From a bacterium (GTDB taxonomy: Bacteria > Caldisericota > Caldisericia > Cryosericales > Cryosericaceae): DNA of 64,000 bases. How positions within the stretch are numbered: the stretch's first letter is position 1; each line of letters begins with the position of its first letter. The stretch covers positions 124,001 through 188,000 of the forward strand of contig JAJFTL010000022.1 in assembly GCA_021373025.1 (NCBI GenBank), given 5' to 3'. The position numbers and the translations under genes are program-made. Below are positions 1 to 64,000 of the stretch, in pieces. Below the pieces are notes generated by a model. That model did not search any database. It was not told the DNA's origin and saw only the letters and a program-made list of their open reading frames with translations.

Positions 1-96
1 ATGGTCATCTCTGATTGACTCTTCAGCACTGACAATCTGCGTTATTCCGTAAAGCTGGGAGGTACCCAGACGTTGAAACCCGCTCAGGAGGCATGT

Positions 97-993
97 GTGC
101 TTAGACTTCATCGGATGCGTAGGCTTCTCTCTATAACTCTTGTTATCGCTTTCATGATAATCACTGCGAGTGGATGTGCAAAGCGTTCCCCTGTTTCATC
201 TGAGCGGGATCTGACAAGCTCTGACGGGGCTCCGAATTCGTTTACTGATATATCGGGAGCGAAACTCAGAGCTACCAGTCAATCACCAGCAGGTGACCAG
301 CTGGCTCTGACTGATCGCAAGATCATCTTCAATGCGAACATGAGTCTTGATGTGACAGACGCCGAAAAGGCTCTGGGCAGCTGTGAGCTCCTTGCAGCCA
401 GATATGGGGGCTTTGTGGCCGAATCATCACTTGTGAAGTCAGACACAAGAGTGATTGCGACCGCAACACTGCGTGTTCCGGCAGACAAGACAGATCAGCT
501 TGTGAGTGATCTGGCAGCATTTGGTACTGTGACGAGTCGCAGCAGTGGTTCACAAGACGTTACATCACAATACATCGACATTCAGGCACGTCTGAAGGTT
601 CTGTGGGCAGAAGAGGAGCAGCTTGTCAGCTTCCTGAAAAAGACTACAGATGTCAAAGATATGTTGGCAGTCGAGGACCAGCTGGCTGCGGTCCGCACGG
701 AGATTGAGCAGTATGAAGGGCAGCAACGATACTTGGACACTGCCACTTCCCTTGCTACCGTCACCGTTCAGCTCGTACAGACCACCGGAGCCTTCGTTAC
801 ACCTCGTGGGTTTGGATCGGCCTTCATGCGGTCACTCGTTGGTTTTGAACATGGTCTGGCCGCGTTCTGGACGTGGCTGGGTGGCGCGATCGTGTTTATC
901 CTCTTCTACGGTCTTCTCCTGTGGGCTGTTACATGGACCGTCATGAGGATCGTGCGGCGCCGAGGACACAGGAGTCAGCCTCCTCAAGCCTGA
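97..993 (+). CDS. DUF4349-family lipoprotein
   Basis: Probable surface lipoprotein of the DUF4349 family, 298 residues from the start chosen here. The first 20-odd residues form a signal peptide ending in an ASGC lipobox. The middle carries the family core, where aromatic and charged residues (ARLKVLWAEEEQL) lead into a heptad-like stretch around an AVEDQLAAVRTEIEQYEGQ motif. One membrane segment follows near the C-terminus and then a basic tail. I chose GTG at 97 because AGGAGG at 86-91 sits five bases upstream; a TTG at 73 is possible but has no site. The function of DUF4349 proteins is not established. A terminator follows directly, so it seems to be the last gene of its unit. Confidence 0.8.
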   Translation: MLRLHRMRRLLSITLVIAFMIITASGCAKRSPVSSERDLTSSDGAPNSFTDISGAKLRATSQSPAGDQLALTDRKIIFNANMSLDVTDAEKALGSCELLAARYGGFVAESSLVKSDTRVIATATLRVPADKTDQLVSDLAAFGTVTSRSSGSQDVTSQYIDIQARLKVLWAEEEQLVSFLKKTTDVKDMLAVEDQLAAVRTEIEQYEGQQRYLDTATSLATVTVQLVQTTGAFVTPRGFGSAFMRSLVGFEHGLAAFWTWLGGAIVFILFYGLLLWAVTWTVMRIVRRRGHRSQPPQA

Positions 994-1017
994 AGAGGAA
1001 CGACAGTATCGTTGAGG

Positions 1018-1047
1018 AACCCCGGGGCTGTGAGGCCCTGGGTTTTT
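1018..1047 (+). terminator. Rho-independent terminator after the DUF4349 gene
   Basis: GC-rich inverted repeat (AACCCCGGGGC against GCCCTGGGTT, short loop) followed directly by five T residues. It separates the lipoprotein gene from the glmM promoter. Confidence 0.8.
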
Positions 1048-1122
1048 CTGCGCGTGCCCTGTACCAACCGCCAGCGGATGTACTGGTAACAGAGGCTGCA
1101 TCGCGATTGACATGCTTGAACC

Positions 1123-1159
1123 TTGCGCGGAAAGCCAAGTGCCGTATAGTTAATGTATG
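1123..1159 (+). promoter_or_regulatory. Leaderless promoter of glmM
   Basis: TTGCGC at 1123-1128, 16 bases, TATAGT at 1145-1150, then six bases to the ATG at 1157. Transcription would begin at or next to the A of the start codon. No Shine-Dalgarno sequence lies before the ATG, which fits leaderless translation. Confidence 0.6.
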
Positions 1160-2530
1160 GCAAAGAGAAATCTATTCGGAACTGATGGAGTCCGGGGCGT
1201 CGTGAACGTCCAAATAACATCCAAGTTGGCGTTGTCACTGGGGGCTGCTGCATCGATGTTCTTCGATGGACGAACCTCCCAGCAGGAAAGGCACAGTGTT
1301 GCGATTGCATGGGATCCTCGGATTTCGTCAGAGATGCTCGCTGCAGCCCTGGGTGCCGGCTTCATGGAAACCGGAGTCTCGGTGGAGTATCTGGGAGTGC
1401 TTCCGACGCCTGGCCTGGCGCTTATTCTTGCCCGGGAACCGAAGTATATGGCTGGTGCGATGATTTCTGCATCACATAATCCTCCCGAATACAATGGCAT
1501 CAAGTTTTTTGGTGCTGGCGGTCACAAACTGGCAGACGAGGATGAGGAGGCAATCGAGGGGAACCTGGGCCTTGTCGAACTTGCCAATCCATCGCTCGTT
1601 CATGGGGACGACGTCGGCGGAGCTCGCAGAGTAGACAATGCATGTGACGAATACATAGCTCTCGTGAAACAGAACAATCCAGGACTCTCGCTTGCCGGCA
1701 TCAGAATCGTGGTTGACGCGGCGCACGGCGCAACTGGTTATACAACGCCGGCACTGCTGCGACAGTTGGGCGCAGACGTAATCGAGATGAACACGGACGA
1801 GGATGGGAGGTTGATCAACAAGGATTGCGGATCAACGCATCCGGCTGCATTAGGCGCGCGTGTGGTGGCGGAGCGGGCAGACCTGGGCATTGCCCATGAT
1901 GGCGATGGAGATCGTGTCATAATGGCCGATCGCAAGGGACGACGAGTCTCAGGAGATATTATGCTCTATATTCTTGCGGTTGGGCTAGCCTCAGAGAATC
2001 GGTTGCATGGGGATACGGTTGTCGGCACAGTTTTGACCAATCTTGGTCTGGAAAGAGCGCTGCAGATGCATGGTATCACGCTTGAGCGGGTAAATGTTGG
2101 TGACCGGTACATTCTGGACCGTCTGCACGATGGCAATTTTGTGCTTGGCGGCGAAGAATCGGGACACATTATCAATGTGTACCAGAACGTGACCGGAGAT
2201 GGGTTGGCTACCACGCTGTCCGTTCTGGGATACCTGGCCAGCACCGGGCGCGACCTGTCAGCATTTGTTGATGAGATCGAACTCTATCCGCAGATTGCAG
2301 AAAACGTAAGGGTGAGGGACAAATCTGTCGTATTGCGGCCCGAGTTTGTTGCCGCGGTCGAGGATGTGCGGATGGAATTGGGCGATGCGGCCAGACTCGT
2401 CGTGCGGCCATCGGGGACGGAACCGCTGGTGCGGATTTTCCTCGAGGGCAAGGACACCGAGAGGCTCATGACGCTTGCAGATCGATTGAAGCAGGTCCTG
2501 GTATCTGGCTGTCAGCAGGAGGAGGAGTGA
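1157..2530 (+). CDS. glmM: Phosphoglucosamine mutase
   Basis: Interconverts glucosamine-6-phosphate and glucosamine-1-phosphate on the way to UDP-GlcNAc for peptidoglycan. At 457 residues it has the full family length. Visible marks are the N-terminal FGTDGVRG, the phosphoserine loop ISASHNPPEYNG (catalytic Ser106), the Mg-binding DGDGDR, the sugar loop GGEESGH and the C-terminal phosphate loop RPSGTEP. The stop is one base before the glmS start, so the two make a two-gene unit covering successive steps. In many bacteria glmM follows cdaA-ybbR. Here that pair lies at the far end of the window instead. Confidence 0.97.
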   Translation: MAKRNLFGTDGVRGVVNVQITSKLALSLGAAASMFFDGRTSQQERHSVAIAWDPRISSEMLAAALGAGFMETGVSVEYLGVLPTPGLALILAREPKYMAGAMISASHNPPEYNGIKFFGAGGHKLADEDEEAIEGNLGLVELANPSLVHGDDVGGARRVDNACDEYIALVKQNNPGLSLAGIRIVVDAAHGATGYTTPALLRQLGADVIEMNTDEDGRLINKDCGSTHPAALGARVVAERADLGIAHDGDGDRVIMADRKGRRVSGDIMLYILAVGLASENRLHGDTVVGTVLTNLGLERALQMHGITLERVNVGDRYILDRLHDGNFVLGGEESGHIINVYQNVTGDGLATTLSVLGYLASTGRDLSAFVDEIELYPQIAENVRVRDKSVVLRPEFVAAVEDVRMELGDAARLVVRPSGTEPLVRIFLEGKDTERLMTLADRLKQVLVSGCQQEEE

Positions 2531-2531
2531 T

Positions 2532-4358
2532 ATGTGTGGAATCATCGGATATGTCGGGCCGCGTAAAGCTGTTCCTGTGATTATAGAGGGTCTGCGGAAG
2601 CTTGAGTATCGAGGGTACGATTCTGCAGGGATGGCTATTCTCGAGAAGGGAGAGCTGGTTGTTGTCAAGAAACGTGGAAAGCTTAGAGCTCTTGAAGAAG
2701 CTATCGAGGGAAATGAGTATACGGCTACAACAGGAATGGGACACACGCGATGGGCAACTCATGGCAAGGTTGAAGACAGGAATGCTCATCCGCATGTGGA
2801 TTGCAAGGGTACGATCGCGGTTATCCATAACGGGATCATAGAAAACTATCAGGTTCTCCGGGACGACCTGATCCGGAAAGGACATGTCTTTGTGTCCGAG
2901 ACTGACACTGAGGTCATTGCTCATCTGATGGAGGAGCAGATCGACAGTGGTGCAGATCTGCTGGATGCGGCACGGAAGACTGCTTTGCAGCTTGATGGAG
3001 CATTCGCCTTTCTTGTTCTGGGTAAGGCTTTTCCTGGTCGCATTGTGGCAGTCCGCCAGTTGTCTCCCCTGGTACTGGGCGTTGGCGATGGGGAAATGAT
3101 CCTTGGCTCGGATACGCCGGCACTTCTTGAATATACGCATCGCATCATTCCATTGCGCGACGGAGATGTTGTTGAGATCAACCGGCAGGGGTATGGTTTT
3201 TACTCACTTGAAGACGGGCATGCCTTCGATCGAACACCCATGACTGTTCAGTGGAATGCTTCGGCTGCTGAGAAGCAAGGCTACAAGCATTTCATGCTGA
3301 AGGAGATACACGAGCAGCCAGTCGTTATCAGAGATACGCTGTACGGACGCATTGATGTCGACACTGGACACGTCGAACTGGAGGAATTCAGCAATTTGCC
3401 CGTACCGGAACACATTTCAATCGTTGCTGCCGGCACGTCGTATCACGCATCGCGTGTTGGAAAGTATCTTCTGGAGGAGCTGGCCCGTATCCCCACCGAT
3501 GTAAGCTTCAGCAGTGAATATCGCTATCAGCGGCCCATCGTGCGTCCTGGTACGATGGGAATTGCTGTCACGCAGTCAGGAGAGACGATTGATACGTTAG
3601 CTGCTCTTCGGCTTCAACGGGACCTTGGAGCTAAGGTGGTTGCCATAACGAATCGCCCTGAAAGCACTGTCTCCCGCGAGTCAGACGTGACTTTTGTAAC
3701 GCAGGCTGGCATTGAGATAGGAGTCGCGGCAACGAAATCGTTTATGGCACAGCTTATTGCCTTCTACCTTATTGCTCTCAATTTCGGTCAGCGTAATGGT
3801 ACCTTGGATGCCGAGACATCCGTTCACTATGCATCTCAGCTGTGCAGTCTCAGTCAGAAATGCGAGCAGGTGCTGGAATATGCAGGCATCATGGAAACGA
3901 TTGCACGCAAGTTATACAAAGTCCATGATATGATCTACGTAGGGCGCGGCGTGAACTACCCCATTGCACTGGAAGGTGCCCTCAAGATGAAGGAGATCAG
4001 CTATATCCATGCCGAGGGATATGCTGCGGGTGAATTGAAACATGGTCCTATTGCGCTGCTCGACGAGGATGTTCCGGTCGTAGGCCTCCTTCCGCAGGGC
4101 GCGCTGTACGAGAAGACCTATTCCAATCTGCAGGAGTCCATGGCGCGCGATTCGCCACTTGTCGTGCTAGCGGACAAGAAGGACAAAAGGGCCCAGGGCA
4201 TCGCTACCGACTACATTCCGATGCCACCGGTGGAAGAGCTTTTCTCGCCAGTCGTCTATTCATTACCGCTTCAACTCCTTGCATACTACACTGCCGACGG
4301 CAAGGGCCTGGACGTGGACCAGCCGCGGAACCTGGCGAAGAGTGTGACAGTAGAGTAG
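2532..4358 (+). CDS. glmS: Glutamine-fructose-6-phosphate aminotransferase
   Basis: Makes glucosamine-6-phosphate from fructose-6-phosphate and glutamine, the entry step to amino sugars. The 608 residues match the family. Cys2 becomes the N-terminal nucleophile after Met removal (MCGIIGYVG). The class II glutaminase domain carries HTRWATHG. Two SIS domains follow (SQSGETIDT in the first), and the C-terminus ends DQPRNLAKSVTVE as expected. The ribosome site GGAGGAGG lies inside the end of glmM, so translation is probably coupled. I see no glmS ribozyme: the gene follows glmM without a leader. Confidence 0.97.
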   Translation: MCGIIGYVGPRKAVPVIIEGLRKLEYRGYDSAGMAILEKGELVVVKKRGKLRALEEAIEGNEYTATTGMGHTRWATHGKVEDRNAHPHVDCKGTIAVIHNGIIENYQVLRDDLIRKGHVFVSETDTEVIAHLMEEQIDSGADLLDAARKTALQLDGAFAFLVLGKAFPGRIVAVRQLSPLVLGVGDGEMILGSDTPALLEYTHRIIPLRDGDVVEINRQGYGFYSLEDGHAFDRTPMTVQWNASAAEKQGYKHFMLKEIHEQPVVIRDTLYGRIDVDTGHVELEEFSNLPVPEHISIVAAGTSYHASRVGKYLLEELARIPTDVSFSSEYRYQRPIVRPGTMGIAVTQSGETIDTLAALRLQRDLGAKVVAITNRPESTVSRESDVTFVTQAGIEIGVAATKSFMAQLIAFYLIALNFGQRNGTLDAETSVHYASQLCSLSQKCEQVLEYAGIMETIARKLYKVHDMIYVGRGVNYPIALEGALKMKEISYIHAEGYAAGELKHGPIALLDEDVPVVGLLPQGALYEKTYSNLQESMARDSPLVVLADKKDKRAQGIATDYIPMPPVEELFSPVVYSLPLQLLAYYTADGKGLDVDQPRNLAKSVTVE

Positions 4359-4385
4359 CTTGTTCCGTTTTGCGAGTTGCTGAGC

Positions 4386-4417
4386 CGAAGGCCGACCTTG
4401 TACAGGGTTGGCCTTTC
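4386..4417 (+). terminator. Terminator-like hairpin after glmS, overlapping the next promoter
   Basis: GAAGGCCGACC pairs imperfectly with GGGTTGGCCTTTC around a loop containing TTGTAC. The U-tract is short. The loop holds the -35 box of the tRNA-Arg promoter, so the two signals share the same bases. Confidence 0.55.
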
Positions 4418-4426
4418 TGCTATACT
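4398..4426 (+). promoter_or_regulatory. Promoter of tRNA-Arg(CCG)
   Basis: TTGTAC at 4398-4403, 17 bases, TATACT at 4421-4426. This predicts a start near 4433, about seven bases before the mature tRNA. Confidence 0.65.
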
Positions 4427-4439
4427 GAGACCAGCGTGC

Positions 4440-4516
4440 GCGCCCGTGGCCCAACTGGATAAGGCGATGGCCTCCGGAGCCGTAGATTACAGGTTCAAAT
4501 CCTGTCGGGCGCACCA
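4440..4516 (+). tRNA. tRNA-Arg (anticodon CCG)
   Basis: Cloverleaf reads clearly: acceptor GCGCCCG/CGGGCGC, anticodon stem ATGGC/GCCGT enclosing loop CTCCGGA (anticodon CCG, reads CGG), T-loop TTCAAAT, and an encoded CCA end. Length is 77 nt. A genomic stretch of different character starts about 60 bases downstream, as is common next to tRNA integration sites. I found no second copy of the tRNA 3' end on the far side. Confidence 0.96.
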
Positions 4517-4577
4517 GGCTCACTCGGGGCGAACAGACAATAAGACTCCAAACAATTCTGTATTTTGGAGGTTATCT

Positions 4578-6980
4578 ATGAGGAGATCTTGCAGAAACTG
4601 CGGGGCTGAGCTTTCAGACGACGCAACATTCTGCGCTGTGTGTGGGAGCGCGGTTTCCGCGCCGCAGAGCACAGAACAGACAACGTCCGCGCCCAAAGCA
4701 GCGGACGCCTTTGTAAAAAAGCGCGGGATGCCGTCAAGGAAGATCCTGATTTCTGCTATCGCCGTGGTGCTTATCCTTGCGGTCGGAATCGGAGTTTTAC
4801 TGCGGTTTTTCGGCGGTGACGGTGATCCTTTTGTAAAAGGAGCGACGGTTGAACAAGCTGTCCGTCCGGACGGGGAAACAACAGTCGGCGACCTTTCCCA
4901 GACAGGCTGGCAGCTCGATATCCCGGCCTATGCCTTCTTTGAAAGCGATCTTACCCTGACAATGAGCGTGCTGTCGGAAACGGAAAGGGAGAATTATCAA
5001 AACGACGCGTTTGAATGGATAGGAACACCGGTAAAAATAACGGCGGGTAGCGAGAACGGCGTCTATCTGGACCGCCCGGTCACGGTCACGATGCAAATTC
5101 CCAAGGAGCAGCGCACTCCGAAAGAAAAGGTAGACGATTATCTGGCGGCCTATTATAACGGAGAAAGCTGGGATTACATATTTCCCGACGTAACCAGGGT
5201 AAGCGAAGGCTATGTCACCTTTGAAACCTATCATTTTTCGCTTTTTTCCGCGGTCAAGCCGACGGAGGAAGAAAAAATAAAACTGTATACGCAAAAGATG
5301 GCGGTGCAGATATGGGAGGACGAAGAACGCGAAAAGGCTCTTTCCAATAAGGTCATGGATACGTTCAATGAAGCCTTTGAGGAAATGGGAATTTCGGACG
5401 AAACCGTCAAAGGCAAGCTGCTGCGCTCCGTCGCGAAGGAATCCGACTTCGGTACCCTTGTGGCTTCGACAGAGCGGGGCGATGTCGCGGACTTCGGCGT
5501 AAAATGCGGCGAAATGGCGGCGAATGCGTTGATCAAGCAGTTAAAAATGGAAGACGCCCTGATGGATAATATCACGGGTAAAGGCGCAGCCGTGGCCACG
5601 GGACTGGTCAAGGGAGCCCTACAGTTAAAAGATGGCAACTATACCGACGCGGCGAAGGAGCTTTCTTCCGCCTTTATCGGATATTTCCCTGCGGGCAGAG
5701 CTTATCAGGCCGCTGTGGAGGTCATAGACGCCGGTATCGCAAGCTGGAAGGATTACGAGCTTGACGAGGCGTACAGAAACTATGTCAAAGACACGAGCGG
5801 CGGCTTTGCGACGGTCAGCGACGATGACTGGGCTTTGATGTGCGCGACGCAAATGCGCGGGTATCTGATCAGGCTTCAGGATGAGGCGAAAAACAACTAC
5901 TGCGCGGTCAACGGCATATCAAGAAGCGAGCTTGACAAGGATGAGGCTCTGAGCGTGCGCATCGCGGGCCAGGCGGGAGCGAACCTGCGGAAAACCTTTG
6001 AAAAACGCCTTGCAAGCGAGAAGACCGTCAAGGGAAAAGAAGCGGAGTACGCTAAAGTCATTGAGGGTTTTAAGAAAGACCTGCTGCTGGAAAGAGGCAG
6101 CTTCGGTTTTGGTTTTGACACGGATATTGAGAGCCGGCTGCGTACATTGTTTGCCGTCAGAAAAAATATCCTCGACCTGTTCGGCGGTGAGATGCCCGTG
6201 CTGAAAAGCGGCGAAAGCGCACAAGCGAACCTCAATGAAGCCATCGCAATGTGGATCAGCTTCGGGCCCGAAAAAAGAGGAGAGTTTTATCAATGGCTGG
6301 AGGAAAAGGGCTATATCGGAAAGGTGAAGCCGTCAGCCGCTCCGGCCGCTCCGTCAGCATCCGCAAATAACGAAGCCCCGGCATCGTCTGCCCCTGTCTC
6401 TGCTTCCCAGCCGACCGCAGAAAAAGAATATGCCTGGGTACTTACGGAAACCAAGACCAATGACTGGCAGTCGAAGCTGGACGCTCAGAATAAAAAAACC
6501 GCGGGCAGCTGGCGTCTGGATATTGCCGCGTCGGCGGGCAGCGCCACATTCACGGAAACCTATCTCGCCAAGGATTATTTATGGATGAAACAGGGCATGA
6601 GTCAGTCGGGGCAGGTAACCTGGACCGCGCCATCCAGGACCATAATTAGACCGAATGAAGAGTTTTCGATCGACCTGACGGTCACGCATCTTCACAACGA
6701 CCATTCCAATCAATCCGGCGGTTGGTGGGGTAAGGCACAGGTTTTCTACATTGACGAAGCGGGAGAACAAAAAGGCAGCGCGACGGATCTAAGGGACAGG
6801 GACGGGAAAAGCAGCTTTACCTCCAGTAAGAGCAAGAAATACCAATCCTTTTCCCCCACGGTCTACGGAACCTTCGGAGCGGGTTCGGAGGGGGACCGGA
6901 TGGCCATTCGCGTTTTGGCATCCGGCGGCGTAGTGGGCGTTCAAACCCTCTATATCTACGAATGGAAAGAGGTTACCTGA
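4578..6980 (+). CDS. Zinc-ribbon, membrane-anchored large extracytoplasmic protein
   Basis: Unrecognised 800-residue protein. It opens with a zinc ribbon (CRNCG then CAVCG, residues 4-23), has one membrane segment around residues 50-70 (ILISAIAVVLILAVGIGVLL), then a long soluble part presumably outside the cell. A linker of Ala, Pro and Ser near residues 590-615 precedes a C-terminal domain that looks all-beta. Proteins of this layout are common in Clostridia. The start is the ATG after TGGAGG (4565-4570); an upstream in-frame extension would run through the tRNA. Lys and Glu codons look richer in AAA/GAA than in neighbouring genes, which suggests transfer. Function unknown. Confidence 0.8.
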   Translation: MRRSCRNCGAELSDDATFCAVCGSAVSAPQSTEQTTSAPKAADAFVKKRGMPSRKILISAIAVVLILAVGIGVLLRFFGGDGDPFVKGATVEQAVRPDGETTVGDLSQTGWQLDIPAYAFFESDLTLTMSVLSETERENYQNDAFEWIGTPVKITAGSENGVYLDRPVTVTMQIPKEQRTPKEKVDDYLAAYYNGESWDYIFPDVTRVSEGYVTFETYHFSLFSAVKPTEEEKIKLYTQKMAVQIWEDEEREKALSNKVMDTFNEAFEEMGISDETVKGKLLRSVAKESDFGTLVASTERGDVADFGVKCGEMAANALIKQLKMEDALMDNITGKGAAVATGLVKGALQLKDGNYTDAAKELSSAFIGYFPAGRAYQAAVEVIDAGIASWKDYELDEAYRNYVKDTSGGFATVSDDDWALMCATQMRGYLIRLQDEAKNNYCAVNGISRSELDKDEALSVRIAGQAGANLRKTFEKRLASEKTVKGKEAEYAKVIEGFKKDLLLERGSFGFGFDTDIESRLRTLFAVRKNILDLFGGEMPVLKSGESAQANLNEAIAMWISFGPEKRGEFYQWLEEKGYIGKVKPSAAPAAPSASANNEAPASSAPVSASQPTAEKEYAWVLTETKTNDWQSKLDAQNKKTAGSWRLDIAASAGSATFTETYLAKDYLWMKQGMSQSGQVTWTAPSRTIIRPNEEFSIDLTVTHLHNDHSNQSGGWWGKAQVFYIDEAGEQKGSATDLRDRDGKSSFTSSKSKKYQSFSPTVYGTFGAGSEGDRMAIRVLASGGVVGVQTLYIYEWKEVT

Positions 6981-7073
6981 ATTGGATGAAAGGGTGAAAT
7001 AGCCATGGCGACGGCAATATCGGATTTTTATACTGCCGTATCGTAAAGGTGAAGAAATGAAGGAGTGAAGCCC

Positions 7074-7531
7074 ATGTTTTGTAAGCATTGCAGAATCAAG
7101 CTTCCGGATGGGGCCGGCTTTTGTACCGGCTGCGGGGCAAAAATCGAAACGCGGCCGACCGCCCCTAGGCTGGCGTCGCCTGTTTACTGCGGGGAACTAA
7201 ACAACAAACGACACAAAAACGGTATGGGCGCGCTGATGCTTCTTGTTTCCATACTCCTCATTTTGCTCGGGATCGGCCACATGGCCCTTGCGGTCGCCGG
7301 ACCGCTGCGCGTCTGACAGTACGTAGGAATACTTTTGCTGATTATCGTGCCCATCCTGAACGGTACCCTGCTGTTTCTGTGGAGCTCCGTCGGTCGGTGA
7401 ATCCTAACAAGAGAAATTTCGCGAGAGCTTCCCTGATTCTGTGCGCCAACGGGCTGATCCTTTTCATTCTTGCCGGAGGTGTGATCGGGAGTATTCTGAG
7501 CGAAATTACAGACAGTTTGTATGAAAAGTGA
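7074..7531 (+). pseudogene. Broken zinc-ribbon membrane protein
   Basis: An 80-residue reading frame (7074-7316) starts after AAGGAG. It has a zinc ribbon (CKHCRIKL, then CTGCGAKI) and a hydrophobic segment. The TGA at 7314 is followed in the same frame by 27 more coding-like residues (GILLLIIVPILNGTLLFLW) up to a second TGA at 7398. In a shifted frame a further hydrophobic stretch (LILCANGLILFILAGGVIG) continues to 7531. The simplest reading is one three-segment membrane protein broken by a nonsense change and a frameshift. A short functional 80-residue protein remains possible. The zinc ribbon resembles that of the preceding gene. Confidence 0.55.
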
Positions 7532-7552
7532 TGCTGGAAAAGAGGTGCCAAG

Positions 7553-8113
7553 TTGAGCGCCGCGCATGAAAAAATCGAGTGGTGCATCAGTGTGCCGATC
7601 TTCCGGAATACGGTTATTTTGAAGCAGTTAGGGCTTGCCGTCGGCATCCCCTTCGGTCTTCTGATCATTATTCTTGTCGTTGTTTCGGGTAAAAGCGTAT
7701 ACACGCTCTATGCGCTGGGTCTTTTGATCGCGCTCCTGTTTTTGACCTGGCTTTTCATCATGGCGGTGTACGGCGGAAAATACGAGGCGGAGTTTGAGCT
7801 GGACGAGAAGGGCGTGCTCTGCCGGACGCAGGCAAAGCAAGCGAAGAAAAACAAGGTTGTCAATGCCCTGACGGTTTTCCTGGGGCTTCTCTCTGGCAAG
7901 CCCGGCGTGGCGGGCGCGGGGATTCTGGCCCAGTCGAGGCAGCAGGTTTTTATCCGATGGAGCTGCGTGAGAAGTGTGAAGTATAAGCCCCGCCAGAAGA
8001 CGATCTTGCTGCGAGGCGGCTTTTCGGAGAATATCGCACTGTTCTGCACTCAGGAGAATTATCCTGAGGTGGAGCAGCTCATAATGAGTAAAACACAAGG
8101 ACTCCATAGCTGA
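7553..8113 (+). CDS. Small two-segment membrane protein of the island
   Basis: Unrecognised 186-residue protein. Two adjacent membrane segments (about residues 25-45 and 50-70) are followed by a soluble tail with a charged KQAKKNK stretch and a compact C-terminal part. The start is TTG at 7553, chosen because AGAGGTG ends five bases upstream; the nearer GTG runs into a stop at once. It follows the broken zinc-ribbon gene by about 20 bases and shares the codon look of the island. Function unknown; possibly one unit with its two neighbours. Confidence 0.65.
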   Translation: MSAAHEKIEWCISVPIFRNTVILKQLGLAVGIPFGLLIIILVVVSGKSVYTLYALGLLIALLFLTWLFIMAVYGGKYEAEFELDEKGVLCRTQAKQAKKNKVVNALTVFLGLLSGKPGVAGAGILAQSRQQVFIRWSCVRSVKYKPRQKTILLRGGFSENIALFCTQENYPEVEQLIMSKTQGLHS

Positions 8114-8418
8114 TTGGGGGAATTCCGGCCCGCTTTGCAAAATGGGCGGCGAACAGGGACCTCATCTCGTTTTTGAATACAGGGACTTGTAAGGAGAAAA
8201 ACTTCTCTGTGAAGAAAACCAACGCCTGCATTGTAGAACAATAAGACGAAAAGGGAACGGTTGTATGAGGAAAAAGTAAGCTGCATGATTTCACTCCTGA
8301 ACCTGCTAAGATGTTTTACACTACGTTCTATGAAGTGAGAAGCCTCGCCCCCCTTGCGCGCGATCTTTTGCATGTATAATGAAGGCCGTCATTTTCTTAT
8401 GGTGTCTAAGGAGAAGTT
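8114..8418 (+). other. Intergenic stretch between the island and topB
   Basis: No convincing gene in 305 bases. AAGGAG near 8191 precedes a GTG-started frame of only about 11 codons, perhaps a gene remnant at the island border. Near the right end lies the promoter of the topoisomerase gene. I looked for a repeat of the tRNA-Arg 3' end here and saw none. Confidence 0.6.
8354..8380 (+). promoter_or_regulatory. Probable topB promoter
   Basis: A perfect TATAAT at 8375-8380, with TTGCGC at 8354-8359 (15-base spacer), 38 bases before the topoisomerase start. Unlike several other genes here, this one has a leader with a Shine-Dalgarno site (AAGGAG, 8408-8413). Confidence 0.55.
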
Positions 8419-11037
8419 GTGAAGAAGCTTGTCATTGCGGAAAAGCCGAGTGTAGCGGAACAACTTGCCGCTGTTATTGATCACTGCAAGAAGGGTCGCG
8501 ACTACTATGAAGGTGAACACTATATCATCTCGTGGGCTGTAGGTCACCTTGTCGGATTGGCAGAGCCGGAGGAGTATGACAAGAAGTACAAGCAGTGGCT
8601 GCTGTCCTACTTGCCTGTCATACCCGAGAAATTTCGTTTTTCCGTGCTTCAGGGCGCCGAAGAGCGCTTTGGCGCACTGAAGAAACTCATCGCTTCGAAG
8701 GATGTGGACGAGGTCATCAACGCCTGTGATGCTGGTCGCGAGGGAGAGTTGATCTTCCGGAATATCTATGTGCAGGCTGCAGGGAAGAAACCTGCTTCAC
8801 GTTTGTGGCTGTCCTCCTACACGGAAGAAAGCATCCGTGACGGTTTCAAGCATATCCAGCCTGAATCGGCGTACGACGACTTGGGCAGAGCAGCACTAGC
8901 GCGTTCTGAGGCGGATTGGCTCGTGGGTATCAACGCGACGCGGGGTCTGACGCGGCGGAATGGGTCGCTGGTAACCGTGGGGCGCGTGCAGACACCGGTT
9001 CTGGCGCTCATCGTAAAGCGCGAGAAGGAGGTTCAGGCGTTCGTACCGGAGCCTTATTTCGAGGTGAACGCCGAGTTCAAGGTGTTGCCGCAGGGTGAAC
9101 CCACCTACACAGGATTGTGGCATCGTGGTTCTGAAACCAGGCTTTCTGAGGAGGCGGGAGCTCAGGCCATTGCAAGAAAGTGCTCGGGGCACAAAGGGAC
9201 GATTCAGTCGGTTGTCCAGAAGGAGAGTCGCATGCAGGTGCCCTACCTCTATGATCTGGGACTCTTGCAGCGTGAAGCAAACAGCTTGAATGGCCTCAGT
9301 GCGAGCCGAACGCTCAGGGCAGCACAATCGCTGTACGAGGAGAAGCGTGCAATTACCTATCCCAGGACCGACAGTAAGTACTTGCCTAAGGCGCTTCGCA
9401 AAGAAGTCATGACTGTCCTCGGAGACCTTGATGCGGGGGAGTACGCTCCATTTGTTCAACATGTGCAACGCGATGGATGGAAGATGCGGCCATTCGTGTT
9501 CAATGACGACAAGGTCAGCGATCACTACGCTATTATTCCAACGGGTACGAGAGTTGATCGCAGCAGCCTGTCGCATGATGAGAGTGTGGTCTACGATCTA
9601 GTGGTCCGTAGGTTTCTCGAGCAATTCTATCCAGAAGCTGTCTTGATGTTGACGCACGTTGAGACTGTTGTCGAGAACGAGACGTTCGGTAGCGATGGCA
9701 GAGTTGTGAAAGCTGTTGGATGGCTGGAAGTTGCTCCACGTGAAGCAGAAAGCAAGGATTTGCCGGATCTTCACGATGGACGAAGCGTCCAGGCATTCAA
9801 AGTCCAGAGCGAGCGCAAGCTGACAAAGGCTCCGGCGCGGTTTACGGACGCATCCATTATTGCTGCCATGGAAACGGCCGGGAAACTGGTTGATGACGAG
9901 GAGTTGGCTGAAGCACTGAAAGAGCGCGGGCTGGGAACTCCCGCCACGCGAGCAGAAATCATCGAGAAACTGATAAGAACTGGAGTCGTTGAGCGGAAAG
10001 CTCGAAGTCTTGTCGCGACAAAGAGGGGCATAGACCTGATCGACCTTCTCGAAGGAATCCAGCTGTCCGATCTGGTGGCTCCGGATCTCACCGGAGATTG
10101 GGAAATGAGCTTGCGCAAGATAGAGAAAGGGTTGTTGGATGACGGGGAGTTTCTTCGCCGTATCGAGGAGTTCACGCGACAGATGATCGACAAGATCAAG
10201 GGGTACGATGCGCCAACGCAGATTGGCATTGAGTCGACAGAGCCGTTGGGCGTGTGTCCGATGTGCGGAGGCAACGTTGTCGAGCGTCCTTCGTCCTATG
10301 TGTGCGAGCACCATGGCCGAAAGAAAACGGATTGCAAGTTCAGTATCCCCAAGACCATCTTGAGGCGTTCTATCAGCCGGGAGGAAGCTCGGCAGCTCAT
10401 CACAGAGAAGAAGACTGACATGCTTGACGGATTTGTCAGCAGGCGCGGATTCAAGTTCAGTGCCCGTCTTCTCCTCAAACCCGACAACACGCTCAAGTGG
10501 GAGTTTGCTGAGGGATCGGGTGGAGGTTCAGCTGCAGGAGAACCTGTCGTCAACGAGGAGCCGGTTGGGCGCTGCCCAGTGTGCCAAGGTACCGTCGTGG
10601 AAACGACCGAGCACTATCGGTGCACGACTGCTGGCTGCCATTTTCAAATGAAGAAGACGTATGCAGGCAAGACCGTTGATCGTGTGATGGCTCGCAAGCT
10701 TCTCGAACAGGGCAAAACAGATTTGATTGAGGATTTTGTCTCCAAGTACAACAGGCCATTTTCTGCCTACCTGAAACTTGGGGACAGGGGCAAGATCGAG
10801 TTTGAATTCCTGAACAAGGGACCGAGACCGAAAAGGCAAGCGGTGCAGCGCAAGACGTCGGCATCAGCAGGTGACACGACGGTTCATCAGATTGAATCAT
10901 CGAAGGCAAAAAGTTCCAGGAAGGTGGCTGGGGCAAAGCCCGCTGCACGTGGTGAAGCAAGAAAGACAGCAGCTGTCTCGAAAGGGGCGGTACCGAAGAC
11001 ACTCAAAGACAAAGGCGGTGCTCATGATTCCATTTAG
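8419..11037 (+). CDS. topB: DNA topoisomerase III (type IA)
   Basis: Type IA topoisomerase that passes single strands through a transient break, relaxing or decatenating DNA. It has 872 residues and starts at GTG. The Toprim domain begins LVIAEKPSVA and contains DAGREGELIF. The catalytic tyrosine is Tyr314 in the ITYPRTDSKYL motif. Two C-terminal Cys-rich repeats start near residues 612 and 717 (CPMCGG and CPVCQG), followed by a Lys/Ala-rich basic tail that probably grips DNA. The Cys repeats and tail make it longer than E. coli TopB. It overlaps the next gene by 14 bases. Confidence 0.93.
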   Translation: MKKLVIAEKPSVAEQLAAVIDHCKKGRDYYEGEHYIISWAVGHLVGLAEPEEYDKKYKQWLLSYLPVIPEKFRFSVLQGAEERFGALKKLIASKDVDEVINACDAGREGELIFRNIYVQAAGKKPASRLWLSSYTEESIRDGFKHIQPESAYDDLGRAALARSEADWLVGINATRGLTRRNGSLVTVGRVQTPVLALIVKREKEVQAFVPEPYFEVNAEFKVLPQGEPTYTGLWHRGSETRLSEEAGAQAIARKCSGHKGTIQSVVQKESRMQVPYLYDLGLLQREANSLNGLSASRTLRAAQSLYEEKRAITYPRTDSKYLPKALRKEVMTVLGDLDAGEYAPFVQHVQRDGWKMRPFVFNDDKVSDHYAIIPTGTRVDRSSLSHDESVVYDLVVRRFLEQFYPEAVLMLTHVETVVENETFGSDGRVVKAVGWLEVAPREAESKDLPDLHDGRSVQAFKVQSERKLTKAPARFTDASIIAAMETAGKLVDDEELAEALKERGLGTPATRAEIIEKLIRTGVVERKARSLVATKRGIDLIDLLEGIQLSDLVAPDLTGDWEMSLRKIEKGLLDDGEFLRRIEEFTRQMIDKIKGYDAPTQIGIESTEPLGVCPMCGGNVVERPSSYVCEHHGRKKTDCKFSIPKTILRRSISREEARQLITEKKTDMLDGFVSRRGFKFSARLLLKPDNTLKWEFAEGSGGGSAAGEPVVNEEPVGRCPVCQGTVVETTEHYRCTTAGCHFQMKKTYAGKTVDRVMARKLLEQGKTDLIEDFVSKYNRPFSAYLKLGDRGKIEFEFLNKGPRPKRQAVQRKTSASAGDTTVHQIESSKAKSSRKVAGAKPAARGEARKTAAVSKGAVPKTLKDKGGAHDSI

Positions 11038-11518
11038 CGCAATTTTCAGTGTCGACTTCTTTTTCAATCTCGCGTACGCGCTTCTGGCAGCTGGTGGACT
11101 TGTAATGGCAATAAAGTATAGGCGTTCTCAGGATGGCAAGGCCAGCCTCTTTCTTCTTCTTACCACAGCGCTTGTTACGACGTACTATACCCTGCAATGG
11201 CTCCTGGGAAGCTTTGTCTCCTACTATGTCAGCAACTATGCAGCAGTTCACCCAGAATATCAGTTTCCATCGTGGCTCAACGTGGGACTTGTCATCCTGT
11301 TTACTGGGTTGAATTACGCATTTATTGTGACGCTTGGGCTGACGGCCTTGTTTGCAGTCAAGAAGGGCCGCGCGGAGAGGTTCGTGGGTGTTCAGGTCGA
11401 TCATGGCGAGATTATCGGCGAGTTGGTCTCTCAGTCTTCCGTTGACAGCGAGCAGGCTGAAACGACGGACGACATCGAGCTTCCTTCTGAGCCTCCAATT
11501 TCTGGATCCCAAGGATAG
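11024..11518 (+). CDS. Small membrane protein of unknown function
   Basis: Unrecognised 164-residue protein with three predicted membrane segments (about residues 8-28, 40-60 and 85-110) and an acidic C-terminal tail rich in Ser and Glu. The start ATG at 11024 lies inside the end of topB, preceded by AGGCGGTG. It is packed between topB and the HD hydrolase with almost no spacing, so the three are probably co-transcribed. Nothing in the sequence indicates its role. Confidence 0.7.
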   Translation: MIPFSAIFSVDFFFNLAYALLAAGGLVMAIKYRRSQDGKASLFLLLTTALVTTYYTLQWLLGSFVSYYVSNYAAVHPEYQFPSWLNVGLVILFTGLNYAFIVTLGLTALFAVKKGRAERFVGVQVDHGEIIGELVSQSSVDSEQAETTDDIELPSEPPISGSQG

Positions 11519-11521
11519 GTG

Positions 11522-12073
11522 ATGAATCGGGAGGAGCTGTACGACATAGTTGTCGAGCGTTCGCCGTCTCGGAATCTCGTGAATCACATGCTCGCTGTTG
11601 AGGCGATCATGCGTGGTCTGGCCATTCACTTCCATGAGGACGCTGATAAATGGGGTCTGGCCGGGTTGGTCCATGATATTGACTATGCGGAAACCAAGGA
11701 CAAACCAAATCTGCACGGCATTGTCGGTTCCGAACAGCTGCACCTGATGGGCGTTCCTGAAGACATCTGCTACGCTGTTCGAGTGCATAATGCCTTGCAT
11801 GGACTGCCGCGCAGGAGCATGATGGACAAAGCGTTGTATGCAGCCGATCCATTGTCGGGTCTGATTGTCGCATGTGCACTCATTCGACCGGACAAGAAGC
11901 TGGATGGCGTTGATACGGATTTTGTCATGCTTCGCTTCAAGGAAAAGCGTTTTGCTGCCGGTGCAAACAGGGATCAAATACTTGCTTGCCAGGAAATGGG
12001 ACTTGATGTCTATGATTTTGTGGGCATCGGGCTGACGTCAATGAAGGAGATCTCCGCGGAAATCGGTCTCTAG
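11522..12073 (+). CDS. HD-domain phosphohydrolase
   Basis: A 183-residue HD/HDIG-type metal-dependent phosphohydrolase. Its expected ligands are in order: His in NHMLAVEA, the His-Asp pair in LVHDIDYAE, His in HGIVGSE and VRVHNALHG, and Asp in YAADPLSGL. The substrate is unknown; small HD proteins of this kind act on nucleotides or related phosphates. The start is ATG at 11522 behind AAGGA; a GTG one codon earlier is the alternative. It directly follows the small membrane gene and ends the topB unit at a hairpin. Confidence 0.8.
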   Translation: MNREELYDIVVERSPSRNLVNHMLAVEAIMRGLAIHFHEDADKWGLAGLVHDIDYAETKDKPNLHGIVGSEQLHLMGVPEDICYAVRVHNALHGLPRRSMMDKALYAADPLSGLIVACALIRPDKKLDGVDTDFVMLRFKEKRFAAGANRDQILACQEMGLDVYDFVGIGLTSMKEISAEIGL

Positions 12074-12077
12074 GCCC

Positions 12078-12131
12078 AGCTGCCATGACCCAGGGTGTGA
12101 GCCCGCTCTCGTGGCAGGCTTCTTGTTTTTT
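12078..12131 (+). terminator. Terminator after the HD gene
   Basis: A long-loop inverted repeat (GCTGCCATGA against TCGTGGCAGG) followed by TTCTTG and seven T residues at 12125-12131. Confidence 0.65.
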
Positions 12132-12138
12132 TGGAATA

Positions 12139-12204
12139 GAAGTATACTTCATTGGTAAGTAGTGCTTGTTGATTTCTTGCAAGTGGTACTTGCCAAGATA
12201 TCAT
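12139..12204 (+). promoter_or_regulatory. Promoter with three AAGT/ACTT operator-like sites
   Basis: TTGCAA (12177-12182), 16 bases and TATCAT (12199-12204) form a promoter about 20 bases before the aminotransferase start. Three dyads share AAGT...ACTT half sites: perfect GAAGTATACTTC (12139-12150), imperfect AAGTAGTGCTT (12157-12167) and GCAAGTGGTACTTGC (12179-12193). The last covers the -35 box and spacer, a position suited to repression. Confidence 0.55.
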
Positions 12205-12224
12205 CACAATGTGGAGGCAGATCG

Positions 12225-13433
12225 ATGTCGCTAAATGCAGAAGAGTTGTTCTCGGAAAGGGCGTTGGCTTCTCGACCGTCGGAAATCAGAGAGCTTCTCA
12301 AACTCGTCGACAGTCCGGAGATCATTTCACTTGCAGGAGGTATGCCGGATGACCGCTTCTTCCCTATCGACCGGGTTGTTGAGGCGAGCACCTATGCGTT
12401 GAGAGAATACGGCACCAAGGCGCTTCAGTATGGTTCCACCGAGGGCATCAAGAAATTACGCGTTCTGCTCGGGAGTCGAATGGAAAGTGAAGGCGTCCGT
12501 GGGGTCGACCTTGACAACGTTATCATCTCCACTGCATCACAGCAAGGTCTGAGTCTGGTATCTCAGATTTTTGTGAATCCTGGTGATACCGTTATCGTGG
12601 AGGAGCCGTCCTATCTTGGCGCGATCCAGGCTTGTGCAAGCATGCAGGCCAAGTTCTGTACAGTTCCCCTTGACCAGGATGGCATGAAGATGGACGTCCT
12701 GGAAGAGAAGCTTCGGGAGCTGCAGAAGGCAAACATTCGGCCGAAGTTCGTGTACACCTGCCCTACGTTCCACAATCCTGCCGGTGTCACGATGACGGCG
12801 GAACGTCGCAGACAGTTGATCGATCTGGCGGACAAGTATAATCTGCTCATCGTGGAAGACGATCCATATGGAGAAATTCGGTTTGAGGGTACGTCGGTTC
12901 CCTCGCTGCTGGCACTGGGTGGCAAGGAGCGTGTTGTAGCGCTCAGGACATTCTCCAAGATCAGTTTCCCGGGGCTGAGGCTGGGCTGGATCGTTGCGCG
13001 CGAAGACATCATGAAGAGAATCGTCACCGCAAAGCAGGCCGCAGACTTGTGTTCGCCAGCCCTGACCCAGTATATTGCCTATGAGTTCATCAGCCGTGGG
13101 TGGATGGACGAATATCTGGAGGTAGTTCGCCAGGAGTATCCCAAGAAGAAGAACGCGATGATTGCCGCTCTCGAGAAGTATTTTCCGAGTGGTTGCACGT
13201 GGACTAATCCCGAGGGAGGGCTGTTCGTATGGGTAAAAACGCCGGACAACGTCGACACGGCCGCCATATTCAGTGAAGCCATCGCAGCGAAAGTCGCGTA
13301 CGTTGTAGGGGTTGCATTTTATCCCAACAGAGACGACAATAGCCACATGCGACTGAACTTTTCCGCAGTGGATCCGGAGCACATTACTGAAGGCGTGCAC
13401 CGCCTGGGCGACCTGCTGAAGACAAAGATATAG
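12225..13433 (+). CDS. PLP-dependent aminotransferase (2-aminoadipate/LysN-like)
   Basis: Fold-type I aminotransferase of 402 residues, closest in character to the LysN/2-aminoadipate and MocR-associated branch. The N-terminal ISLAGGMPDDRFFP is typical of that branch. The PLP lysine is in RTFSKISFPGLRLGW, and the active-site Asp and Tyr are in VEDDPYGEIRF. The C-terminal arginine region is MRLNFSAVD. The exact amino acid substrate cannot be read from the sequence. The start is the ATG at 12225 after GGAGG; an upstream in-frame extension would cover the operator region. It stands alone, between two terminators. Confidence 0.87.
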   Translation: MSLNAEELFSERALASRPSEIRELLKLVDSPEIISLAGGMPDDRFFPIDRVVEASTYALREYGTKALQYGSTEGIKKLRVLLGSRMESEGVRGVDLDNVIISTASQQGLSLVSQIFVNPGDTVIVEEPSYLGAIQACASMQAKFCTVPLDQDGMKMDVLEEKLRELQKANIRPKFVYTCPTFHNPAGVTMTAERRRQLIDLADKYNLLIVEDDPYGEIRFEGTSVPSLLALGGKERVVALRTFSKISFPGLRLGWIVAREDIMKRIVTAKQAADLCSPALTQYIAYEFISRGWMDEYLEVVRQEYPKKKNAMIAALEKYFPSGCTWTNPEGGLFVWVKTPDNVDTAAIFSEAIAAKVAYVVGVAFYPNRDDNSHMRLNFSAVDPEHITEGVHRLGDLLKTKI

Positions 13434-13457
13434 CGACTGGTCCACAGGATACTGCTG

Positions 13458-13496
13458 CAATCCCCGCGATGTTTGTTAGTCGCGGGGATTGTTTTT
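13458..13496 (+). terminator. Strong terminator after the aminotransferase
   Basis: A near-perfect 12-bp stem (CAATCCCCGCGA with TCGCGGGGATTG) with a ten-base loop, followed by five T residues. Confidence 0.92.
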
Positions 13497-13513
13497 CTCG
13501 ATGGATGGTGAGT

Positions 13514-14287
13514 TCAGGCATGACGGAAGACGGGGCAGACTGTTCGGTAGTCGCACGAGAAACAGGAGCTGCCGCGTTTCGCCTGGAAGTCTCCTGTAAG
13601 GATTCGATGCGCGGTCGTTGTCACCACTTGGCGAGATTTGTCCATGTACGTCTCTGTTCCTTCCGTCAATTCAGCTTTCAGGTTTTCGCGGAGGTAGTAC
13701 GTCTGGAGGAGGAAGCGCTGTCCTTTGAATTCATCCTGCTGAGCTAGCGCGGCCGCGTAGAGTGCTACCTGAAATCGATGAGAGGACAGTGTTGATGCAC
13801 TTCGGGGTTTGGATGATTTGTAGTCGACAATGCGTAGGACGTTATCGGACACCCGATCGATACGGTCTACAATGCCGGTGAAGGGAATGCCATCAAGAGC
13901 CGTGGTGAAGAAGCGTTCCGCATAGAGCGTCTGGTGCCAGGTGCACTGGAAGACGGGAAAGAAAGCGGTCAGGATGCGAAGAGCAAGCTGTTTTTTGCGT
14001 TCTTCTTCCCTGTCGTTGGCATAGCCCTGAGAAAGCCAACTCTCTGTCAACATCTGTGACAGCGACGTGGGGAAGAGGGAGCTCTGCTCAGCGTACAGCA
14101 GGCCGTCCTCACCAACGTGACAGGTGGGCAGTCTTTCGAGGACAGCGTGAATACTCTTTCCATAGCTGAAATACCAATGCGGCAGTTCAGGGATTTTCTG
14201 AATGTACTTCAGTTCAAATTTCCGGGGGCATTCGTTGTATGTTGCGATCCTGGAGTAACTTAGCGGTTCTGTAAGTGTGTTTGCCAC
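13514..14287 (-). CDS. RecB-like PD-(D/E)XK nuclease with Fe-S cysteines
   Basis: Stand-alone nuclease of 257 residues. Near the N-terminus is SYSRIATYNECPRKFEL, the hallmark of AddB/RecB-type nucleases. The GKSIHAVLE His, the Asp in TGIVDRIDR and the VDYKSSK motif form the active site. The C-terminal CFSCDYRTVC gives C-x2-C-x5-C, which with the N-terminal Cys would hold a 4Fe-4S cluster as in AddB and Cas4. It starts at GTG behind GGTGGAG and overlaps coaE by 28 bases. It lies downstream of polA and coaE, so a DNA repair role is plausible. There is no helicase partner or CRISPR nearby. Confidence 0.83.
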   Translation of the reverse strand: MANTLTEPLSYSRIATYNECPRKFELKYIQKIPELPHWYFSYGKSIHAVLERLPTCHVGEDGLLYAEQSSLFPTSLSQMLTESWLSQGYANDREEERKKQLALRILTAFFPVFQCTWHQTLYAERFFTTALDGIPFTGIVDRIDRVSDNVLRIVDYKSSKPRSASTLSSHRFQVALYAAALAQQDEFKGQRFLLQTYYLRENLKAELTEGTETYMDKSRQVVTTTAHRILTGDFQAKRGSSCFSCDYRTVCPVFRHA

Positions 14288-14859
14288 AGAGACTCCACCT
14301 GCTTCCGTGTTTTTTCGACGTCTTGTGTGTTGTCGATGATCACATCGGCGAAAGGCAACTTTTGATCCAGTGGCATCTGGGCAGCGATGCGACTGACAGC
14401 CTCATCCCGTGAGAGGTGATCGCGGGTCATGAGGCGCTCCAATTGCTCTGCTTTTGATGCTCGAACGACCCAGACTTCATCGACGAGGCTCTGCCAGCCT
14501 GCCTCGATGAGAATGGCAGCATCGAGAACTACGGCATCCGATGTTCGGTGCAGGCATTCCATTTCCTTGATGATGAGCTCTGTCATGACAGGGACCATAA
14601 TGGAATTGAGTTTGAAGAGCAGGTCCGGACTATTAAAGACAAGGTTGCCCAGTGCTCGGCGGTCAAGCTGGCTTCCACGAAAGACACCGCTGCCAAAGGC
14701 GGTTCTCACCTGGTCAAGGGCCCCCCCGACATTTCTGGCAAGGACGCTCTTTCCGATGAGATCCGCATCCAGCACAGCAGCTCCAAGCTCACGCAGCATT
14801 GATGACACCAAACTCTTGCCTGAAGCAATGTTGCCGGTGAGCCCAATGTCGATTCTCAT
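14260..14859 (-). CDS. coaE: Dephospho-CoA kinase
   Basis: Last step of coenzyme A synthesis: phosphorylates dephospho-CoA with ATP. It has 199 residues, the usual length. The P-loop is GLTGNIASGKS at the N-terminus, followed by DADLIGKSVL, and the lid region carries the expected arginines (RLMTRDHLSRDEA). Its ATG overlaps the polA stop by four bases and its end overlaps the nuclease gene, so polA-coaE-nuclease is one unit. The polA-coaE order is common in bacteria. The other CoA gene in this window, coaX, lies 31 kb away. Confidence 0.95.
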   Translation of the reverse strand: MRIDIGLTGNIASGKSLVSSMLRELGAAVLDADLIGKSVLARNVGGALDQVRTAFGSGVFRGSQLDRRALGNLVFNSPDLLFKLNSIMVPVMTELIIKEMECLHRTSDAVVLDAAILIEAGWQSLVDEVWVVRASKAEQLERLMTRDHLSRDEAVSRIAAQMPLDQKLPFADVIIDNTQDVEKTRKQVESLWQTHLQNR

Positions 14860-17429
14860 TCGAGGTCCCGGAGGCTTGGCCCAGACGAAACGTGTGCTAC
14901 AAGGGGAACAGAAAGTTGCACAGCTGTTTCCATGGAGTTCTGCATCAGCGACCGCACCTTGTCAAGTTCGTCAGCAGGTGTATCGACAACGATCTCATCG
15001 TGCACCTGAAGCACCATACGTGCGCTGAGAGGCAGCAAGCTGCTTGCGAGATGAATCATGGCTATCTTGATTGCATCTGCAGAGCTTCCCTGCACAACGG
15101 TGTTGAAAGCCTGGCGAACTGCCTCCTGGCGCTCCGTGTTGTTGTGGCTGTTGATATGGGGCACTCGTCGCTGGTGGCCAAGAATCGTCGTCACATATCC
15201 ATCACGCTGGGCCGCCTCGATAATGTTGTCACGATACTCCTTGATGCCAGGAAACCGTTGCAGATAGCGTTCAATATAGCGTCGGGCATCGTCGCTGGTG
15301 ATGTTCAGTTGACGGGCAAGACCATAGGGCGAAATGCCATAGATGATGCCAAAGTTGATGGTCTTGGCGCGCTTCCGCATTTCTGGCGTGACTTGGGATT
15401 CGGGAACGTCGAAGACCTGAGAGGCAGTGTGCAGATGGATATCTTCACCTTGTTCAAATGCGTTGCGCAGGTTCTGGTCACCTGAAAGATGAGCGAGCAT
15501 CCTGAGATCGATTTGAGAGTAGTCTGCTGAGACAAGGCACCAGCCCTCATGGCTGGGAATGAATGCTTGCCTGATTTCCCTGCCAATTTCTGTTCTGGCG
15601 GGGATATTCTGCAGGTTCGGGTCAATGCAGCTGATGCGGCCCGTGGAAGTTCCAGTCTGGAGAAATGTTGGATGGATCTTTCCGTCCGGCCCTACGTAGC
15701 GCACGAGTGAATCTGCGTAGGTTCCCTTAATTTTGGTCAGCTGTCGGTGTTCCAGAATCAGTGAAATGACAGGATGCTGGTTCTGGATCGCCTCTAGAGA
15801 CTCAACGTCGGTGCTCAGGCCTGTCTTGGTCTTTTTGGTTGGGGACAGGCCAAGCACGTCGAAGAGCAAGACGGCCAGTTGCTTCGGTGATTGAAGGCTG
15901 TATTCACGTGTTCCCACCAGTTCATACGTTTGTCGCTCAAGATCGGCAATGCGAAGCCCAAGCCTTGCCCCGAAGTCTCTCAGATAGCCAGTGTCCGTTC
16001 GTATACCAGCAATCTCCATGTTCGCAAGTACCATCGCAAACGGCATTTCCATTTGATCCAGAACAGGCATCAAGTGCGTTGACTCAAGAGCTGCGTCCAA
16101 TGGATAGGAGACACGGTAAATAAGCTCCGCTAGGCCCTCCGCACTCGATGGATCTCCAGCAAGACCCCATGCTTCGCCGATACGATCAGCTCCCCACGCT
16201 TTTTGGTCTGGATCCAGCAGGTATTGCTCAAGCATGATATCTCGTACGTTGGGCGGTGGTGCGATGCCCAGAGGAATAAGGATGTGAAGCAGTTTCTTGT
16301 AGTCATAGACGTAGGTCATGGCTGATGACCATAGGCGAAGAGCATCGGGAAGCGAGCCGAACGTGGCGTCCACATGTTTCGAAGAGGCATCGTCCCTTGT
16401 CCGGCGTGCAATGGTGAATCCTTGTCCGCCATCGTCTGGAAGAATAGCAAGAGCGATCCTCTGATCAGGAGAAGCTATCAGTTCTCGTGCAGGCTTTGGT
16501 GAGGAAGGACCAGATTGAAACAAGTCATCAGAGAGGGCTGGCTTTGCGGTCAGGGCAAGTGCCGGGAGGCCGAGTACCTTTGCTGCACGCCTACTCAACG
16601 TGACGAGGGACAAGCTGGCAAACAATTGAGTGGCCAGTTCAACGTCTGGAGACTGGCGCAGAAGATCCGCGAGGGCTACTGGTTCCGCGAGATCCGTCCG
16701 GATCGTGACCAGCGATCGATTGCGGAGGATCAGATCGCGGTTCTCTTCAAGCAGTGCCTTGTAGCGCTCAGGGCCGCCATTGGCCAGCAGGGCTTCAACA
16801 GAGCCAAATTCCTGGATGAGTTTCAGGGCAGTCTTCTCTCCAATGCCACGCACGCCCGGGATGTTGTCCGAAGGGTCACCTGTCAGCGCCTTCACGTCAA
16901 TGAGTTGGGTGGCTGAAACCCCGAACTCGGCAGAGATCGCAGCCGGCGTATACTCTCGTATGTCTTTGACACCCTTGACCGTGATGCGCACTGAGGTGTT
17001 TTCGTCTGTCAACTGCAACAGGTCATTATCTCCAGAATAGATGATACATGGAATCCTCGACTGGTACGCAATTCGAGTGTAGACGCCTATGAAGTCATCT
17101 GCTTCAAACCCATCCTTTTCTCGTGTAACGATTCCTAGAGCTCTGACGAGCTGCTTGAGGTTGATCAGTTGACTGACAAGTTCGTCAGGCATGGCCTGCC
17201 TGTTCGCTTTGTATTCCTGGAACATTTCATGGCGATACGTTGCTGCCTTTCGGTCAAAGAAGACGCCCATGTACTGAGGTTGAAGGTCCTCAATGATACT
17301 GAGAAGCATCGTGGTGGTACCAAGAATTGCGCCGGTAGGGATCCCAGCAGGCGAACTGAGGTGTGGCATGGCATAGAACGCACGATAGAGGATTGAACTT
17401 CCATCAACCAGTACTACTCGATTTGTCAT
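14856..17429 (-). CDS. polA: DNA polymerase I
   Basis: Gap-filling repair polymerase, 857 residues. Residues 1 to about 290 are the 5'-3' flap exonuclease (VDGSSILYRAFYAMP, GFEADDFIGV, GIGEKTA). The middle domain lacks the DxE signature of a proofreading exonuclease, so that activity is probably lost, as in several thermophiles. The polymerase domain has motif A DYSQIDLRMLAHLSGD (Asp636), motif B KRAKTINFGIIYG and motif C QVHDEIVVD (HDE at 810-812). The ATG lies six bases after a TACAAT box at the end of comEC, so a leaderless mRNA is predicted. Confidence 0.96.
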   Translation of the reverse strand: MTNRVVLVDGSSILYRAFYAMPHLSSPAGIPTGAILGTTTMLLSIIEDLQPQYMGVFFDRKAATYRHEMFQEYKANRQAMPDELVSQLINLKQLVRALGIVTREKDGFEADDFIGVYTRIAYQSRIPCIIYSGDNDLLQLTDENTSVRITVKGVKDIREYTPAAISAEFGVSATQLIDVKALTGDPSDNIPGVRGIGEKTALKLIQEFGSVEALLANGGPERYKALLEENRDLILRNRSLVTIRTDLAEPVALADLLRQSPDVELATQLFASLSLVTLSRRAAKVLGLPALALTAKPALSDDLFQSGPSSPKPARELIASPDQRIALAILPDDGGQGFTIARRTRDDASSKHVDATFGSLPDALRLWSSAMTYVYDYKKLLHILIPLGIAPPPNVRDIMLEQYLLDPDQKAWGADRIGEAWGLAGDPSSAEGLAELIYRVSYPLDAALESTHLMPVLDQMEMPFAMVLANMEIAGIRTDTGYLRDFGARLGLRIADLERQTYELVGTREYSLQSPKQLAVLLFDVLGLSPTKKTKTGLSTDVESLEAIQNQHPVISLILEHRQLTKIKGTYADSLVRYVGPDGKIHPTFLQTGTSTGRISCIDPNLQNIPARTEIGREIRQAFIPSHEGWCLVSADYSQIDLRMLAHLSGDQNLRNAFEQGEDIHLHTASQVFDVPESQVTPEMRKRAKTINFGIIYGISPYGLARQLNITSDDARRYIERYLQRFPGIKEYRDNIIEAAQRDGYVTTILGHQRRVPHINSHNNTERQEAVRQAFNTVVQGSSADAIKIAMIHLASSLLPLSARMVLQVHDEIVVDTPADELDKVRSLMQNSMETAVQLSVPLVAHVSSGPSLRDLE

Positions 17430-17464
17430 GAGTTTATTGTATCAGCGTCTTGAGTCAGACGCAA
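17427..17464 (-). promoter_or_regulatory. Leaderless promoter of polA
   Basis: On the minus strand, TTGCGT (17459-17464), 17 bases, TACAAT (17436-17441), then six bases to the polA ATG at 17429. The -35 box overlaps the last codons of comEC. No Shine-Dalgarno sequence is present. Confidence 0.6.
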
Positions 17465-19595
17465 CCCAGCACCGTGAGCCACGAGTGAATACAGAGATGC
17501 ACCCGGTTTGTTTGAGAGAGAAGGTCGCTGTTGACGACCCGGTGAGAACTCGGACAATCCCGGCAGAAGTATCATAGGCAAAGTTGAAGCCCTGCGCGGA
17601 TGGCGAGAGTACTGCGTTGGCGCTTGCCTCACCAGTTAAGGCAGGTGTGACGACCTGCACGGAAGGGCTGGATGCAGTTGTGTTCCCAGCCCGAATCGAG
17701 CCACCTAGATCGATGGTGACCATCTTTCCAGAGCCGAGGGGCGAAACAATCGATTGAAAACGTGGAAGAAGACCAGCGATTGGAATCGAGGCATCCGCAG
17801 CGGGGACATAGACTTGCCTTGGGGAAAGCAGTCCAAACACGGCGTCCAGCTGTTCTGGAAGGTCGGTAGGCGAGCCCGCGACAAGGACGACGTCCGGTGC
17901 GTTTACCCCGAGAGCTGCCACGGCACGAACCGCCCGGTTCCCAGCCTTCGCATTGGTGTCAAATAGGCACAGCCACGTTCCCATCGTCTTGCTCTGGATG
18001 AGGATGACGTTTCCATTGTCGACGACAGGGAACGTGACACGGGTATCGAATGATACGGTTCCGAACGACCAGGTCAGAAGAACCAGCAGGCCTGCCATGG
18101 CCGCGGGGACCATTGAGTAGTGCACTCGACGCAACCTTGTCCAATTGTCCATGGTGAGGATGACAACGCCAAAGAAGAGGGTCAGGGAAGCGAGGAGTAG
18201 AGGCCGGGGCGCAGAGACGTTACGGTGTGACATAGGGAAACGGCTCAAGAAGCCGAGACAATCTACCAGGATTGCCGAGATACCATTGATGATGGGAGCC
18301 AGTAGTATCGCTACAGGGCGGAGGAGTACGAGTACAGCGGACCACGCGAGCAGGCTCATCAACAGCAGTGAAACTGCCGGGATGGCGATAATATTTGCTA
18401 CGAGTGCGATGGGAGCGACGATATGGAAGGTCGACATGACAAGTGCTGCAGTGGGAACGGAAGCCCCGACCGTAGCAGACAGGGAGGAAATCAGCCCGCG
18501 AGTCAGGGGGTGCCGTGGTCGAAAGCAGCGTGCGAGTGGTTCGCTGATAAAGAAAAGACCAGCGATAGACGCAAATGACAGCTGGAGTCCTATGTCGAAA
18601 ACAGACACAGGATCGAGAAGAGTCATGATGAGAGCTGCCCACGAGAGGGTTGCTAGTTTGCTCAGGTGCCCTCCGAACAGACGAGTCGCCGTAAGTACAA
18701 AGAGCATAACAAATGCGCGGTCAGCGCTGAGAGGAAAATCAATGAATGCCAGGTAGACGAACGTGGCTGCAAGAGGTGCCACTATTTTTCCAGTGTTCTT
18801 CTCGGAAAACATGGAACCAACTAATACAGATATCACGGAAAAAATCAGTGAAAGGTGAAGCCCGGATATGGCAAGGAGATGACTGGTACCAGTCATGGAA
18901 AAGATCTGCCGGTCTACGGGCTCAAACAGCTTCCGATGTAGAAGAAGCTCCTCGAGAAACCCGAAAGCCCTGTAATTGAGCAGAGGTCGTGCCCTGATCT
19001 CCACAAGGTCACGCACGCGCTTGGTCAGTCTTCCCCACCACGACATAACAGAATTCCCCGGAAGAATCTGGATGTCCTGGGCAAGGAACACATCCGTTTG
19101 GGAGGAGCCCAGGCGTTGTTCACCGGGGTTGAGAGGAGGGGAGAAGGCGCCTATTCGCCCCAGGACTTGGACTTGTTCGCCGGCAGGGTAGGAGGATCGG
19201 CGATCAGGAATCTGCACGGTGATTGTCACCGGACGCTGGAGTGGCATCTCGTTTGCAGTACTCACAGACACCTCTAGAGACGTGCCTCCGGTGCTTTGCA
19301 TGATCGATGGTGTGGTAGTGATTCCCGTGACAGCAGACGTGTCAGCCGGAAGCTGTCCTGGAGCAGAGGACCTGAGCGCCCTGCCTGTCATGGCGAACGC
19401 TGCCCAGAAAAGAGACAGGGCAATGATAACCCGAACCAGATTGAGCCGAACGTGCCGAGTCTGAAGAGCATAGAGGATCTCAAGGACTGCCAAGAACAGA
19501 AAAGCGAGAATCGGGGTGATGCCTGAAGCTGCCGCCGAAAGGGCTCCTGAAACGACGGCCAGGGCTGCAAGGGTGACGAGCCGAAGTCGTATCAC
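17442..19595 (-). CDS. comEC: ComEC/Rec2-family DNA uptake channel
   Basis: Membrane channel thought to carry single-stranded DNA into the cell during transformation. It has 717 residues and starts at GTG. Several hydrophobic segments at the N-terminus precede an OB-like loop. The competence core starts at GTSHLLAISGLHLSL and has about eight further membrane segments. The C-terminal part is where many ComEC proteins carry a metallo-beta-lactamase-like nuclease. Here I see no HxHxDH motif, so that domain looks degenerate and probably inactive. It follows comEA by five bases, which supports a working uptake locus. Confidence 0.88.
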   Translation of the reverse strand: MIRLRLVTLAALAVVSGALSAAASGITPILAFLFLAVLEILYALQTRHVRLNLVRVIIALSLFWAAFAMTGRALRSSAPGQLPADTSAVTGITTTPSIMQSTGGTSLEVSVSTANEMPLQRPVTITVQIPDRRSSYPAGEQVQVLGRIGAFSPPLNPGEQRLGSSQTDVFLAQDIQILPGNSVMSWWGRLTKRVRDLVEIRARPLLNYRAFGFLEELLLHRKLFEPVDRQIFSMTGTSHLLAISGLHLSLIFSVISVLVGSMFSEKNTGKIVAPLAATFVYLAFIDFPLSADRAFVMLFVLTATRLFGGHLSKLATLSWAALIMTLLDPVSVFDIGLQLSFASIAGLFFISEPLARCFRPRHPLTRGLISSLSATVGASVPTAALVMSTFHIVAPIALVANIIAIPAVSLLLMSLLAWSAVLVLLRPVAILLAPIINGISAILVDCLGFLSRFPMSHRNVSAPRPLLLASLTLFFGVVILTMDNWTRLRRVHYSMVPAAMAGLLVLLTWSFGTVSFDTRVTFPVVDNGNVILIQSKTMGTWLCLFDTNAKAGNRAVRAVAALGVNAPDVVLVAGSPTDLPEQLDAVFGLLSPRQVYVPAADASIPIAGLLPRFQSIVSPLGSGKMVTIDLGGSIRAGNTTASSPSVQVVTPALTGEASANAVLSPSAQGFNFAYDTSAGIVRVLTGSSTATFSLKQTGCISVFTRGSRCWVASDSRR

Positions 19596-19600
19596 AAGCG

Positions 19601-20203
19601 CTAGAGTGTGATGAAGGATTTCAGGTCTTCGTACGTTTTAGAACCAATACCCTTCACATTCTGAAGATCTTCGAGGCGCTTGAACAGTCCATGAGCTGTT
19701 CGGTAATCCACGATTGCTTGTGCTTTAGCAGGACCGATACCGGGAAGCGTGTCCAGCTCTGCCACCGTACCGCGGTTTATGCTGATGAGTGTACGAGTAC
19801 GTGACGTGGTGGATGACGTGGGAGCTAGAGGAGAAGTGGAGCCATCCGCTGATATGGTGGGAACAGTGATCTGTTCGCCATCCTGCAGGCGGGCTGCTAG
19901 ATTGACAGCAATGAGATCTGCATCTTTGGCGGCTCCCCCTGCTGCGTTCAGTGCATCCTGGACAATAGAGCTGTCTGGCAGGGCATATACGCCCGGGTGA
20001 GCAACAGCACCCGTCACATAAACATTGATAGGTACGGGAAGGGCAGGAACCGTATCTGTAACTGATGGATCAGCAACAACCACAGGCAGCGGGCTTGGCA
20101 CAGAGCCAGCAAGACGTGTACCAAAGAACAGTCCGGCACCGATTCCCAAAGCAAGCACAGCGACAATCAGGATTACCATCTGGTACTTCGACAGTTTTTC
20201 CAT
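19601..20203 (-). CDS. comEA: ComEA-type DNA receptor
   Basis: Membrane-anchored DNA-binding protein of natural transformation, 200 residues. One N-terminal membrane segment (residues 8-30), a Pro/Val-rich linker, an SLBB-like domain (INVYVTGAVAHPGVYAL to GEQITVP) and a C-terminal double helix-hairpin-helix (LPGIGPAKAQAIVDYR, VKGIGSKTYEDLK) are all visible. I took the ATG at 20203; a GTG two codons earlier is possible. No clear ribosome site lies next to it; AAGGAGG is about 40 bases upstream, in front of a five-codon frame. It forms a unit with comEC. Confidence 0.9.
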   Translation of the reverse strand: MEKLSKYQMVILIVAVLALGIGAGLFFGTRLAGSVPSPLPVVVADPSVTDTVPALPVPINVYVTGAVAHPGVYALPDSSIVQDALNAAGGAAKDADLIAVNLAARLQDGEQITVPTISADGSTSPLAPTSSTTSRTRTLISINRGTVAELDTLPGIGPAKAQAIVDYRTAHGLFKRLEDLQNVKGIGSKTYEDLKSFITL

Positions 20204-20272
20204 GATCACGGAGATTGGCTCACGCGGAGCGCTCCTCCTGCCTCCTTCGTCAGTGTCTGGTCATGCTTCTTG

Positions 20273-20830
20273 TCAACGAGATGCTTGCATTACCGTGAGA
20301 AGACCGTACATTTCCAGAAAGTCCGTTACCATCCCTTCAGTTTGCTGTGAGACAGGGGTCTCGATAATTCTGACCTGGGTTCCAATCGGTATCATCGGGA
20401 ACGCCCTCGTGATATCTGGATTCTCATGACGTACACATCCGTGCGAGATATCTTTGCCAATGCTGAACGGGTCGTTTGTGCCGTGTAGCCCATACGACGG
20501 GAGCGAGATCCCGATCCACCGAATGCCCAGACCATTCAGTTTGTCACTAAGGTAAGGGGCATAGACTTTGCCCTCCCAGTGCCAACGAGGGTTAGCCTGC
20601 TTGTTTGTCACCCTGTACGACCCGGAAGGTGTCGCATTGTCGCCAGTGGTTCCGATGGCGTCTGGAAAAGCAAGACTGGTCTCCCCAGCCAGGAGCATGG
20701 TGATATGAAATGATTTGTCGACAAGCACCTCGGTTGCCGTTGAACCAAGTGCCACCAGAGGTACGAACATGACAAGAGCGACGATCAGCAGTGCAGCATT
20801 CAATGACAACAAACAGCGCCATCTTCTCAT
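20273..20830 (-). CDS. L,D-transpeptidase (YkuD family)
   Basis: Secreted or membrane-tethered peptidoglycan cross-linking enzyme, 185 residues. A signal peptide or anchor covers residues 8-28. The catalytic signature is intact: HGTNDPFSIGKDISHGCVRH, with the nucleophilic Cys in SHGCVRH and the upstream His. TPSGSYRV is the usual substrate-loop motif before it. It has no peptidoglycan-binding repeat, so it is a minimal form. It has its own promoter and probably feeds into the comEA transcript about 70 bases downstream. It may form 3-3 cross-links or attach other molecules to the wall. Confidence 0.9.
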   Translation of the reverse strand: MRRWRCLLSLNAALLIVALVMFVPLVALGSTATEVLVDKSFHITMLLAGETSLAFPDAIGTTGDNATPSGSYRVTNKQANPRWHWEGKVYAPYLSDKLNGLGIRWIGISLPSYGLHGTNDPFSIGKDISHGCVRHENPDITRAFPMIPIGTQVRIIETPVSQQTEGMVTDFLEMYGLLTVMQASR

Positions 20831-20867
20831 AGTACTGTTATTATATGCAGCAAAGGCCCCATGACAA
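20828..20867 (-). promoter_or_regulatory. Short-leader promoter of the L,D-transpeptidase
   Basis: Minus strand: TTGTCA (20862-20867), 16 bases, perfect TATAAT (20840-20845), nine bases to the ATG. The predicted leader is only two or three bases, too short for a Shine-Dalgarno site. Confidence 0.65.
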
Positions 20868-20877
20868 CAAGAACAGG

Positions 20878-20900
20878 AAAATGGCCCCGAATGGGGCCAT
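20878..20900 (-). terminator. Terminator of the rnj/tRNA-Leu transcript
   Basis: Read on the minus strand, ATGGCCCC, a short loop and GGGGCCAT are followed by TTTTCC. It lies 47 bases beyond the tRNA-Leu 3' end. Confidence 0.75.
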
Positions 20901-20946
20901 CATGGATACAAACTTATCACACGCTGCAACACAAGCTGTCAAATGC

Positions 20947-21032
20947 TGGTGCGGGGAGAGGGAGTTGAACCCTCACGACCTTGCGATCACTAGGACCTGA
21001 ACCTAGCGCGTCTGCCATTTCGCCACCCCCGC
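20947..21032 (-). tRNA. tRNA-Leu (anticodon CAG)
   Basis: Class II tRNA of 86 nt. Acceptor GCGGGGG with CTCCCCGC, anticodon stem CTAGG/CCTAG around loop TTCAGGT (anticodon CAG, reads CUG), a variable arm, T-loop TTCAACT and an encoded CCA. It begins 14 bases after the RNase J stop on the same strand. I see no clear separate promoter, so it may be processed from the rnj transcript. Confidence 0.96.
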
Positions 21033-21046
21033 CTGTGGGGCAAAGA

Positions 21047-22735
21047 CTAACGCTCGAGAATAACCGGGATGACGATGGGTCGCCGGCGCGTTTTGTCATA
21101 TATATATTTAGTCAGGAATCTACGTAAGTCAAGCTGCAGGTCGGGCGCCGTGCCGGCTTCCTTACTCCGATGCGTTGTCATGAATGACTTCATTTCGCGC
21201 GCCAAGTCGGTCAGCATGGCATCATCATCGGTCACAACACCCTTCGTGGCTATTTCGGGGCCAGCTAGAGTCTTCCCAGTCATGCGGTCCACACTGACGA
21301 CGGCAACAAGAATGCCGTCTTTTGCCAGGCGGGCGCGATCAGTCAGAATCGGGCTGTCTGGAAGCCCGAGGGCGAGGCCGTCGATGAGGAGTCCCTCCGC
21401 TGGAACGCGCTTGAGAGTCGTCAGATGTTCCCGATCAACCGCGAATGTTTGACCGTTCTCCAGGATGAACACGCGCGATGGCGGCATGCCAATACTTTCT
21501 GCGAGACGCTTGTTCCATACCAGGTGACGATATTCTCCATGGATGGGAACAAAGAACTTGGGGCGGGTCAGTGAGAGCATCAGCTTGAGGTCTCCCTGCG
21601 CACCATGACCTGATACGTGAACCTTGTCCTCTCGACGATAAAACACGTTGGCCCCCCGCCGGAACAGGTTGTCGACGGTACGGGCAACCATTTCTTCGTT
21701 GCCCGGTATCGGGTCCGCTGAGAGGACAACGGTGTCGCCCTTGGTAATCTTCACAAAGTCATGTTCACCACGTGCCAGACGCGAAAGCCCGCTCATAGGC
21801 TCGCCTTGGGTGCCAGTTGTGACAATCAGCATCTTATCCTTTGGAATGCTGGCCATCTCATCTTGTTGGACGAACATGTTCTCTGGCATTTCTAAGATCT
21901 TGACCTTGCGAGCCACCTTGACCGAGCTGACGATGCTTCTGCCATCGACGAGGACCTTGCGTCCCTGAGGAGCGACGGCGTCCATGATCTGCTGGATTCT
22001 GTGAATGTTGCTGGAAAATGTGCTGAAGATAATGCGGCCCTTTGCCTCGTGCACAATGCCGTCAAAAGTTGATCTCAAGTCACGTTCGGAACCGGCAAAG
22101 CCAGACTCCTCAGCGTTGGTGGAGTCGGACAGCAGCAGAAGAATGCCCTCGCGCCCCAGTGCACTGAATTTCTGAAGATCAATGGGCTTGTCATCGACAG
22201 GCGTTTGGTCGATCTTGTAATCGCCGGTATGAACAATAATGCCCTCACTGGTACGAATTGCAATCGCCATACTCTCAGGGACCGAATGTGTGACACGAAT
22301 GAACTCCACATCTATTCGGCCAATCTTTATCCGGTCTCCCGCTTGTATCGCCACGGTTTCATAGGGCTTCATGCGCCCTGGTATCACATCCTCAATAATG
22401 CCAAGCGCAAATTTACTTGCATAGATGGGTACTCGAACGCGTTCAAGGACGTATCCGAGAGCCCCAATATGGTCCATGTGGGAGTGCGTGATGATAATTC
22501 CCCGGAGTTTGTCCTTGATCTGATCGAGATAGTCCAAGTTCGGTATAACGTAATCGATGCCCTGCATATCATACTCAGGGAACTTGAACCCTGCGTCAAC
22601 GATGATTGCATCGTCATTGACCTCATAAACGGTCATATTCTTGCCGATCTCCCCAAGACCTCCTAGGGGAGTAATACGAATGGTGTCGTGATGCTGGTTG
22701 TTCAATTCTGGACGTTCCAACTGTGTCTTAGTCAT
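21047..22735 (-). CDS. rnj: Ribonuclease J
   Basis: Metallo-beta-lactamase-fold ribonuclease with 5'-3' exonuclease and endonuclease activity, central to mRNA turnover where RNase E is absent. It has 562 residues. PLGGLGEIGKNMTVYE opens the fold; HSHMDHIGAL is the metal-binding motif; the VHTGDYKID and VSGHGAQGDLK motifs belong to the beta-lactamase/beta-CASP core. Two in-frame ATGs lie at 22741 and 22735. I prefer the second because it is six bases after a TACACT box, matching the leaderless pattern seen elsewhere in this window. A tRNA-Leu follows directly. Confidence 0.94.
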   Translation of the reverse strand: MTKTQLERPELNNQHHDTIRITPLGGLGEIGKNMTVYEVNDDAIIVDAGFKFPEYDMQGIDYVIPNLDYLDQIKDKLRGIIITHSHMDHIGALGYVLERVRVPIYASKFALGIIEDVIPGRMKPYETVAIQAGDRIKIGRIDVEFIRVTHSVPESMAIAIRTSEGIIVHTGDYKIDQTPVDDKPIDLQKFSALGREGILLLLSDSTNAEESGFAGSERDLRSTFDGIVHEAKGRIIFSTFSSNIHRIQQIMDAVAPQGRKVLVDGRSIVSSVKVARKVKILEMPENMFVQQDEMASIPKDKMLIVTTGTQGEPMSGLSRLARGEHDFVKITKGDTVVLSADPIPGNEEMVARTVDNLFRRGANVFYRREDKVHVSGHGAQGDLKLMLSLTRPKFFVPIHGEYRHLVWNKRLAESIGMPPSRVFILENGQTFAVDREHLTTLKRVPAEGLLIDGLALGLPDSPILTDRARLAKDGILVAVVSVDRMTGKTLAGPEIATKGVVTDDDAMLTDLAREMKSFMTTHRSKEAGTAPDLQLDLRRFLTKYIYDKTRRRPIVIPVILER

Positions 22736-22769
22736 AAACATAGTGTAGCCATTTTGTTAGCATTGAAAA
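22733..22769 (-). promoter_or_regulatory. Possible leaderless promoter of rnj
   Basis: Minus strand: TTTTCA (22764-22769, a weak -35), 16 bases, TACACT (22742-22747), then six bases to ATG 22735. The spacing fits, but the -35 match is poor. Confidence 0.42.
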
Positions 22770-22791
22770 GCAATACATTGTGGAGAGCGGT

Positions 22792-23628
22792 TCAGGCGTC
22801 GGGTTCTCCGGCTTCGCGATTTGCCTGTTCCTCTGTAGCTGGATGCTCATGGGCAGGAACGCCAATCGAGGGTCGCCGTCGGAGAATGGGCGTGGCAATA
22901 AGCCCAACTGCGATGATGATAAGATCTGTCCATTGGTTTGGAGTCAGCCCGGCAGCGTGAACGGGAATATACCGGAAGAACTCCACGACAAAACTCATGG
23001 AACCGTAGAGGTAGAGGTACCAGATGAAGACTTGTCCGTCAAAGTGTTTGTGCTTTTGGACAATCCAGAACAGGATGGCAAAGGCTATGAATCCAGAAGC
23101 TGAGTTGAACAGCTGAGCGGGCCATAGCTTTTGGTTGAGGAGATCGCACTCGGACAGCGGGTTGGTGAAAATTACCCCGAGCCACGATGTGGTTGGCATA
23201 CCATAGCAGCAGCCGTTCAACCAGCAGCCGATTTTCCCAATGCCAAAGGACAGAGCGAGCATCGGAGCAGCCAGGTCCGCCATTCTCCAGAACCCCATGT
23301 TGCGTCGCCGGATCAAAAACCAGCCGGCGATTACTCCGCCAAGAATCCCCCCGAAGTAGGATAGTCCACCTTCCCAGATAGCAAGAATCCGAAGAGGATG
23401 AGCAAGATACCATACAACGTCGGGAGATGTTACGATCCAGCCGATGCGTGCCCCGAGAATGCCACCGATGACAGCGACGATGGCTAGGTCCAGGACGTTG
23501 TCCGTGTTAATGCCTTGATGTCCAGCTTCGAGGTACACCACGATGACACTTATGGCAATTGACATTGCCACCATGATACCATACCAACGAACAGTGAGAC
23601 TTCCAATAACAAAAGCTATGGGATGCAT
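22792..23628 (-). CDS. lgt: Prolipoprotein diacylglyceryl transferase
   Basis: Membrane enzyme that adds diacylglycerol to the lipobox Cys of lipoproteins. It has 278 residues and about seven membrane segments. The family region IGKIGCWLNGCCYGMPT is clear, but the Arg of the usual GRIG signature is Lys here, and the residue after CCYG is Met where many homologues have Arg. HPIAFVIGSLTVRWYGIM at the N-terminus is typical. The start is the ATG at 23628 behind AAGGAG; a longer upstream frame has no support. The DUF4349 lipoprotein in this window is a likely client. Confidence 0.93.
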   Translation of the reverse strand: MHPIAFVIGSLTVRWYGIMVAMSIAISVIVVYLEAGHQGINTDNVLDLAIVAVIGGILGARIGWIVTSPDVVWYLAHPLRILAIWEGGLSYFGGILGGVIAGWFLIRRRNMGFWRMADLAAPMLALSFGIGKIGCWLNGCCYGMPTTSWLGVIFTNPLSECDLLNQKLWPAQLFNSASGFIAFAILFWIVQKHKHFDGQVFIWYLYLYGSMSFVVEFFRYIPVHAAGLTPNQWTDLIIIAVGLIATPILRRRPSIGVPAHEHPATEEQANREAGEPDA

Positions 23629-23772
23629 CAGCTTCTCCTTTGCAAGTTCAGGGCTCTGTGCAACAAGAGTATACGGCGAAAGGCCAGACTCCCAAATTGG
23701 CGCCCTGGCATCTCTTGTTTCGGCCGATCGATGGGGCTCATTTTTGAGCTGCTTGAAGAGTTGCCTATTGCA

Positions 23773-23811
23773 TTGATTTGATGTCACTGCCGTGCTATAA
23801 CCTCATATATG
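23773..23811 (+). promoter_or_regulatory. Leaderless promoter of rarA
   Basis: TTGATT (23773-23778), 17 bases, TATAAC (23796-23801), then seven bases to the ATG at 23809. No Shine-Dalgarno sequence. Confidence 0.62.
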
Positions 23812-25020
23812 GAAGACACGCAGCGCATATTCGAGGCGTTTGAGCCTTCAAGCCTGGCCGAGTTTGTTGGTCAGGAGACAGTCGTTGGTCCGGGCAGCCC
23901 GCTACGGAAGTTCGCGAGAGATCATGTGCCTTTCAGTGCCATTATCTGGGGCCCTCCGGGATGCGGAAAGACAACGTTTGCCAGGTTGATGGCGCTGGAG
24001 CTGGGTGAGGAAATGGAGTACGTGAGTGCAGTCTCTGCGGGGGTACCGGAACTGCGTCAGATCGTTGCTCGTCATGCCGGACATCCATTCCTTCTTGTCG
24101 TGGATGAAGTGCATCGGTTCAACCGGGTCCAGCAGGACTTTCTCCTGCCCATGCTGGAGAATCGGCTTATGACATTCGTGGGATTGACGACTGAGAGTCC
24201 GTACGCTGCACTTTCGCCAGCTCTGCGTTCCAGGATCTTCATGCTGAGATTCAGTCCACTTGCAACGAGTGATATTGTTCGTGTCCTCACGCAAGGGAGT
24301 CAGAGGGCTGGCATGACGGTAAATCAGACGATACTGAACCGCGTCGCAGCATTCAGTTCAGGGGATGCGCGTGTTGCCATCAATGCTTTGGTATGGCTGT
24401 ATCAATCGGGAAGCCTGGTTGAGGGAGCAGACCTGAACGAATTGCTCAAAGAGGTCCCCGTGGCCAAGAACTTTGAGCAGGAGCACTATGATCTTGCCTC
24501 TGCCTTTATCAAGTCGATGCGAGGATCTGACCCGGATGCCGCGCTCTACTATCTGGCACGCATGATTGATGCGGGGGACGATCCCTTGTTCGCCGCCCGT
24601 CGTATGATCATCTTCGCCGCGGAAGACATCGGCCTGGCCAACCCCTTTGCTGTTGTCATGGCAACGGCTGCCTACGATGCAGTACACGCCGTGGGATTAC
24701 CCGAAGCGATGCTCAACTTGACAGAGGCAGCTATCTACCTGGCCACATGCAGAAAGAATAATACGGTGCTCACGGCAATGCGGCGGGCCAAGGACCTGGC
24801 CGCACAGACGAAGAATGTTGATACGCCGATTCAGCTCAAGAACACTCGTGCGGGGCAGGCACTGTACAAATATCCACACACTTATCCCGGAAATTGGGTG
24901 GCCCAGGAGTACTTCCCTGAGGAGGTACGGGATCGGAGCATCTACCTTCCTACCGGGGCAGGATACGAGCGCGTCATTGTTGCCTACTTGAAATCGCTTC
25001 ATGCCAAGAAGGGTGAGTAG
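23809..25020 (+). CDS. rarA: RarA/MgsA AAA+ recombination factor
   Basis: Clamp-loader-related ATPase acting at stalled replication forks, 403 residues. Walker A is WGPPGCGKTTFARL, Walker B is LLVVDEVHRFN, and sensor 1 and the arginine finger region read VGLTTESPYAALSPALRSR. The C-terminal half carries the MgsA tetramerisation domain (YHYPH-type region ALYKYPHTYPGNWVAQEYFP). It begins a plus-strand unit with the AlaX gene 17 bases downstream. The predicted mRNA start is at the ATG. Confidence 0.94.
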   Translation: MEDTQRIFEAFEPSSLAEFVGQETVVGPGSPLRKFARDHVPFSAIIWGPPGCGKTTFARLMALELGEEMEYVSAVSAGVPELRQIVARHAGHPFLLVVDEVHRFNRVQQDFLLPMLENRLMTFVGLTTESPYAALSPALRSRIFMLRFSPLATSDIVRVLTQGSQRAGMTVNQTILNRVAAFSSGDARVAINALVWLYQSGSLVEGADLNELLKEVPVAKNFEQEHYDLASAFIKSMRGSDPDAALYYLARMIDAGDDPLFAARRMIIFAAEDIGLANPFAVVMATAAYDAVHAVGLPEAMLNLTEAAIYLATCRKNNTVLTAMRRAKDLAAQTKNVDTPIQLKNTRAGQALYKYPHTYPGNWVAQEYFPEEVRDRSIYLPTGAGYERVIVAYLKSLHAKKGE

Positions 25021-25037
25021 TCAGAAGGGAGATTGTG

Positions 25038-26216
25038 GTGGAAAAAGGGTACTGGGAGGATAGCCACAAGTTCGAGTTTGAAGGAGTGGTCACTGAGGCG
25101 ACCGAAACGGGACAGGGTCTTCTCGTTCGGTTCGAAAAGACGTACTTCTATCCTGAAAGCGGGGGTCAGCTTGCAGATGGAGGAACGGTGGCGGGTATCG
25201 CCATTCTTGATGCTCAGCAGGACGACCTGGGGCCCTATGTTCTCTTGCCTTCTGGATCGGCTGTATCTGTTGGGTTCCATCTGGCTTGTGTTGTCGATTC
25301 AGAGAAGCGAGGCCGCCATACCCAGCTGCACTCAGCCCAGCACATTCTGAGCAGGCTACTGGACAATAGGGGCATTCGCACTCTGTCCTTTCACATGACC
25401 GAGGAGGAGGCCAGTATCGAGGTTGAGGCTCCATCCATCAGCAGCGTGACGCTGCGAGACATCGAGGATGCTGTCGAACGCATTGTCTGGCAGTGCCTTC
25501 CGGTCGAGATCCAGTTTGTGGAACCTTGTGAGATTGCAGCCTATGATGTACGCAAGGTTCCCGAACTTGCGAACGGGCCTCTCCGCTTGGTCAACATTGG
25601 AAACCTGGATACGAATCCTTGCGGAGGGACGCACGTTTTCAATACTGGGGAGATAGGGGCATTTGCCATCGTGCGCACAGACAAGGTACGAGGAAACGTG
25701 AGACTCTATTTTGTTGCCGGTCGCACAGCAACATCGTACCATCGGCGCAACGACGCTGTACTAGGAGAGATCGAAAGGTTGTTGACCTGCGGGCTTGAGG
25801 ACATCCCCAAGTCGGTTGCCAAACTGCAGCAGCGCGATCACGATGCGGACAGGCAGTTGAAGGAACTGCAGCGGATCGTTGTGGAGGAATTGGCTCGTAA
25901 TGCCCTGGCGGAAGTTGCTGCCGATGGCGTTGCAGCAATTGTCCTCGAGCAGGTTCCTGCTGAACTGGGACGAATGCTTGTTGCCAAGTTGGACTCTGCC
26001 TCGGGGCCAGTTTGTGTAGTTGTCTATCCTGGACAAGACAGCGAGGGGCAATTCACCTGTTCGGTGCCTGCTGGAAGAGAAGATATGCTTAGGGCTTTTA
26101 GTGCGAGGATGAAGGAGGCGTTCGGCAGCAGGCTGGGAGGTTCAGGAAGGATCATTCAGGGGAAAACGGATGTGCACTTGACGCGCGATCAGTTGCTCTC
26201 TATCTTGAAACCGTAA
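25038..26216 (+). CDS. Alanyl-tRNA editing protein (AlaX-L type)
   Basis: Trans-editing factor that hydrolyses Ser or Gly from mischarged tRNA-Ala, 392 residues. The N-terminal part resembles the AlaRS insert (FEKTYFYPESGGQLADGG). The editing site has HSAQH (metal ligands) and CGGTHV. The C-terminal third resembles the DHHA1 domain (GRMLVAKLDSASGPVCVVV), so this is the long AlaX form. The start is GTG at 25038 with GGGAG six bases upstream; a GTG one codon earlier is possible. It is co-transcribed with rarA. Confidence 0.9.
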   Translation: MEKGYWEDSHKFEFEGVVTEATETGQGLLVRFEKTYFYPESGGQLADGGTVAGIAILDAQQDDLGPYVLLPSGSAVSVGFHLACVVDSEKRGRHTQLHSAQHILSRLLDNRGIRTLSFHMTEEEASIEVEAPSISSVTLRDIEDAVERIVWQCLPVEIQFVEPCEIAAYDVRKVPELANGPLRLVNIGNLDTNPCGGTHVFNTGEIGAFAIVRTDKVRGNVRLYFVAGRTATSYHRRNDAVLGEIERLLTCGLEDIPKSVAKLQQRDHDADRQLKELQRIVVEELARNALAEVAADGVAAIVLEQVPAELGRMLVAKLDSASGPVCVVVYPGQDSEGQFTCSVPAGREDMLRAFSARMKEAFGSRLGGSGRIIQGKTDVHLTRDQLLSILKP

Positions 26217-26302
26217 CAAGGGTAAGTGGAGCCAGCAGAGACGTGTTAATCCTCATGGAAGCTCAACTGACGGATACCAGACCTGATGCTGGGGGGAGAT
26301 AG

Positions 26303-26347
26303 ATGTTGGAGTTGAAGCAGTATCATCACTCTGTTCTTGTTGAGTGA
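26303..26347 (+). CDS. Possible 14-residue leader peptide upstream of folD
   Basis: GGGGGGAG lies four bases before ATG 26303, giving MLELKQYHHSVLVE and a stop, 30 bases before folD. The ribosome site is one of the strongest in the window. Whether it is translated, or controls folD, cannot be told from one sequence. Confidence 0.25.
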   Translation: MLELKQYHHSVLVE

Positions 26348-26377
26348 CACGAGCATGATATCGAAAAGGAGCGCGAC

Positions 26378-27229
26378 ATGGGATCTATCATGGAAGCATC
26401 ACTGTTCACCCGGAAACTGGAGACCGAGATTGGAGGGGGAGTACAGCGACTGAAATCACAGGGACATACTCCCTCATTGACAGTGATCGTGGTGGGAAAT
26501 AGTCCATCGACTATGGTCTACTTCAAGAACATGGCGCACAAAGGCGTTGAGTTGGGCTTCTATGTCGAGCTTCGCAAGGTCGATGATTCAGTTGGATCTG
26601 CCGAGGTATTGCAGCTCATCCACAGACTGAATGATTCCAACGATGTCGACGGCATTCTTGTTGGGCTTCCCTTGCCGAAAGAGTACGATGTGGAATCCAT
26701 TCTTCACGCGATCAGTCCTGACAAGGATGTCGATGCTTTTCATCCATTCAATATGGGGCAGTTGATGATTGGCAAGCCTCGCTTCATTCCTGCCACGGCA
26801 AGATCGATCATTGCTCTTCTTGAGAACTACGGAGTTCGCATTCAGGGCAAGAACGCAGTTGTCGTAGGTCGCAGCACCATCGTGGGCAAACCTGTCGCTT
26901 GTCTGCTTCTTCAGCGGGATGCAACAGTAACCATATGTCACTCGAAGACCGTGGACCTCATCAACTATACTCGTGAGGCTGATATTTTGGTCGTGTCGAT
27001 GGGAAGGCCCAAGGCGATTACTGCAGAGTATGTCAAAGAAGGGGCAGCTGTCATCGACGTAGGTATCAATCATATTGAGGGCAAGATTGTTGGCGACGTC
27101 GACTTCGATGGCGTACGTCCAAAAGCGTCCCTGATTACGCCGGTGCCCGGCGGTGTTGGCGTGCTGACCACACTTATGCTGTTCGACAATGTGCTAAAGG
27201 CTGCGAGGCTCAATGTCGAGAGACTATGA
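26378..27229 (+). CDS. folD: Methylenetetrahydrofolate dehydrogenase/cyclohydrolase
   Basis: Bifunctional enzyme interconverting methylene-, methenyl- and formyl-tetrahydrofolate. It has 283 residues. The active-site Lys is in VYFKNMAHKGVELG (usually YVxxKxK), followed by VDGILVGLPLPKEYD (usually QLPLP). The NADP site is VVGRSTIVGKPVACLL. The C-terminal GVGVLTTLMLFDNVLKAA is typical. The substitution of QLPLP by GLPLP is notable. The start follows AAGGAG. It converges on birA, with the DHPS-like gene next door. Confidence 0.93.
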   Translation: MGSIMEASLFTRKLETEIGGGVQRLKSQGHTPSLTVIVVGNSPSTMVYFKNMAHKGVELGFYVELRKVDDSVGSAEVLQLIHRLNDSNDVDGILVGLPLPKEYDVESILHAISPDKDVDAFHPFNMGQLMIGKPRFIPATARSIIALLENYGVRIQGKNAVVVGRSTIVGKPVACLLLQRDATVTICHSKTVDLINYTREADILVVSMGRPKAITAEYVKEGAAVIDVGINHIEGKIVGDVDFDGVRPKASLITPVPGGVGVLTTLMLFDNVLKAARLNVERL

Positions 27230-27244
27230 GTGAGAGAAGACCGG

Positions 27245-27958
27245 TTACCAGAGGTAGATGCTTCCGGCGCTTATCTCACTGAGTGATCCGTCTTGCTGTT
27301 GAAGGAGGAGCCCACCGGTTTCTGATACTCCAGTAACACGGCCTACATCGTGCTGATTGTTGAATTCGATAGTGACCAGTTCGCCGCGCAGGGCGAGATT
27401 ATCGTTCATCCAGGCACTGAACGCGTGAAACCCGTGCTGTACGAGAATGTCGATGTTCAGGTCAAGGATGTCCACAATGGCTCGGGTGATAGGTTCCAGC
27501 TCGAGAGTATGTCCAAGTTCCCAGCTTACTGAGGTGGCCCGTGGAAGCTGTTGCTGCGACACTGCGTTGTTGACATTGAGACCAATGCCCAGCAGCAGGG
27601 TCGTCCGTTCGGGGGCGACGAGAGTCTCCGCAAGAATGCCGCAGACTTTTCTGCGGTGCAACAGGAGATCGTTGGGCCACTTCACGACTGCCTGAAGACC
27701 CGTCTGCGTCGTCAGCACAGCAGCCACACCTTGTGCTGCTGCCATAGCAGCTTGCTGAACTGCTGCGGCTGATGGTACGTCGAAGGCCGTCGTTAGCCAG
27801 AGTCCCCCTGGCGGCGAGTTCCAGCTCTTGCCATCTCGCCCTCTTCCGGCTGACTGAGTAGCCGCGGCGATGGCAAATGGCAGTGGGTGGCCCGCAGCTG
27901 TGACCTGGCGTGCGACGTCTTGGGTTGAGCCTACCTGTTGGTAGGTGATGAGTTCCAT
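27245..27958 (-). CDS. birA: Biotin-protein ligase (no repressor domain)
   Basis: Attaches biotin to carrier proteins through biotinyl-AMP. The 237 residues correspond to the catalytic and C-terminal SH3-like domains only; the N-terminal helix-turn-helix of bifunctional BirA is missing, so it should not repress transcription. The GRGRDGKSWNSPPGGLWLT loop binds biotinyl-AMP, and VKWPNDLLLHRRKVCGILAE carries the catalytic Lys region. It overlaps the upstream DHPS-like gene by 28 bases, so the two are probably co-translated. Confidence 0.92.
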   Translation of the reverse strand: MELITYQQVGSTQDVARQVTAAGHPLPFAIAAATQSAGRGRDGKSWNSPPGGLWLTTAFDVPSAAAVQQAAMAAAQGVAAVLTTQTGLQAVVKWPNDLLLHRRKVCGILAETLVAPERTTLLLGIGLNVNNAVSQQQLPRATSVSWELGHTLELEPITRAIVDILDLNIDILVQHGFHAFSAWMNDNLALRGELVTIEFNNQHDVGRVTGVSETGGLLLQQQDGSLSEISAGSIYLW

Positions 27959-28950
27959 GGGTTGTGGCTGACGGCTGTCAACAGTCCGCGGAGGTGATGG
28001 GGTATGTCTGTGATGAACACGCTTGTTCCATGGTCGAAAAGCCGTGTCAAGGTCGTCACTTGCGTGTTCATGGACAGCATAGCCAAGTCTTGTCGCCTCA
28101 TGAAGACGGCATCCAGGCGAGGAAGGGTCGTGGGAACGGGGCTGATTGAGGCAGTTTTGCCATCAGTGCACTTGAGTGCTGCGGTTATGAAAAGTCGTTC
28201 GGATACGGCTTCCGTTGTCATGAGTTTCTCGATGAATTCCATTGATCTCTCGCCGGTACATAAGGCTAGTACTGCTCCGTCCGTGGGCCTCGAGCGATAC
28301 CCCTGCTGCACGATGACAGGCATGGCGGATGTGACATCGATCGGCGGCTTATCTGGTGCCCATGCAGCAACAGGACAGCCAGAACTTTCAGCAAGGTGCT
28401 GAGCCACTTCCTGTACCACGGCAGTGTTGGAGCCCGTCACAACCAGGAAGTCTGATCGCTCTTCAAGGAGATTCCAGCCATGGGCAACAGGGTTGGCGGC
28501 CTGATCGTGCACCCCGGGAGGGTGAATGTCGCAGTCCACGAGTCCACCAACAGCAATATCTCCGGAGGAACCCAGCCAATGCTTGAGGGGGCGCGCAGGC
28601 GAAAGGTGTGCAAACAGTACCAGTTGCGACGCGAGTTCCGAGAGTCCAAAGGGCTGCTGCTTCAGTGTACCAGCAAGCAGATCGTATTGCGCCAGCGTTC
28701 CCATGAGGATACAGTCAACTCGTGGTGCTTCCATGCAGAGAGCTCCCGACGGAACGGCAGCCTCGCCGCCCTTTGCCAGCATCTCCTGTTTCAGGATGTT
28801 GGCTGCCTTCGGCAGCAGACCCCTCACTCGTAGTACGAGAAATACCGCTTTTGGCGCCATAATGTTGGTGCCGGTAACGTGACATCCCAGGTCCGCTAAC
28901 AAGGCACGGGCTTCTCCAACTGTTGCTGCATGTAGTGATGAGAGCGTCAT
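27931..28950 (-). CDS. Degenerate dihydropteroate synthase-like protein
   Basis: A 339-residue protein. Residues 1 to about 120 match the N-terminal extension carried by dihydropteroate synthases of many anaerobes (IMAPKAVFLVLRVRG, ILKQEMLAKGGEAAV, LMGTLAQYDLL, QPFGLSELA). The rest has the order and spacing of a DHPS barrel, but the signatures are gone. Where NVTPDSFSDGG is expected there is LVDCDIHPPGVHD; the GADIIDIGGEST position reads RSDFLVVTGSNT. Catalytic Asn, Asp and Lys residues seem lost, so synthase activity is unlikely. It overlaps birA and lies near folD. The role is unknown. Confidence 0.6.
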   Translation of the reverse strand: MTLSSLHAATVGEARALLADLGCHVTGTNIMAPKAVFLVLRVRGLLPKAANILKQEMLAKGGEAAVPSGALCMEAPRVDCILMGTLAQYDLLAGTLKQQPFGLSELASQLVLFAHLSPARPLKHWLGSSGDIAVGGLVDCDIHPPGVHDQAANPVAHGWNLLEERSDFLVVTGSNTAVVQEVAQHLAESSGCPVAAWAPDKPPIDVTSAMPVIVQQGYRSRPTDGAVLALCTGERSMEFIEKLMTTEAVSERLFITAALKCTDGKTASISPVPTTLPRLDAVFMRRQDLAMLSMNTQVTTLTRLFDHGTSVFITDIPHHLRGLLTAVSHNPWNSSPTNR

Positions 28951-29002
28951 GGTGTCTCGGTTCTCCGCGCAGTTAATGATCTCTCAAGATAGTTCCGCAT
29001 AA

Positions 29003-29030
29003 TTGTATTCTTCTCGCTGAGGACTACAAT
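29003..29030 (+). promoter_or_regulatory. Promoter of the double nucleotidase gene
   Basis: TTGTAT (29003-29008), 16 bases, TACAAT (29025-29030). The predicted leader is about 35 bases and holds AGGAGG before the ATG, so this gene is expressed in the leadered way. Confidence 0.55.
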
Positions 29031-29072
29031 ACTAGCGTAGGATATTTCTATTCTATAGTCAGGAGGAATGCA

Positions 29073-32000
29073 ATGAGGAAGCGCCTATCAATGCTGCTCA
29101 CTGTTGTTTTGGTCCTTAGTCTGGCATTGGCGAGCTTGCCACTCAAGGGTGTGTCGGCTGCAACAACGGTCAAAATAACATTGCTTGAGACGAGCGATGT
29201 TCACGGGGCTGTCTATCCGTATGACTACTTCAAGGGTGCGCCGGCAACGGGCGGGCTTGCTCAGTTATCAACCCTCATCAAGGGTGTCAGAGCTGACAAC
29301 CCGAACACATTGTTGCTGGACGATGGTGATAATCAGCAGGGCACTCCTCTGACCTACTATTTCAATAAGGTTGACACGACCACGCCGAACCCGATGGTCA
29401 CAGCCATGAACCTCATGGGATACGATGCTATGGGGCTCGGCAACCATGAATTCAACTACGGGCTAACGGTGGTTGACAAGGCGCGTTCTGAATCCAAGTT
29501 CCCATGGCTGTCCGCCAACATCTACAAGGAGGATGGTACTAACTACTTCACTCCGTATATTGTCAAGACGGTAGCCGGCGTAAAGATCGGGGTCCTGGGT
29601 TTGACAACAAAGAACATCCCGAACTGGGAAGTCCCGGGCAACATCGCCGGACTTGTATTCAAGGATACGGTCGAGGAGGCGCAGAAATGGGTGAAGGTTC
29701 TCAAGGACACTGAGAAGGTTGACCTGGTCGTTCTGCTGGCCCACGAGGGGTTTGAGAAGGACATCGATACTGGCAAGGATCTCGGGACATCGATCGAGAA
29801 CCAATGCTATGCAATTGCGACCACTGTGCCGGACATCGATGTGCTGTTGACCGGGCATACACACCTTTCCATTCCTGGCAAAACGCTCAACGGCGTGCTG
29901 GTGATGCAGCCGAAGAATGCGGGTGTCGAGCTGTGCCGCGCTGACATCACGATGGAGCAAACGGCTTCTGGCTGGAAAGTGGTCTCGAAGACTGGTACGA
30001 ACATCCCAGTGACAGCCAGCACAGTTGCGGATCAGGCTATTCTTGACGCAACGAAGACCCAGCACGAAGCGGCCATGGCATACATGACGCAGCCTATTGG
30101 CCAAGCTAGCGGGGATTTCCCTGGTGCTGCGTCCCGGACCCAGGACAGTGCCATCATGGACCTGATTCAGAAAGTCCAGATGAAGTATGCCAACACCGAC
30201 CTATCGCTTGCGGCGATGCTGCCAGGTGTTCCCCCCAGCTTCAGCAAAGGGCCGCTAACGGTACGTGACATGTATTCGCTTTACATCTATGAGAATACGC
30301 TCTTTGCCATCAAGGTGACGGGCCAGCAGATCAAGGATGAGCTGGAATGGTCAGCCAGGTACTTTAACACATATGACTACAGCAAGACGGCCACGAGCCT
30401 TGTCAATTCGAGTGTGCCCGGCTATAACTACGACATGCTGGAAGGTGCAAACTATGTCATTGATGTCACCAAGCCGGTGGGGCAACGCATCATCGGACTG
30501 ACCTATCATGGCCAGCCCATGGACATGAATGCTACTTATACGCTGGCTCTCAACAATTACCGTGCAGGTGGCGGTGGCTTCCTTGGGTTCAAGGGTGCAC
30601 CGATTGTCTATCAATCCAGCGACGAAATCCGCAATCTGTTGATCCAGTATGTTAAGGACGTGGGAACCATCGAACCGTCGGTCAACAACAACTGGTACCT
30701 TGTGCCCGATTACCTCGCCTCCAAGTACCGGCCTGCCATTGATACCTTGAACAGACAAGGCGCGCTCACTGAGTTCCCTCCGGGTGCGTTTGCTCCTGAT
30801 TCGACTGCATCTCGTGGAGATCTGGCGGCGATGATTGCCGGGTCATACGTCGCGGCAAACAGTCGCAATAACGGAAGCTCCTTCGTAGACGTTGCTAGCA
30901 ATAGTTGGTATGCTCGGTCCATCGGGACGCTGAAGGTTTTCAACATTATGAATGGTACATCTGCAAAGACGTTTGCACCTGACGCTCCTGTGACGACTGA
31001 GCAGGCTATTGCGACTCTCCTCAGAGCGGACGGTTACGGTTCCGATGCAGCGAAGTATACAGGGGCTCTGGCCAGTACAGGCGATATGCCATCAGACTGG
31101 GCTGTGCCCTATATGGCTTTTGCGCAGGCCAACGGCTTTATTACATCTGCCCAGGCCATGGCTCCAAAACACCAGCTGACCAGAGGTGAACTGGCGGATA
31201 TGATCGTCAAGGTGCGGTTCCCGACCGTTGTCATTATGCACACCAACGATTTCCACGGGAATCTGGTCCCTACGGTCGATGCCAACAAGAATAGCGTCGC
31301 AGGGGCAGCTCGTGAGGCCACTATCATCAACAACGTGCGCAGCGCGTTTGGCATAGACCACGTTCTGCTGGTGGACGCAGGCGACGCGATCCAGGGTGCT
31401 ACGGTGGCGAACCTGTTCCAGGGCAAGAGCGTGACGGATGCGTACAACGCCATGGGCTACGATGTGGCGACCCTGGGCAACCACGAATGGGATTACGGTC
31501 AGGAAGTTCTCAAGGACAGGATCGCGGACGCGAAGTTCGTCTATGTTAATTCCAACCTGACCGGCAACAATCTGGGATGGAAGTCCAGCGTGATCAAGAA
31601 CATCGCTGGCATCAACATCGGGTTATTCGGCCTGATGACGTCGGACTACCCGATCATCGTCACGCCGTCCAGTCAGACAAATGTCACGGTCGAGGATCCG
31701 ATAGCAGCAGCCAAGACGGAGGTCGCAGACCTCAGAGCCCAGGGAGCTCAGTATATCGTTGCTCTCAGCCACTGCGGCTATGAGAATGGTGGTGCTCCTC
31801 TGGATCCCGCTATCGCTGCAGGAGCTCCTGGCATCAACCTGATCATCGGCGGTCACTCGCATACAGTTCTGAAGACCCCTGTGATGGTTGGCAAGACCAT
31901 GATCACCCAGACTGGCACGGCAGGCGCATACGTTGGTAAGGAAGTCATTGACTTCACGACCTACCATGGCAAGGTAACCGGACAGAGCGTTGCCTACGAA

Positions 32001-32675
32001 CTTGTGCCTACGGTGACCTCCGTTGCCCAGGACCCTGCCATCAAGGCTATCGTCGACGGATATAACAACCAGTTGACTGCCAAGCTCAACGTCGTCATCG
32101 GCAAGGCTCTTGTTGCTCTCAATGGCGAGCGCGCAGACGTTCGCACGAAGGAAACCAATCTTGGCAACTACGTCGCCGACTGGATGCGTGTCTCAACTGG
32201 TGCTGACATTGCATTCATCGGCGGCGGCAGCATTCGTGTCTCAGTTCCTGCGGGCGACGTCACAGTAGGTAACGTCTATGCCATGCTTCCGTTTGACAAC
32301 TTCCTCGAAGTCCTTGAGATCAAGGGCTCTACGCTCAAGGCGTGCCTCGAGAATTCAGTCAGCGCATATCCTGCCCAGTCTGGCGCATTTGCACAGATCT
32401 CAGGGTTCAGTTTCTCGTTCGATCCGTCAAAGAAAGCGGGATCACGTGTCGTCAGCATTACCAAGGACGGCAAACCCATGGACATGGATGCAACCTACAA
32501 GCTGGCTGTGCAGGACTACAACGCTATCGGAGGCGATGGATACAGCATGCTCGTGGGCGCCAAGGTTGTGTATAAGACCAGCGAATGGAACCGTGATGGT
32601 CTTGTGAATTACATCAAGGCAAATCCAGAGATTAATCCGACCGTCGAAGGCCGAATTACGGTCGTCAAGCCCTAG
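29073..32675 (+). CDS. Secreted double 5'-nucleotidase/phosphodiesterase with SLH repeats
   Basis: A 1200-residue secreted protein with a signal peptide ending near residue 29. It holds two full UshA/CpdB-like units. The first (about 35-540) has TSDVHG, DDGDNQQG, GNHEFNYG, a GHTH motif and a nucleotidase C-terminal domain. The second (about 722-1200) has HTNDFHGN, DAGDAIQG, GNHEWDYG, GGHSHT and GNYVADWMR. Between them, about 550-715, are S-layer homology repeats (FAPDSTASRGDLAAMI, FAPDAPVTTEQAIATLL). It probably releases phosphate or nucleosides from nucleotides at the cell surface. Central SLH placement is unusual. AGGAGG precedes the start. Confidence 0.9.
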   Translation: MRKRLSMLLTVVLVLSLALASLPLKGVSAATTVKITLLETSDVHGAVYPYDYFKGAPATGGLAQLSTLIKGVRADNPNTLLLDDGDNQQGTPLTYYFNKVDTTTPNPMVTAMNLMGYDAMGLGNHEFNYGLTVVDKARSESKFPWLSANIYKEDGTNYFTPYIVKTVAGVKIGVLGLTTKNIPNWEVPGNIAGLVFKDTVEEAQKWVKVLKDTEKVDLVVLLAHEGFEKDIDTGKDLGTSIENQCYAIATTVPDIDVLLTGHTHLSIPGKTLNGVLVMQPKNAGVELCRADITMEQTASGWKVVSKTGTNIPVTASTVADQAILDATKTQHEAAMAYMTQPIGQASGDFPGAASRTQDSAIMDLIQKVQMKYANTDLSLAAMLPGVPPSFSKGPLTVRDMYSLYIYENTLFAIKVTGQQIKDELEWSARYFNTYDYSKTATSLVNSSVPGYNYDMLEGANYVIDVTKPVGQRIIGLTYHGQPMDMNATYTLALNNYRAGGGGFLGFKGAPIVYQSSDEIRNLLIQYVKDVGTIEPSVNNNWYLVPDYLASKYRPAIDTLNRQGALTEFPPGAFAPDSTASRGDLAAMIAGSYVAANSRNNGSSFVDVASNSWYARSIGTLKVFNIMNGTSAKTFAPDAPVTTEQAIATLLRADGYGSDAAKYTGALASTGDMPSDWAVPYMAFAQANGFITSAQAMAPKHQLTRGELADMIVKVRFPTVVIMHTNDFHGNLVPTVDANKNSVAGAAREATIINNVRSAFGIDHVLLVDAGDAIQGATVANLFQGKSVTDAYNAMGYDVATLGNHEWDYGQEVLKDRIADAKFVYVNSNLTGNNLGWKSSVIKNIAGINIGLFGLMTSDYPIIVTPSSQTNVTVEDPIAAAKTEVADLRAQGAQYIVALSHCGYENGGAPLDPAIAAGAPGINLIIGGHSHTVLKTPVMVGKTMITQTGTAGAYVGKEVIDFTTYHGKVTGQSVAYELVPTVTSVAQDPAIKAIVDGYNNQLTAKLNVVIGKALVALNGERADVRTKETNLGNYVADWMRVSTGADIAFIGGGSIRVSVPAGDVTVGNVYAMLPFDNFLEVLEIKGSTLKACLENSVSAYPAQSGAFAQISGFSFSFDPSKKAGSRVVSITKDGKPMDMDATYKLAVQDYNAIGGDGYSMLVGAKVVYKTSEWNRDGLVNYIKANPEINPTVEGRITVVKP

Positions 32676-32697
32676 GATAGTATCGTCTGATTGATCG

Positions 32698-32729
32698 GAG
32701 GGCCGGCAGCAGCCGGCCCTCTTTGTTTT
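32698..32729 (+). terminator. Terminator after the nucleotidase gene
   Basis: A perfect ten-base stem (GAGGGCCGGC/GCCGGCCCTC) with loop AGCA, then TTTGTTTT. Confidence 0.93.
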
Positions 32730-32738
32730 AGTGTACCA

Positions 32739-32775
32739 TTGCGCTTGTGCTGAAAGAGGAGACAATCGAAGCATG
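32739..32775 (+). promoter_or_regulatory. Leaderless promoter of rnhC
   Basis: TTGCGC (32739-32744), 16 bases, GACAAT (32761-32766), six bases to ATG 32773. The layout is the same as at glmM. A GAGGAG at 32756-32761 is too far from the ATG for normal Shine-Dalgarno use and overlaps the -10 box. Confidence 0.52.
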
Positions 32776-33654
32776 AACAGCATCAAGATCATGACCAGGA
32801 AGGAGCAGGAACATCTGCGAGCGGCGCTTCGCGCACGCGGAGGCACGGACGTGGAGGATGTTCCACCGGGCGCTATTTTTGTTCTTAGAGACGGGGAAAG
32901 CGTTGTTACTGCCTACAAAAGCGGGAAAGTGCTCTTCCAGGGGAAGAATGCCGCAGAGGTAGCTGGTTTGGCTGAAAAGATACTCGAGCACGCTGTCGAA
33001 AAGAAAGAGCCAATCATGCGGTTTCCAATTGTTGGTGGCGACGAGTCTGGCAAGGGCGACCTGTTTGGTCCGCTCGTGATTGCAGCGTTCGTGACTCACG
33101 ACGATGTCGAAAGGCATAGAGCGGTTGAGGCAGGAGCGCGTGACTGCAAGCTGATGTCTGACAAGGACGTACAGATAGTGGCGGAGAGACTCCGAGGCAT
33201 CGGAACGTCGGCGGTCCGTGTCCTGATGCCTATGGACTATAATGCTCGGTACGCACGTGTACGGAATGTCAACATCTTGCTGAACGAGAGCTATAGGGAG
33301 TTGCTGCACGACGTCGCGGTCAGTTCAGGGGCACAGACTGTCATTCTGGATAAGTATGGTGGAAGGGCCCTCGAACTCTGGCAGGGCACGCAGCAGTTTC
33401 AATTCGTTGTGGAAAGCCACGCAGAACGCTACCCCGAAGTAGCTGCCGCTTCTGTTCTTGCCAGGGCAGCGTTTCTTGACGGGCTTGACGAGACAGCAAG
33501 GGAACATGGTCTATCTCACCTGCCCAAAGGGGCGTCAATCGAGGTTCAGGTTCTCATGCGTCAATTGGCGTTACAGAAGGGAAAGGACTGGCTGCGAGGA
33601 GTCGCGAAGGTGAATTTCGCTCCCGTGAGAGAGTACTTGGATGGCCTGTTCTGA
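32773..33654 (+). CDS. rnhC: Ribonuclease HIII
   Basis: Degrades the RNA strand of RNA/DNA hybrids, 293 residues. The N-terminal 80 or so residues form the TBP-like hybrid-binding domain typical of HIII (GAIFVLRDGESVVTAYKSGKVLFQG). The catalytic domain has GGDESGKGDLFGPLVIAAF with the first acidic pair, SDKDVQ, and a VVESHAERYPEVAAASVLARA block near the C-terminus. I chose ATG 32773: it fits both the domain start and the leaderless promoter; an upstream GTG at 32731 would cover the -35 box. Confidence 0.93.
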   Translation: MNSIKIMTRKEQEHLRAALRARGGTDVEDVPPGAIFVLRDGESVVTAYKSGKVLFQGKNAAEVAGLAEKILEHAVEKKEPIMRFPIVGGDESGKGDLFGPLVIAAFVTHDDVERHRAVEAGARDCKLMSDKDVQIVAERLRGIGTSAVRVLMPMDYNARYARVRNVNILLNESYRELLHDVAVSSGAQTVILDKYGGRALELWQGTQQFQFVVESHAERYPEVAAASVLARAAFLDGLDETAREHGLSHLPKGASIEVQVLMRQLALQKGKDWLRGVAKVNFAPVREYLDGLF

Positions 33655-33678
33655 AGCGAACCGGTGATCTTGGAACGG

Positions 33679-33706
33679 TTGACAACGCCTACCAGGGCCG
33701 TACTAT
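33679..33706 (+). promoter_or_regulatory. Promoter of ileS
   Basis: TTGACA (33679-33684), 16 bases, TACTAT (33701-33706), about 45 bases before the start. The leader carries GAGGAG. It is too short for a T-box. Confidence 0.6.
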
Positions 33707-33751
33707 ATATCGTGATTTTCGGAGCCAAACCTTCACGCGAGGAGACGCCTC

Positions 33752-36700
33752 ATGTTTAATCCTGTATCACCTGCTGACCAAGTTGTGCAGCAGGAAGTTG
33801 CTACTATTGAGTTCTGGGAAAGCAGCCATATCTTCGAGAAGTCGCTCGAGCTGAGCAAACAGAAGAAGCGCTTTGTCTTCTTTGAGGGACCACCGACAGC
33901 GAATGGCATGCCGGGTGTGCATCATGGTCTCGCCCGCGTTTTCAAGGACACGATTCTCAGGTACAAGGCTGGAACCGGTTTCTATGTGCCACGCAAGGGG
34001 GGCTGGGACTGTCAAGGTCTCCCTGTGGAGATCGAGGTTGAGAGACGGCTTCACATCAGCGGCAAACAGCAGATTGAAGAGTATGGTGTCGAAGCGTTTG
34101 TCCGTGAATGTCAGAACAGTGTATTCACTTACAAAGCAGAATGGGAAAAGATGACCAGTCGCATCGGGTTCTGGCTGGACACTGAGCATGCCTATGCGAC
34201 GTACACGAACGACTATATCGAGTCGGTCTGGCATATTCTGAAGACGCTTTACGATCGGGGATTGCTATACCAGGGGCACAAGGTTGTCCCATACTGCCCT
34301 CGTTGTGGAACAGCCCTATCGATGCATGAAGTTGCTCAGGGGTACAGGAACGTTTCTGAAGAGACAGTCTTCGTCAAGTTTACACTCACGTCGGGAGACT
34401 TGGTTGGGGTGAAGGCATTGGTCTGGACAACAACGCCTTGGACGCTCCCCAGCAACGTGGCACTTGCAGTCAATCCCGATGTGGACTACATGGTTGTCGA
34501 GTTCGGCGGTGAACGGTACCTGCTTGCCTCGGCAAGGTTGGCAGCGGTGTTTGGCCATGATGCAGAGCATGTGAAAGTACTTCATAGCTATAAGGGAAGC
34601 GATCTGAGTGGAATCCGGTATGATCGCCTCTATGATTTTGCAGATGCCACACCGGATGAGCTGAAGCGTGGGTGGCGGATTGTCACCGCAGACTTTGTCA
34701 CCACGACGGACGGAACTGGCATCGTCCACATAGCACCTGCCTTTGGCGAGGATGATCTCAATGTTGGGCTGAAGGAGGGATTACCATTTGTTCAGCTGGT
34801 CGATCTTGCAGGCAGGTTCACGGCCGAAGTCAGGCCCTGGGCAGGAAGGGATGCGAAGGGGAGCGATCCTGACATACGCCGTCAGCTAAAAGCGGATAGC
34901 AAGTTGTTCAAAACCGAAAGGATAGAACATGACTATCCATTCTGCTGGCGATGCGACACCCCTCTTCTCTACTATGCCAAGGATTCATGGTTTGTGCGGA
35001 CGACTGCGTTTAAGGACGAGATGATTGCCAATAACCAGAAGATCAACTGGTATCCCGCTCACATCAAGGATGGACGGTTTGGCAACTGGCTGGAGAATGT
35101 CAAGGATTGGGCGTTATCGCGTGAGCGCTACTGGGGAACACCATTACCGATCTGGAAGTGTGATTCTTGTGGCCATCAGCATGCAGTGGGTTCTATCGCT
35201 GAACTCAATGCGATGGCAATCAATCCCGACCCGAACCTTGAGCTGCATCGTCCATATGTGGACAAGATCGAATTGCGATGTCCTGAATGCGGAGGCGTCA
35301 TGCACCGGGTCCCGGAGGTCATTGATGTGTGGTTCGATTCTGGTTCAATGCCATACGCTCAATGGCACTATCCCTTCGAAAACCAGGATGAGTTCGCGAA
35401 CATGTACCCGGCTGACTTCATTTCGGAAGGCATCGACCAAACCCGTGGGTGGTTCTACACGCTGCATGCCATCTCTACAGCTCTCTATGACCAGCCAGCT
35501 TTCAAAAACTGTATGGTCCTTGAGCTAGTGCTGGATGAAAAAGGGCGCAAGATGAGCAAGCATGTGGGCAATGTCATTGATCCCTGGAGTATCCTTGACA
35601 AACAGGGAGCTGATGCATTCCGATGGGCGCTATATACGAGCACCCCGCCTTGGTATCCGAGAAGGTTCGGTCCGACCGTTGTTGCCGATGCCTTGAAGAA
35701 CTTCATCATACCACTGCGGAATGTGTACAGTTTCTTCGTCCTCTATGCGAATATCGACCACTTCGATCCCGCTGACATCCAGATTCCGTTTGATCGACGA
35801 TCCGAGTTGGACCGCTGGCTCCTCAGCCGATTCCAGGTATTGGTCCGCGACGTCCGGGCGAATATGGAGGTCTATGAAATCAATCCCGCGACAAAACTCA
35901 TTCAGGCGTTTGTCGAGGAGTTAAGCAACTGGTATGTACGCCTAAGCAGACGACGTTTTTGGAAGAGCGAGAACGACACCGACAAACTGTCTGCCTACCA
36001 GACGCTGTACAGCGTTCTCGTCGATCTGGCTCGACTTCTGATGCCATTTACACCCTTCATGTCGGAGGAGATCTATCAGAATCTTGTTCGGTCTGTGAAT
36101 AGTGATGCCCCGCTTTCTGTGCACTTCCTGGATCTTCCGACGTTCGATGAAGAGCTTTTTGACGGACAATTGACAGCATCGATGCAAGTGGTCATGGATG
36201 TTGTGTCACTGGGACGGTCGGCCAGAAAGCAGGCGGGTGTCAAGACACGACAGCCGCTCGGCGCAGTGGCTGTGTATGTTCATGATGCGGAGATTCACGA
36301 AGCAATCGTTTCGCACGCGGATATCATTCGCGATGAACTGAACGTAAAGTCGATCACTGAAGTCACGCATGCTTCTGACATAGCCGAGTTTACCCTGCGG
36401 CCAAATCTCCCGGTCCTTGGCAGGAGAGCGGGAAAGTCGATTCCTTTGATTCAAAAGGCACTGGCTGTCGATGCGGAGAGAGTGTATGCAGAACTTCAGA
36501 CGAGCGGGCATGCTGTCCTGGATCTGGATGGTACGACATTTCTGTTGACCAGCGATGACGTCATCAGCTCGGTGTCAGGGAAAGGTGGGCTGTTCGCAGC
36601 TTCAGCGGCGAATGTCGTCGTTGCCATTGACCCCGTTATCAGCCCTGAGCTTCGGGCCGAGTGGTATGTGCGCGAGGTCGAGCACTTTGTCCAGGGACAG

Positions 36701-36922
36701 CGAAAAGACCATGGGTATCAGGTGACGGATCGTATCCGTCTGACAGTGACGTGCACGGATGCAGCGGTTGCCGCCGTGCTGAGCGCTGCCGCGGATGAAC
36801 TAGCACAGGAAGTTCTTGCTCGTGATGTGAGGGTAACGACTGGACCTGTCGAGAGTGACGGGGTCACGCTTGAATTGGAGGGTTCCAGAGTGGCCTGCAC
36901 TTTGGAGCTGGAGGAGCCCTAG
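33752..36922 (+). CDS. ileS: Isoleucyl-tRNA synthetase
   Basis: Charges tRNA-Ile; 1056 residues, class I. The ATP site HIGH motif is present as GVHHG in PPTANGMPGVHHGLARVFKD, and the second signature is KMSKH near residue 600. The CP1 editing domain (VWTTTPWTLPSNVALAV, GTGIVHIAPAFGEDD) is complete. The anticodon-binding domain and a long C-terminal part rich in Val and Ala follow, as in the eukaryote-like long IleRS type (no obvious C-terminal zinc knuckle). That long form is often associated with mupirocin tolerance; I infer this only from length and layout. It converges on the ThiF gene. Confidence 0.96.
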   Translation: MFNPVSPADQVVQQEVATIEFWESSHIFEKSLELSKQKKRFVFFEGPPTANGMPGVHHGLARVFKDTILRYKAGTGFYVPRKGGWDCQGLPVEIEVERRLHISGKQQIEEYGVEAFVRECQNSVFTYKAEWEKMTSRIGFWLDTEHAYATYTNDYIESVWHILKTLYDRGLLYQGHKVVPYCPRCGTALSMHEVAQGYRNVSEETVFVKFTLTSGDLVGVKALVWTTTPWTLPSNVALAVNPDVDYMVVEFGGERYLLASARLAAVFGHDAEHVKVLHSYKGSDLSGIRYDRLYDFADATPDELKRGWRIVTADFVTTTDGTGIVHIAPAFGEDDLNVGLKEGLPFVQLVDLAGRFTAEVRPWAGRDAKGSDPDIRRQLKADSKLFKTERIEHDYPFCWRCDTPLLYYAKDSWFVRTTAFKDEMIANNQKINWYPAHIKDGRFGNWLENVKDWALSRERYWGTPLPIWKCDSCGHQHAVGSIAELNAMAINPDPNLELHRPYVDKIELRCPECGGVMHRVPEVIDVWFDSGSMPYAQWHYPFENQDEFANMYPADFISEGIDQTRGWFYTLHAISTALYDQPAFKNCMVLELVLDEKGRKMSKHVGNVIDPWSILDKQGADAFRWALYTSTPPWYPRRFGPTVVADALKNFIIPLRNVYSFFVLYANIDHFDPADIQIPFDRRSELDRWLLSRFQVLVRDVRANMEVYEINPATKLIQAFVEELSNWYVRLSRRRFWKSENDTDKLSAYQTLYSVLVDLARLLMPFTPFMSEEIYQNLVRSVNSDAPLSVHFLDLPTFDEELFDGQLTASMQVVMDVVSLGRSARKQAGVKTRQPLGAVAVYVHDAEIHEAIVSHADIIRDELNVKSITEVTHASDIAEFTLRPNLPVLGRRAGKSIPLIQKALAVDAERVYAELQTSGHAVLDLDGTTFLLTSDDVISSVSGKGGLFAASAANVVVAIDPVISPELRAEWYVREVEHFVQGQRKDHGYQVTDRIRLTVTCTDAAVAAVLSAAADELAQEVLARDVRVTTGPVESDGVTLELEGSRVACTLELEEP

Positions 36923-36968
36923 AAGGCGTGGTGGCAGGAGTCAACTCTCAGGTCGCAACTTCTGCCCG

Positions 36969-37802
36969 TCAGCAGCCGTTCTGCTGAGGATCGACGTGCG
37001 TGGGCAACGGCTCGGTTATCGTCGGATGGTCTCCGCACACGGGACATGCCTGATCGCGTTCGATTGGCACAAGCTCAAAGCGGTTGTCCTCACCATCCAT
37101 CAAAAGCAGCTTTCCAGCTAGCCAGTCTCCATATCCAACAATGTATTTGATGACATTCTGTGCAAGAATAGAGCCGATGATGCCGGGAGTAGTGCCCAGA
37201 ATGCCGCGGGCTCGTTCCGTACGCTCCATTGTGAAAGTCGGCGCTTTGGGGTAGAGACAACGAAAGCAGGCGGTCTTCCGCGGAATGACCGTGAACGTCA
37301 TACCATACAAACTGCTCACTGCACCGATAAACAGTGGCTTGTCGAACAGTACTGCGGCATCGGAGATTAGATAGCGCGTGGCGTAATTATCCGTGGCATC
37401 GACGATCACGTCATACGCGTTGAACAGTGCATAAGCGTTGTCCGGATCAAGACGGGCAGGATACGCCTCGATTCGTACCTCTGGATTGAGTGTGAGCAAC
37501 CGGTCTCTGGCCAGAAGTGCTTTGGGCTGTCCGATATCTTTGGTGGAATATAGCGTCTGACGGTTGAGGTTGGACAGGCTGAGGGTGTCTCCGTCGACAA
37601 TTCCAAGTGTGCCTACACCCGCTGCTGCGAGGTAGAGAAGGATGGGCGAACCAAGCCCGCCAGCTCCCACGACAAGGATCGACGCCTGTGCCAGCTTGTG
37701 CTGTCCCGCAGCTCCTAATTGTTTCATCCACAGCTGGCGTTCATAACGGCTTTCCACAACCGTCTCGTGCGGACCGGAGCACGCTTGAGTAGACTTGTTC
37801 AC
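36969..37802 (-). CDS. ThiF/MoeB-type E1-like adenylyltransferase
   Basis: A 277-residue E1-like enzyme that should adenylate the C-terminus of a small ubiquitin-fold sulfur carrier (ThiS or MoaD type). The nucleotide site is VVGAGGLGSPILLYLAAAGVG, followed by DGDTLSLSNLNRQTLY with the key Arg. DATDNYATRYL is the central motif, and two CxxC pairs (CFRC and CPVC) bind zinc. It lacks a C-terminal rhodanese domain. No carrier protein, thiamine or molybdopterin gene is near. It overlaps the upstream carotenoid oxygenase gene by four bases, an unusual partner. Confidence 0.87.
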   Translation of the reverse strand: MNKSTQACSGPHETVVESRYERQLWMKQLGAAGQHKLAQASILVVGAGGLGSPILLYLAAAGVGTLGIVDGDTLSLSNLNRQTLYSTKDIGQPKALLARDRLLTLNPEVRIEAYPARLDPDNAYALFNAYDVIVDATDNYATRYLISDAAVLFDKPLFIGAVSSLYGMTFTVIPRKTACFRCLYPKAPTFTMERTERARGILGTTPGIIGSILAQNVIKYIVGYGDWLAGKLLLMDGEDNRFELVPIERDQACPVCGDHPTITEPLPTHVDPQQNGC

Positions 37803-39199
37803 TGCGTCACCTCTTTAGGAACGAAGATCGTATGCAGGCCAAAAGGCAGTGCATGTGGAAGCCAGGCACGTGCCACTTCAGTCAGTGTTTCTGCATCAAG
37901 AACGAGCACAAATGACCGCTTTGCTGCCACATCGAGAACAATGCTGAGGAGCCAGCCTTCTCCTTCCGGTGCTTCGATGCTGTTGGCAATGAAAGCTGGT
38001 GCACCTGGATAGCAGTTGTCACCCGACCATTGTATCAGTTCTCCTGTTGTGGAATTGGAACGGCACAGGCGATCAATGGGACGTCCTGTTCTCAGCGGTC
38101 CTGCAGAAAATAGAACGGTAGTCGGCTTCATCGAGAACCTTGAATCGACCTTCCAGAATTCGCCTGGAGGACACTTGAGAGGAAGGCACACGACGCTGCT
38201 GGTGCCAAGGTTGATGGTCAGGCGGGTCGCGAGAGGTGCCGGAAAATCACCGGATGGAACCTTCCCATGATTGAAGGCCAGAGCGTCCAGAATGCTGGGG
38301 TCTGCATATGCGGCAATATCTACGAGAAGTCGTTCTCCTTCTTCCCACGCATTGATGTGGTGCAGGACAAAAAGTGGACGCGTCGAAAGGGTTGTTGCCA
38401 GAACACCCGATTTTCGATCCAGGACGAATATACGCGTTCCCCTGCTTGCGTCCCAAACATAGTTATGCAGGTATGGACGCCTGCGCGATCGTAGAGAGCG
38501 GGGGTTAGCCGTGAAGGGACCTTCAACTAAAACGACCCAGTGTGCCGTGACACTGAAGGAGTGTATGTACCCCAGTCTTGAAGAGGCCACGGTACGAAGC
38601 TTTCTGGAAACGCCTTCGGCATCTGTAACTGTGATGATATAGCCAGAAGGGTCCCGTGCAGAGAGTGCGAGATCGAATCGTTCACCCGTATGCTCGTCGA
38701 AGAAGGGGTGTGGGGACGAAGCTAGGCAGTGACTCAGGTGTTTCCATGGTCTGGTCTCCCTCGTCGTCAGGGTGTCGGCGTCGACAATGACGCTCTGTGG
38801 CATGTCTCCAAGTGCCTCCAATGTGTGGCCACGGCTGATGATGTTCAAGTTGGCATTATCGCTGGAGCGATAGTTCATGTGACGTGGAATCGGCGAGTCA
38901 AACCCACCAGCAGCGAGGCTGTCCTTGATCAGTGCTCTGCGATACCAGGAGCTGGCGAGAAAGCGGTTGCTGAAGGTGACGTCCTGACCGCCAACCCTAA
39001 CTGCTGAAATCATGGCAAATCCATCCAGCCAATGGCCCACGGTCCGCGGGCCCATTTCGAATAGGGCCGGACCGATCTGATACATTGTTCCGCAGAGAGT
39101 TTCGGGGATGGTACCTGACAGCTCAAGCGGGGCATTCGATACCTCTTCGTGGAGGGAGGTAAAACCGAGACTCCATTTGGGTATTGACAGCGTGTTCAT
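37799..39199 (-). CDS. Carotenoid cleavage oxygenase (RPE65 family)
   Basis: Non-heme iron oxygenase of about 466 residues that should cleave a polyene or related alkene using O2. The four iron-binding histidines appear to be in place: SPHPFFDEHTGE, YIHSFSVTAHWVVLVEGP, FVLHHINAWEEG and LPFGLHTIFVP. The N-terminal GTMYQIGPALFEMG matches the family GxxxRxGP region with Tyr-Gln in place of the usual residues. The start is ATG 39199, six bases after a TATCAT box; a frame extension upstream covers the promoter. No carotenoid synthesis gene lies in the window, so the substrate is unknown. Confidence 0.85.
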   Translation of the reverse strand: MNTLSIPKWSLGFTSLHEEVSNAPLELSGTIPETLCGTMYQIGPALFEMGPRTVGHWLDGFAMISAVRVGGQDVTFSNRFLASSWYRRALIKDSLAAGGFDSPIPRHMNYRSSDNANLNIISRGHTLEALGDMPQSVIVDADTLTTRETRPWKHLSHCLASSPHPFFDEHTGERFDLALSARDPSGYIITVTDAEGVSRKLRTVASSRLGYIHSFSVTAHWVVLVEGPFTANPRSLRSRRRPYLHNYVWDASRGTRIFVLDRKSGVLATTLSTRPLFVLHHINAWEEGERLLVDIAAYADPSILDALAFNHGKVPSGDFPAPLATRLTINLGTSSVVCLPLKCPPGEFWKVDSRFSMKPTTVLFSAGPLRTGRPIDRLCRSNSTTGELIQWSGDNCYPGAPAFIANSIEAPEGEGWLLSIVLDVAAKRSFVLVLDAETLTEVARAWLPHALPFGLHTIFVPKEVTQ

Positions 39200-39234
39200 A
39201 AGGTCATGATATGTCAGGCAAATCAATGGCACAA
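39197..39234 (-). promoter_or_regulatory. Leaderless promoter of the carotenoid oxygenase-ThiF unit
   Basis: Minus strand: TTGTGC (39229-39234), 17 bases, TATCAT (39206-39211), six bases to ATG 39199. No Shine-Dalgarno site. Confidence 0.6.
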
Positions 39235-39265
39235 CAAGGCCGTAGTTCCACCATGCTTGTACTGC

Positions 39266-39356
39266 TGGCGGAGAGGGTGGGATTTGAACCCACGAACGAG
39301 GAAACCCCGTTACCTGCTTTCGAGGCAGGCGCTTTCAACCGCTCAGCCACCTCTCC
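39266..39356 (-). tRNA. tRNA-Ser (anticodon CGA)
   Basis: Class II tRNA of 91 nt with acceptor GGAGAGG, anticodon stem CCTGC/GCAGG around loop CTCGAAA (anticodon CGA, reads UCG), long variable arm, T-loop TTCAAAT and encoded CCA. Its first 14 bases are also the last codons and stop of tadA on the same strand. Confidence 0.96.
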
Positions 39357-39813
39357 TTGTAGATCTGACCCGTGCGAAAAATTCTTGCAGGATTGCTTTG
39401 GCATCAGCGCCCAACACCCCGGCAACGACTTCAGGAGCATACCCGAAGATTGGCCTCGTAAGCATATTGCCATTGCTGCCCACTGCCCCATTGTCAAAAT
39501 CATACGCTCCAAACACGACACGATCGACCCTGGCAAGAGCAATTGCTGCCGCACACATTGGACACGGCTCAAGCGTAACGTACACTGTGCACGCGTTCAG
39601 TCGCCAATCGTGTAGACGTTGAGCGCTGGCGCGCAACGCGAGCATCTCCGCATGAGCCGTCGGATCGTTCCTCTGCTCTCGCATATTGTGTGCAAGAGCC
39701 AGGATCTCGCCGCCCTTTGTAACAACGCACCCCACTGGAATCTCGCCTTCTTGAAGCGCACGTCTCGCCTCGTCGAGAGCACGAAGCATATAATCCGTAT
39801 CAGCAGAAGCCAT
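39343..39813 (-). CDS. tadA: tRNA-specific adenosine deaminase
   Basis: Deaminates A34 of tRNA-Arg(ACG) to inosine so that one tRNA reads CGU, CGC and CGA. It has 156 residues, the normal length. The zinc and catalytic motifs are HAEMLALRAS (His and the proton-shuttling Glu) and PCPMCAAAIALARV. The ATG is only eight bases after the CCA of tRNA-Arg(ACG), its own substrate, and there is no Shine-Dalgarno site. The last 14 bases lie inside tRNA-Ser(CGA). It is therefore expressed from a tRNA-mRNA-tRNA transcript, and cleavage of the downstream tRNA 5' end would remove its stop codon. Confidence 0.95.
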   Translation of the reverse strand: MASADTDYMLRALDEARRALQEGEIPVGCVVTKGGEILALAHNMREQRNDPTAHAEMLALRASAQRLHDWRLNACTVYVTLEPCPMCAAAIALARVDRVVFGAYDFDNGAVGSNGNMLTRPIFGYAPEVVAGVLGADAKAILQEFFARVRSTRRGG

Positions 39814-39821
39814 GTCAGGAA

Positions 39822-39898
39822 TGGTGCGCCCGACAGGAATCGAACCTGTAACCTACGGTTCCGTAGACCGTCACTCTATCCAGTTGAGCTACGGGCGC
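39822..39898 (-). tRNA. tRNA-Arg (anticodon ACG)
   Basis: A 77-nt tRNA: acceptor GCGCCCG/CGGGCGC, anticodon stem ACGGT/ACCGT around loop CTACGGA (anticodon ACG, to be edited to ICG), T-loop TTCGATT, encoded CCA. It is the standard substrate of TadA, whose gene starts eight bases downstream on the same strand. Confidence 0.97.
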
Positions 39899-39907
39899 AC
39901 AACGATG

Positions 39908-39935
39908 ATTGTATTCCATTTTCTCCAGTTAGCAA
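39908..39935 (-). promoter_or_regulatory. Promoter of the tRNA-Arg(ACG)-tadA-tRNA-Ser unit
   Basis: Minus strand: TTGCTA (39930-39935), 16 bases, TACAAT (39908-39913), nine bases before the mature tRNA 5' end. It faces away from the promoter of the flavoprotein gene. Confidence 0.62.
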
Positions 39936-39987
39936 GAAGAATAGAGCAATTCTCAGGCCAGCGTGGCCGTGGAGATGCACACAATTC

Positions 39988-40009
39988 TGGTATAATCAAC
40001 CTGCGCATG
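39988..40009 (+). promoter_or_regulatory. Extended -10, short-leader promoter of the flavoprotein gene
   Basis: TGGTATAAT (TATAAT at 39991-39996) is an extended -10 with no good -35. It lies ten bases before ATG 40007, so the leader would be about three or four bases. Confidence 0.52.
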
Positions 40010-41287
40010 AAGACAAGAGCTGACATTTGTATCATAGGTGGTGGTGCTGCCGGGATACTTGCCGGATTGTCTGCAGCACGGCGCCTCAGAGCACTGGAGT
40101 ACCCTGGGTCGACGATCATTCTCGAGCGCAATCGGCAGCTTGGGAGAAAACTGACTATCACTGGCAAGGGAAGGGCAAACGTAACGAATGCACGTACCAT
40201 CGATGAGTTTGTTGAAGCGTTCGGATCTTCGGGAAGATTCCTGTATCCTGCTTTCAAGTCGTTTTTCTCTGACGATCTCGGTGCGCTGCTGAGGGAGGCT
40301 CATCTGGAGCTCAAGACCGAGAGAGGGGGCCGCGTGTTTCCTGTCACTGGCCGAGCAGAGGATGTCGTTCAGGCTCTGGGATTGCTGCTCGCACGAGAGG
40401 CCGTTGACATGTCGTATGGAGCCAGAGTGCGGTCTGTCAGTGCCGATGCCGGCAAGTGGAAAATCGGAGTTGAATCCAGCGGATTCGTTGAGTGCTCTGC
40501 GGTCATCATGGCCACAGGAGGGAAATCGTATCCTGGCACTGGATCGACGGGAGACGGTTACCAATTTCTGGAGCACCTCGGCCATCATGCTAGTCGGCTC
40601 ACTCCTGGCCTCGTCTCACTGCACTATGCGGACCAGTGGCTAAGAGAGTTGGCAGGGGTTTCGCTTGAGGGGGTTGCTGTGGAAGCATGGAGCGGTTCCA
40701 GATGCCTGGATCGGCGACAGGGAGAGGTTATGATCACAGATCGAGGCATTGGAGGCCCTGCTGTCCTGTCTCTGAGCTTGGCAGTTACCCGTGCATTGGC
40801 TGAGGGAAAAGAAGTAGTTCTTCGCCTGGATTTGAGACCCGGGAAGACGTTTGATGCAGTGCTTCATGCCATTGAAGCCTGCGGCAATGCGGACGAAATC
40901 CGCCTGTGGCTGTTGAGATTTGTTCCTAGGAGGATGGCCGTCGGGCTGATACGTATGTGGGGCATTGAAGGAATGGACAGGGTGCCGCTGTCCAAGAAGA
41001 AACTGGCGGCAATCGCAAGCTCGATTAAAGGCATGGAGCTGGTCTGTACCGGGGCTGATCCTCTTTCGTCGGCGATCGTCACGCAGGGCGGCATTCTCCT
41101 CCAGGAGGTTGATCCAAGGACGATGGCATCAAGGCTGATGCCGGGGTTGTTCATCGCAGGCGAGCTGCTTGACCTCCAGGCCATTACGGGTGGATACAAC
41201 CTTCAGGCAGCGTTCTCCACTGGCTTCCTGGCGGGAGAGTGTGCAGCTGAATACGTTGCCAAATCGGCGAATAGCGATAGACTCTAA
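40007..41287 (+). CDS. BaiN/HI0933-family FAD-dependent oxidoreductase
   Basis: Flavoprotein of 426 residues. The N-terminal dinucleotide-binding motif [20 protein letters not shown], the [16 protein letters not shown] block, [19 protein letters not shown] and the C-terminal [27 protein letters not shown] identify the family. Its biological substrate is not established; one member has been linked to bile-acid reduction. I set the start at ATG 40007 ([12 protein letters not shown]), since the longer frame runs back through the tRNA-Arg gene. It leads the plus-strand pdxST-ruv unit, 17 bases before pdxS. Confidence 0.88.
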
Positions 41288-41304
41288 GACGAGGTGATGA
41301 GAAC

Positions 41305-42189
41305 ATGGCGGAAATCGGTACCACAAGAATAAAGCGGGGATTGGCGGAAATGTTCAAGGGTGGCGTTATTATGGATGTGACCACGGTCGACCAGGCGAGG
41401 ATAGCCGAAGAAGCTGGTGCCGTGTCTGTCATGGCTCTTGAGCGAATTCCTGCCGATATTCGCAAGGAAGGCGGTGTTGCAAGGGCTGCCGATCCTGGGC
41501 TGGTCGAACAGATTATGGAAGCTGTCTCGATTCCAGTTATGGCAAAGGTGAGAATCGGGCATATTTCCGAGGCACGCATACTGGAGCACATGGGCGTTGA
41601 TTTTATTGACGAGAGCGAGGTTCTCACGCCGGCTGATGTCGTCTATCACATCGACAAGTGGCAATTCAAGATTCCATTTGTCTGCGGTGCCCGTAATTTG
41701 GGGGAAGCTTTGCGACGCATTAGCGAAGGAGCCGCAATGATACGAACCAAGGGCGAGCCAGGCACAGGAGATGTTTCAGAGGCAGTAACTCACATGCGGG
41801 TACTCATGAACGAGATCCGCAAGGTACAATCGATGCCTGAGGACGAACTTGTCGTCGAGGCAAAGGATCTTGGCGTCAATGTTGACCTACTGCGTGAAGT
41901 GCGTACGCTGGGCCGGCTTCCTGTGGTCAATTTTGCAGCCGGCGGGATAGCAACGCCAGCCGATGCAGCACTGATGATGACTCTTGGTGCTGATGGAGTG
42001 TTTGTGGGCTCAGGTATCTTCAAGAGTGCTGATCCTCTGCCGCGGGCAAAGGCTATTGTCGCTGCGACTACCTATTGGGATGATCCGAAAGTGCTGTTTG
42101 AGGTCAGCAAGGGCTTGAAGGAAGGCATGTCAGGCATCGATGCCCGTACTCTGGTCGAGCTGGACAAGATGCAGGTAAGGGATAGTTAA
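41305..42189 (+). CDS. pdxS: Pyridoxal 5'-phosphate synthase, PdxS subunit
   Basis: Lyase subunit that builds PLP from ribose-5-phosphate, glyceraldehyde-3-phosphate and ammonia. It has 294 residues. [39 protein letters not shown] (catalytic Lys), [13 protein letters not shown] and [15 protein letters not shown] are diagnostic. GAGGTGA precedes the start. PdxT follows two bases after the stop, forming the usual subunit pair; the aminotransferase elsewhere in the window is one PLP consumer. Confidence 0.97.
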
Positions 42190-42191
42190 GC

Positions 42192-42782
42192 GTGACCATC
42201 GGTGTACTTGCCCTTCAGGGCGATTTTCGAGAACACATGAATATGATCCGATCTCTCGGCGTTCAGGTACAGCTGGTTCGCTTTCCGGAGGAAGTAGCTC
42301 TGGTGAATGGGCTGATCATTCCAGGAGGAGAGAGTACCACTATTGGTAAGCTCATGGTGAAGTATGGACTGGATAAGGCCATTATTGAGCGCTTTACGGC
42401 TGGCCGGCTTGCACTTTATGGGACATGCGCGGGCATGATTGTGCTCGCTCGGAATATCGAGGGGAATGAAAGTCAGCCTCATCTTGGATTGCTGGACGTT
42501 ACTGTGCGTAGAAATGCGTTCGGGCGTCAGAAGGAATCAAGCGAGGAGGACCTCGACGTTGAAGGCTTGGATACGCCATTTCACGCACTGTTCATAAGGG
42601 GGCCGGTCATTGTACGCACGGGGCCTTCGGTGAAGGTGTTGGCCAAAGTTGCGGAAGGTCCTGTGTACGTTCAGCAGGGCATGCTTCTTGCATCGTCCTT
42701 CCACCCGGAGCTTGGGCGTGACACCAGAGTCCATCAACGTTTTGTACGATTATCGGAACAGAGCCTAAATCAGGAGGTCTAG
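42192..42782 (+). CDS. pdxT: Pyridoxal 5'-phosphate synthase glutaminase, PdxT subunit
   Basis: Releases ammonia from glutamine and channels it to PdxS. It has 196 residues and a GTG start. GVLALQGDFREHMNMI opens the chain, LIIPGGESTTIG is the oxyanion region, ALYGTCAGMIVLA carries the nucleophilic Cys, and SSFHPELGRDTRVH supplies the His-Glu pair. It is adjacent to pdxS and overlaps the ribosome site of the next gene (AGGAGG at its 3' end). Confidence 0.96.
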   Translation: MTIGVLALQGDFREHMNMIRSLGVQVQLVRFPEEVALVNGLIIPGGESTTIGKLMVKYGLDKAIIERFTAGRLALYGTCAGMIVLARNIEGNESQPHLGLLDVTVRRNAFGRQKESSEEDLDVEGLDTPFHALFIRGPVIVRTGPSVKVLAKVAEGPVYVQQGMLLASSFHPELGRDTRVHQRFVRLSEQSLNQEV

Positions 42783-43538
42783 ATGTCCGGGCATTCCAAG
42801 TGGCACAATATTCAAGCTAAGAAGGGCGTAGAAGACGCCAAGCGCGGTCGCGCTTTTACGAAGATCACTCGCGAGATCATTATTGCGGCGAAGGCAGGTG
42901 GAGGAAATCCCGAAACGAATACGCGTCTCAGGGCGGCAGTCGAGAAGGCCAAGTCTGCAGGAATGCCCAATGACAATGTCAAGAAGGCAATCATGCGCGG
43001 CACGGGTGAGATGGAGGGTGTCAGCTACGAAGAGACCACCTATGAAGGGTATGGTCCAAATGGAACTGCCTTCATCATCATGGCTTCTACGGACAACAAG
43101 AATCGGACGACATCGGAAATCAGGCGAATCCTCTCCCAGCATGGTGGTGCGCTAGGCGAGAACGGTTCGGTCAGTTGGGGTTTTGAGCGCAAGGGGGCGC
43201 TTGAGATCGATCCTGGAGATAGGTCGTATGATGACCTGTTCATGATAGCCGTTGACAGTGGTGCAGAGGACCTGAAGCAGGATGACGAAACGATGACTGT
43301 CATTACTGGTCCGGAAGATGTCTACAAGGTGCGTCAGGCTCTCGAAACAGCTGGAATCGTCGTGAAATCAGCATCCCTTGTGATGGTTCCTAAAACGCTG
43401 GTTCCAGTCACCATCGAGGACGCGCGAAAGATCGCGCGTCTGGAAGAGGCGCTTGATGAGCACGATGATGTCAGCGACTACTTTTCCAACTATGAGATGA
43501 GTGACGAAGTCATCAAGCAGCTGGAGCAGGAAAGCTAG
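42783..43538 (+). CDS. YebC/PmpR-family protein
   Basis: A 251-residue member of the YebC/TACO1 family, whose members act as DNA-binding regulators or as translation factors easing ribosome stalling. SGHSKWHNIQAKKGVEDAKRG at the N-terminus, YEGYGPNGTAFI and GGALGENGSVSWGFERKG are conserved landmarks. AGGAGG ends six bases before the ATG. It lies just upstream of ruvC, the classical position, and is presumably co-expressed with the resolvase genes. Confidence 0.95.
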   Translation: MSGHSKWHNIQAKKGVEDAKRGRAFTKITREIIIAAKAGGGNPETNTRLRAAVEKAKSAGMPNDNVKKAIMRGTGEMEGVSYEETTYEGYGPNGTAFIIMASTDNKNRTTSEIRRILSQHGGALGENGSVSWGFERKGALEIDPGDRSYDDLFMIAVDSGAEDLKQDDETMTVITGPEDVYKVRQALETAGIVVKSASLVMVPKTLVPVTIEDARKIARLEEALDEHDDVSDYFSNYEMSDEVIKQLEQES

Positions 43539-43545
43539 CGAACCT

Positions 43546-44061
43546 ATGCGTACACTGGGAATTGATCCCGGTCTGGCCCGCATTGGCTACGGTGTTGTCT
43601 CTTCGGATGGTGACACCGTAGCCCTTCTTGACTATGGCTGTCTGGAAACATATCCTGATACACCTTATCCGGACAGACTGAAGTATATTTACGACGGGGT
43701 GCGCCGTCTGGTTCACAGATACAAGCCTGATGCAGTGGCGCTGGAGTCCCTGTTCTTCTTTCGGAACGCTCGGACAGTGATGAAGGTGAGTGAAGCACGC
43801 GGGGTGATTGTTCTGGCGGTTGGTTCGTGTCATGTCCCGGCATTCGAGTACACGCCTCAGCAGGTGAAACAGGCTGTTTCATCGTATGGTATGGAGACCA
43901 AGAAAAATGTGGAGATAGCAGTGCGCCAGATTTTCGGGATCGAAGAACATATCACCCCCGATGATACTGCAGATGCCATCGCTATTGCGCTCTGCCACTC
44001 TTTCACAGGGCCCTACCGTTTGGCAGTTCTCACAGGAGAGACGGATGATAGCCCTGGTTAG
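43546..44061 (+). CDS. ruvC: Holliday junction resolvase
   Basis: Endonuclease that cuts Holliday junctions symmetrically. It has 171 residues. The catalytic acids are in LGIDPGLARIGYG, ALESLFFFRN and DDTADAIAIALCH. The expected junction-binding region KQAVSSYGMETKKNVEI is present. I start it at ATG 43546, seven bases after the yebC stop; an earlier frame lies inside yebC. It overlaps ruvA by 17 bases. Confidence 0.95.
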   Translation: MRTLGIDPGLARIGYGVVSSDGDTVALLDYGCLETYPDTPYPDRLKYIYDGVRRLVHRYKPDAVALESLFFFRNARTVMKVSEARGVIVLAVGSCHVPAFEYTPQQVKQAVSSYGMETKKNVEIAVRQIFGIEEHITPDDTADAIAIALCHSFTGPYRLAVLTGETDDSPG

Positions 44062-44638
44062 GGGGACCATTCATCGAAGGTCGGATACGGCAGTCATCGT
44101 GCTCGTCGGTGACATCGGCTATGAAGTGAGAGTGATTGATCCGGCAAGCTTCGAAATAGGCGAGGAAGTGGAATTGGAGACATACCACGTCGTCAAGGAG
44201 GATCGTCAGGAATTGTACGGTTTTGTGGAACGTCTCGATTATGAGGTGTTTACAGATCTTGTCGAACACGTTCCCGGCGTCGGTGCCAAAACTGCATTGA
44301 ACTTATTGCGCAACGTTTCTGCATCTCGTCTTGTCGAGGCGGTTCGAGAACAGAATATAGGGTTGCTGACTTCTGCAGCTGGCGTGGGAAAGAAGAATGC
44401 GGAGCGTATCCTCGTGGAGCTGCGGCCAATTGTTAATCGAAAGTATGCCGATCTTCTTGAGGTGGGTGATCACGCTGCTGGTGAGCCAGCAGTCTTGGTC
44501 GAGGTGGAAATGGCGCTTCGCTCACTTGGCTATTCACAACGGGAAATCAGCAGCGCATTGCGCGAGCTTGGACCACCGAAGGATCGCTCAGCCGAGCAAC
44601 TTGTCAGCGACGCTTTGCAGTACCTGTCGAGGAAATAG
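44045..44638 (+). CDS. ruvA: Holliday junction branch migration protein RuvA
   Basis: Tetrameric junction-binding subunit, 197 residues. The N-terminal OB fold (MIALVRGTIHRRSDTAVIV) is followed by helix-hairpin-helix motifs (LVEHVPGVGAKTALNLL, SAAGVGKKNAERILVEL) and the flexible-linked C-terminal domain III that contacts RuvB (LRSLGYSQREISSAL). AGGAG precedes ATG 44045, inside the end of ruvC. The ruvCAB order is contiguous. Confidence 0.95.
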   Translation: MIALVRGTIHRRSDTAVIVLVGDIGYEVRVIDPASFEIGEEVELETYHVVKEDRQELYGFVERLDYEVFTDLVEHVPGVGAKTALNLLRNVSASRLVEAVREQNIGLLTSAAGVGKKNAERILVELRPIVNRKYADLLEVGDHAAGEPAVLVEVEMALRSLGYSQREISSALRELGPPKDRSAEQLVSDALQYLSRK

Positions 44639-44641
44639 GTG

Positions 44642-45706
44642 ATGGCGGCCGGAGAGGAGAAGCGAGTGCGCCGGAAGTCTACCACTGCGAAGCCTGTACT
44701 TGCAGAGCAGAAGCCTGAGGGCGACGCAACTGGCGCAATCATGAGACCTAGGCGTCTGCAAGATTTCATTGGCCAGGAGCAGTTGCGACGGAATCTCACG
44801 GTGTTCATCGATGCGGCTCTGAGTCGCAAGGAGCCTCTCGATCACTGTCTGCTTTATGGACCTCCAGGGCTGGGCAAGACAACACTGTCGCAGATCATTG
44901 CAGCAGAACTTGGTGTGCGCTTCAAGTATACGAGCGGACCGGCGCTCACGCGAGCAGGCGATCTGGCCAGTATTCTTGCCTCTCTGAGGGATCGCGACGT
45001 GCTGTTTATCGACGAGATTCACCGCTTGCCGGCTGCTGTGGAGGAAGGGCTGTACTCTGCGATGGAGGACTTCCAGCTGCCAATCATTCTGGGAAAGGGC
45101 CCCAGTGCAAAGACGCTCACAATACAGCTCAAGCCATTCACTCTTATTGGCGCAACCACGCGGTTCGGGATGCTGTCAGCTCCTCTTCGCGACCGTTTCG
45201 GGATCGTCATGCGACTGGATCCCTACAACGAGGATGATTTGGCCATTATCATCACGAATGCTGCTGTTCGATTGGAGACAAATGTGGAGCCTGCAGCTGC
45301 GCGTCGTATTGCGGCGCGGTCGCGTGGCATTCCTCGGATTGCGTTGCGGAACCTCAAGCGCATCAGAGACTACATGGCCTACGCTGGAGCTTCCCTCGTT
45401 GACGTCAAGTTGGTTGATCGAGCATTCTCGCATTTGAACATTGATCAATATGGATTACTGGACATTGATCGACGCCTGCTCGAGGCGATCGATGAAAAAT
45501 TCAGGGGTGGACCGGTCGGTCTCGACAGCCTGGCTTCTGCAATCAGCGAAGACCCCGAGACGGTGTCCGTGGTGATTGAGCCATATCTGGTGCAGCTGAA
45601 TTTTATTGCTCGAACTTCACAAGGGCGCATCATAACCGATTTGGGACGCCGCTACCTGAAGAGTCATGACAGCGGAGGGGCTGGAAGCGACGAAGCATTG
45701 TTCTAA
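44642..45706 (+). CDS. ruvB: Holliday junction branch migration ATPase RuvB
   Basis: AAA+ motor of branch migration, 354 residues. Walker A LLYGPPGLGKTTLSQIIA, Walker B DVLFIDEIHRLP, sensor 1 TLIGATTRFGMLS and the arginine finger region APLRDRFGIVM are clear. The C-terminal winged helix (ARTSQGRIITDLGRRYL) is intact. The N-terminus has about 20 extra basic residues before the family core. The start is ATG 44642; a GTG one codon earlier overlaps the ribosome site. Confidence 0.97.
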   Translation: MAAGEEKRVRRKSTTAKPVLAEQKPEGDATGAIMRPRRLQDFIGQEQLRRNLTVFIDAALSRKEPLDHCLLYGPPGLGKTTLSQIIAAELGVRFKYTSGPALTRAGDLASILASLRDRDVLFIDEIHRLPAAVEEGLYSAMEDFQLPIILGKGPSAKTLTIQLKPFTLIGATTRFGMLSAPLRDRFGIVMRLDPYNEDDLAIIITNAAVRLETNVEPAAARRIAARSRGIPRIALRNLKRIRDYMAYAGASLVDVKLVDRAFSHLNIDQYGLLDIDRRLLEAIDEKFRGGPVGLDSLASAISEDPETVSVVIEPYLVQLNFIARTSQGRIITDLGRRYLKSHDSGGAGSDEALF

Positions 45707-45727
45707 TGCTTGCGAAGGGCCTAAACC

Positions 45728-45755
45728 TTGATAAAGTGTTGGAAGCCAGTATAAT
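45728..45755 (+). promoter_or_regulatory. Promoter of tRNA-Ser(GCT)-coaX
   Basis: TTGATA (45728-45733), 16 bases, perfect TATAAT (45750-45755). It should drive the tRNA and probably coaX-dusB-greA-lysS behind it, since no terminator or second promoter is evident between the tRNA and coaX. Confidence 0.65.
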
Positions 45756-45803
45756 CAACTCGGACCTGGACAGTGGTTCGGGTTTGTCTGATTCCAAACG
45801 TAC

Positions 45804-45895
45804 GGAGAGATGGCCGAGTGGCTGAAGGCACTCGCCTGCTAAGCGAGTGGGTGGTTAATACCGCCTCCCGGGTCCAAATCCCGGTCTCTCCGCCA
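45804..45895 (+). tRNA. tRNA-Ser (anticodon GCT)
   Basis: Class II tRNA of 92 nt: acceptor GGAGAGA/TCTCTCC, anticodon stem CTCGC/GCGAG with loop CTGCTAA (anticodon GCT, reads AGC/AGU), large variable arm, T-loop GTCCAAATC, encoded CCA. CoaX begins 24 bases downstream. Confidence 0.96.
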
Positions 45896-45919
45896 TTTTG
45901 TTTGTGAAGGCGCTCCGCT

Positions 45920-46699
45920 ATGCTTCTCGCCATTGATGTCGGTAACACCAACATAGTTTGTGGTCTGTTTGACGGTACCATCCTGCGTGACAGCTGGCGC
46001 TTGGCGACCGACAGGGGCAAGACTGCTGATGAATACGGGGTGTTCATCCGCAGTCTGTTTGAGTCTGCTGGCGTTCAGATGAGCGAAGTAGATGCTGTTG
46101 TGCTGGCATCTGTTGTTCCCCCGCTCACGCCCATCATGCGGCATCTGATCGATCGGATGTTCCATCTGCGGCCGCTTGTCGTCTCCACGGCAATGAAGAC
46201 AGGCATCGTATGGCAGGTGGAATCGCCGTCGGAGATGGGGGCTGATCGCATCGCCGATTGTGTTGGTGGGTACATGAAATATGGAGGACCGTGCATCGTC
46301 GTGGACCTTGGAACAGCGACGACGTTCAATTTTGTGAGTGCCGACGGGCAATATGTTGGTGGATCGATTGCTCCCGGGCTTCTCAGCGCGAGCGAGTCGC
46401 TGTTCGTCAAGACTGCAAGATTGCCTCGCATAGAACTGGAGCGCCCAGCAACGACCCTTGGAAGAGACACGATTACCCAGATGCAGGTGGGTGTCGTATG
46501 GGGAGAAGTCCTCATGGTCGACGGCATGGTGCGCCGCATCCGGGAGGACTCGGGTTGTCCTGATGCCAGAGTGATCGTTACGGGAGGCCTTTCGAGTGTA
46601 GTGATCCCCGGATTGCAGACACCGTGCATCTATGACTCAAACCTTACCTTGGATGGCCTGAGAATCCTGTTTGAGTTGAACGATGGTGAAACCGCATGA
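45920..46699 (+). CDS. coaX: Type III pantothenate kinase
   Basis: First step of CoA synthesis from pantothenate; 259 residues. The ASKHA-fold phosphate motif LLAIDVGNTNIVCGLFDG and the central GADRIADCVGGY and VVDLGTATTFNFVS motifs mark type III. This form is insensitive to CoA feedback. There is only a weak AAGG before the ATG, and a tRNA lies 24 bases upstream, so the mRNA 5' end may be made by tRNA processing. It overlaps dusB by four bases. Confidence 0.94.
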   Translation: MLLAIDVGNTNIVCGLFDGTILRDSWRLATDRGKTADEYGVFIRSLFESAGVQMSEVDAVVLASVVPPLTPIMRHLIDRMFHLRPLVVSTAMKTGIVWQVESPSEMGADRIADCVGGYMKYGGPCIVVDLGTATTFNFVSADGQYVGGSIAPGLLSASESLFVKTARLPRIELERPATTLGRDTITQMQVGVVWGEVLMVDGMVRRIREDSGCPDARVIVTGGLSSVVIPGLQTPCIYDSNLTLDGLRILFELNDGETA

Positions 46700-47691
46700 A
46701 GCTGGGCTCTCTTGAGCTGGAAGGGCGAGCTTTTCTTGCTCCTCTGGCTGGCTATGGCGATTCACCGTTCCGCGTTCTGTGCAGGCGCTATGGTGCTGCC
46801 ATGGTCTATACGGAAATGGTTTCGTCGCTGGGCATCAAGTTCGGTAATGCCAAGACGTTTGGCATGCTGGCATTTGAACCTGGGGAGCACCCAGTGGACT
46901 TTCAGATATTCGGTGCGCGACCTGCCGCTATGGTGGAAGCAGCTGAACTTCTCGCAAAAGCCGGAGTAGACGCCATTGATATCAATATGGGCTGCCCAGA
47001 GCCAAAAATCGTCAAGACCGGCGCTGGGTCCGCTCTGCTGAGGAACCTTCCTCTTGTCGATGCGATAACTTCAGCTGTTGTGCGCGGTACTCTGCTGCCC
47101 GTCACGGTGAAGATCCGCAAGGGATTTCTCATCGACGACAATGTGACTGAAGAGATATTGGCTATCTGTGAGAAGAATGGTGTCGCAGCGCTTGCGATTC
47201 ATGGGAGTACCGCTGTCCAGGGTCGGTCGGGTTCCAAGGACTGGGATGTTATTGCAGCAGCCAAAGCGAAGGCGAGCATACCAATCATTGCGAATGGGGG
47301 CGTCAAAAAGGCAGAAGACGCCAAGAGGTTTCTGGACTACACTAAAGCCGATTATGTAATGGTTGGCAGGGCTGCTCTCGGGAATCCATGGGTCTTCGAA
47401 CAGATCAATGATGTTCTGGGTGGCAGCGTTCCAAGGGAGCCTAGTGCGGATGAAAGGTTTGACGTCATGCAAGAGCATGTTGATCGTGAGGTTGCGCTGA
47501 AGGGGGATGTTGCCGGGGTCAAGGAGATGCGCAAACATCTCGCTTTCTACTTCAGGGGGCTCCCTGAAGCGACCACGTATCGCAATCGCATCAACCAGAT
47601 AAAGGACCCACACACGTTGAAAGAGTTGCTGGATGAGTACCGTGGGCTTTGTATAGGTACCAGCGAGGAGGTTGGCCATGACGCACGATGA
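46696..47691 (+). CDS. tRNA-dihydrouridine synthase (DusB-like)
   Basis: FMN enzyme reducing uridines in the D-loop of tRNA, 331 residues. LAPLAGYGDSPFRVLCRRYG opens the barrel, INMGCPEPKIVKTGAGSALL carries the catalytic Cys, and HGSTAVQGRSGSKDW and NGGVKKAEDAKRFL bind FMN phosphate. The overall pattern is the DusB/Dus family of bacteria. It starts inside coaX and overlaps greA by 14 bases. Confidence 0.92.
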   Translation: MKLGSLELEGRAFLAPLAGYGDSPFRVLCRRYGAAMVYTEMVSSLGIKFGNAKTFGMLAFEPGEHPVDFQIFGARPAAMVEAAELLAKAGVDAIDINMGCPEPKIVKTGAGSALLRNLPLVDAITSAVVRGTLLPVTVKIRKGFLIDDNVTEEILAICEKNGVAALAIHGSTAVQGRSGSKDWDVIAAAKAKASIPIIANGGVKKAEDAKRFLDYTKADYVMVGRAALGNPWVFEQINDVLGGSVPREPSADERFDVMQEHVDREVALKGDVAGVKEMRKHLAFYFRGLPEATTYRNRINQIKDPHTLKELLDEYRGLCIGTSEEVGHDAR

Positions 47692-48217
47692 AGAGGAAAT
47701 TGTGGACGATGAGATTGAGATTACCAATGCGCGGGAGGATGAACAGGAGAAGCTCTACATCAGTCCGTCCCAGCGTGAGAAGATGCTGAAGGAGCTCGAA
47801 CGGCTCAAAACCAAGGAACGTCTTCGCATCGCGGAGCGCATCAAGGAAGCCAAGGGGTTCGGTGACCTCTCGGAGAACGCTGAGTATGAAGAGGCCAAGA
47901 AGGAACAGGCGTTCATTGAGGGGACTATTATGGACCTTGAGCGCCAGCTTGAGCATTCAGTTGTTGTAGAACCCGGCGACACCGGCACGGGCGAAGTGCA
48001 TATGGGTTGCAAAGTCAAGGTAAAAGACGTAGAGACTGGCCAAGAGCGATGGTTCACGATTGTGGGGAACCTTGAGGCCGATCCGACGGAAGGTCGTATC
48101 TCAATTGACAGTCCGGTAGGAAGGGCACTTGTGGGAAAACATAAACAGGAGACAGTTGCTGTACGGATTCCAAAGGGGCGCGTCTCCTACAAAATCCTGT
48201 CTATCGAGAAGGAATAG
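47678..48217 (+). CDS. greA: Transcription elongation factor GreA with acidic N-terminal extension
   Basis: Rescues backtracked RNA polymerase by stimulating transcript cleavage. The coiled-coil begins YISPSQREKMLKELERLK and carries the acidic tip FGDLSENAEYEEAKKEQ. The globular domain includes the SPVGRALVGK motif. The 179 residues include about 25 extra ones at the N-terminus, very rich in Asp and Glu. AGGAGG supports the ATG at 47678, which lies within the end of dusB, so the extension seems genuine rather than a start-site error. lysS follows three bases after the stop. Confidence 0.93.
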   Translation: MTHDEEEIVDDEIEITNAREDEQEKLYISPSQREKMLKELERLKTKERLRIAERIKEAKGFGDLSENAEYEEAKKEQAFIEGTIMDLERQLEHSVVVEPGDTGTGEVHMGCKVKVKDVETGQERWFTIVGNLEADPTEGRISIDSPVGRALVGKHKQETVAVRIPKGRVSYKILSIEKE

Positions 48218-48219
48218 CC

Positions 48220-49692
48220 GTGCTGGAGCTTAACGAGGTAGAGGCAAGCCGCAGAGACAGAATCGAAGAACTGCGGCTGCAGGGAGTTGATCCATTTGGC
48301 CATCGGTTTGATAACGCACTGACGACCGCGTACATCGCTGAACATTTCGATGCACTGGAAACTGCTGTGGTGCGTGCAAGAGGTCGAGTTATGGCAATCC
48401 GTGGCCATGGAAAGGCGTGCTTCCTCGTTCTGGCGGACATGTCCGGCAAGATGCAGCTATACGTGCGAGCGGACGATCTCAAGGAGCCCACATACGATTG
48501 GTTCAAGAAGTATGTCGATTCCGGAGACATCATTGGTGTCGAGGGAACTCTCTTTGTAACGAAGACCGGAGAAAAGACCATTGCAGTCTCCCGACTGTGG
48601 GTGCTCTCCAAGGCAATTCGGACGTTGCCAGAGAAATTTCATGGCCTCACTGACGTCGAACTCCGTTATCGACAGCGCTATGTTGATTTGATGGTGAATC
48701 CCGAAGTAAGGGATGCCTTTCGGAATAGGTCGCGTATAGTAGCCCACATCCGGACCTACTTGACTGAGCGAGAGTATCTTGAGGTCGAGACTCCAATGCT
48801 CCAACCCATTGCAGGTGGAGCGACGGCACGTCCGTTTGTGACTCACCACAATGCTCTAGATCAGGACCTGTTCCTTCGTATTGCTCCTGAATTGTACCTG
48901 AAGAGGCTTCTTGTCGGTGGTTTTGAAAAGGTCTTTGAGATCAACCGGAGTTTCCGGAATGAAGGCATCGATACGGTCCACAACCCCGAGTTTACCATGA
49001 TGGAATTATATGAGGCATACTCCGATCTGGATGGGATGATGAGTCTTACCGAAAGCCTCATTCTCGACCTCGTCGACAAAGTGACCAAGGTGGTGCAGGT
49101 CCACCGTGGCGAACAACTGATCGACTTCGGCGGTCCTTTTGAACGGATAACGTTTGATGAAGCCTTGCACAAGTATGCAGGTGTTGGCCTGGAAGAACTA
49201 CGGGATGATGCTCTGGCTCATCAGAAGATTGCTGAGTTTGGCATTCGCATGGACAAGGTGTTTGACTATGCAAATGTCGTCAATGAGGTGTTTGACAAAA
49301 TGGTCGAACCGAACTTTATCAATCCGACGTTTGTCCATGACTATCCCGTGGAGATATCGCCGCTTGCCAAGCGTATACCAGACCAACCAGAGCGCGTTCA
49401 GAGGTTTGAGCTGTTTGCCGGCGGGATGGAACTGGCGAATGCGTTCACCGAACTCAATGACCCCATGGACCAGGAAGAGAGATTTCGGCAGCAAGCCGCT
49501 GCGAAAGCCCGGGGTGACGACGAGAGCCAGGTAATGGACACGGATTATGTCCGAGCTTTGCAATATGGGATGCCACCAGCAGGTGGCCTGGGCATTGGTA
49601 TTGACAGGCTTGTGATGTTGTTGCTCGGCCTGGAATCCATCCGTGACGTGATACTCTTTCCTCAACTGAAGAGAAGGGAGACACAGGACTGA
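48220..49692 (+). CDS. lysS: Lysyl-tRNA synthetase (class II)
   Basis: Charges tRNA-Lys; 490 residues, starting at GTG behind AAGGA. The N-terminal OB fold (VVRARGRVMAIRGHGKACFLVLAD) is complete. Class II motif 2 is FEINRSFRNEGID with HNPEFTMMELYEAY, and motif 3 is GLGIGIDRLVMLLLG. The greA-lysS order is widespread. radA follows after 28 bases. Confidence 0.97.
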   Translation: MLELNEVEASRRDRIEELRLQGVDPFGHRFDNALTTAYIAEHFDALETAVVRARGRVMAIRGHGKACFLVLADMSGKMQLYVRADDLKEPTYDWFKKYVDSGDIIGVEGTLFVTKTGEKTIAVSRLWVLSKAIRTLPEKFHGLTDVELRYRQRYVDLMVNPEVRDAFRNRSRIVAHIRTYLTEREYLEVETPMLQPIAGGATARPFVTHHNALDQDLFLRIAPELYLKRLLVGGFEKVFEINRSFRNEGIDTVHNPEFTMMELYEAYSDLDGMMSLTESLILDLVDKVTKVVQVHRGEQLIDFGGPFERITFDEALHKYAGVGLEELRDDALAHQKIAEFGIRMDKVFDYANVVNEVFDKMVEPNFINPTFVHDYPVEISPLAKRIPDQPERVQRFELFAGGMELANAFTELNDPMDQEERFRQQAAAKARGDDESQVMDTDYVRALQYGMPPAGGLGIGIDRLVMLLLGLESIRDVILFPQLKRRETQD

Positions 49693-49720
49693 GGTTTTTG
49701 TGTCGACATAGGAGGGCATG

Positions 49721-51127
49721 ATGGCAAAGCCCCAAGTTCAGTATCGGTGCCGCGAGTGTGGATATATAAGTGTCTCGAAGCTCGGCAAGTGCCCTGAGTG
49801 CGGAGCGTGGGGCTCGTTCATTGAAGAGACAGCGTATGTTGAGGTCGCTGCGAGGTCTGCTTTGCGAGTTCCAAGTGCGGGGATGCTGCCGGACGAGACG
49901 GCACTCGAGGTCACAATCGACAACGTTCAGCCTGAACGACGGATGGTGACCGGTATCGAGCCGTGGGATGAGGTACTCGGAGGTGGTTTGGTCGTCGGTT
50001 CGACTGTCCTGGTGGGCGGTGAGCCGGGCATCGGCAAATCGACGCTCGTACTACAAGCAGCAACTGCCCTGGGTCGACATGGAAAAATACTTTACGTCAG
50101 TGGCGAAGAATCTCGTGCACAGATTCTAGGCCGTGTGCGTCGCCTTAGGCTCAATCCAGAAAGCCTGCTTCTTGCAACGACCAATTCATTGGCCGATGCG
50201 CTGGCTCTTGCCGACCGAGCCAAGCCGGTGGCACTCGTGATGGATTCATTGCAGTCGTTCTCGACCGAAGAAGACTTCTTTGGATCTGGAACCCCCGCCC
50301 AATTGAAGATTACTGCTTCCGCTATTTCAGGATTTTCGAAGAAGGCCGGGGTAGCTGCACTGATTATTGGGCACGTCACCAAGGATGGCGCCATTGCAGG
50401 GCCAAAATATGTCGAGCATCTTGTCGATGCGGTCCTCTATATGGAAGGAGACCGTTTTGGCGCATACCGACTCTTGAGGTCGGGTAAGAACCGATATGGC
50501 AAAAGCGGAGAAACTGGTTTCTTTGAGATGACATCTTCTGGACTAGTGCCGATCTTGGATCCGTCAAGCGCATTCGTGACGGATGTGCACAATCTCCAGC
50601 CTGGTTCTGTCGTCGTACCTGCAGCTCAGGGTAGTTTTGCCGTGCTTGTGGAGGTACAGTCGTTGGCAGCTACCAGTTATCTGCCGTCTCCCCGGCGCAT
50701 TGCGACTGGCCTGGATTATGGCAGGCTGATGATCTTGTTGGCAGTGATTGAGCGTCGAGCCGGGACAAATGCTGGGGGGCGTGACGTCTACGTCAATATC
50801 TCTGGCGACTTTTCAGTGGAGGACAGGGGCATTGATCTCGGGGTTGGACTGTCGTTATATGGCGCTCTTCGCAATGTAGCTGCTCGGGATGGGGTCATGC
50901 CAATTGCCGAGGTTGGTCTCGCGGGCGATCTGAGACCTGTTTTCAACCTGCACAGGCGAATCGAACTTGGCGCCCGCATGGGATTCAGGGAGTTCATTAT
51001 CAGCGATAAGGCTCGTGATGACCTTTCAGACATGACGGGTGTCAGTATTCATCGCAAACGATACCTCAAAGAGGCGATTAGTACTTGTTTTCCAGGGGCC
51101 GCCGAGAACGGCGATGATTCGCGATGA
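49721..51127 (+). CDS. radA: DNA repair ATPase RadA/Sms
   Basis: RecA-related helicase that extends strand exchange; 468 residues. The N-terminal zinc finger is CRECGYISVSKLGKCPECG, Walker A is GGEPGIGKSTLVLQAA, the RadA-specific motif is KNRYGKSGE (usually KNRFG), and the C-terminal Lon-protease-like domain (NISGDFSVEDRGIDLGV) is present. The start is ATG 49721, five bases after GGAGG, rather than the adjacent ATG at 49718. It overlaps ispDF by four bases. Confidence 0.95.
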   Translation: MAKPQVQYRCRECGYISVSKLGKCPECGAWGSFIEETAYVEVAARSALRVPSAGMLPDETALEVTIDNVQPERRMVTGIEPWDEVLGGGLVVGSTVLVGGEPGIGKSTLVLQAATALGRHGKILYVSGEESRAQILGRVRRLRLNPESLLLATTNSLADALALADRAKPVALVMDSLQSFSTEEDFFGSGTPAQLKITASAISGFSKKAGVAALIIGHVTKDGAIAGPKYVEHLVDAVLYMEGDRFGAYRLLRSGKNRYGKSGETGFFEMTSSGLVPILDPSSAFVTDVHNLQPGSVVVPAAQGSFAVLVEVQSLAATSYLPSPRRIATGLDYGRLMILLAVIERRAGTNAGGRDVYVNISGDFSVEDRGIDLGVGLSLYGALRNVAARDGVMPIAEVGLAGDLRPVFNLHRRIELGARMGFREFIISDKARDDLSDMTGVSIHRKRYLKEAISTCFPGAAENGDDSR

Positions 51128-52311
51128 CGGTTGTCAGAGCGCACAAAGAGAGTCTATCCGCAATTGTCGTGGCGGCTGGAAACAGCACACGGTTCGGACG
51201 TGACAAGCTTTTTTCGTCATTTGCGGGACGACCGCTTATTTGCACCACGCTCGAAGCAATCTGCAGTGTTCCCATCAGGAAACTCGTTCTGGTCTGCAGG
51301 CCCCAGGATCGCCTGAGGATGGAAAAGTGCGTTGCACGGGCAATTCTGCCGCATCGGGTACAGGTCTTGCTGGCGATTGGTGGTTCGACTCGTTCCGAAA
51401 GCGTCAGGAACGGATTGAACGTGCTGGTGGACGACGGCGTTCTTGGAGACGACTGGATACTGGTCCATGATGGAGACAGGCCCGCTGTAGGAAGAGGTCT
51501 TCTGAGAAGACTGATAGCTGCACGGGATACAGGAGAAGTGGTTATACCGGTTCTCACGTTGTCCGATTCGCTGCGCCGTGTTTCCTCAGAGGGTACTCGA
51601 GTGGTAAACAGAACCGGGATGGTTGCTGTGCAGACACCTCAGCTGTGCAAGGTGTCTACCCTGAAGTCCGCATACGAACAGTGCCCGGAAGGCGCGGTGT
51701 TTACTGACGAGGCTGCATTGATAGAGTCGCACGGGGGAAAGGTTGCGACAGTCCACGGAGATGTCCAGAACATCAAGGTGACAGTCCCCGAGGATCTCAG
51801 AATTGCCAGGATGGCGTTCGATACAAGGCTGAGAACCATTGTCGGTTTTGGCTACGATGTACATCGCTTTGAGACGGGGCGGCCACTGATGCTGGGTGGC
51901 GTCAGGATCGCGTCGGACGTTGGGCTTGCTGGCACTTCAGATGCCGACGTTGTTTTGCACGCGGCTATGGACGCTGTTCTTGGATGTGCGGGTGCAGGAG
52001 ATATAGGCAGCATGTTCCCTTCATCGGATGCACAATACATCGGAATTGACAGTGCGATCCTCTTGGAACGAGTGATGATGAACAGGCTGGTTCGAAGGCT
52101 GAGAATAGTGATGGTGGACATTACCATCGTTGCAGAGCGTCCGCGGTTGTCGATATATCAGGAAACCATGAGGAGAAGGGTCGCCCGGCTTTTTGGAGTG
52201 CAGCCCAAGAATGTGAACGTCAAAGTGACGGGCAACGATACCATAGGATGGATTGGCAGGGGCGAGGGTATCGCAGCTCTCTGCGTTGTGACAGCGGTTC
52301 GGCCGGCCTGA
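51124..52311 (+). CDS. ispDF: Bifunctional IspD-IspF isoprenoid enzyme
   Basis: Fusion of two non-mevalonate pathway enzymes, 395 residues. Residues 1 to about 230 are IspD, the CTP cytidylyltransferase (IVVAAGNSTRFGRDKLF, VHDGDRPAV, TDEAALIESHGGKV). Residues 235-395 are IspF, the cyclodiphosphate synthase (FGYDVHRFETGRPLMLGGV with metal Asp and His, SDADVVLHAAMDAVLG, TGNDTIGWIGRGEGIAA). The two catalyse non-consecutive steps, third-from and fifth in the path, yet are often fused. It converges on the SRP RNA gene. Confidence 0.96.
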   Translation: MTVVRAHKESLSAIVVAAGNSTRFGRDKLFSSFAGRPLICTTLEAICSVPIRKLVLVCRPQDRLRMEKCVARAILPHRVQVLLAIGGSTRSESVRNGLNVLVDDGVLGDDWILVHDGDRPAVGRGLLRRLIAARDTGEVVIPVLTLSDSLRRVSSEGTRVVNRTGMVAVQTPQLCKVSTLKSAYEQCPEGAVFTDEAALIESHGGKVATVHGDVQNIKVTVPEDLRIARMAFDTRLRTIVGFGYDVHRFETGRPLMLGGVRIASDVGLAGTSDADVVLHAAMDAVLGCAGAGDIGSMFPSSDAQYIGIDSAILLERVMMNRLVRRLRIVMVDITIVAERPRLSIYQETMRRRVARLFGVQPKNVNVKVTGNDTIGWIGRGEGIAALCVVTAVRPA

Positions 52312-52325
52312 TTGGCAAACCTATA

Positions 52326-52593
52326 AACCGTACGCTGAGCACTTGTGGCACCGACCCCCGGCGTGGTCTGCTGTCTCGAGCTCCGGTTGCATGGTACCAC
52401 GGCACATGCTCCACTCAGTACTGTTGCTTCCTTCCGGACCTGGCAGAGTTCAGAGCTTTGCATTGCATGGAGTGCAGCCTTCAACGCTTCTGGCAGGGGC
52501 TGTTTCGGAATTCTATGCCCCGCATGCTCAGCATGGACCCCGGTAAGCGGATTCCGGGCAACAGGGCACCGCTGGCTCCCCGTCCTGTACGGC
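52326..52593 (-). ncRNA. ffs: Signal recognition particle RNA, long form with Alu domain
   Basis: Minus-strand RNA of about 268 nt. The SRP core GGTCCGGAAGGAAGCA is exact (the complement of 52425-52440). The 5' part carries the Alu-domain pattern GACGGGGAGCCAGCGGTGCC followed by CGGAATCCGCT, as in long bacterial SRP RNAs. The ends pair (GCCGTAC with GTACGGT). The Ffh partner is not in this window. This fills the 320-base gap between ispDF and the PEGA gene. The exact 3' end is inferred from pairing. Confidence 0.94.
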
Positions 52594-52599
52594 ACCTGT

Positions 52600-52627
52600 A
52601 GTATACACACAGGGGTGCAGTCGTCAA
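52600..52627 (-). promoter_or_regulatory. Promoter of the SRP RNA
   Basis: Minus strand: TTGACG (52622-52627), 16 bases, TATACT (52600-52605). The start would be near 52593. The -35 box lies just past the end of the PEGA gene. Confidence 0.72.
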
Positions 52628-52631
52628 TTGA

Positions 52632-53684
52632 TCATTGCTGCAGCTTTGTGAGTGCGATAGAGAGCCGGCCCGTCTGATCATGGGAGACAGTGGCTTCCCC
52701 AGACCAAGGCAGATAACCCGGCAATTCGAGGAGGACTTCATGTACTCCCTCCTTCAGCCCCGTGAATGTGAAAGGTGAAATCTGGTTTGTTGGCTGTCCG
52801 TCGATCGTAATCGAAGCTCCTGCCGGATCCGTCGAGATACTGAGCCCTCCAGCCAGTGTTGTGAACTTGTACTGCTTTGACAGGACCGTGCCTGCTGCAA
52901 CGGAAATGGTATCAGTGATGTCTGGGCTTCCATCCAGCTTGAGCGTCAATGCATAGGTGCCGACCGGAAATGAATCAAGCTTGAGCGGAGTTGTTCCATA
53001 GGCCTTGCCGTCTAGCAGAACTTGTGCTCCAGCCGGATCAGAGGTGATGTTGAGCTCACCATAGGATTTTAGTAGCGAGAAATGCTGTGTGGTCTGCGCT
53101 TGATCTGAAAGGTCCACGGAGCGTGTTATGTCGGCATATCCTTTGAGGGAGACGATTACCTTATAGTTGCGCGGTTTGAGCCCAGTAATCGTGAGGGGGG
53201 TTGTTCCTCTGGCGATGCCGTCGATGGTCACTGTTGCTCCTGAAGGCGTGGAGGTAACGACCATGGTATAGGCGGCGTGGGTCATATTGGCTATTACCTG
53301 TGTCGTCTTGCCTTTCACCGCTGTTGTCGTACCCTTCCAGACTTCCCAGCCGGAGAGTTGAAGCTCTATTGTATGAGATCCTGGGGGAACCCGTTCGAGA
53401 ACAAGTGGCGTGGTCCCAACTTCCCGCTCGTCCAGCAGTACGCGTGCCCCTGACGGGAATGAGCGTATGTTCAGACTGGCCTCTCGCCCGCGAAGGTAAA
53501 GAAAGGCTGCCGCCGCAATAATGCCGAGTGCCACAACAATGACGATCCATACCCTGTTCCTGTGACTATGTGGAGGAGGGGAAGGTTTCAGTGCCTCGGA
53601 AGCATGCTGTGCAGTTCGTGATTCCTGAAGGCTTCCGAGCAGTTCGTCGATGCGGTCTGGTTCGTTAGAATGCGGTTCAGACAT
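52632..53684 (-). CDS. Membrane-anchored PEGA-repeat protein
   Basis: A 350-residue surface protein: a cytoplasmic N-terminus rich in charged residues and prolines, one membrane segment (about 44-65) and four consecutive PEGA beta-sandwich repeats outside. Each has the pattern PxGAxVxxDGxxxGxTPL, for example SFPSGARVLLDEREVGTTPL, STPSGATVTIDGIARGTTPL and SDPAGAQVLLDGKAYGTTPL. PEGA domains are found on surface and S-layer-associated proteins; the role here is unknown. GGGAGG precedes the start. It is the last gene of the overlapping tmk unit. Confidence 0.88.
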   Translation of the reverse strand: MSEPHSNEPDRIDELLGSLQESRTAQHASEALKPSPPPHSHRNRVWIVIVVALGIIAAAAFLYLRGREASLNIRSFPSGARVLLDEREVGTTPLVLERVPPGSHTIELQLSGWEVWKGTTTAVKGKTTQVIANMTHAAYTMVVTSTPSGATVTIDGIARGTTPLTITGLKPRNYKVIVSLKGYADITRSVDLSDQAQTTQHFSLLKSYGELNITSDPAGAQVLLDGKAYGTTPLKLDSFPVGTYALTLKLDGSPDITDTISVAAGTVLSKQYKFTTLAGGLSISTDPAGASITIDGQPTNQISPFTFTGLKEGVHEVLLELPGYLPWSGEATVSHDQTGRLSIALTKLQQ

Positions 53685-53697
53685 GTTCGTACCTCCC

Positions 53698-54309
53698 TTA
53701 GGCCAGCCTGCTCAAGACGGCGTCCAGCACATCTCTAAACACGGCGGACGCCGAGCGTCCAGCATCGATGACAACCCATCGATGCGGTTGGCTTTTGGCC
53801 ATGTCCAGAAAAGCATAGCGGACGACATCAAGAAACTGGCCTCGCTGCTCAATTCTGTCCAGATCTGTTTTCCGCGCGAGCGAAGCGCGTGGATCAATAT
53901 CGAGGAGCAGTGTGAGATTGGGCACTAGTCCCGAGGTGACAATTTCCATCAGCTGCTCGACACGTTCTCGGCCGACATTTCCAGCAACACCTTGGTAGGC
54001 GACGGATGAATCGGCAAACCTCTCGGCGATCACGATGTCCCCGCGTTTGAGTGCGGGCTCGATGACTTCGTCAATATCTTGTCTGCGATCTGCCGCAAAG
54101 AGGAGTACCTCTGCAAAAAGCGAGAGATTGAGCTCATCATGAACCAGGATTGTCCTCAGTTTTTGACCCAATACGGTTCCTCCTGGCTCAAACGTGTGTG
54201 TAACAGACAACTTTCGGTTTAGAAGGCTTTGTTCAAGCATGTTAGCTTGTGTGGTCTTTCCGCACCCGTCGATTCCTTCAAATGTCAGGAAAAAAGGTCG
54301 CTGTTTCAC
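53698..54309 (-). CDS. tmk: Thymidylate kinase
   Basis: Phosphorylates dTMP to dTDP; 203 residues. The P-loop is FEGIDGCGKTTQANML. The dTMP-binding DRRQDIDEVIEPAL and ERFADSSVAYQGVAG motifs and the LLLDIDPRASLARK region are as expected. Its ATG overlaps the stop of the upstream ATPase gene by four bases. Another deoxynucleotide kinase lies two genes upstream, so the unit may serve nucleotide salvage. Confidence 0.95.
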   Translation of the reverse strand: MKQRPFFLTFEGIDGCGKTTQANMLEQSLLNRKLSVTHTFEPGGTVLGQKLRTILVHDELNLSLFAEVLLFAADRRQDIDEVIEPALKRGDIVIAERFADSSVAYQGVAGNVGRERVEQLMEIVTSGLVPNLTLLLDIDPRASLARKTDLDRIEQRGQFLDVVRYAFLDMAKSQPHRWVVIDAGRSASAVFRDVLDAVLSRLA

Positions 54310-55841
54310 AAACTTCCTCTTGGACCCTGTCCAGCTCTCATCTGGGGCGAATAAACGACGACGCGGCGGAATGGTGGAGTGCCCTCACTCTCGCTGAAGA
54401 GTCCAAGCCGCTCAGCCAATTTGTGCTGGATCCTGCGTTCAAATGCATTGGAATATGGCAATTCACGGGACGAGCACGAGAGAGCAGCTTCCTGCATCAC
54501 GCGCATCCATGAAGAATACTGCTCCTTGTCGACGGACATCGAGTGGACGCGCCTGAGGAGATCTTTAACGGCGGCCAGACTGTTCTTAGTTGTCGTGTAG
54601 AGTGGCAGTCCGAGAGCAGCAGCTCTTTCTGCAAGGAATGGCTTTTTTGCTGCAGCTGAATCGCTCAGAAGGACAAGATCTGCTTCCTCGATGGTGCGGA
54701 CAACCTGGATGTCCGTGTGTAGACTGTGCCCGGCTCTTTCCACATAGCTCTGGCTGATTCCCTGTATGTAGAGCTTCACGACTGAATCCTGTGTCCACAA
54801 CTGGTCTATTCCTGGTACCAGCTCCTCAGGTGTGTCCTGATGGTGCGACGGTTCAATCACAAAGTCCTTGCCCGCGGTTCTTCTGCGTATTTCAGGCTGT
54901 ACGTCAAAGCCCCGAAGGACCCTGTCAACGACATCAGCCAGGTTCCTGTAGATTGCTAGAACATCTCGTTCGCGCATTTCGATAAGGACGTCGAAGGTTG
55001 GAGCTGCTTTTCGCTCAAGAACGCTTTTCTGCGTTCCCCGGCGCTGTGCTTCCTCATCGCTCAACGTTACGGTCTGGATTCCTCCGAGCAAGTCAATGAG
55101 GGTGGGATTGGTAATTAGGTTGCCCAGATCATTTCCGTGTGCCGTTCCTATGAGTTCTACGCCTCGTTCCGCAATCGTCCTGCAGGCCTGCGCCTCCTCG
55201 ACGCGCCCGATTTCATCGATGACAATGACTTCTGGATTGTGGTTTTCGACTGCTTCGATCATGATGTCATGTTGTTCTTTGTCGATCGGGACCTGCATGC
55301 GGCGCGAGGACCCTACTCCAGGATGGGGTACATCTCCGTCTCCCCCGATTTCATTGCTCGTGTCCACGATAATAACGCGCTTTCGCAGCGTATCACTGAT
55401 ATACCGTGAGGCCTCTCGCAGAAGAGTCGTTTTTCCAATGCCCGGTCTGCCCAGTATAAGGATGCTTGCACCACTCTTGACGAGATCTTCAATAATCTCA
55501 ATTTTCCCGTATAGGGCACGGCCGACACGGCATGTGAGCCCGACGACGTCGTTGTGTCTGTTGCGAATCGCCGAAATGCGGTGCAGTGTCTGTTCGATAC
55601 CGGCCCGGTTGTCTCTGTCGAATTCGCCGACCTTGTGAACGATAGAGTCGATATCTTCCCGAGTGACCTTGTTCTCACTCAGTGGAACAAAGTCGAATTC
55701 GAACCGCGCCTCGGGAACACGTCCAAGATCGAGGACAACTTCTACGAGTTCATCAAATCGGTCTATCCTCTTGAGCGCCTGCTGCAGAGGCACCGGAAGG
55801 ATACTCAGGAAAGCCTGGGTGTCGTAGTCGTACTCGGCCAT
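54306..55841 (-). CDS. SpoIIIAA/Ycf45-like ATPase with C-terminal R3H domain
   Basis: A 511-residue protein. The ATPase (about residues 100-300) has SILILGRPGIGKTTLLREA as Walker A, RKRVIIVDTSNEIGGDGDVPHPGVGSSRRMQV, and VIVIDEIGRVEEAQACR as Walker B, the pattern of SpoIIIAA and plastid Ycf45 proteins. The last 60 residues form an R3H single-strand nucleic-acid-binding domain (LPYSNAFERRIQHKLAERLG). No sporulation gene is nearby, so a nucleic-acid role is more likely than a spore one. It overlaps tmk by four bases and the deoxynucleoside kinase by 37. Confidence 0.86.
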   Translation of the reverse strand: MAEYDYDTQAFLSILPVPLQQALKRIDRFDELVEVVLDLGRVPEARFEFDFVPLSENKVTREDIDSIVHKVGEFDRDNRAGIEQTLHRISAIRNRHNDVVGLTCRVGRALYGKIEIIEDLVKSGASILILGRPGIGKTTLLREASRYISDTLRKRVIIVDTSNEIGGDGDVPHPGVGSSRRMQVPIDKEQHDIMIEAVENHNPEVIVIDEIGRVEEAQACRTIAERGVELIGTAHGNDLGNLITNPTLIDLLGGIQTVTLSDEEAQRRGTQKSVLERKAAPTFDVLIEMRERDVLAIYRNLADVVDRVLRGFDVQPEIRRRTAGKDFVIEPSHHQDTPEELVPGIDQLWTQDSVVKLYIQGISQSYVERAGHSLHTDIQVVRTIEEADLVLLSDSAAAKKPFLAERAAALGLPLYTTTKNSLAAVKDLLRRVHSMSVDKEQYSSWMRVMQEAALSCSSRELPYSNAFERRIQHKLAERLGLFSESEGTPPFRRVVVYSPQMRAGQGPRGSL

Positions 55842-56482
55842 AGTAGTCCTTTCTGCTCAAGTGCTTCAGCAATTCGATCGGTCACCCTTTCATATTCGCC
55901 GAAAAGACTGAACAGGTCAAGATCATCGGTATCGATTGAGATCAGAGGTGCCCTCGTGAAGGAACTAGCCCACGAATCATAGTATCTGTTGAGCTTGCTG
56001 AGATATGATGCTGGGATGGACTTCTCGAACGCGCGTCCGCGTGACTGTATGCGCCGAGCCAGCGTTGCGGTGGATGCGCGCAGATAGACCACAAGATCGG
56101 GTATCGGGAGATGTTCGAGCAAGTACTCATAGAGTTGACCGTATATCTCGTACTCTGGACGTGAAAGTGCTGCTCGGGCAAAGATCTCGGCGTCCTCATA
56201 CAGGGTACGGTCCACGATTTTTGCTGTAGTGAGCCTTCCCGCTTCCTTGAAGAGCTTGACTCGCTGCGCAAGAAAGAACAGCTGAGACTGGAATCCCCAT
56301 CGCTTGGGATCATCGTAGTACAGTTTTAGAAAGGGATTCTGCTTGACTGGTTCTGGGAGGAGGGTCAGATTCCATTTGTCCGCCAGGTGTCGAGTCAGCG
56401 TCGATTTGCCAACGCCGATGTTCCCGGCAATGGCCAGAAACAGGGGATGAGCCGCTTCCATGACTTCAGGCTGGGGGCTCAT
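55805..56482 (-). CDS. Deoxynucleoside kinase
   Basis: A 225-residue deoxyadenosine/deoxyguanosine-type kinase for nucleoside salvage. The P-loop is AIAGNIGVGKSTLTRHLA; the family DRS-like motif appears as DRTLYEDAEIFA; LVVYLRASTATLARRIQSRGRAFE is the lid with its arginines; ISIDTDDLDLF is near the end. The exact base preference cannot be read. It starts inside the preceding gene (four bases) and runs 37 bases into the ATPase gene. Confidence 0.9.
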   Translation of the reverse strand: MSPQPEVMEAAHPLFLAIAGNIGVGKSTLTRHLADKWNLTLLPEPVKQNPFLKLYYDDPKRWGFQSQLFFLAQRVKLFKEAGRLTTAKIVDRTLYEDAEIFARAALSRPEYEIYGQLYEYLLEHLPIPDLVVYLRASTATLARRIQSRGRAFEKSIPASYLSKLNRYYDSWASSFTRAPLISIDTDDLDLFSLFGEYERVTDRIAEALEQKGLLWPSTTTTPRLS

Positions 56483-58155
56483 GGAGAGTGGAACTGGGCC
56501 GGATCGAACGTGCCCTGTTCAAAAATCCCCCGATAGAAGGCACTCCAGGAGACCCTCTTGCTGCTGGTTCGAGAGATCTTTCTCATTTCACGGAAGCGTG
56601 ATCGTACGATGAAGCGGGCGAGAGACAACCCGTAATCGGAAGTGACCGTGGAAGAAAACGAGGTTGCTCGTTCGGCTCTCAAGGGAAGCTGCTCGCGCAG
56701 GAACGAGGTAACGTCGTTGTGGGAGAGCCTGTTTTGAAGGATACCCAGGTCCGATGCAGCTGCAACATCCTCAACGAGGAGCATCAATGTCGTCAGGAGG
56801 CTGTCTCGAGGCGTCATCATGCCGTCAACATCCGCGATATTTTGCACCTCGAAAAGTGCCAGTGCAGCAATGAAGACTTCACGCTGGATATGAAGTGGGA
56901 GGCCTGGATCCCAGCTCGCAATGGCAGACTGAATGTATGCTTTTCCGGGGAAGAATGTCATCATGATCGCAAGTTCAGGGGAGAGGTAGCGCCGCGAAAA
57001 CACAACGGGGCAGACGGCCTGTCTACGTCCAAGGGATGTTCCCTTTAGTGCAAGAGCGTCGGGAGCGTCATACGGTGGAATACTACCCCCATCCGTTGCT
57101 GCAACAGGCACTGATTGCAGTTTATAGCTGGGAAAGAACATGCGGAGTCGAGGATAATCTGTATTCATCCATTCGTCAATGGTTGCCTGATCAAGATGTC
57201 TCTCGAGAGAGGCTGCGAGAACTTCCTCCACGACAGCGTCAGGCGGTCTCGATGCATCCAGGTGAGCAGCTTTTTCATTCAGCTGACGCCGAAGTGCCTC
57301 TATCTCGCGCTCGAGATGCTCTTGAATATCTGCGGCCTGCGGCTCATCAAGAGATGGGAACAGGACAGATACCAGTGGACCATGTGGCGAGAGGTCGCCT
57401 ATACTGGCCGAACTGACTCGCGGCTCGACCTTGGCCAAGTACTGACGTGCCTTCTGCACGCGTTCAGCAATGAGCTGCTTGTCATCAAAGCGGCTGGCTT
57501 TGTCTTCGGCGAAACTGAGATATTCGTTCATGAGGTGGAGTTCGTCCATAGCCAATTCCCTGTGGAGGCTGGAGCGTAGTTGAATGGACTGTGCGGGAGC
57601 GGTTGGAGGGGTAAAAAGCTCTTCAAATCGGTGAATGATGGCTTTGCCACGGATGAACATTGGGATTTCTGTCATGTACAGCAACTGATAGATCCCCTTT
57701 CTGGCATTGCGCAGCTGCCATACGGTATCCTCGAAATAGCCGGCTTCAATAAGGGCAGAAATGCTGTCCATATAGGGAACAAGGACCAGCTCGGAACGAT
57801 GCTCGGCATTGCTGAGCCGTTCGGGATCCAGGCGTGCAACCGCTTCGCGCTTTTCATGCAGGAACTGCAACAACTGCCCCGTGCTGGTTGATGAATAGTC
57901 TCCAAGGTGATAGAGATACCTGTACGTGCCTGCTGCCAGAGCATCGATCGGCAGGAAGTAGCTGACTTCGTCCTGAATCTCCTGGAACAATTCGCCATAC
58001 TTGCTGAGAGGCAGGCCTGTTGTCTGTAGAGCGCTTCGGTAGCTGTTCGACGAAGCATGCCTGGGCCGAGGCGAATGATTCCTTTTTGAGCCTGTATTCG
58101 TGGACTTCTCCGGAGCTGGCGCAGTCGGAGGGAGGTGCTTTCGGGGATGTGTCAC
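56479..58155 (-). CDS. Unrecognised 558-residue soluble protein
   Basis: I do not recognise this family. The N-terminal 40 residues are basic, Pro- and Ser-rich and probably disordered. A mostly helical region follows, with a likely coiled coil about residues 275-300 (EHLEREIEALRRQLNEK). The C-terminal half has hydrophobic stretches such as RYLSPELAIMMTFFPGKAY but no clear membrane segments or signal peptide. No cysteine cluster, P-loop or metal motif is visible. It overlaps both neighbours by four bases (the SurA-like gene upstream, the deoxynucleoside kinase downstream), so it is co-translated with them and very likely real. Confidence 0.8.
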   Translation of the reverse strand: MTHPRKHLPPTAPAPEKSTNTGSKRNHSPRPRHASSNSYRSALQTTGLPLSKYGELFQEIQDEVSYFLPIDALAAGTYRYLYHLGDYSSTSTGQLLQFLHEKREAVARLDPERLSNAEHRSELVLVPYMDSISALIEAGYFEDTVWQLRNARKGIYQLLYMTEIPMFIRGKAIIHRFEELFTPPTAPAQSIQLRSSLHRELAMDELHLMNEYLSFAEDKASRFDDKQLIAERVQKARQYLAKVEPRVSSASIGDLSPHGPLVSVLFPSLDEPQAADIQEHLEREIEALRRQLNEKAAHLDASRPPDAVVEEVLAASLERHLDQATIDEWMNTDYPRLRMFFPSYKLQSVPVAATDGGSIPPYDAPDALALKGTSLGRRQAVCPVVFSRRYLSPELAIMMTFFPGKAYIQSAIASWDPGLPLHIQREVFIAALALFEVQNIADVDGMMTPRDSLLTTLMLLVEDVAAASDLGILQNRLSHNDVTSFLREQLPLRAERATSFSSTVTSDYGLSLARFIVRSRFREMRKISRTSSKRVSWSAFYRGIFEQGTFDPAQFHSP

Positions 58156-58991
58156 GATCCAGTGTCGACTGTTAACGGCTGAAGCTCATCCGGAACCGGT
58201 ATGCCAAACATGATATTCCACCACCTCATGAACTGCTTGTACCGCGTGTCTCCATCCATAAGATGAGCCTCACTCTTGAGGAGCTGCGCCCGGTCGTCCA
58301 GAATCAAATGGAACTTCTTATTGGCCAGGGCATCATCGACTAGCTTCTTACCAGCTTCTTCAATAGTAAGGCGGCGTCCTGCCTTGTCGGTATAGTTCCA
58401 GCCCCATGTGTCATAATATTCCTTAATTTCAGCGGGAGAGATCGTCGTATTCTTCGTGAGTTCGTTCTCATATGCCTTGGATAGTTCTCGGAGCTGGATA
58501 TAGGAACGCATCACTGAAGAGTGCAGTCGTTGTGCCTCGGCCAAATCGCCAGGTGCGGCATGATCCTTGACATAGTTGTCAACCGCGGCATCGAGGGCCG
58601 ACGGGGTCACGATGATCATCTGGTCTGTTGCCTTGCGGGATTGAGCCACCATGATGACAAGACGCTGGACGGCTTCTCTTTGCAGTCCCGCTCTAAGATA
58701 CTGTGTCTTGGGATCTGACGGGTTGGCAAGTTCAACCCTTGCGTTGTAGAAATTGCTCGAAATATCGAACGGAAGGTCTGTCATCATGGCCGAGACATAT
58801 TCCTGGAAGATGGGCGTTCCGTCGACGAAGAATGCCACGTCCCGCGAGCGGACAATCGGAGTACCGATAATGACAGCGAGCAACGCCACCAGAACCACCA
58901 AAGCAAGAACCACCAAGAGCGTCTGGCGCGTTTTCGAACGCACGCGAACCGTGCGATTTCTGACTCGCTGGCCGGTCTCTCTTCTTGACAT
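58152..58991 (-). CDS. Membrane-anchored SurA-N-like protein without isomerase domain
   Basis: A 279-residue protein. The basic N-terminus is followed by one membrane segment (about 26-46), then an extracytoplasmic part. The part after VDGTPIFQEYVSAMM resembles the chaperone (SurA_N) half of the next upstream protein: FVDGTPI corresponds to the start of such domains, and AEIKEYYDTWGWNYT resembles the linker that precedes a PpiC domain. The isomerase domain itself is absent. It lies two bases after the two-domain isomerase gene and overlaps the unknown gene by four, suggesting a dedicated partner. Confidence 0.65.
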   Translation of the reverse strand: MSRRETGQRVRNRTVRVRSKTRQTLLVVLALVVLVALLAVIIGTPIVRSRDVAFFVDGTPIFQEYVSAMMTDLPFDISSNFYNARVELANPSDPKTQYLRAGLQREAVQRLVIMVAQSRKATDQMIIVTPSALDAAVDNYVKDHAAPGDLAEAQRLHSSVMRSYIQLRELSKAYENELTKNTTISPAEIKEYYDTWGWNYTDKAGRRLTIEEAGKKLVDDALANKKFHLILDDRAQLLKSEAHLMDGDTRYKQFMRWWNIMFGIPVPDELQPLTVDTGS

Positions 58992-58993
58992 TG

Positions 58994-60592
58994 CTACTCA
59001 GCTGATGGGGTGACCGGTACGTTCGTGGCTGGTGCTGTCGTCGTTCCCTTGCCAGTTGCTTTTACGATCCACCGCCCCATTGCGCTGAACACCTTGCCAA
59101 TCCCATTGTTGTACCAGCCGCGGATGCGCGACCATCGTCCTTCCCGAACGGGATATTGTGTCTTGAGCTTGGCCACCATGGCGGCCTTCGCCTCTGACTT
59201 GCGTTCATCTTCAAGAGCAGTTTTTACCTTGTCATAGATGGTCTTGTCGCTCAGCGTTGCTTTCACGAAGGGCTTTCGATCGACAAGTTGAACAATCTCA
59301 TATGAAGAGCCATTGACAAAAGGCTTTGTATATTGACCTACCTTAAGTCCACGGAGTTCATTGAAGCGGGTTGGATCGCCTGTGCTCGAGAAGTAGTCCA
59401 GGATCCCTCCAGTCTTGGCATCGGTGTCCGTCGAGTACTTGGTGATGGCGGTCTTGAATGACAGGCCCTTCTGTAGTTCTGCATACACCTTGCTTGCGAG
59501 CGTCTCCGCCGCTTTTGCCCCGGCTGTCTGATCTCCTGTTCCAAAGCCGAAAACAATGTGGGCAGCCTTGACTGTTTCAGGGGTATCGTAAATCGAACTC
59601 ACCGGCTCTGCGGCAATCTTGTGGATGATATGGAAGCCAAAGTCTGTCTCAACAGGACCAACAATGTCGCCAACCTTGGCAGCAAAGGCAGCCTTCTCGA
59701 ATGCCGTGACCATCTGGCCTTTGGTGAAGAAGCCCAAGGCCTCGTATGTGGCATACCCCGGCGTTGTCTTGTTGAGTTCAGTCGCCTTTTCCTGGGCATA
59801 CTTCGCAAAATCAAATGTCGTGTCTGAGGCTTTTTGCTTCATGATGTCGTCGTAGATGGACTGAACGACCTTTTTCTTCGCGGCAATCGTCGAAGCGGAA
59901 TCCTTTGAAGCGTCTACCGTGATGAGGAGATGATCGGCGTTAACACGCCCTTCGGATCCAAAATACGCTTTCACATCAGCATCGGAAACGGTGACGCTTG
60001 CATTGATCTCTGCAACCACAGCGTCGGCAAGCTGTTGTCGTTCAACATATGGCTGAATCTGAGCGCGCAGGGTTGCCTTGAACTTGTCCATGGACCCGAA
60101 TTGTGCGATGACAGCGTCATTAAAGCCCTGCGTATCCGTTCCGAACTGCTCCTGAGATTGCTTTACGGCATTGTCGACTTCAGCGTCAACAGCAGTCTTC
60201 AACTTTGCATCATCCAGTTTCATGTTTTTCGATTTGGCATACTGTACGAAGAGTTCCTGCTCAATAGCGCTATCGATGACATTCTGGCGCACAGACGCAA
60301 GCGTACTGGCGTATTCTGGAGTTGTTAAATCCATGCCATACTGCTTGTACATGTCGATGTAATTCTGAACGCGTGCGGTGATATCTGAGTTGAGTATCTT
60401 GCCACTCCCAACCTGATAAGCGATGGTGCCAGTGGCACTCTTGACGGCGAAGAGCGATCCCCACGTCACAAGCGCGACGATAAGGACAATGGCGATGATC
60501 CGCATGACTATAGGAAATCTGTCTTTATGCCGTTTCGGCTTCTCGACCAATCCTGTTTTGCGTTCCTGTCGTATTCTGCTTTCTTTTCCCAT
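58994..60592 (-). CDS. PrsA/SurA-type foldase with two parvulin regions
   Basis: A 532-residue membrane-anchored folding factor. A basic cytoplasmic tip and one membrane segment (about residues 27-48) lead to a SurA_N-like chaperone domain (TARVQNYIDMYKQYGMDL). Two PpiC-like regions follow: residues about 215-335 (NADHLLITVDAS, GFFTKGQMVTAFEKAAFAAKVGDIVGPVETDFGFHIIHKI) and about 340-450 (KAAHIVFGFGTGD, TGGILDYFSSTGDPTRFNEL). The C-terminus has a basic stretch and a Thr/Pro tail. It should assist folding of secreted proteins such as the nucleotidase. GAGGAG precedes the ATG. Confidence 0.87.
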   Translation of the reverse strand: MGKESRIRQERKTGLVEKPKRHKDRFPIVMRIIAIVLIVALVTWGSLFAVKSATGTIAYQVGSGKILNSDITARVQNYIDMYKQYGMDLTTPEYASTLASVRQNVIDSAIEQELFVQYAKSKNMKLDDAKLKTAVDAEVDNAVKQSQEQFGTDTQGFNDAVIAQFGSMDKFKATLRAQIQPYVERQQLADAVVAEINASVTVSDADVKAYFGSEGRVNADHLLITVDASKDSASTIAAKKKVVQSIYDDIMKQKASDTTFDFAKYAQEKATELNKTTPGYATYEALGFFTKGQMVTAFEKAAFAAKVGDIVGPVETDFGFHIIHKIAAEPVSSIYDTPETVKAAHIVFGFGTGDQTAGAKAAETLASKVYAELQKGLSFKTAITKYSTDTDAKTGGILDYFSSTGDPTRFNELRGLKVGQYTKPFVNGSSYEIVQLVDRKPFVKATLSDKTIYDKVKTALEDERKSEAKAAMVAKLKTQYPVREGRWSRIRGWYNNGIGKVFSAMGRWIVKATGKGTTTAPATNVPVTPSAE

Positions 60593-60672
60593 CCTGTTTC
60601 TCCTCGGTCGGGTCTGTCTCTTTTTGGGCAGACGACTCAGATTGTACGGAATAGACTATACCATAATTCCTT

Positions 60673-61476
60673 CTATCTTAAAGCGTTCCAGTCTTCGCAG
60701 CCATATTTTAGCTGAGTGATTAGTGAAGCATCCAGCATTTCCTGCTCGGTTAGAGTGTCATCGACAATATGGATCCCGTCCAGTTGAGAGAAGGCTTGGA
60801 CCAGAGCGAACGACATCTCGCTGAATGACACAGGACGGTGTGTTTCATCGCTTACGCTTGTCATGAGATGGGCAGCTCTCCTCATGGCATCCTCTGGCGA
60901 CGTCTGACCAGACCGAATGACGGCGAAGTTTTTTTCGAGATCATTCTTCAGCACAATGGATCCATGCTGAAGGAAGCCTTCTCGAGTGCGCATCTGCGCG
61001 GAGCCGACAATCTTGCGGCCATGGGCAAGAATGTCGGTCGTACCCGGCGTAGTAAAACAGGATGCAGATAGGAAACCGGAGGAACCATGTGGAGAAAGCT
61101 GGGCCGACACGCCAAGCGATTGAAGAGCCGTGACAATGGGCATACATAGCCACTCATAGGACTCCTCCAGTCCCTTTCCATACAACGCATCTGACTCCGG
61201 AACCGAGATCGAATAGGTGACCTCCATGTCGTGCAGGACGGCTCTGCCACCCGTTGGACGTCGAAGCCATGCAATGTGCCTTCGTTCCATTTCCAGGAAA
61301 TTCAGGGACTCCGACGAGCGTTGAGCGAAGCCCAGGGAAACAGTGGCGGGAGACCAGCCATAAAAACGTAGCACCGGCACTCCTGACCTGCAGGCGCTGT
61401 TGAACAGAGCCTCGTCGATCGACATGTTTTCATACGGGGCTCCGATGCCGGACATAACGCATCGCCAAGTTGTCAT
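60673..61476 (-). CDS. Lipoate-protein ligase/octanoyltransferase family protein
   Basis: A 267-residue BPL/LplA-fold enzyme. YENMSIDEALFNSACRSGVPVLRFYGWSPATVSLGF is the family N-terminus and RRPTGGRAVLHDMEVTYSISVP carries the nucleotide and lipoate loop. DILAHGRKIVGSAQMRTREGFLQHGSI holds the Lys expected at the active site. It may ligate free lipoate or transfer octanoate from acyl carrier protein (LipM-like); the sequence alone does not decide. I take the ATG at 61476, six bases after its -10 box. Confidence 0.85.
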   Translation of the reverse strand: MTTWRCVMSGIGAPYENMSIDEALFNSACRSGVPVLRFYGWSPATVSLGFAQRSSESLNFLEMERRHIAWLRRPTGGRAVLHDMEVTYSISVPESDALYGKGLEESYEWLCMPIVTALQSLGVSAQLSPHGSSGFLSASCFTTPGTTDILAHGRKIVGSAQMRTREGFLQHGSIVLKNDLEKNFAVIRSGQTSPEDAMRRAAHLMTSVSDETHRPVSFSEMSFALVQAFSQLDGIHIVDDTLTEQEMLDASLITQLKYGCEDWNALR

Positions 61477-61510
61477 GGTGATATGCTATGGCGACACGTA
61501 CCTGTGTCAA
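61474..61510 (-). promoter_or_regulatory. Leaderless promoter of the lipoate ligase gene
   Basis: Minus strand: perfect TTGACA (61505-61510), 16 bases, TAGCAT (61483-61488), six bases to ATG 61476. No Shine-Dalgarno site. Confidence 0.65.
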
Positions 61511-61551
61511 GGAATATCCATGTGAAGATGGCTTGAATAGCTGCTTGATCG

Positions 61552-61591
61552 TTGCATTTTGGCCTTGTTGCCTTAGTATTAAAAAGATATG
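61552..61591 (+). promoter_or_regulatory. Short-leader promoter of the methyltransferase gene
   Basis: TTGCAT (61552-61557), 16 bases, TAGTAT (61574-61579), nine bases to ATG 61589. It is divergent from the lipoate ligase promoter. Confidence 0.5.
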
Positions 61592-62329
61592 GAGATGAAT
61601 GACTGGACGCAGGATTATTTTGACGATAGATATCGGCGACTGTTTCTGGATACTGTCGACCCATCGAGGACTGCATACCAGGTCCGTCAGCTTCTGAGAC
61701 TGTGTCCCCTGCTTCCGGGGGCTGCGGTGTTGGACGTTGGGTGTGGGGTTGGGCGGCACAGCATTGAGTTGGCAAAGCTCGGGTTCCACGTGATCGGCAT
61801 CGACAAGAGTACAGAGTACGTGGACATATGTCGACAGCGCGCAGGGGAGCTTGGAGTGACCGCAGAGTTTTATGTGATGGATAGCAGAACGATGAGCCTG
61901 AATGTCTGTGCCAGTCTTGTAATCTCGCTCTGGAGTTCGTTTGGCTACTATGGAGAGGCTGGTGATTTGCAGGTACTGCAGAGGATTGCAGAACATGTGC
62001 GACCTGCAGGGCATGTCATCATTGATGTAGAGAATCGTGACTACATCGTGAAGCATTTTGTGCCTGAGGAATGGCATGTGTGCGATGGCGAATTCGTTCT
62101 CGAAAAGCGGCACTTTAATCCTCTCGAAGGTACTGTCTCGACGAAGCGGATCATTGCGGCTGGGACGGAGCGCCATGAATATCGGCGTGTGCTGCGGATG
62201 TATACTGCAACGGAATTGGTATCCCTATTGAGTTCTGCTGGGCTCCGCCCGGAACGATGGTATGGTGACTATGATGGATCACGCCTTGGATTCGAGTCCA
62301 GGCGAATGATTGTTGTAGCTGTGAGGTGA
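61589..62329 (+). CDS. Class I SAM-dependent methyltransferase
   Basis: A 246-residue methyltransferase. The SAM site is AAVLDVGCGVGRHSIELAKLG with the acidic GIDKSTEYVD following; LVISLWSSFGYYGEAGD is the fourth motif. An N-terminal DWTQDYFDDRYRRLFLD and a C-terminal beta region are typical of small-molecule or cofactor methyltransferases, but the substrate is not recognisable. Two in-frame ATGs (61589 and 61595) fit. The stop is one base before cdaA, so the two are co-transcribed. Confidence 0.83.
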   Translation: MEMNDWTQDYFDDRYRRLFLDTVDPSRTAYQVRQLLRLCPLLPGAAVLDVGCGVGRHSIELAKLGFHVIGIDKSTEYVDICRQRAGELGVTAEFYVMDSRTMSLNVCASLVISLWSSFGYYGEAGDLQVLQRIAEHVRPAGHVIIDVENRDYIVKHFVPEEWHVCDGEFVLEKRHFNPLEGTVSTKRIIAAGTERHEYRRVLRMYTATELVSLLSSAGLRPERWYGDYDGSRLGFESRRMIVVAVR

Positions 62330-62330
62330 C

Positions 62331-63245
62331 ATGGCATACGTGCTGAAGTTTTTTTCCGACTTGTTTGCAAATCTTACGCTGGCACGAGGTATTTCGATCG
62401 TAATTGACATTGCTGTCACATCTCTCCTTTTTTATGCGCTGCTCAAGCTGATTTCGAACACTCGTGCTCTTCAGTTGGCACAAGGTCTCGTGATCTACTA
62501 CCTGCTCGTGTACAGCGTAGAGTGGATAAGCCTCAAGGCGGGGTTACTTGCGCTTAACAGTGTATTCAGCTGGCTGCGCAGCTTCTCAACGACGTTTCTG
62601 CCTCTTTTGCTCGTCATGGTTTTCCAGCCGGAGCTCCGGCGCATGTTAGGCCGATTGGGGAGCAGTCGATTGGTTTCGTCTGATACGCGAAGCCAATTCC
62701 TGGATGTCCATGAGTGGGAAGATTCTGTGGATGAGATAGTAAAGAGTGTTAAGTATTTATCGATGAATCGTATCGGAGCCCTGATCTGTCTCCAACGGCA
62801 GACCGGTCTCGAAGATTACGTTGAGACGGGCGTGCGGCTCGATGCCCTTGTGAGAGCGGAGACGCTGTCAACGCTCTTTTATCCTAACAGCGCGCTCCAT
62901 GATGGTGGCGTGGTCATTGCGAATAATCGCATTGTGGCGGCACGATGCCTGTTTCCGCTTACTGCAAGCGTTGAATTGGAGAAGGGGCTTGGAACGCGAC
63001 ACCGTGCAGCCATCGGACTGACAGAGGAAACAGACGCGATTGTCGTCGTTGTGTCGGAACAGACGGGGGTCATTTCTCTTGCAGTGCGAGGAAAACTCAC
63101 TCGCTATCTCAGCCCTCTCGAACTCAGAGGAATGCTGCTGGTGATGACGAAGCCGATAGCCAATGAGCATAGGTTCAGCCTGGCCGGTCTTTTCCACAGA
63201 AGAAATCCAAAGAGACCGCAAGGGGGGGACGATGGCAAAGCGTAA
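62331..63245 (+). CDS. cdaA: Diadenylate cyclase CdaA
   Basis: Makes cyclic di-AMP from two ATP; 304 residues. Three membrane segments fill about residues 15-100, then the DAC domain: GALICLQRQTGLEDYVETG, LFYPNSALHDGGVVIANNRIVAARCLFPL and GLGTRHRAAIGLTEETDAIVVVVSEQTG. The RHR motif is intact, but the usual DGA is DGG here. CdaA normally pairs with CdaR/YbbR, which indeed overlaps its end by 14 bases. GlmM, the third member of the common cluster, is 60 kb away. Confidence 0.93.
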   Translation: MAYVLKFFSDLFANLTLARGISIVIDIAVTSLLFYALLKLISNTRALQLAQGLVIYYLLVYSVEWISLKAGLLALNSVFSWLRSFSTTFLPLLLVMVFQPELRRMLGRLGSSRLVSSDTRSQFLDVHEWEDSVDEIVKSVKYLSMNRIGALICLQRQTGLEDYVETGVRLDALVRAETLSTLFYPNSALHDGGVVIANNRIVAARCLFPLTASVELEKGLGTRHRAAIGLTEETDAIVVVVSEQTGVISLAVRGKLTRYLSPLELRGMLLVMTKPIANEHRFSLAGLFHRRNPKRPQGGDDGKA

Positions 63246-64000
63246 TATCGGGGCGGTGCTTTTCAATTCCAAGATTATCTCCGTGCTGTTAGCCGTTTTG
63301 CTGTGGATCTATGTCGTAGGGGTGAGAGGTCCGGAGACAACAAAATCCGTCGATGCACAGCTGGTCGCTGTAAATGTACCACAGGGATATGTTCTGACAG
63401 GACCGCTTCCTTCTGTTACCGTTTCGTTGCGGGGGCCAATGAATACATTGTGGAATATTACCAGTGAATACGTGACGCCCACAGTGGACTTGCGTGGGAG
63501 GACCGAAGGTGCTTTTATAGCGCCGGTGCAGGCCCAGGTCGTAGGACTCTCTGGCGTTACGGTTGAGTCTGTGGCTCCCAAGGATGTTAACATCATGCTT
63601 GAGCGGCTGGAGACAGTTGCCATTCCAGTGCACGTTGAGGTAAGCGGTGCGTTGTCCACAAGCTTAGTACTTGGGACCCTTCGCGTTGAGCCAGAGACGG
63701 TGGAGGTGTCCGGACCCAGCTCTCTCGTACGTCAGGTTAAGGAGGCAGCGTTAGTTGTTGCACTAGATAAGCTAGGCATGACGACCGGTGGAAACTTTAC
63801 TGTTGCAGCTGACGTCACAGCCTACGACGCCACAGGCAATGTTGTGAGTGGAGTCCTGGTCTCTCCTCATTCAGCGATTGCAGTTCTCCCCGTCTTGGAC
63901 GCTTCCGGCTTGAAGACCGTGCCAGTGGTGCCTGCAGTATCAGGGTATCCATTGAGAGGATACGCTGTGGCAAGTGCCTCATGCAGTCCGGCAGTCATTA
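63232..64000 (+). CDS. cdaR: YbbR/CdaR-family regulator (partial, runs off the window)
   Basis: The first 256 codons of an extracytoplasmic protein, starting at ATG 63232 after AGGGGGGGACG, inside the end of cdaA. One membrane segment is near residues 18-34 (IISVLLAVLLWIYVVGV), and then YbbR-type repeats (GPLPSVTVSLRGPMNTLWN, EPETVEVSGPSSLVRQV). The family binds and modulates CdaA. The frame is open to the last base. Confidence 0.88.
   Translation, partial: MAKRNIGAVLFNSKIISVLLAVLLWIYVVGVRGPETTKSVDAQLVAVNVPQGYVLTGPLPSVTVSLRGPMNTLWNITSEYVTPTVDLRGRTEGAFIAPVQAQVVGLSGVTVESVAPKDVNIMLERLETVAIPVHVEVSGALSTSLVLGTLRVEPETVEVSGPSSLVRQVKEAALVVALDKLGMTTGGNFTVAADVTAYDATGNVVSGVLVSPHSAIAVLPVLDASGLKTVPVVPAVSGYPLRGYAVASASCSPAVI

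Follow-up and report, generated by a model that had tools for sequence, protein, structure and literature searches.

The window (the whole 64,000-nucleotide stretch of DNA that was analysed) belongs to a Cryosericaceae genome of 1.6 Mb in 64 contigs and carries on its minus strand a tadA gene enclosed by two tRNA genes. In the direction of transcription, the locus comprises the following features:

39908..39935, minus strand: promoter-like TTGCTA-N16-TACAAT, sigma-70-like, with the second hexamer 9 nt before tRNA-Arg
39822..39898, minus strand: tRNA-Arg(ACG), a TadA substrate with encoded CCA, found by ARAGORN and Rfam, single copy
39814..39821, minus strand: gap of 8 nt between tRNA-Arg and the tadA ATG, without Shine-Dalgarno, 8 nt in every genus locus measured
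39343..39813, minus strand: tadA, read as a tRNA adenosine-34 deaminase of 156 amino acids from profile matches, motifs and structural relatives
39343..39356, minus strand: 14-nt overlap of the tadA 3' end with the tRNA-Ser 5' end, the same in 13/13 genus loci
39266..39356, minus strand: tRNA-Ser(CGA), found by ARAGORN and Rfam, single copy
37799..39199, minus strand: carotenoid-oxygenase-like (RPE65) gene 3' of tRNA-Ser, a conserved neighbour in the genus

ARAGORN and Rfam agreed on both tRNAs, confirming the minus-strand order tRNA-Arg(ACG)-tadA-tRNA-Ser(CGA) that a previous sequence-only reading had proposed. The eight bases that it counted between tRNA-Arg and tadA were also found, with the ATG 8 nt past the encoded CCA, and the promoter that it placed before the tRNA is present at 39935-39908 on the minus strand. 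Two features had been missed: the 14-nt overlap between tadA and tRNA-Ser, and a second A34 tRNA of the genome, tRNA-Leu(AAG). The tadA TGA (39343-39345) lies within tRNA-Ser, whose first 14 nt, GGAGAGGTGGCTGA, double as the last tadA codons and the stop, and no in-frame tadA stop was found upstream of the tRNA-Ser sequence. On the other side of the locus, the gene upstream of tRNA-Arg encodes an HI0933-like flavoprotein in divergent orientation, and therefore no read-through into the unit is expected from there. Every genus locus that reaches far enough has the carotenoid-oxygenase-like gene after tRNA-Ser, possibly on the same transcript as this tRNA. Elsewhere in the window, a large bacterial SRP RNA (RF01854) was found at 52328-52592 on the minus strand.

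The tadA product exceeds the cut-offs of both PF14437 and PF00383, and among solved structures it is closest to tRNA adenosine deaminases of bacteria (for example, the PDB entries 7cph and 2b3j). The zinc-binding and catalytic motifs, H54-A55-E56 and P83-C84-P-M-C87, are intact and conserved in the alignment. The match to NCBIfam NF008113 (E=2e-39) reached 135 bits, just below the curated cut-off of 150; since this cut-off is a naming threshold and not a functional feature, the assignment was kept, and TadA is, as judged from these matches, the best reading of the gene despite that score. In the tRNA set of the genome, assembled from separate sequence stretches, two A34 tRNAs are present, the TadA substrate tRNA-Arg(ACG) and tRNA-Leu(AAG). 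The latter lies outside the window (G000:C36:202558-202642, equivalent to L152:359-443) and is a probable second substrate, TadA being described in PMC8266599 as producing I34 in both tRNA-Arg and tRNA-Leu. The sequence-only reading had asked whether further tRNA-Arg(ACG) genes exist, and the gene proved to be single-copy in the genome; apparent extra copies in the related genomes G010, G011 and G014 are contig-end overlaps with the tadA locus (138, 138 and 94 nt, respectively). CGN codons are also served by tRNA-Arg(TCG) and tRNA-Arg(CCG).

The elements TTGC and TACAATC of the promoter-like site before tRNA-Arg are invariant in 14/14 aligned genus copies (TTGC(T/C)A overall), in contrast to a divergent spacer and upstream DNA. 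Neither a terminator-like site (38900 to 40300) nor a conserved promoter before tRNA-Ser was found, so that the locus has the sequence features expected of a tRNA-mRNA transcription unit: its genes share a strand, a single conserved promoter-like site precedes the leading tRNA, and no terminator-like site separates them. The sequence-only reading had inferred that enzyme and substrate are made from one transcript, and the sole conserved promoter-like site before tRNA-Arg, the 8-nt gap and the divergent upstream gene support it: tRNA-Arg(ACG) and tadA are very likely co-transcribed. Separate transcription of tadA would instead require an internal promoter, for which the minus strand offers one other promoter-like match, at 39818-39790. 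However, 0.9 such matches are expected by chance per region, relatives do not preserve its second hexamer, GATTAT, and the tadA start codon would fall within the promoter. This candidate was rejected, and we regard transcription of tadA on its own as very improbable.

The very short leader predicted for tadA also stands, at 8 nt and without a Shine-Dalgarno site. Pairing at the tadA start amounts to -2.5 kcal/mol and so is at background level (median -2.8), and in 69% of the long ORFs of the window a Shine-Dalgarno site reaches -5 or better at one or another early start codon, a generous figure because it takes the best of several start codons per ORF. RNA folding of both tRNA/tadA junctions detected nothing except the tRNAs themselves (z about -0.8). 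The sequence of tadA shows no evident promoter, leader or Shine-Dalgarno site of its own, and the position of its stop codon inside tRNA-Ser bears at least as much on its expression as the short leader does.

We then compared the locus across 49 genomes of the class, sorted into the groups f1 to f6 of the genome search, where f1 is the genus of the window. The tRNA-Arg(ACG) gene adjoins tadA in 15/15 genus genomes, which answers in the affirmative the check on relatives suggested by the sequence-only reading, and the combination of an 8-nt gap and a 14-nt overlap recurs in all 13 genus loci with both sides visible. In family f4, tRNA-Arg(ACG) is directly upstream of tadA and on its strand in 5/5 cases (gap of 9 nt in four and 28 nt in one) and the overlap with tRNA-Ser is absent. 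Families f2, f3 and f5 have tRNA-Arg(ACG) located away from tadA; the 14-nt overlap with tRNA-Ser(CGA) is found there in 5/5 loci of f2, 4/7 of f3 and one locus of f5. A pair tRNA-Ser(GCT)-tRNA-Arg(ACG) persists in f2, separate from tadA. The separation of tadA from tRNA-Arg(ACG) in these three families, together with its not being detected in several f3 genomes, indicates that the linkage is not required.

The overlap itself can be accounted for without any regulatory meaning: in a small genome tadA may have landed between two tRNAs, with which it shares a transcript, and have dropped its own promoter and stop because the flanking tRNAs supplied both. The GGCTGAG of tRNA-Ser gives an in-frame TGA to any gene reading into it, and most Caldisericota loci, whose tRNA-Ser has that TGA, show an overlap of 14 nt. 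In G048, tRNA-Ser reads CGA where the others have TGA, and the overlap is 22 nt because the frame runs past this codon to the next stop. The variation of overlap lengths by lineage (14, 22, 24 and 47 nt when other phyla are included) and the fact that tRNA-Ser(CGA) is no TadA substrate fit such packing as well. We consider this explanation possible but, given the recurrence in other phyla described below, not the probable one.

Outside Caldisericota we collected 209 loci, mostly from the best-scoring matches per sample; the counts include related genomes, which are not independent of each other, and the start codons used are predictions. In a diverse set of 79 loci, tRNA-Arg(ACG) lies upstream of tadA in 3 and tRNA-Arg(CCT) in 7, the latter from Clostridia and further Bacillota; downstream, 17 loci have tRNA-Ser(CGA). 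Focused sampling found tRNA-Arg(ACG) within 250 nt upstream in 13/70 Planctomycetota and 9/30 Elusimicrobiota loci, and in 30/30 loci of Poribacteria, 28 of which also have tRNA-Ser(CGA) downstream. Across the 209 loci the orientation is uniform, with 55 sense and no antisense cases for the upstream tRNA-Arg(ACG), and 73 and none for the downstream tRNA-Ser(CGA). This sense-only recurrence and the 15/15 genus pairs argue that the arrangement is more than chance. The planctomycete locus L232 has the complete form, with a gap of 5 nt and an overlap of 24 nt; tadA/tRNA-Ser overlaps in Planctomycetota measure 14, 22, 24 and 47 nt and one Poribacteria locus has 22 nt, although most loci of other phyla lack the overlap. 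Parsimony on a rough TadA tree required 15 changes of the upstream state, and therefore gains or losses of the tRNA-Arg/tadA pair have been frequent; for a correlation of the upstream tRNA-Arg with the downstream tRNA-Ser, the same tree offers few independent pairs.

Several of these loci deserve a separate description. In the Planctomycetota loci L228 and L249, the tadA frame enters tRNA-Ser by 47 nt and passes the anticodon loop before reaching a stop. In the Elusimicrobiota locus L289, the 3' end of tadA (about 1934-1947, tadA orientation) reads GGAGGAGTGGCTGA, resembling the start of a broken tRNA-Ser, and an intact tRNA-Ser(CGA) comes 161 nt further on. Four Clostridia loci (L040, L042, L057 and L101) have tRNA-Arg(CCT), no substrate of TadA, 14-40 nt upstream of tadA. 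The Poribacteria loci L358-L385 present a larger conserved cluster, tRNA-Ser(GCT)-tRNA-Arg(ACG)-tadA-tRNA-Ser(CGA)-tRNA-Ala(CGC). Its first four members and the tRNA-Ser(GCT)-tRNA-Arg(ACG) pair of f2 would fit an old cluster that is breaking up, and the arrangement in the window resembles the final, compacted form of an older neighbourhood common to other phyla. The window also contains a tRNA-Ser(GCT), at 45804-45895 on the plus strand, 6 kb from tadA and on the opposite strand; the Poribacteria cluster has this tRNA in front of tRNA-Arg(ACG), and the copy in the window is perhaps left over from the older cluster.

The distribution of the pair weighs on both sides of the question of why tadA is kept next to its substrate. 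The sequence-only reading had proposed that the amounts of enzyme and substrate are linked; under such dosage coupling, selection would hold tadA by tRNA-Arg(ACG) and editing capacity would track the substrate. Clostridia aside, nearly every locus with an upstream tRNA has tRNA-Arg(ACG) as the nearest one, and in E. coli there is competition between tRNA-Arg2 and mRNAs for TadA, tRNA-Arg2 abundance altering the TadA free for mRNA editing (PMC13170351), which makes the enzyme-substrate question worth testing. On the other hand, Clostridia carry tRNA-Arg(CCT) in this place, three of the five Caldisericota families that have tadA show no linkage, the second A34 tRNA, tRNA-Leu(AAG), is elsewhere in the genome, and an enzyme and its substrate need no stoichiometry. 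The downstream tRNA-Ser(CGA), equally conserved, is no TadA substrate. The association of tadA with its substrate tRNA-Arg(ACG) is strong, yet tRNA-Ser(CGA), which TadA does not edit, is found beside tadA no less commonly; this and tRNA-Leu(AAG) leave dosage coupling as one rival among others, and we think it unlikely. The same data count against mere packing: the tRNA-Arg(ACG)/tadA pair occurs in at least 4 phyla, genomes as large as 4-6 Mb included, and the partner is nearly always the substrate tRNA, whereas packing by itself would not single out one tRNA among about 46.

A neighbourhood recurring in several distant phyla suggests that TadA production is tied to tRNA processing. The interpretation that we consider probable is a conserved tRNA-mRNA transcription unit, promoter-tRNA-Arg(ACG)-tadA-tRNA-Ser(CGA), in which tRNA processing would limit the TadA message. 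The tRNA-Arg promoter would drive the entire unit, and a single transcript would hold the substrate tRNA of TadA, the TadA message and the second tRNA, with the message trimmed on both sides by maturation of the two tRNAs. Processing of the tRNA-Arg 3' end would leave tadA with a leader of at most 8 nt. RNase P cleaves at the 5' end of tRNAs, and a complete tadA message necessarily contains the first 14 nt of tRNA-Ser; with the stop inside this tRNA, cleavage at 39356/39357 would remove the stop codon and yield a predicted nonstop message. Each transcript would therefore provide a mature tRNA-Ser or an intact message for tadA, never both. The main templates for TadA synthesis would be precursors that have escaped processing, or else nonstop messages rescued by tmRNA, for which the genome has a gene. 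A truncated TadA would miss only its last few residues, past the conserved C-terminal FF..R, so that rescue tagging and not loss of the fold would decide its fate. In this way TadA would be kept low under a strong tRNA promoter, its output tied to tRNA synthesis and processing. We favour a real effect of the overlap on TadA output over neutral packing. A more elaborate version, which we find quite doubtful, gives the two tRNAs a regulatory role at either end of the tadA message, as its leader and its tail: TadA would bind its unprocessed substrate tRNA just upstream of the start, RNase P would choose between tRNA-Ser and a stop-bearing message, and TadA would be auto-regulated through tRNA maturation.

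Parts of this arrangement have counterparts in known systems. In the E. coli thrU-tyrU-glyT-thrT-tufB operon, too, a translation gene shares its transcript with tRNAs (as predicted in our case), and tRNA processing parts them. Its mRNA has a normal leader and stop, unlike the tadA unit with its 8-nt gap, a stop inside the downstream tRNA and a protein that modifies the upstream tRNA. In the selC and pylT clusters a tRNA gene also adjoins the gene of an enzyme acting on that tRNA. Those dedicated enzymes serve special amino acids and dedicated tRNAs, whereas TadA, a general enzyme, probably has a second substrate in this genome, and its linkage across relatives is complete in the genus (15/15) and Poribacteria (30/30) and lost or absent in f2, f3 and f5. 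Mitochondrial tRNA-punctuated genes, whose stop codons can be overlapping or incomplete, resemble the proposed unit in that tRNA processing sets the mRNA ends, sometimes at the stop. Polyadenylation completes the mitochondrial stops; a bacterial message cut before its stop would, by contrast, be a nonstop message.

E. coli TadA and B. subtilis YaaJ are the same enzyme with the same tRNA-Arg substrate, and the accessible parts of the two sources describe no tRNA-embedded tadA for either species, unlike the locus of the window, and place scr-dnaX after yaaJ in B. subtilis (PMC13170351, PMC10454642). A search of the open-access literature, a coverage that leaves out most subscription journals, found no description of a tadA-tRNA unit or a tadA/tRNA overlap. 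The proposed transcription unit is of a known kind, its overlap of coding sequence and tRNA is unusual, and the recurrent enzyme-substrate pairing was not found described. What it adds is a gene-level link, present in several phyla, between an RNA-modifying enzyme and its substrate tRNA, as well as a case in bacteria of a protein-coding gene with its stop codon inside a tRNA, retained in most families of the class that have tadA. The overlap allows a direct test of how cells settle tRNA maturation versus translation of the overlapping message. In addition, annotation pipelines that bar overlaps between coding sequences and tRNAs may truncate or miss tadA in such genomes.

Finally, TadA was not detected in 12 of the 49 class genomes (G024, G028, G032, G034, G035, G037, G040, G041, G043, G044, G045 and G047), 9 of which keep a tRNA-Arg(ACG)-like gene. 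A tadA remnant near the tRNAs of G028 and G032 was considered and rejected, since the weak tblastn matches lie in a urocanate-hydratase-like ORF or are noise. G028, a single contig of 1,558,103 bases, has tRNA-Arg(ACG), (TCG) and (CCG), and a tRNA-Leu(GAG) that stands in for the tRNA-Leu(AAG) of the window's genome. These TadA-less genomes probably decode with unmodified A34; they resemble the Mollicutes described in PMC3711424 and are likewise comparable to B. subtilis, where yaaJ is dispensable (PMC10454642).
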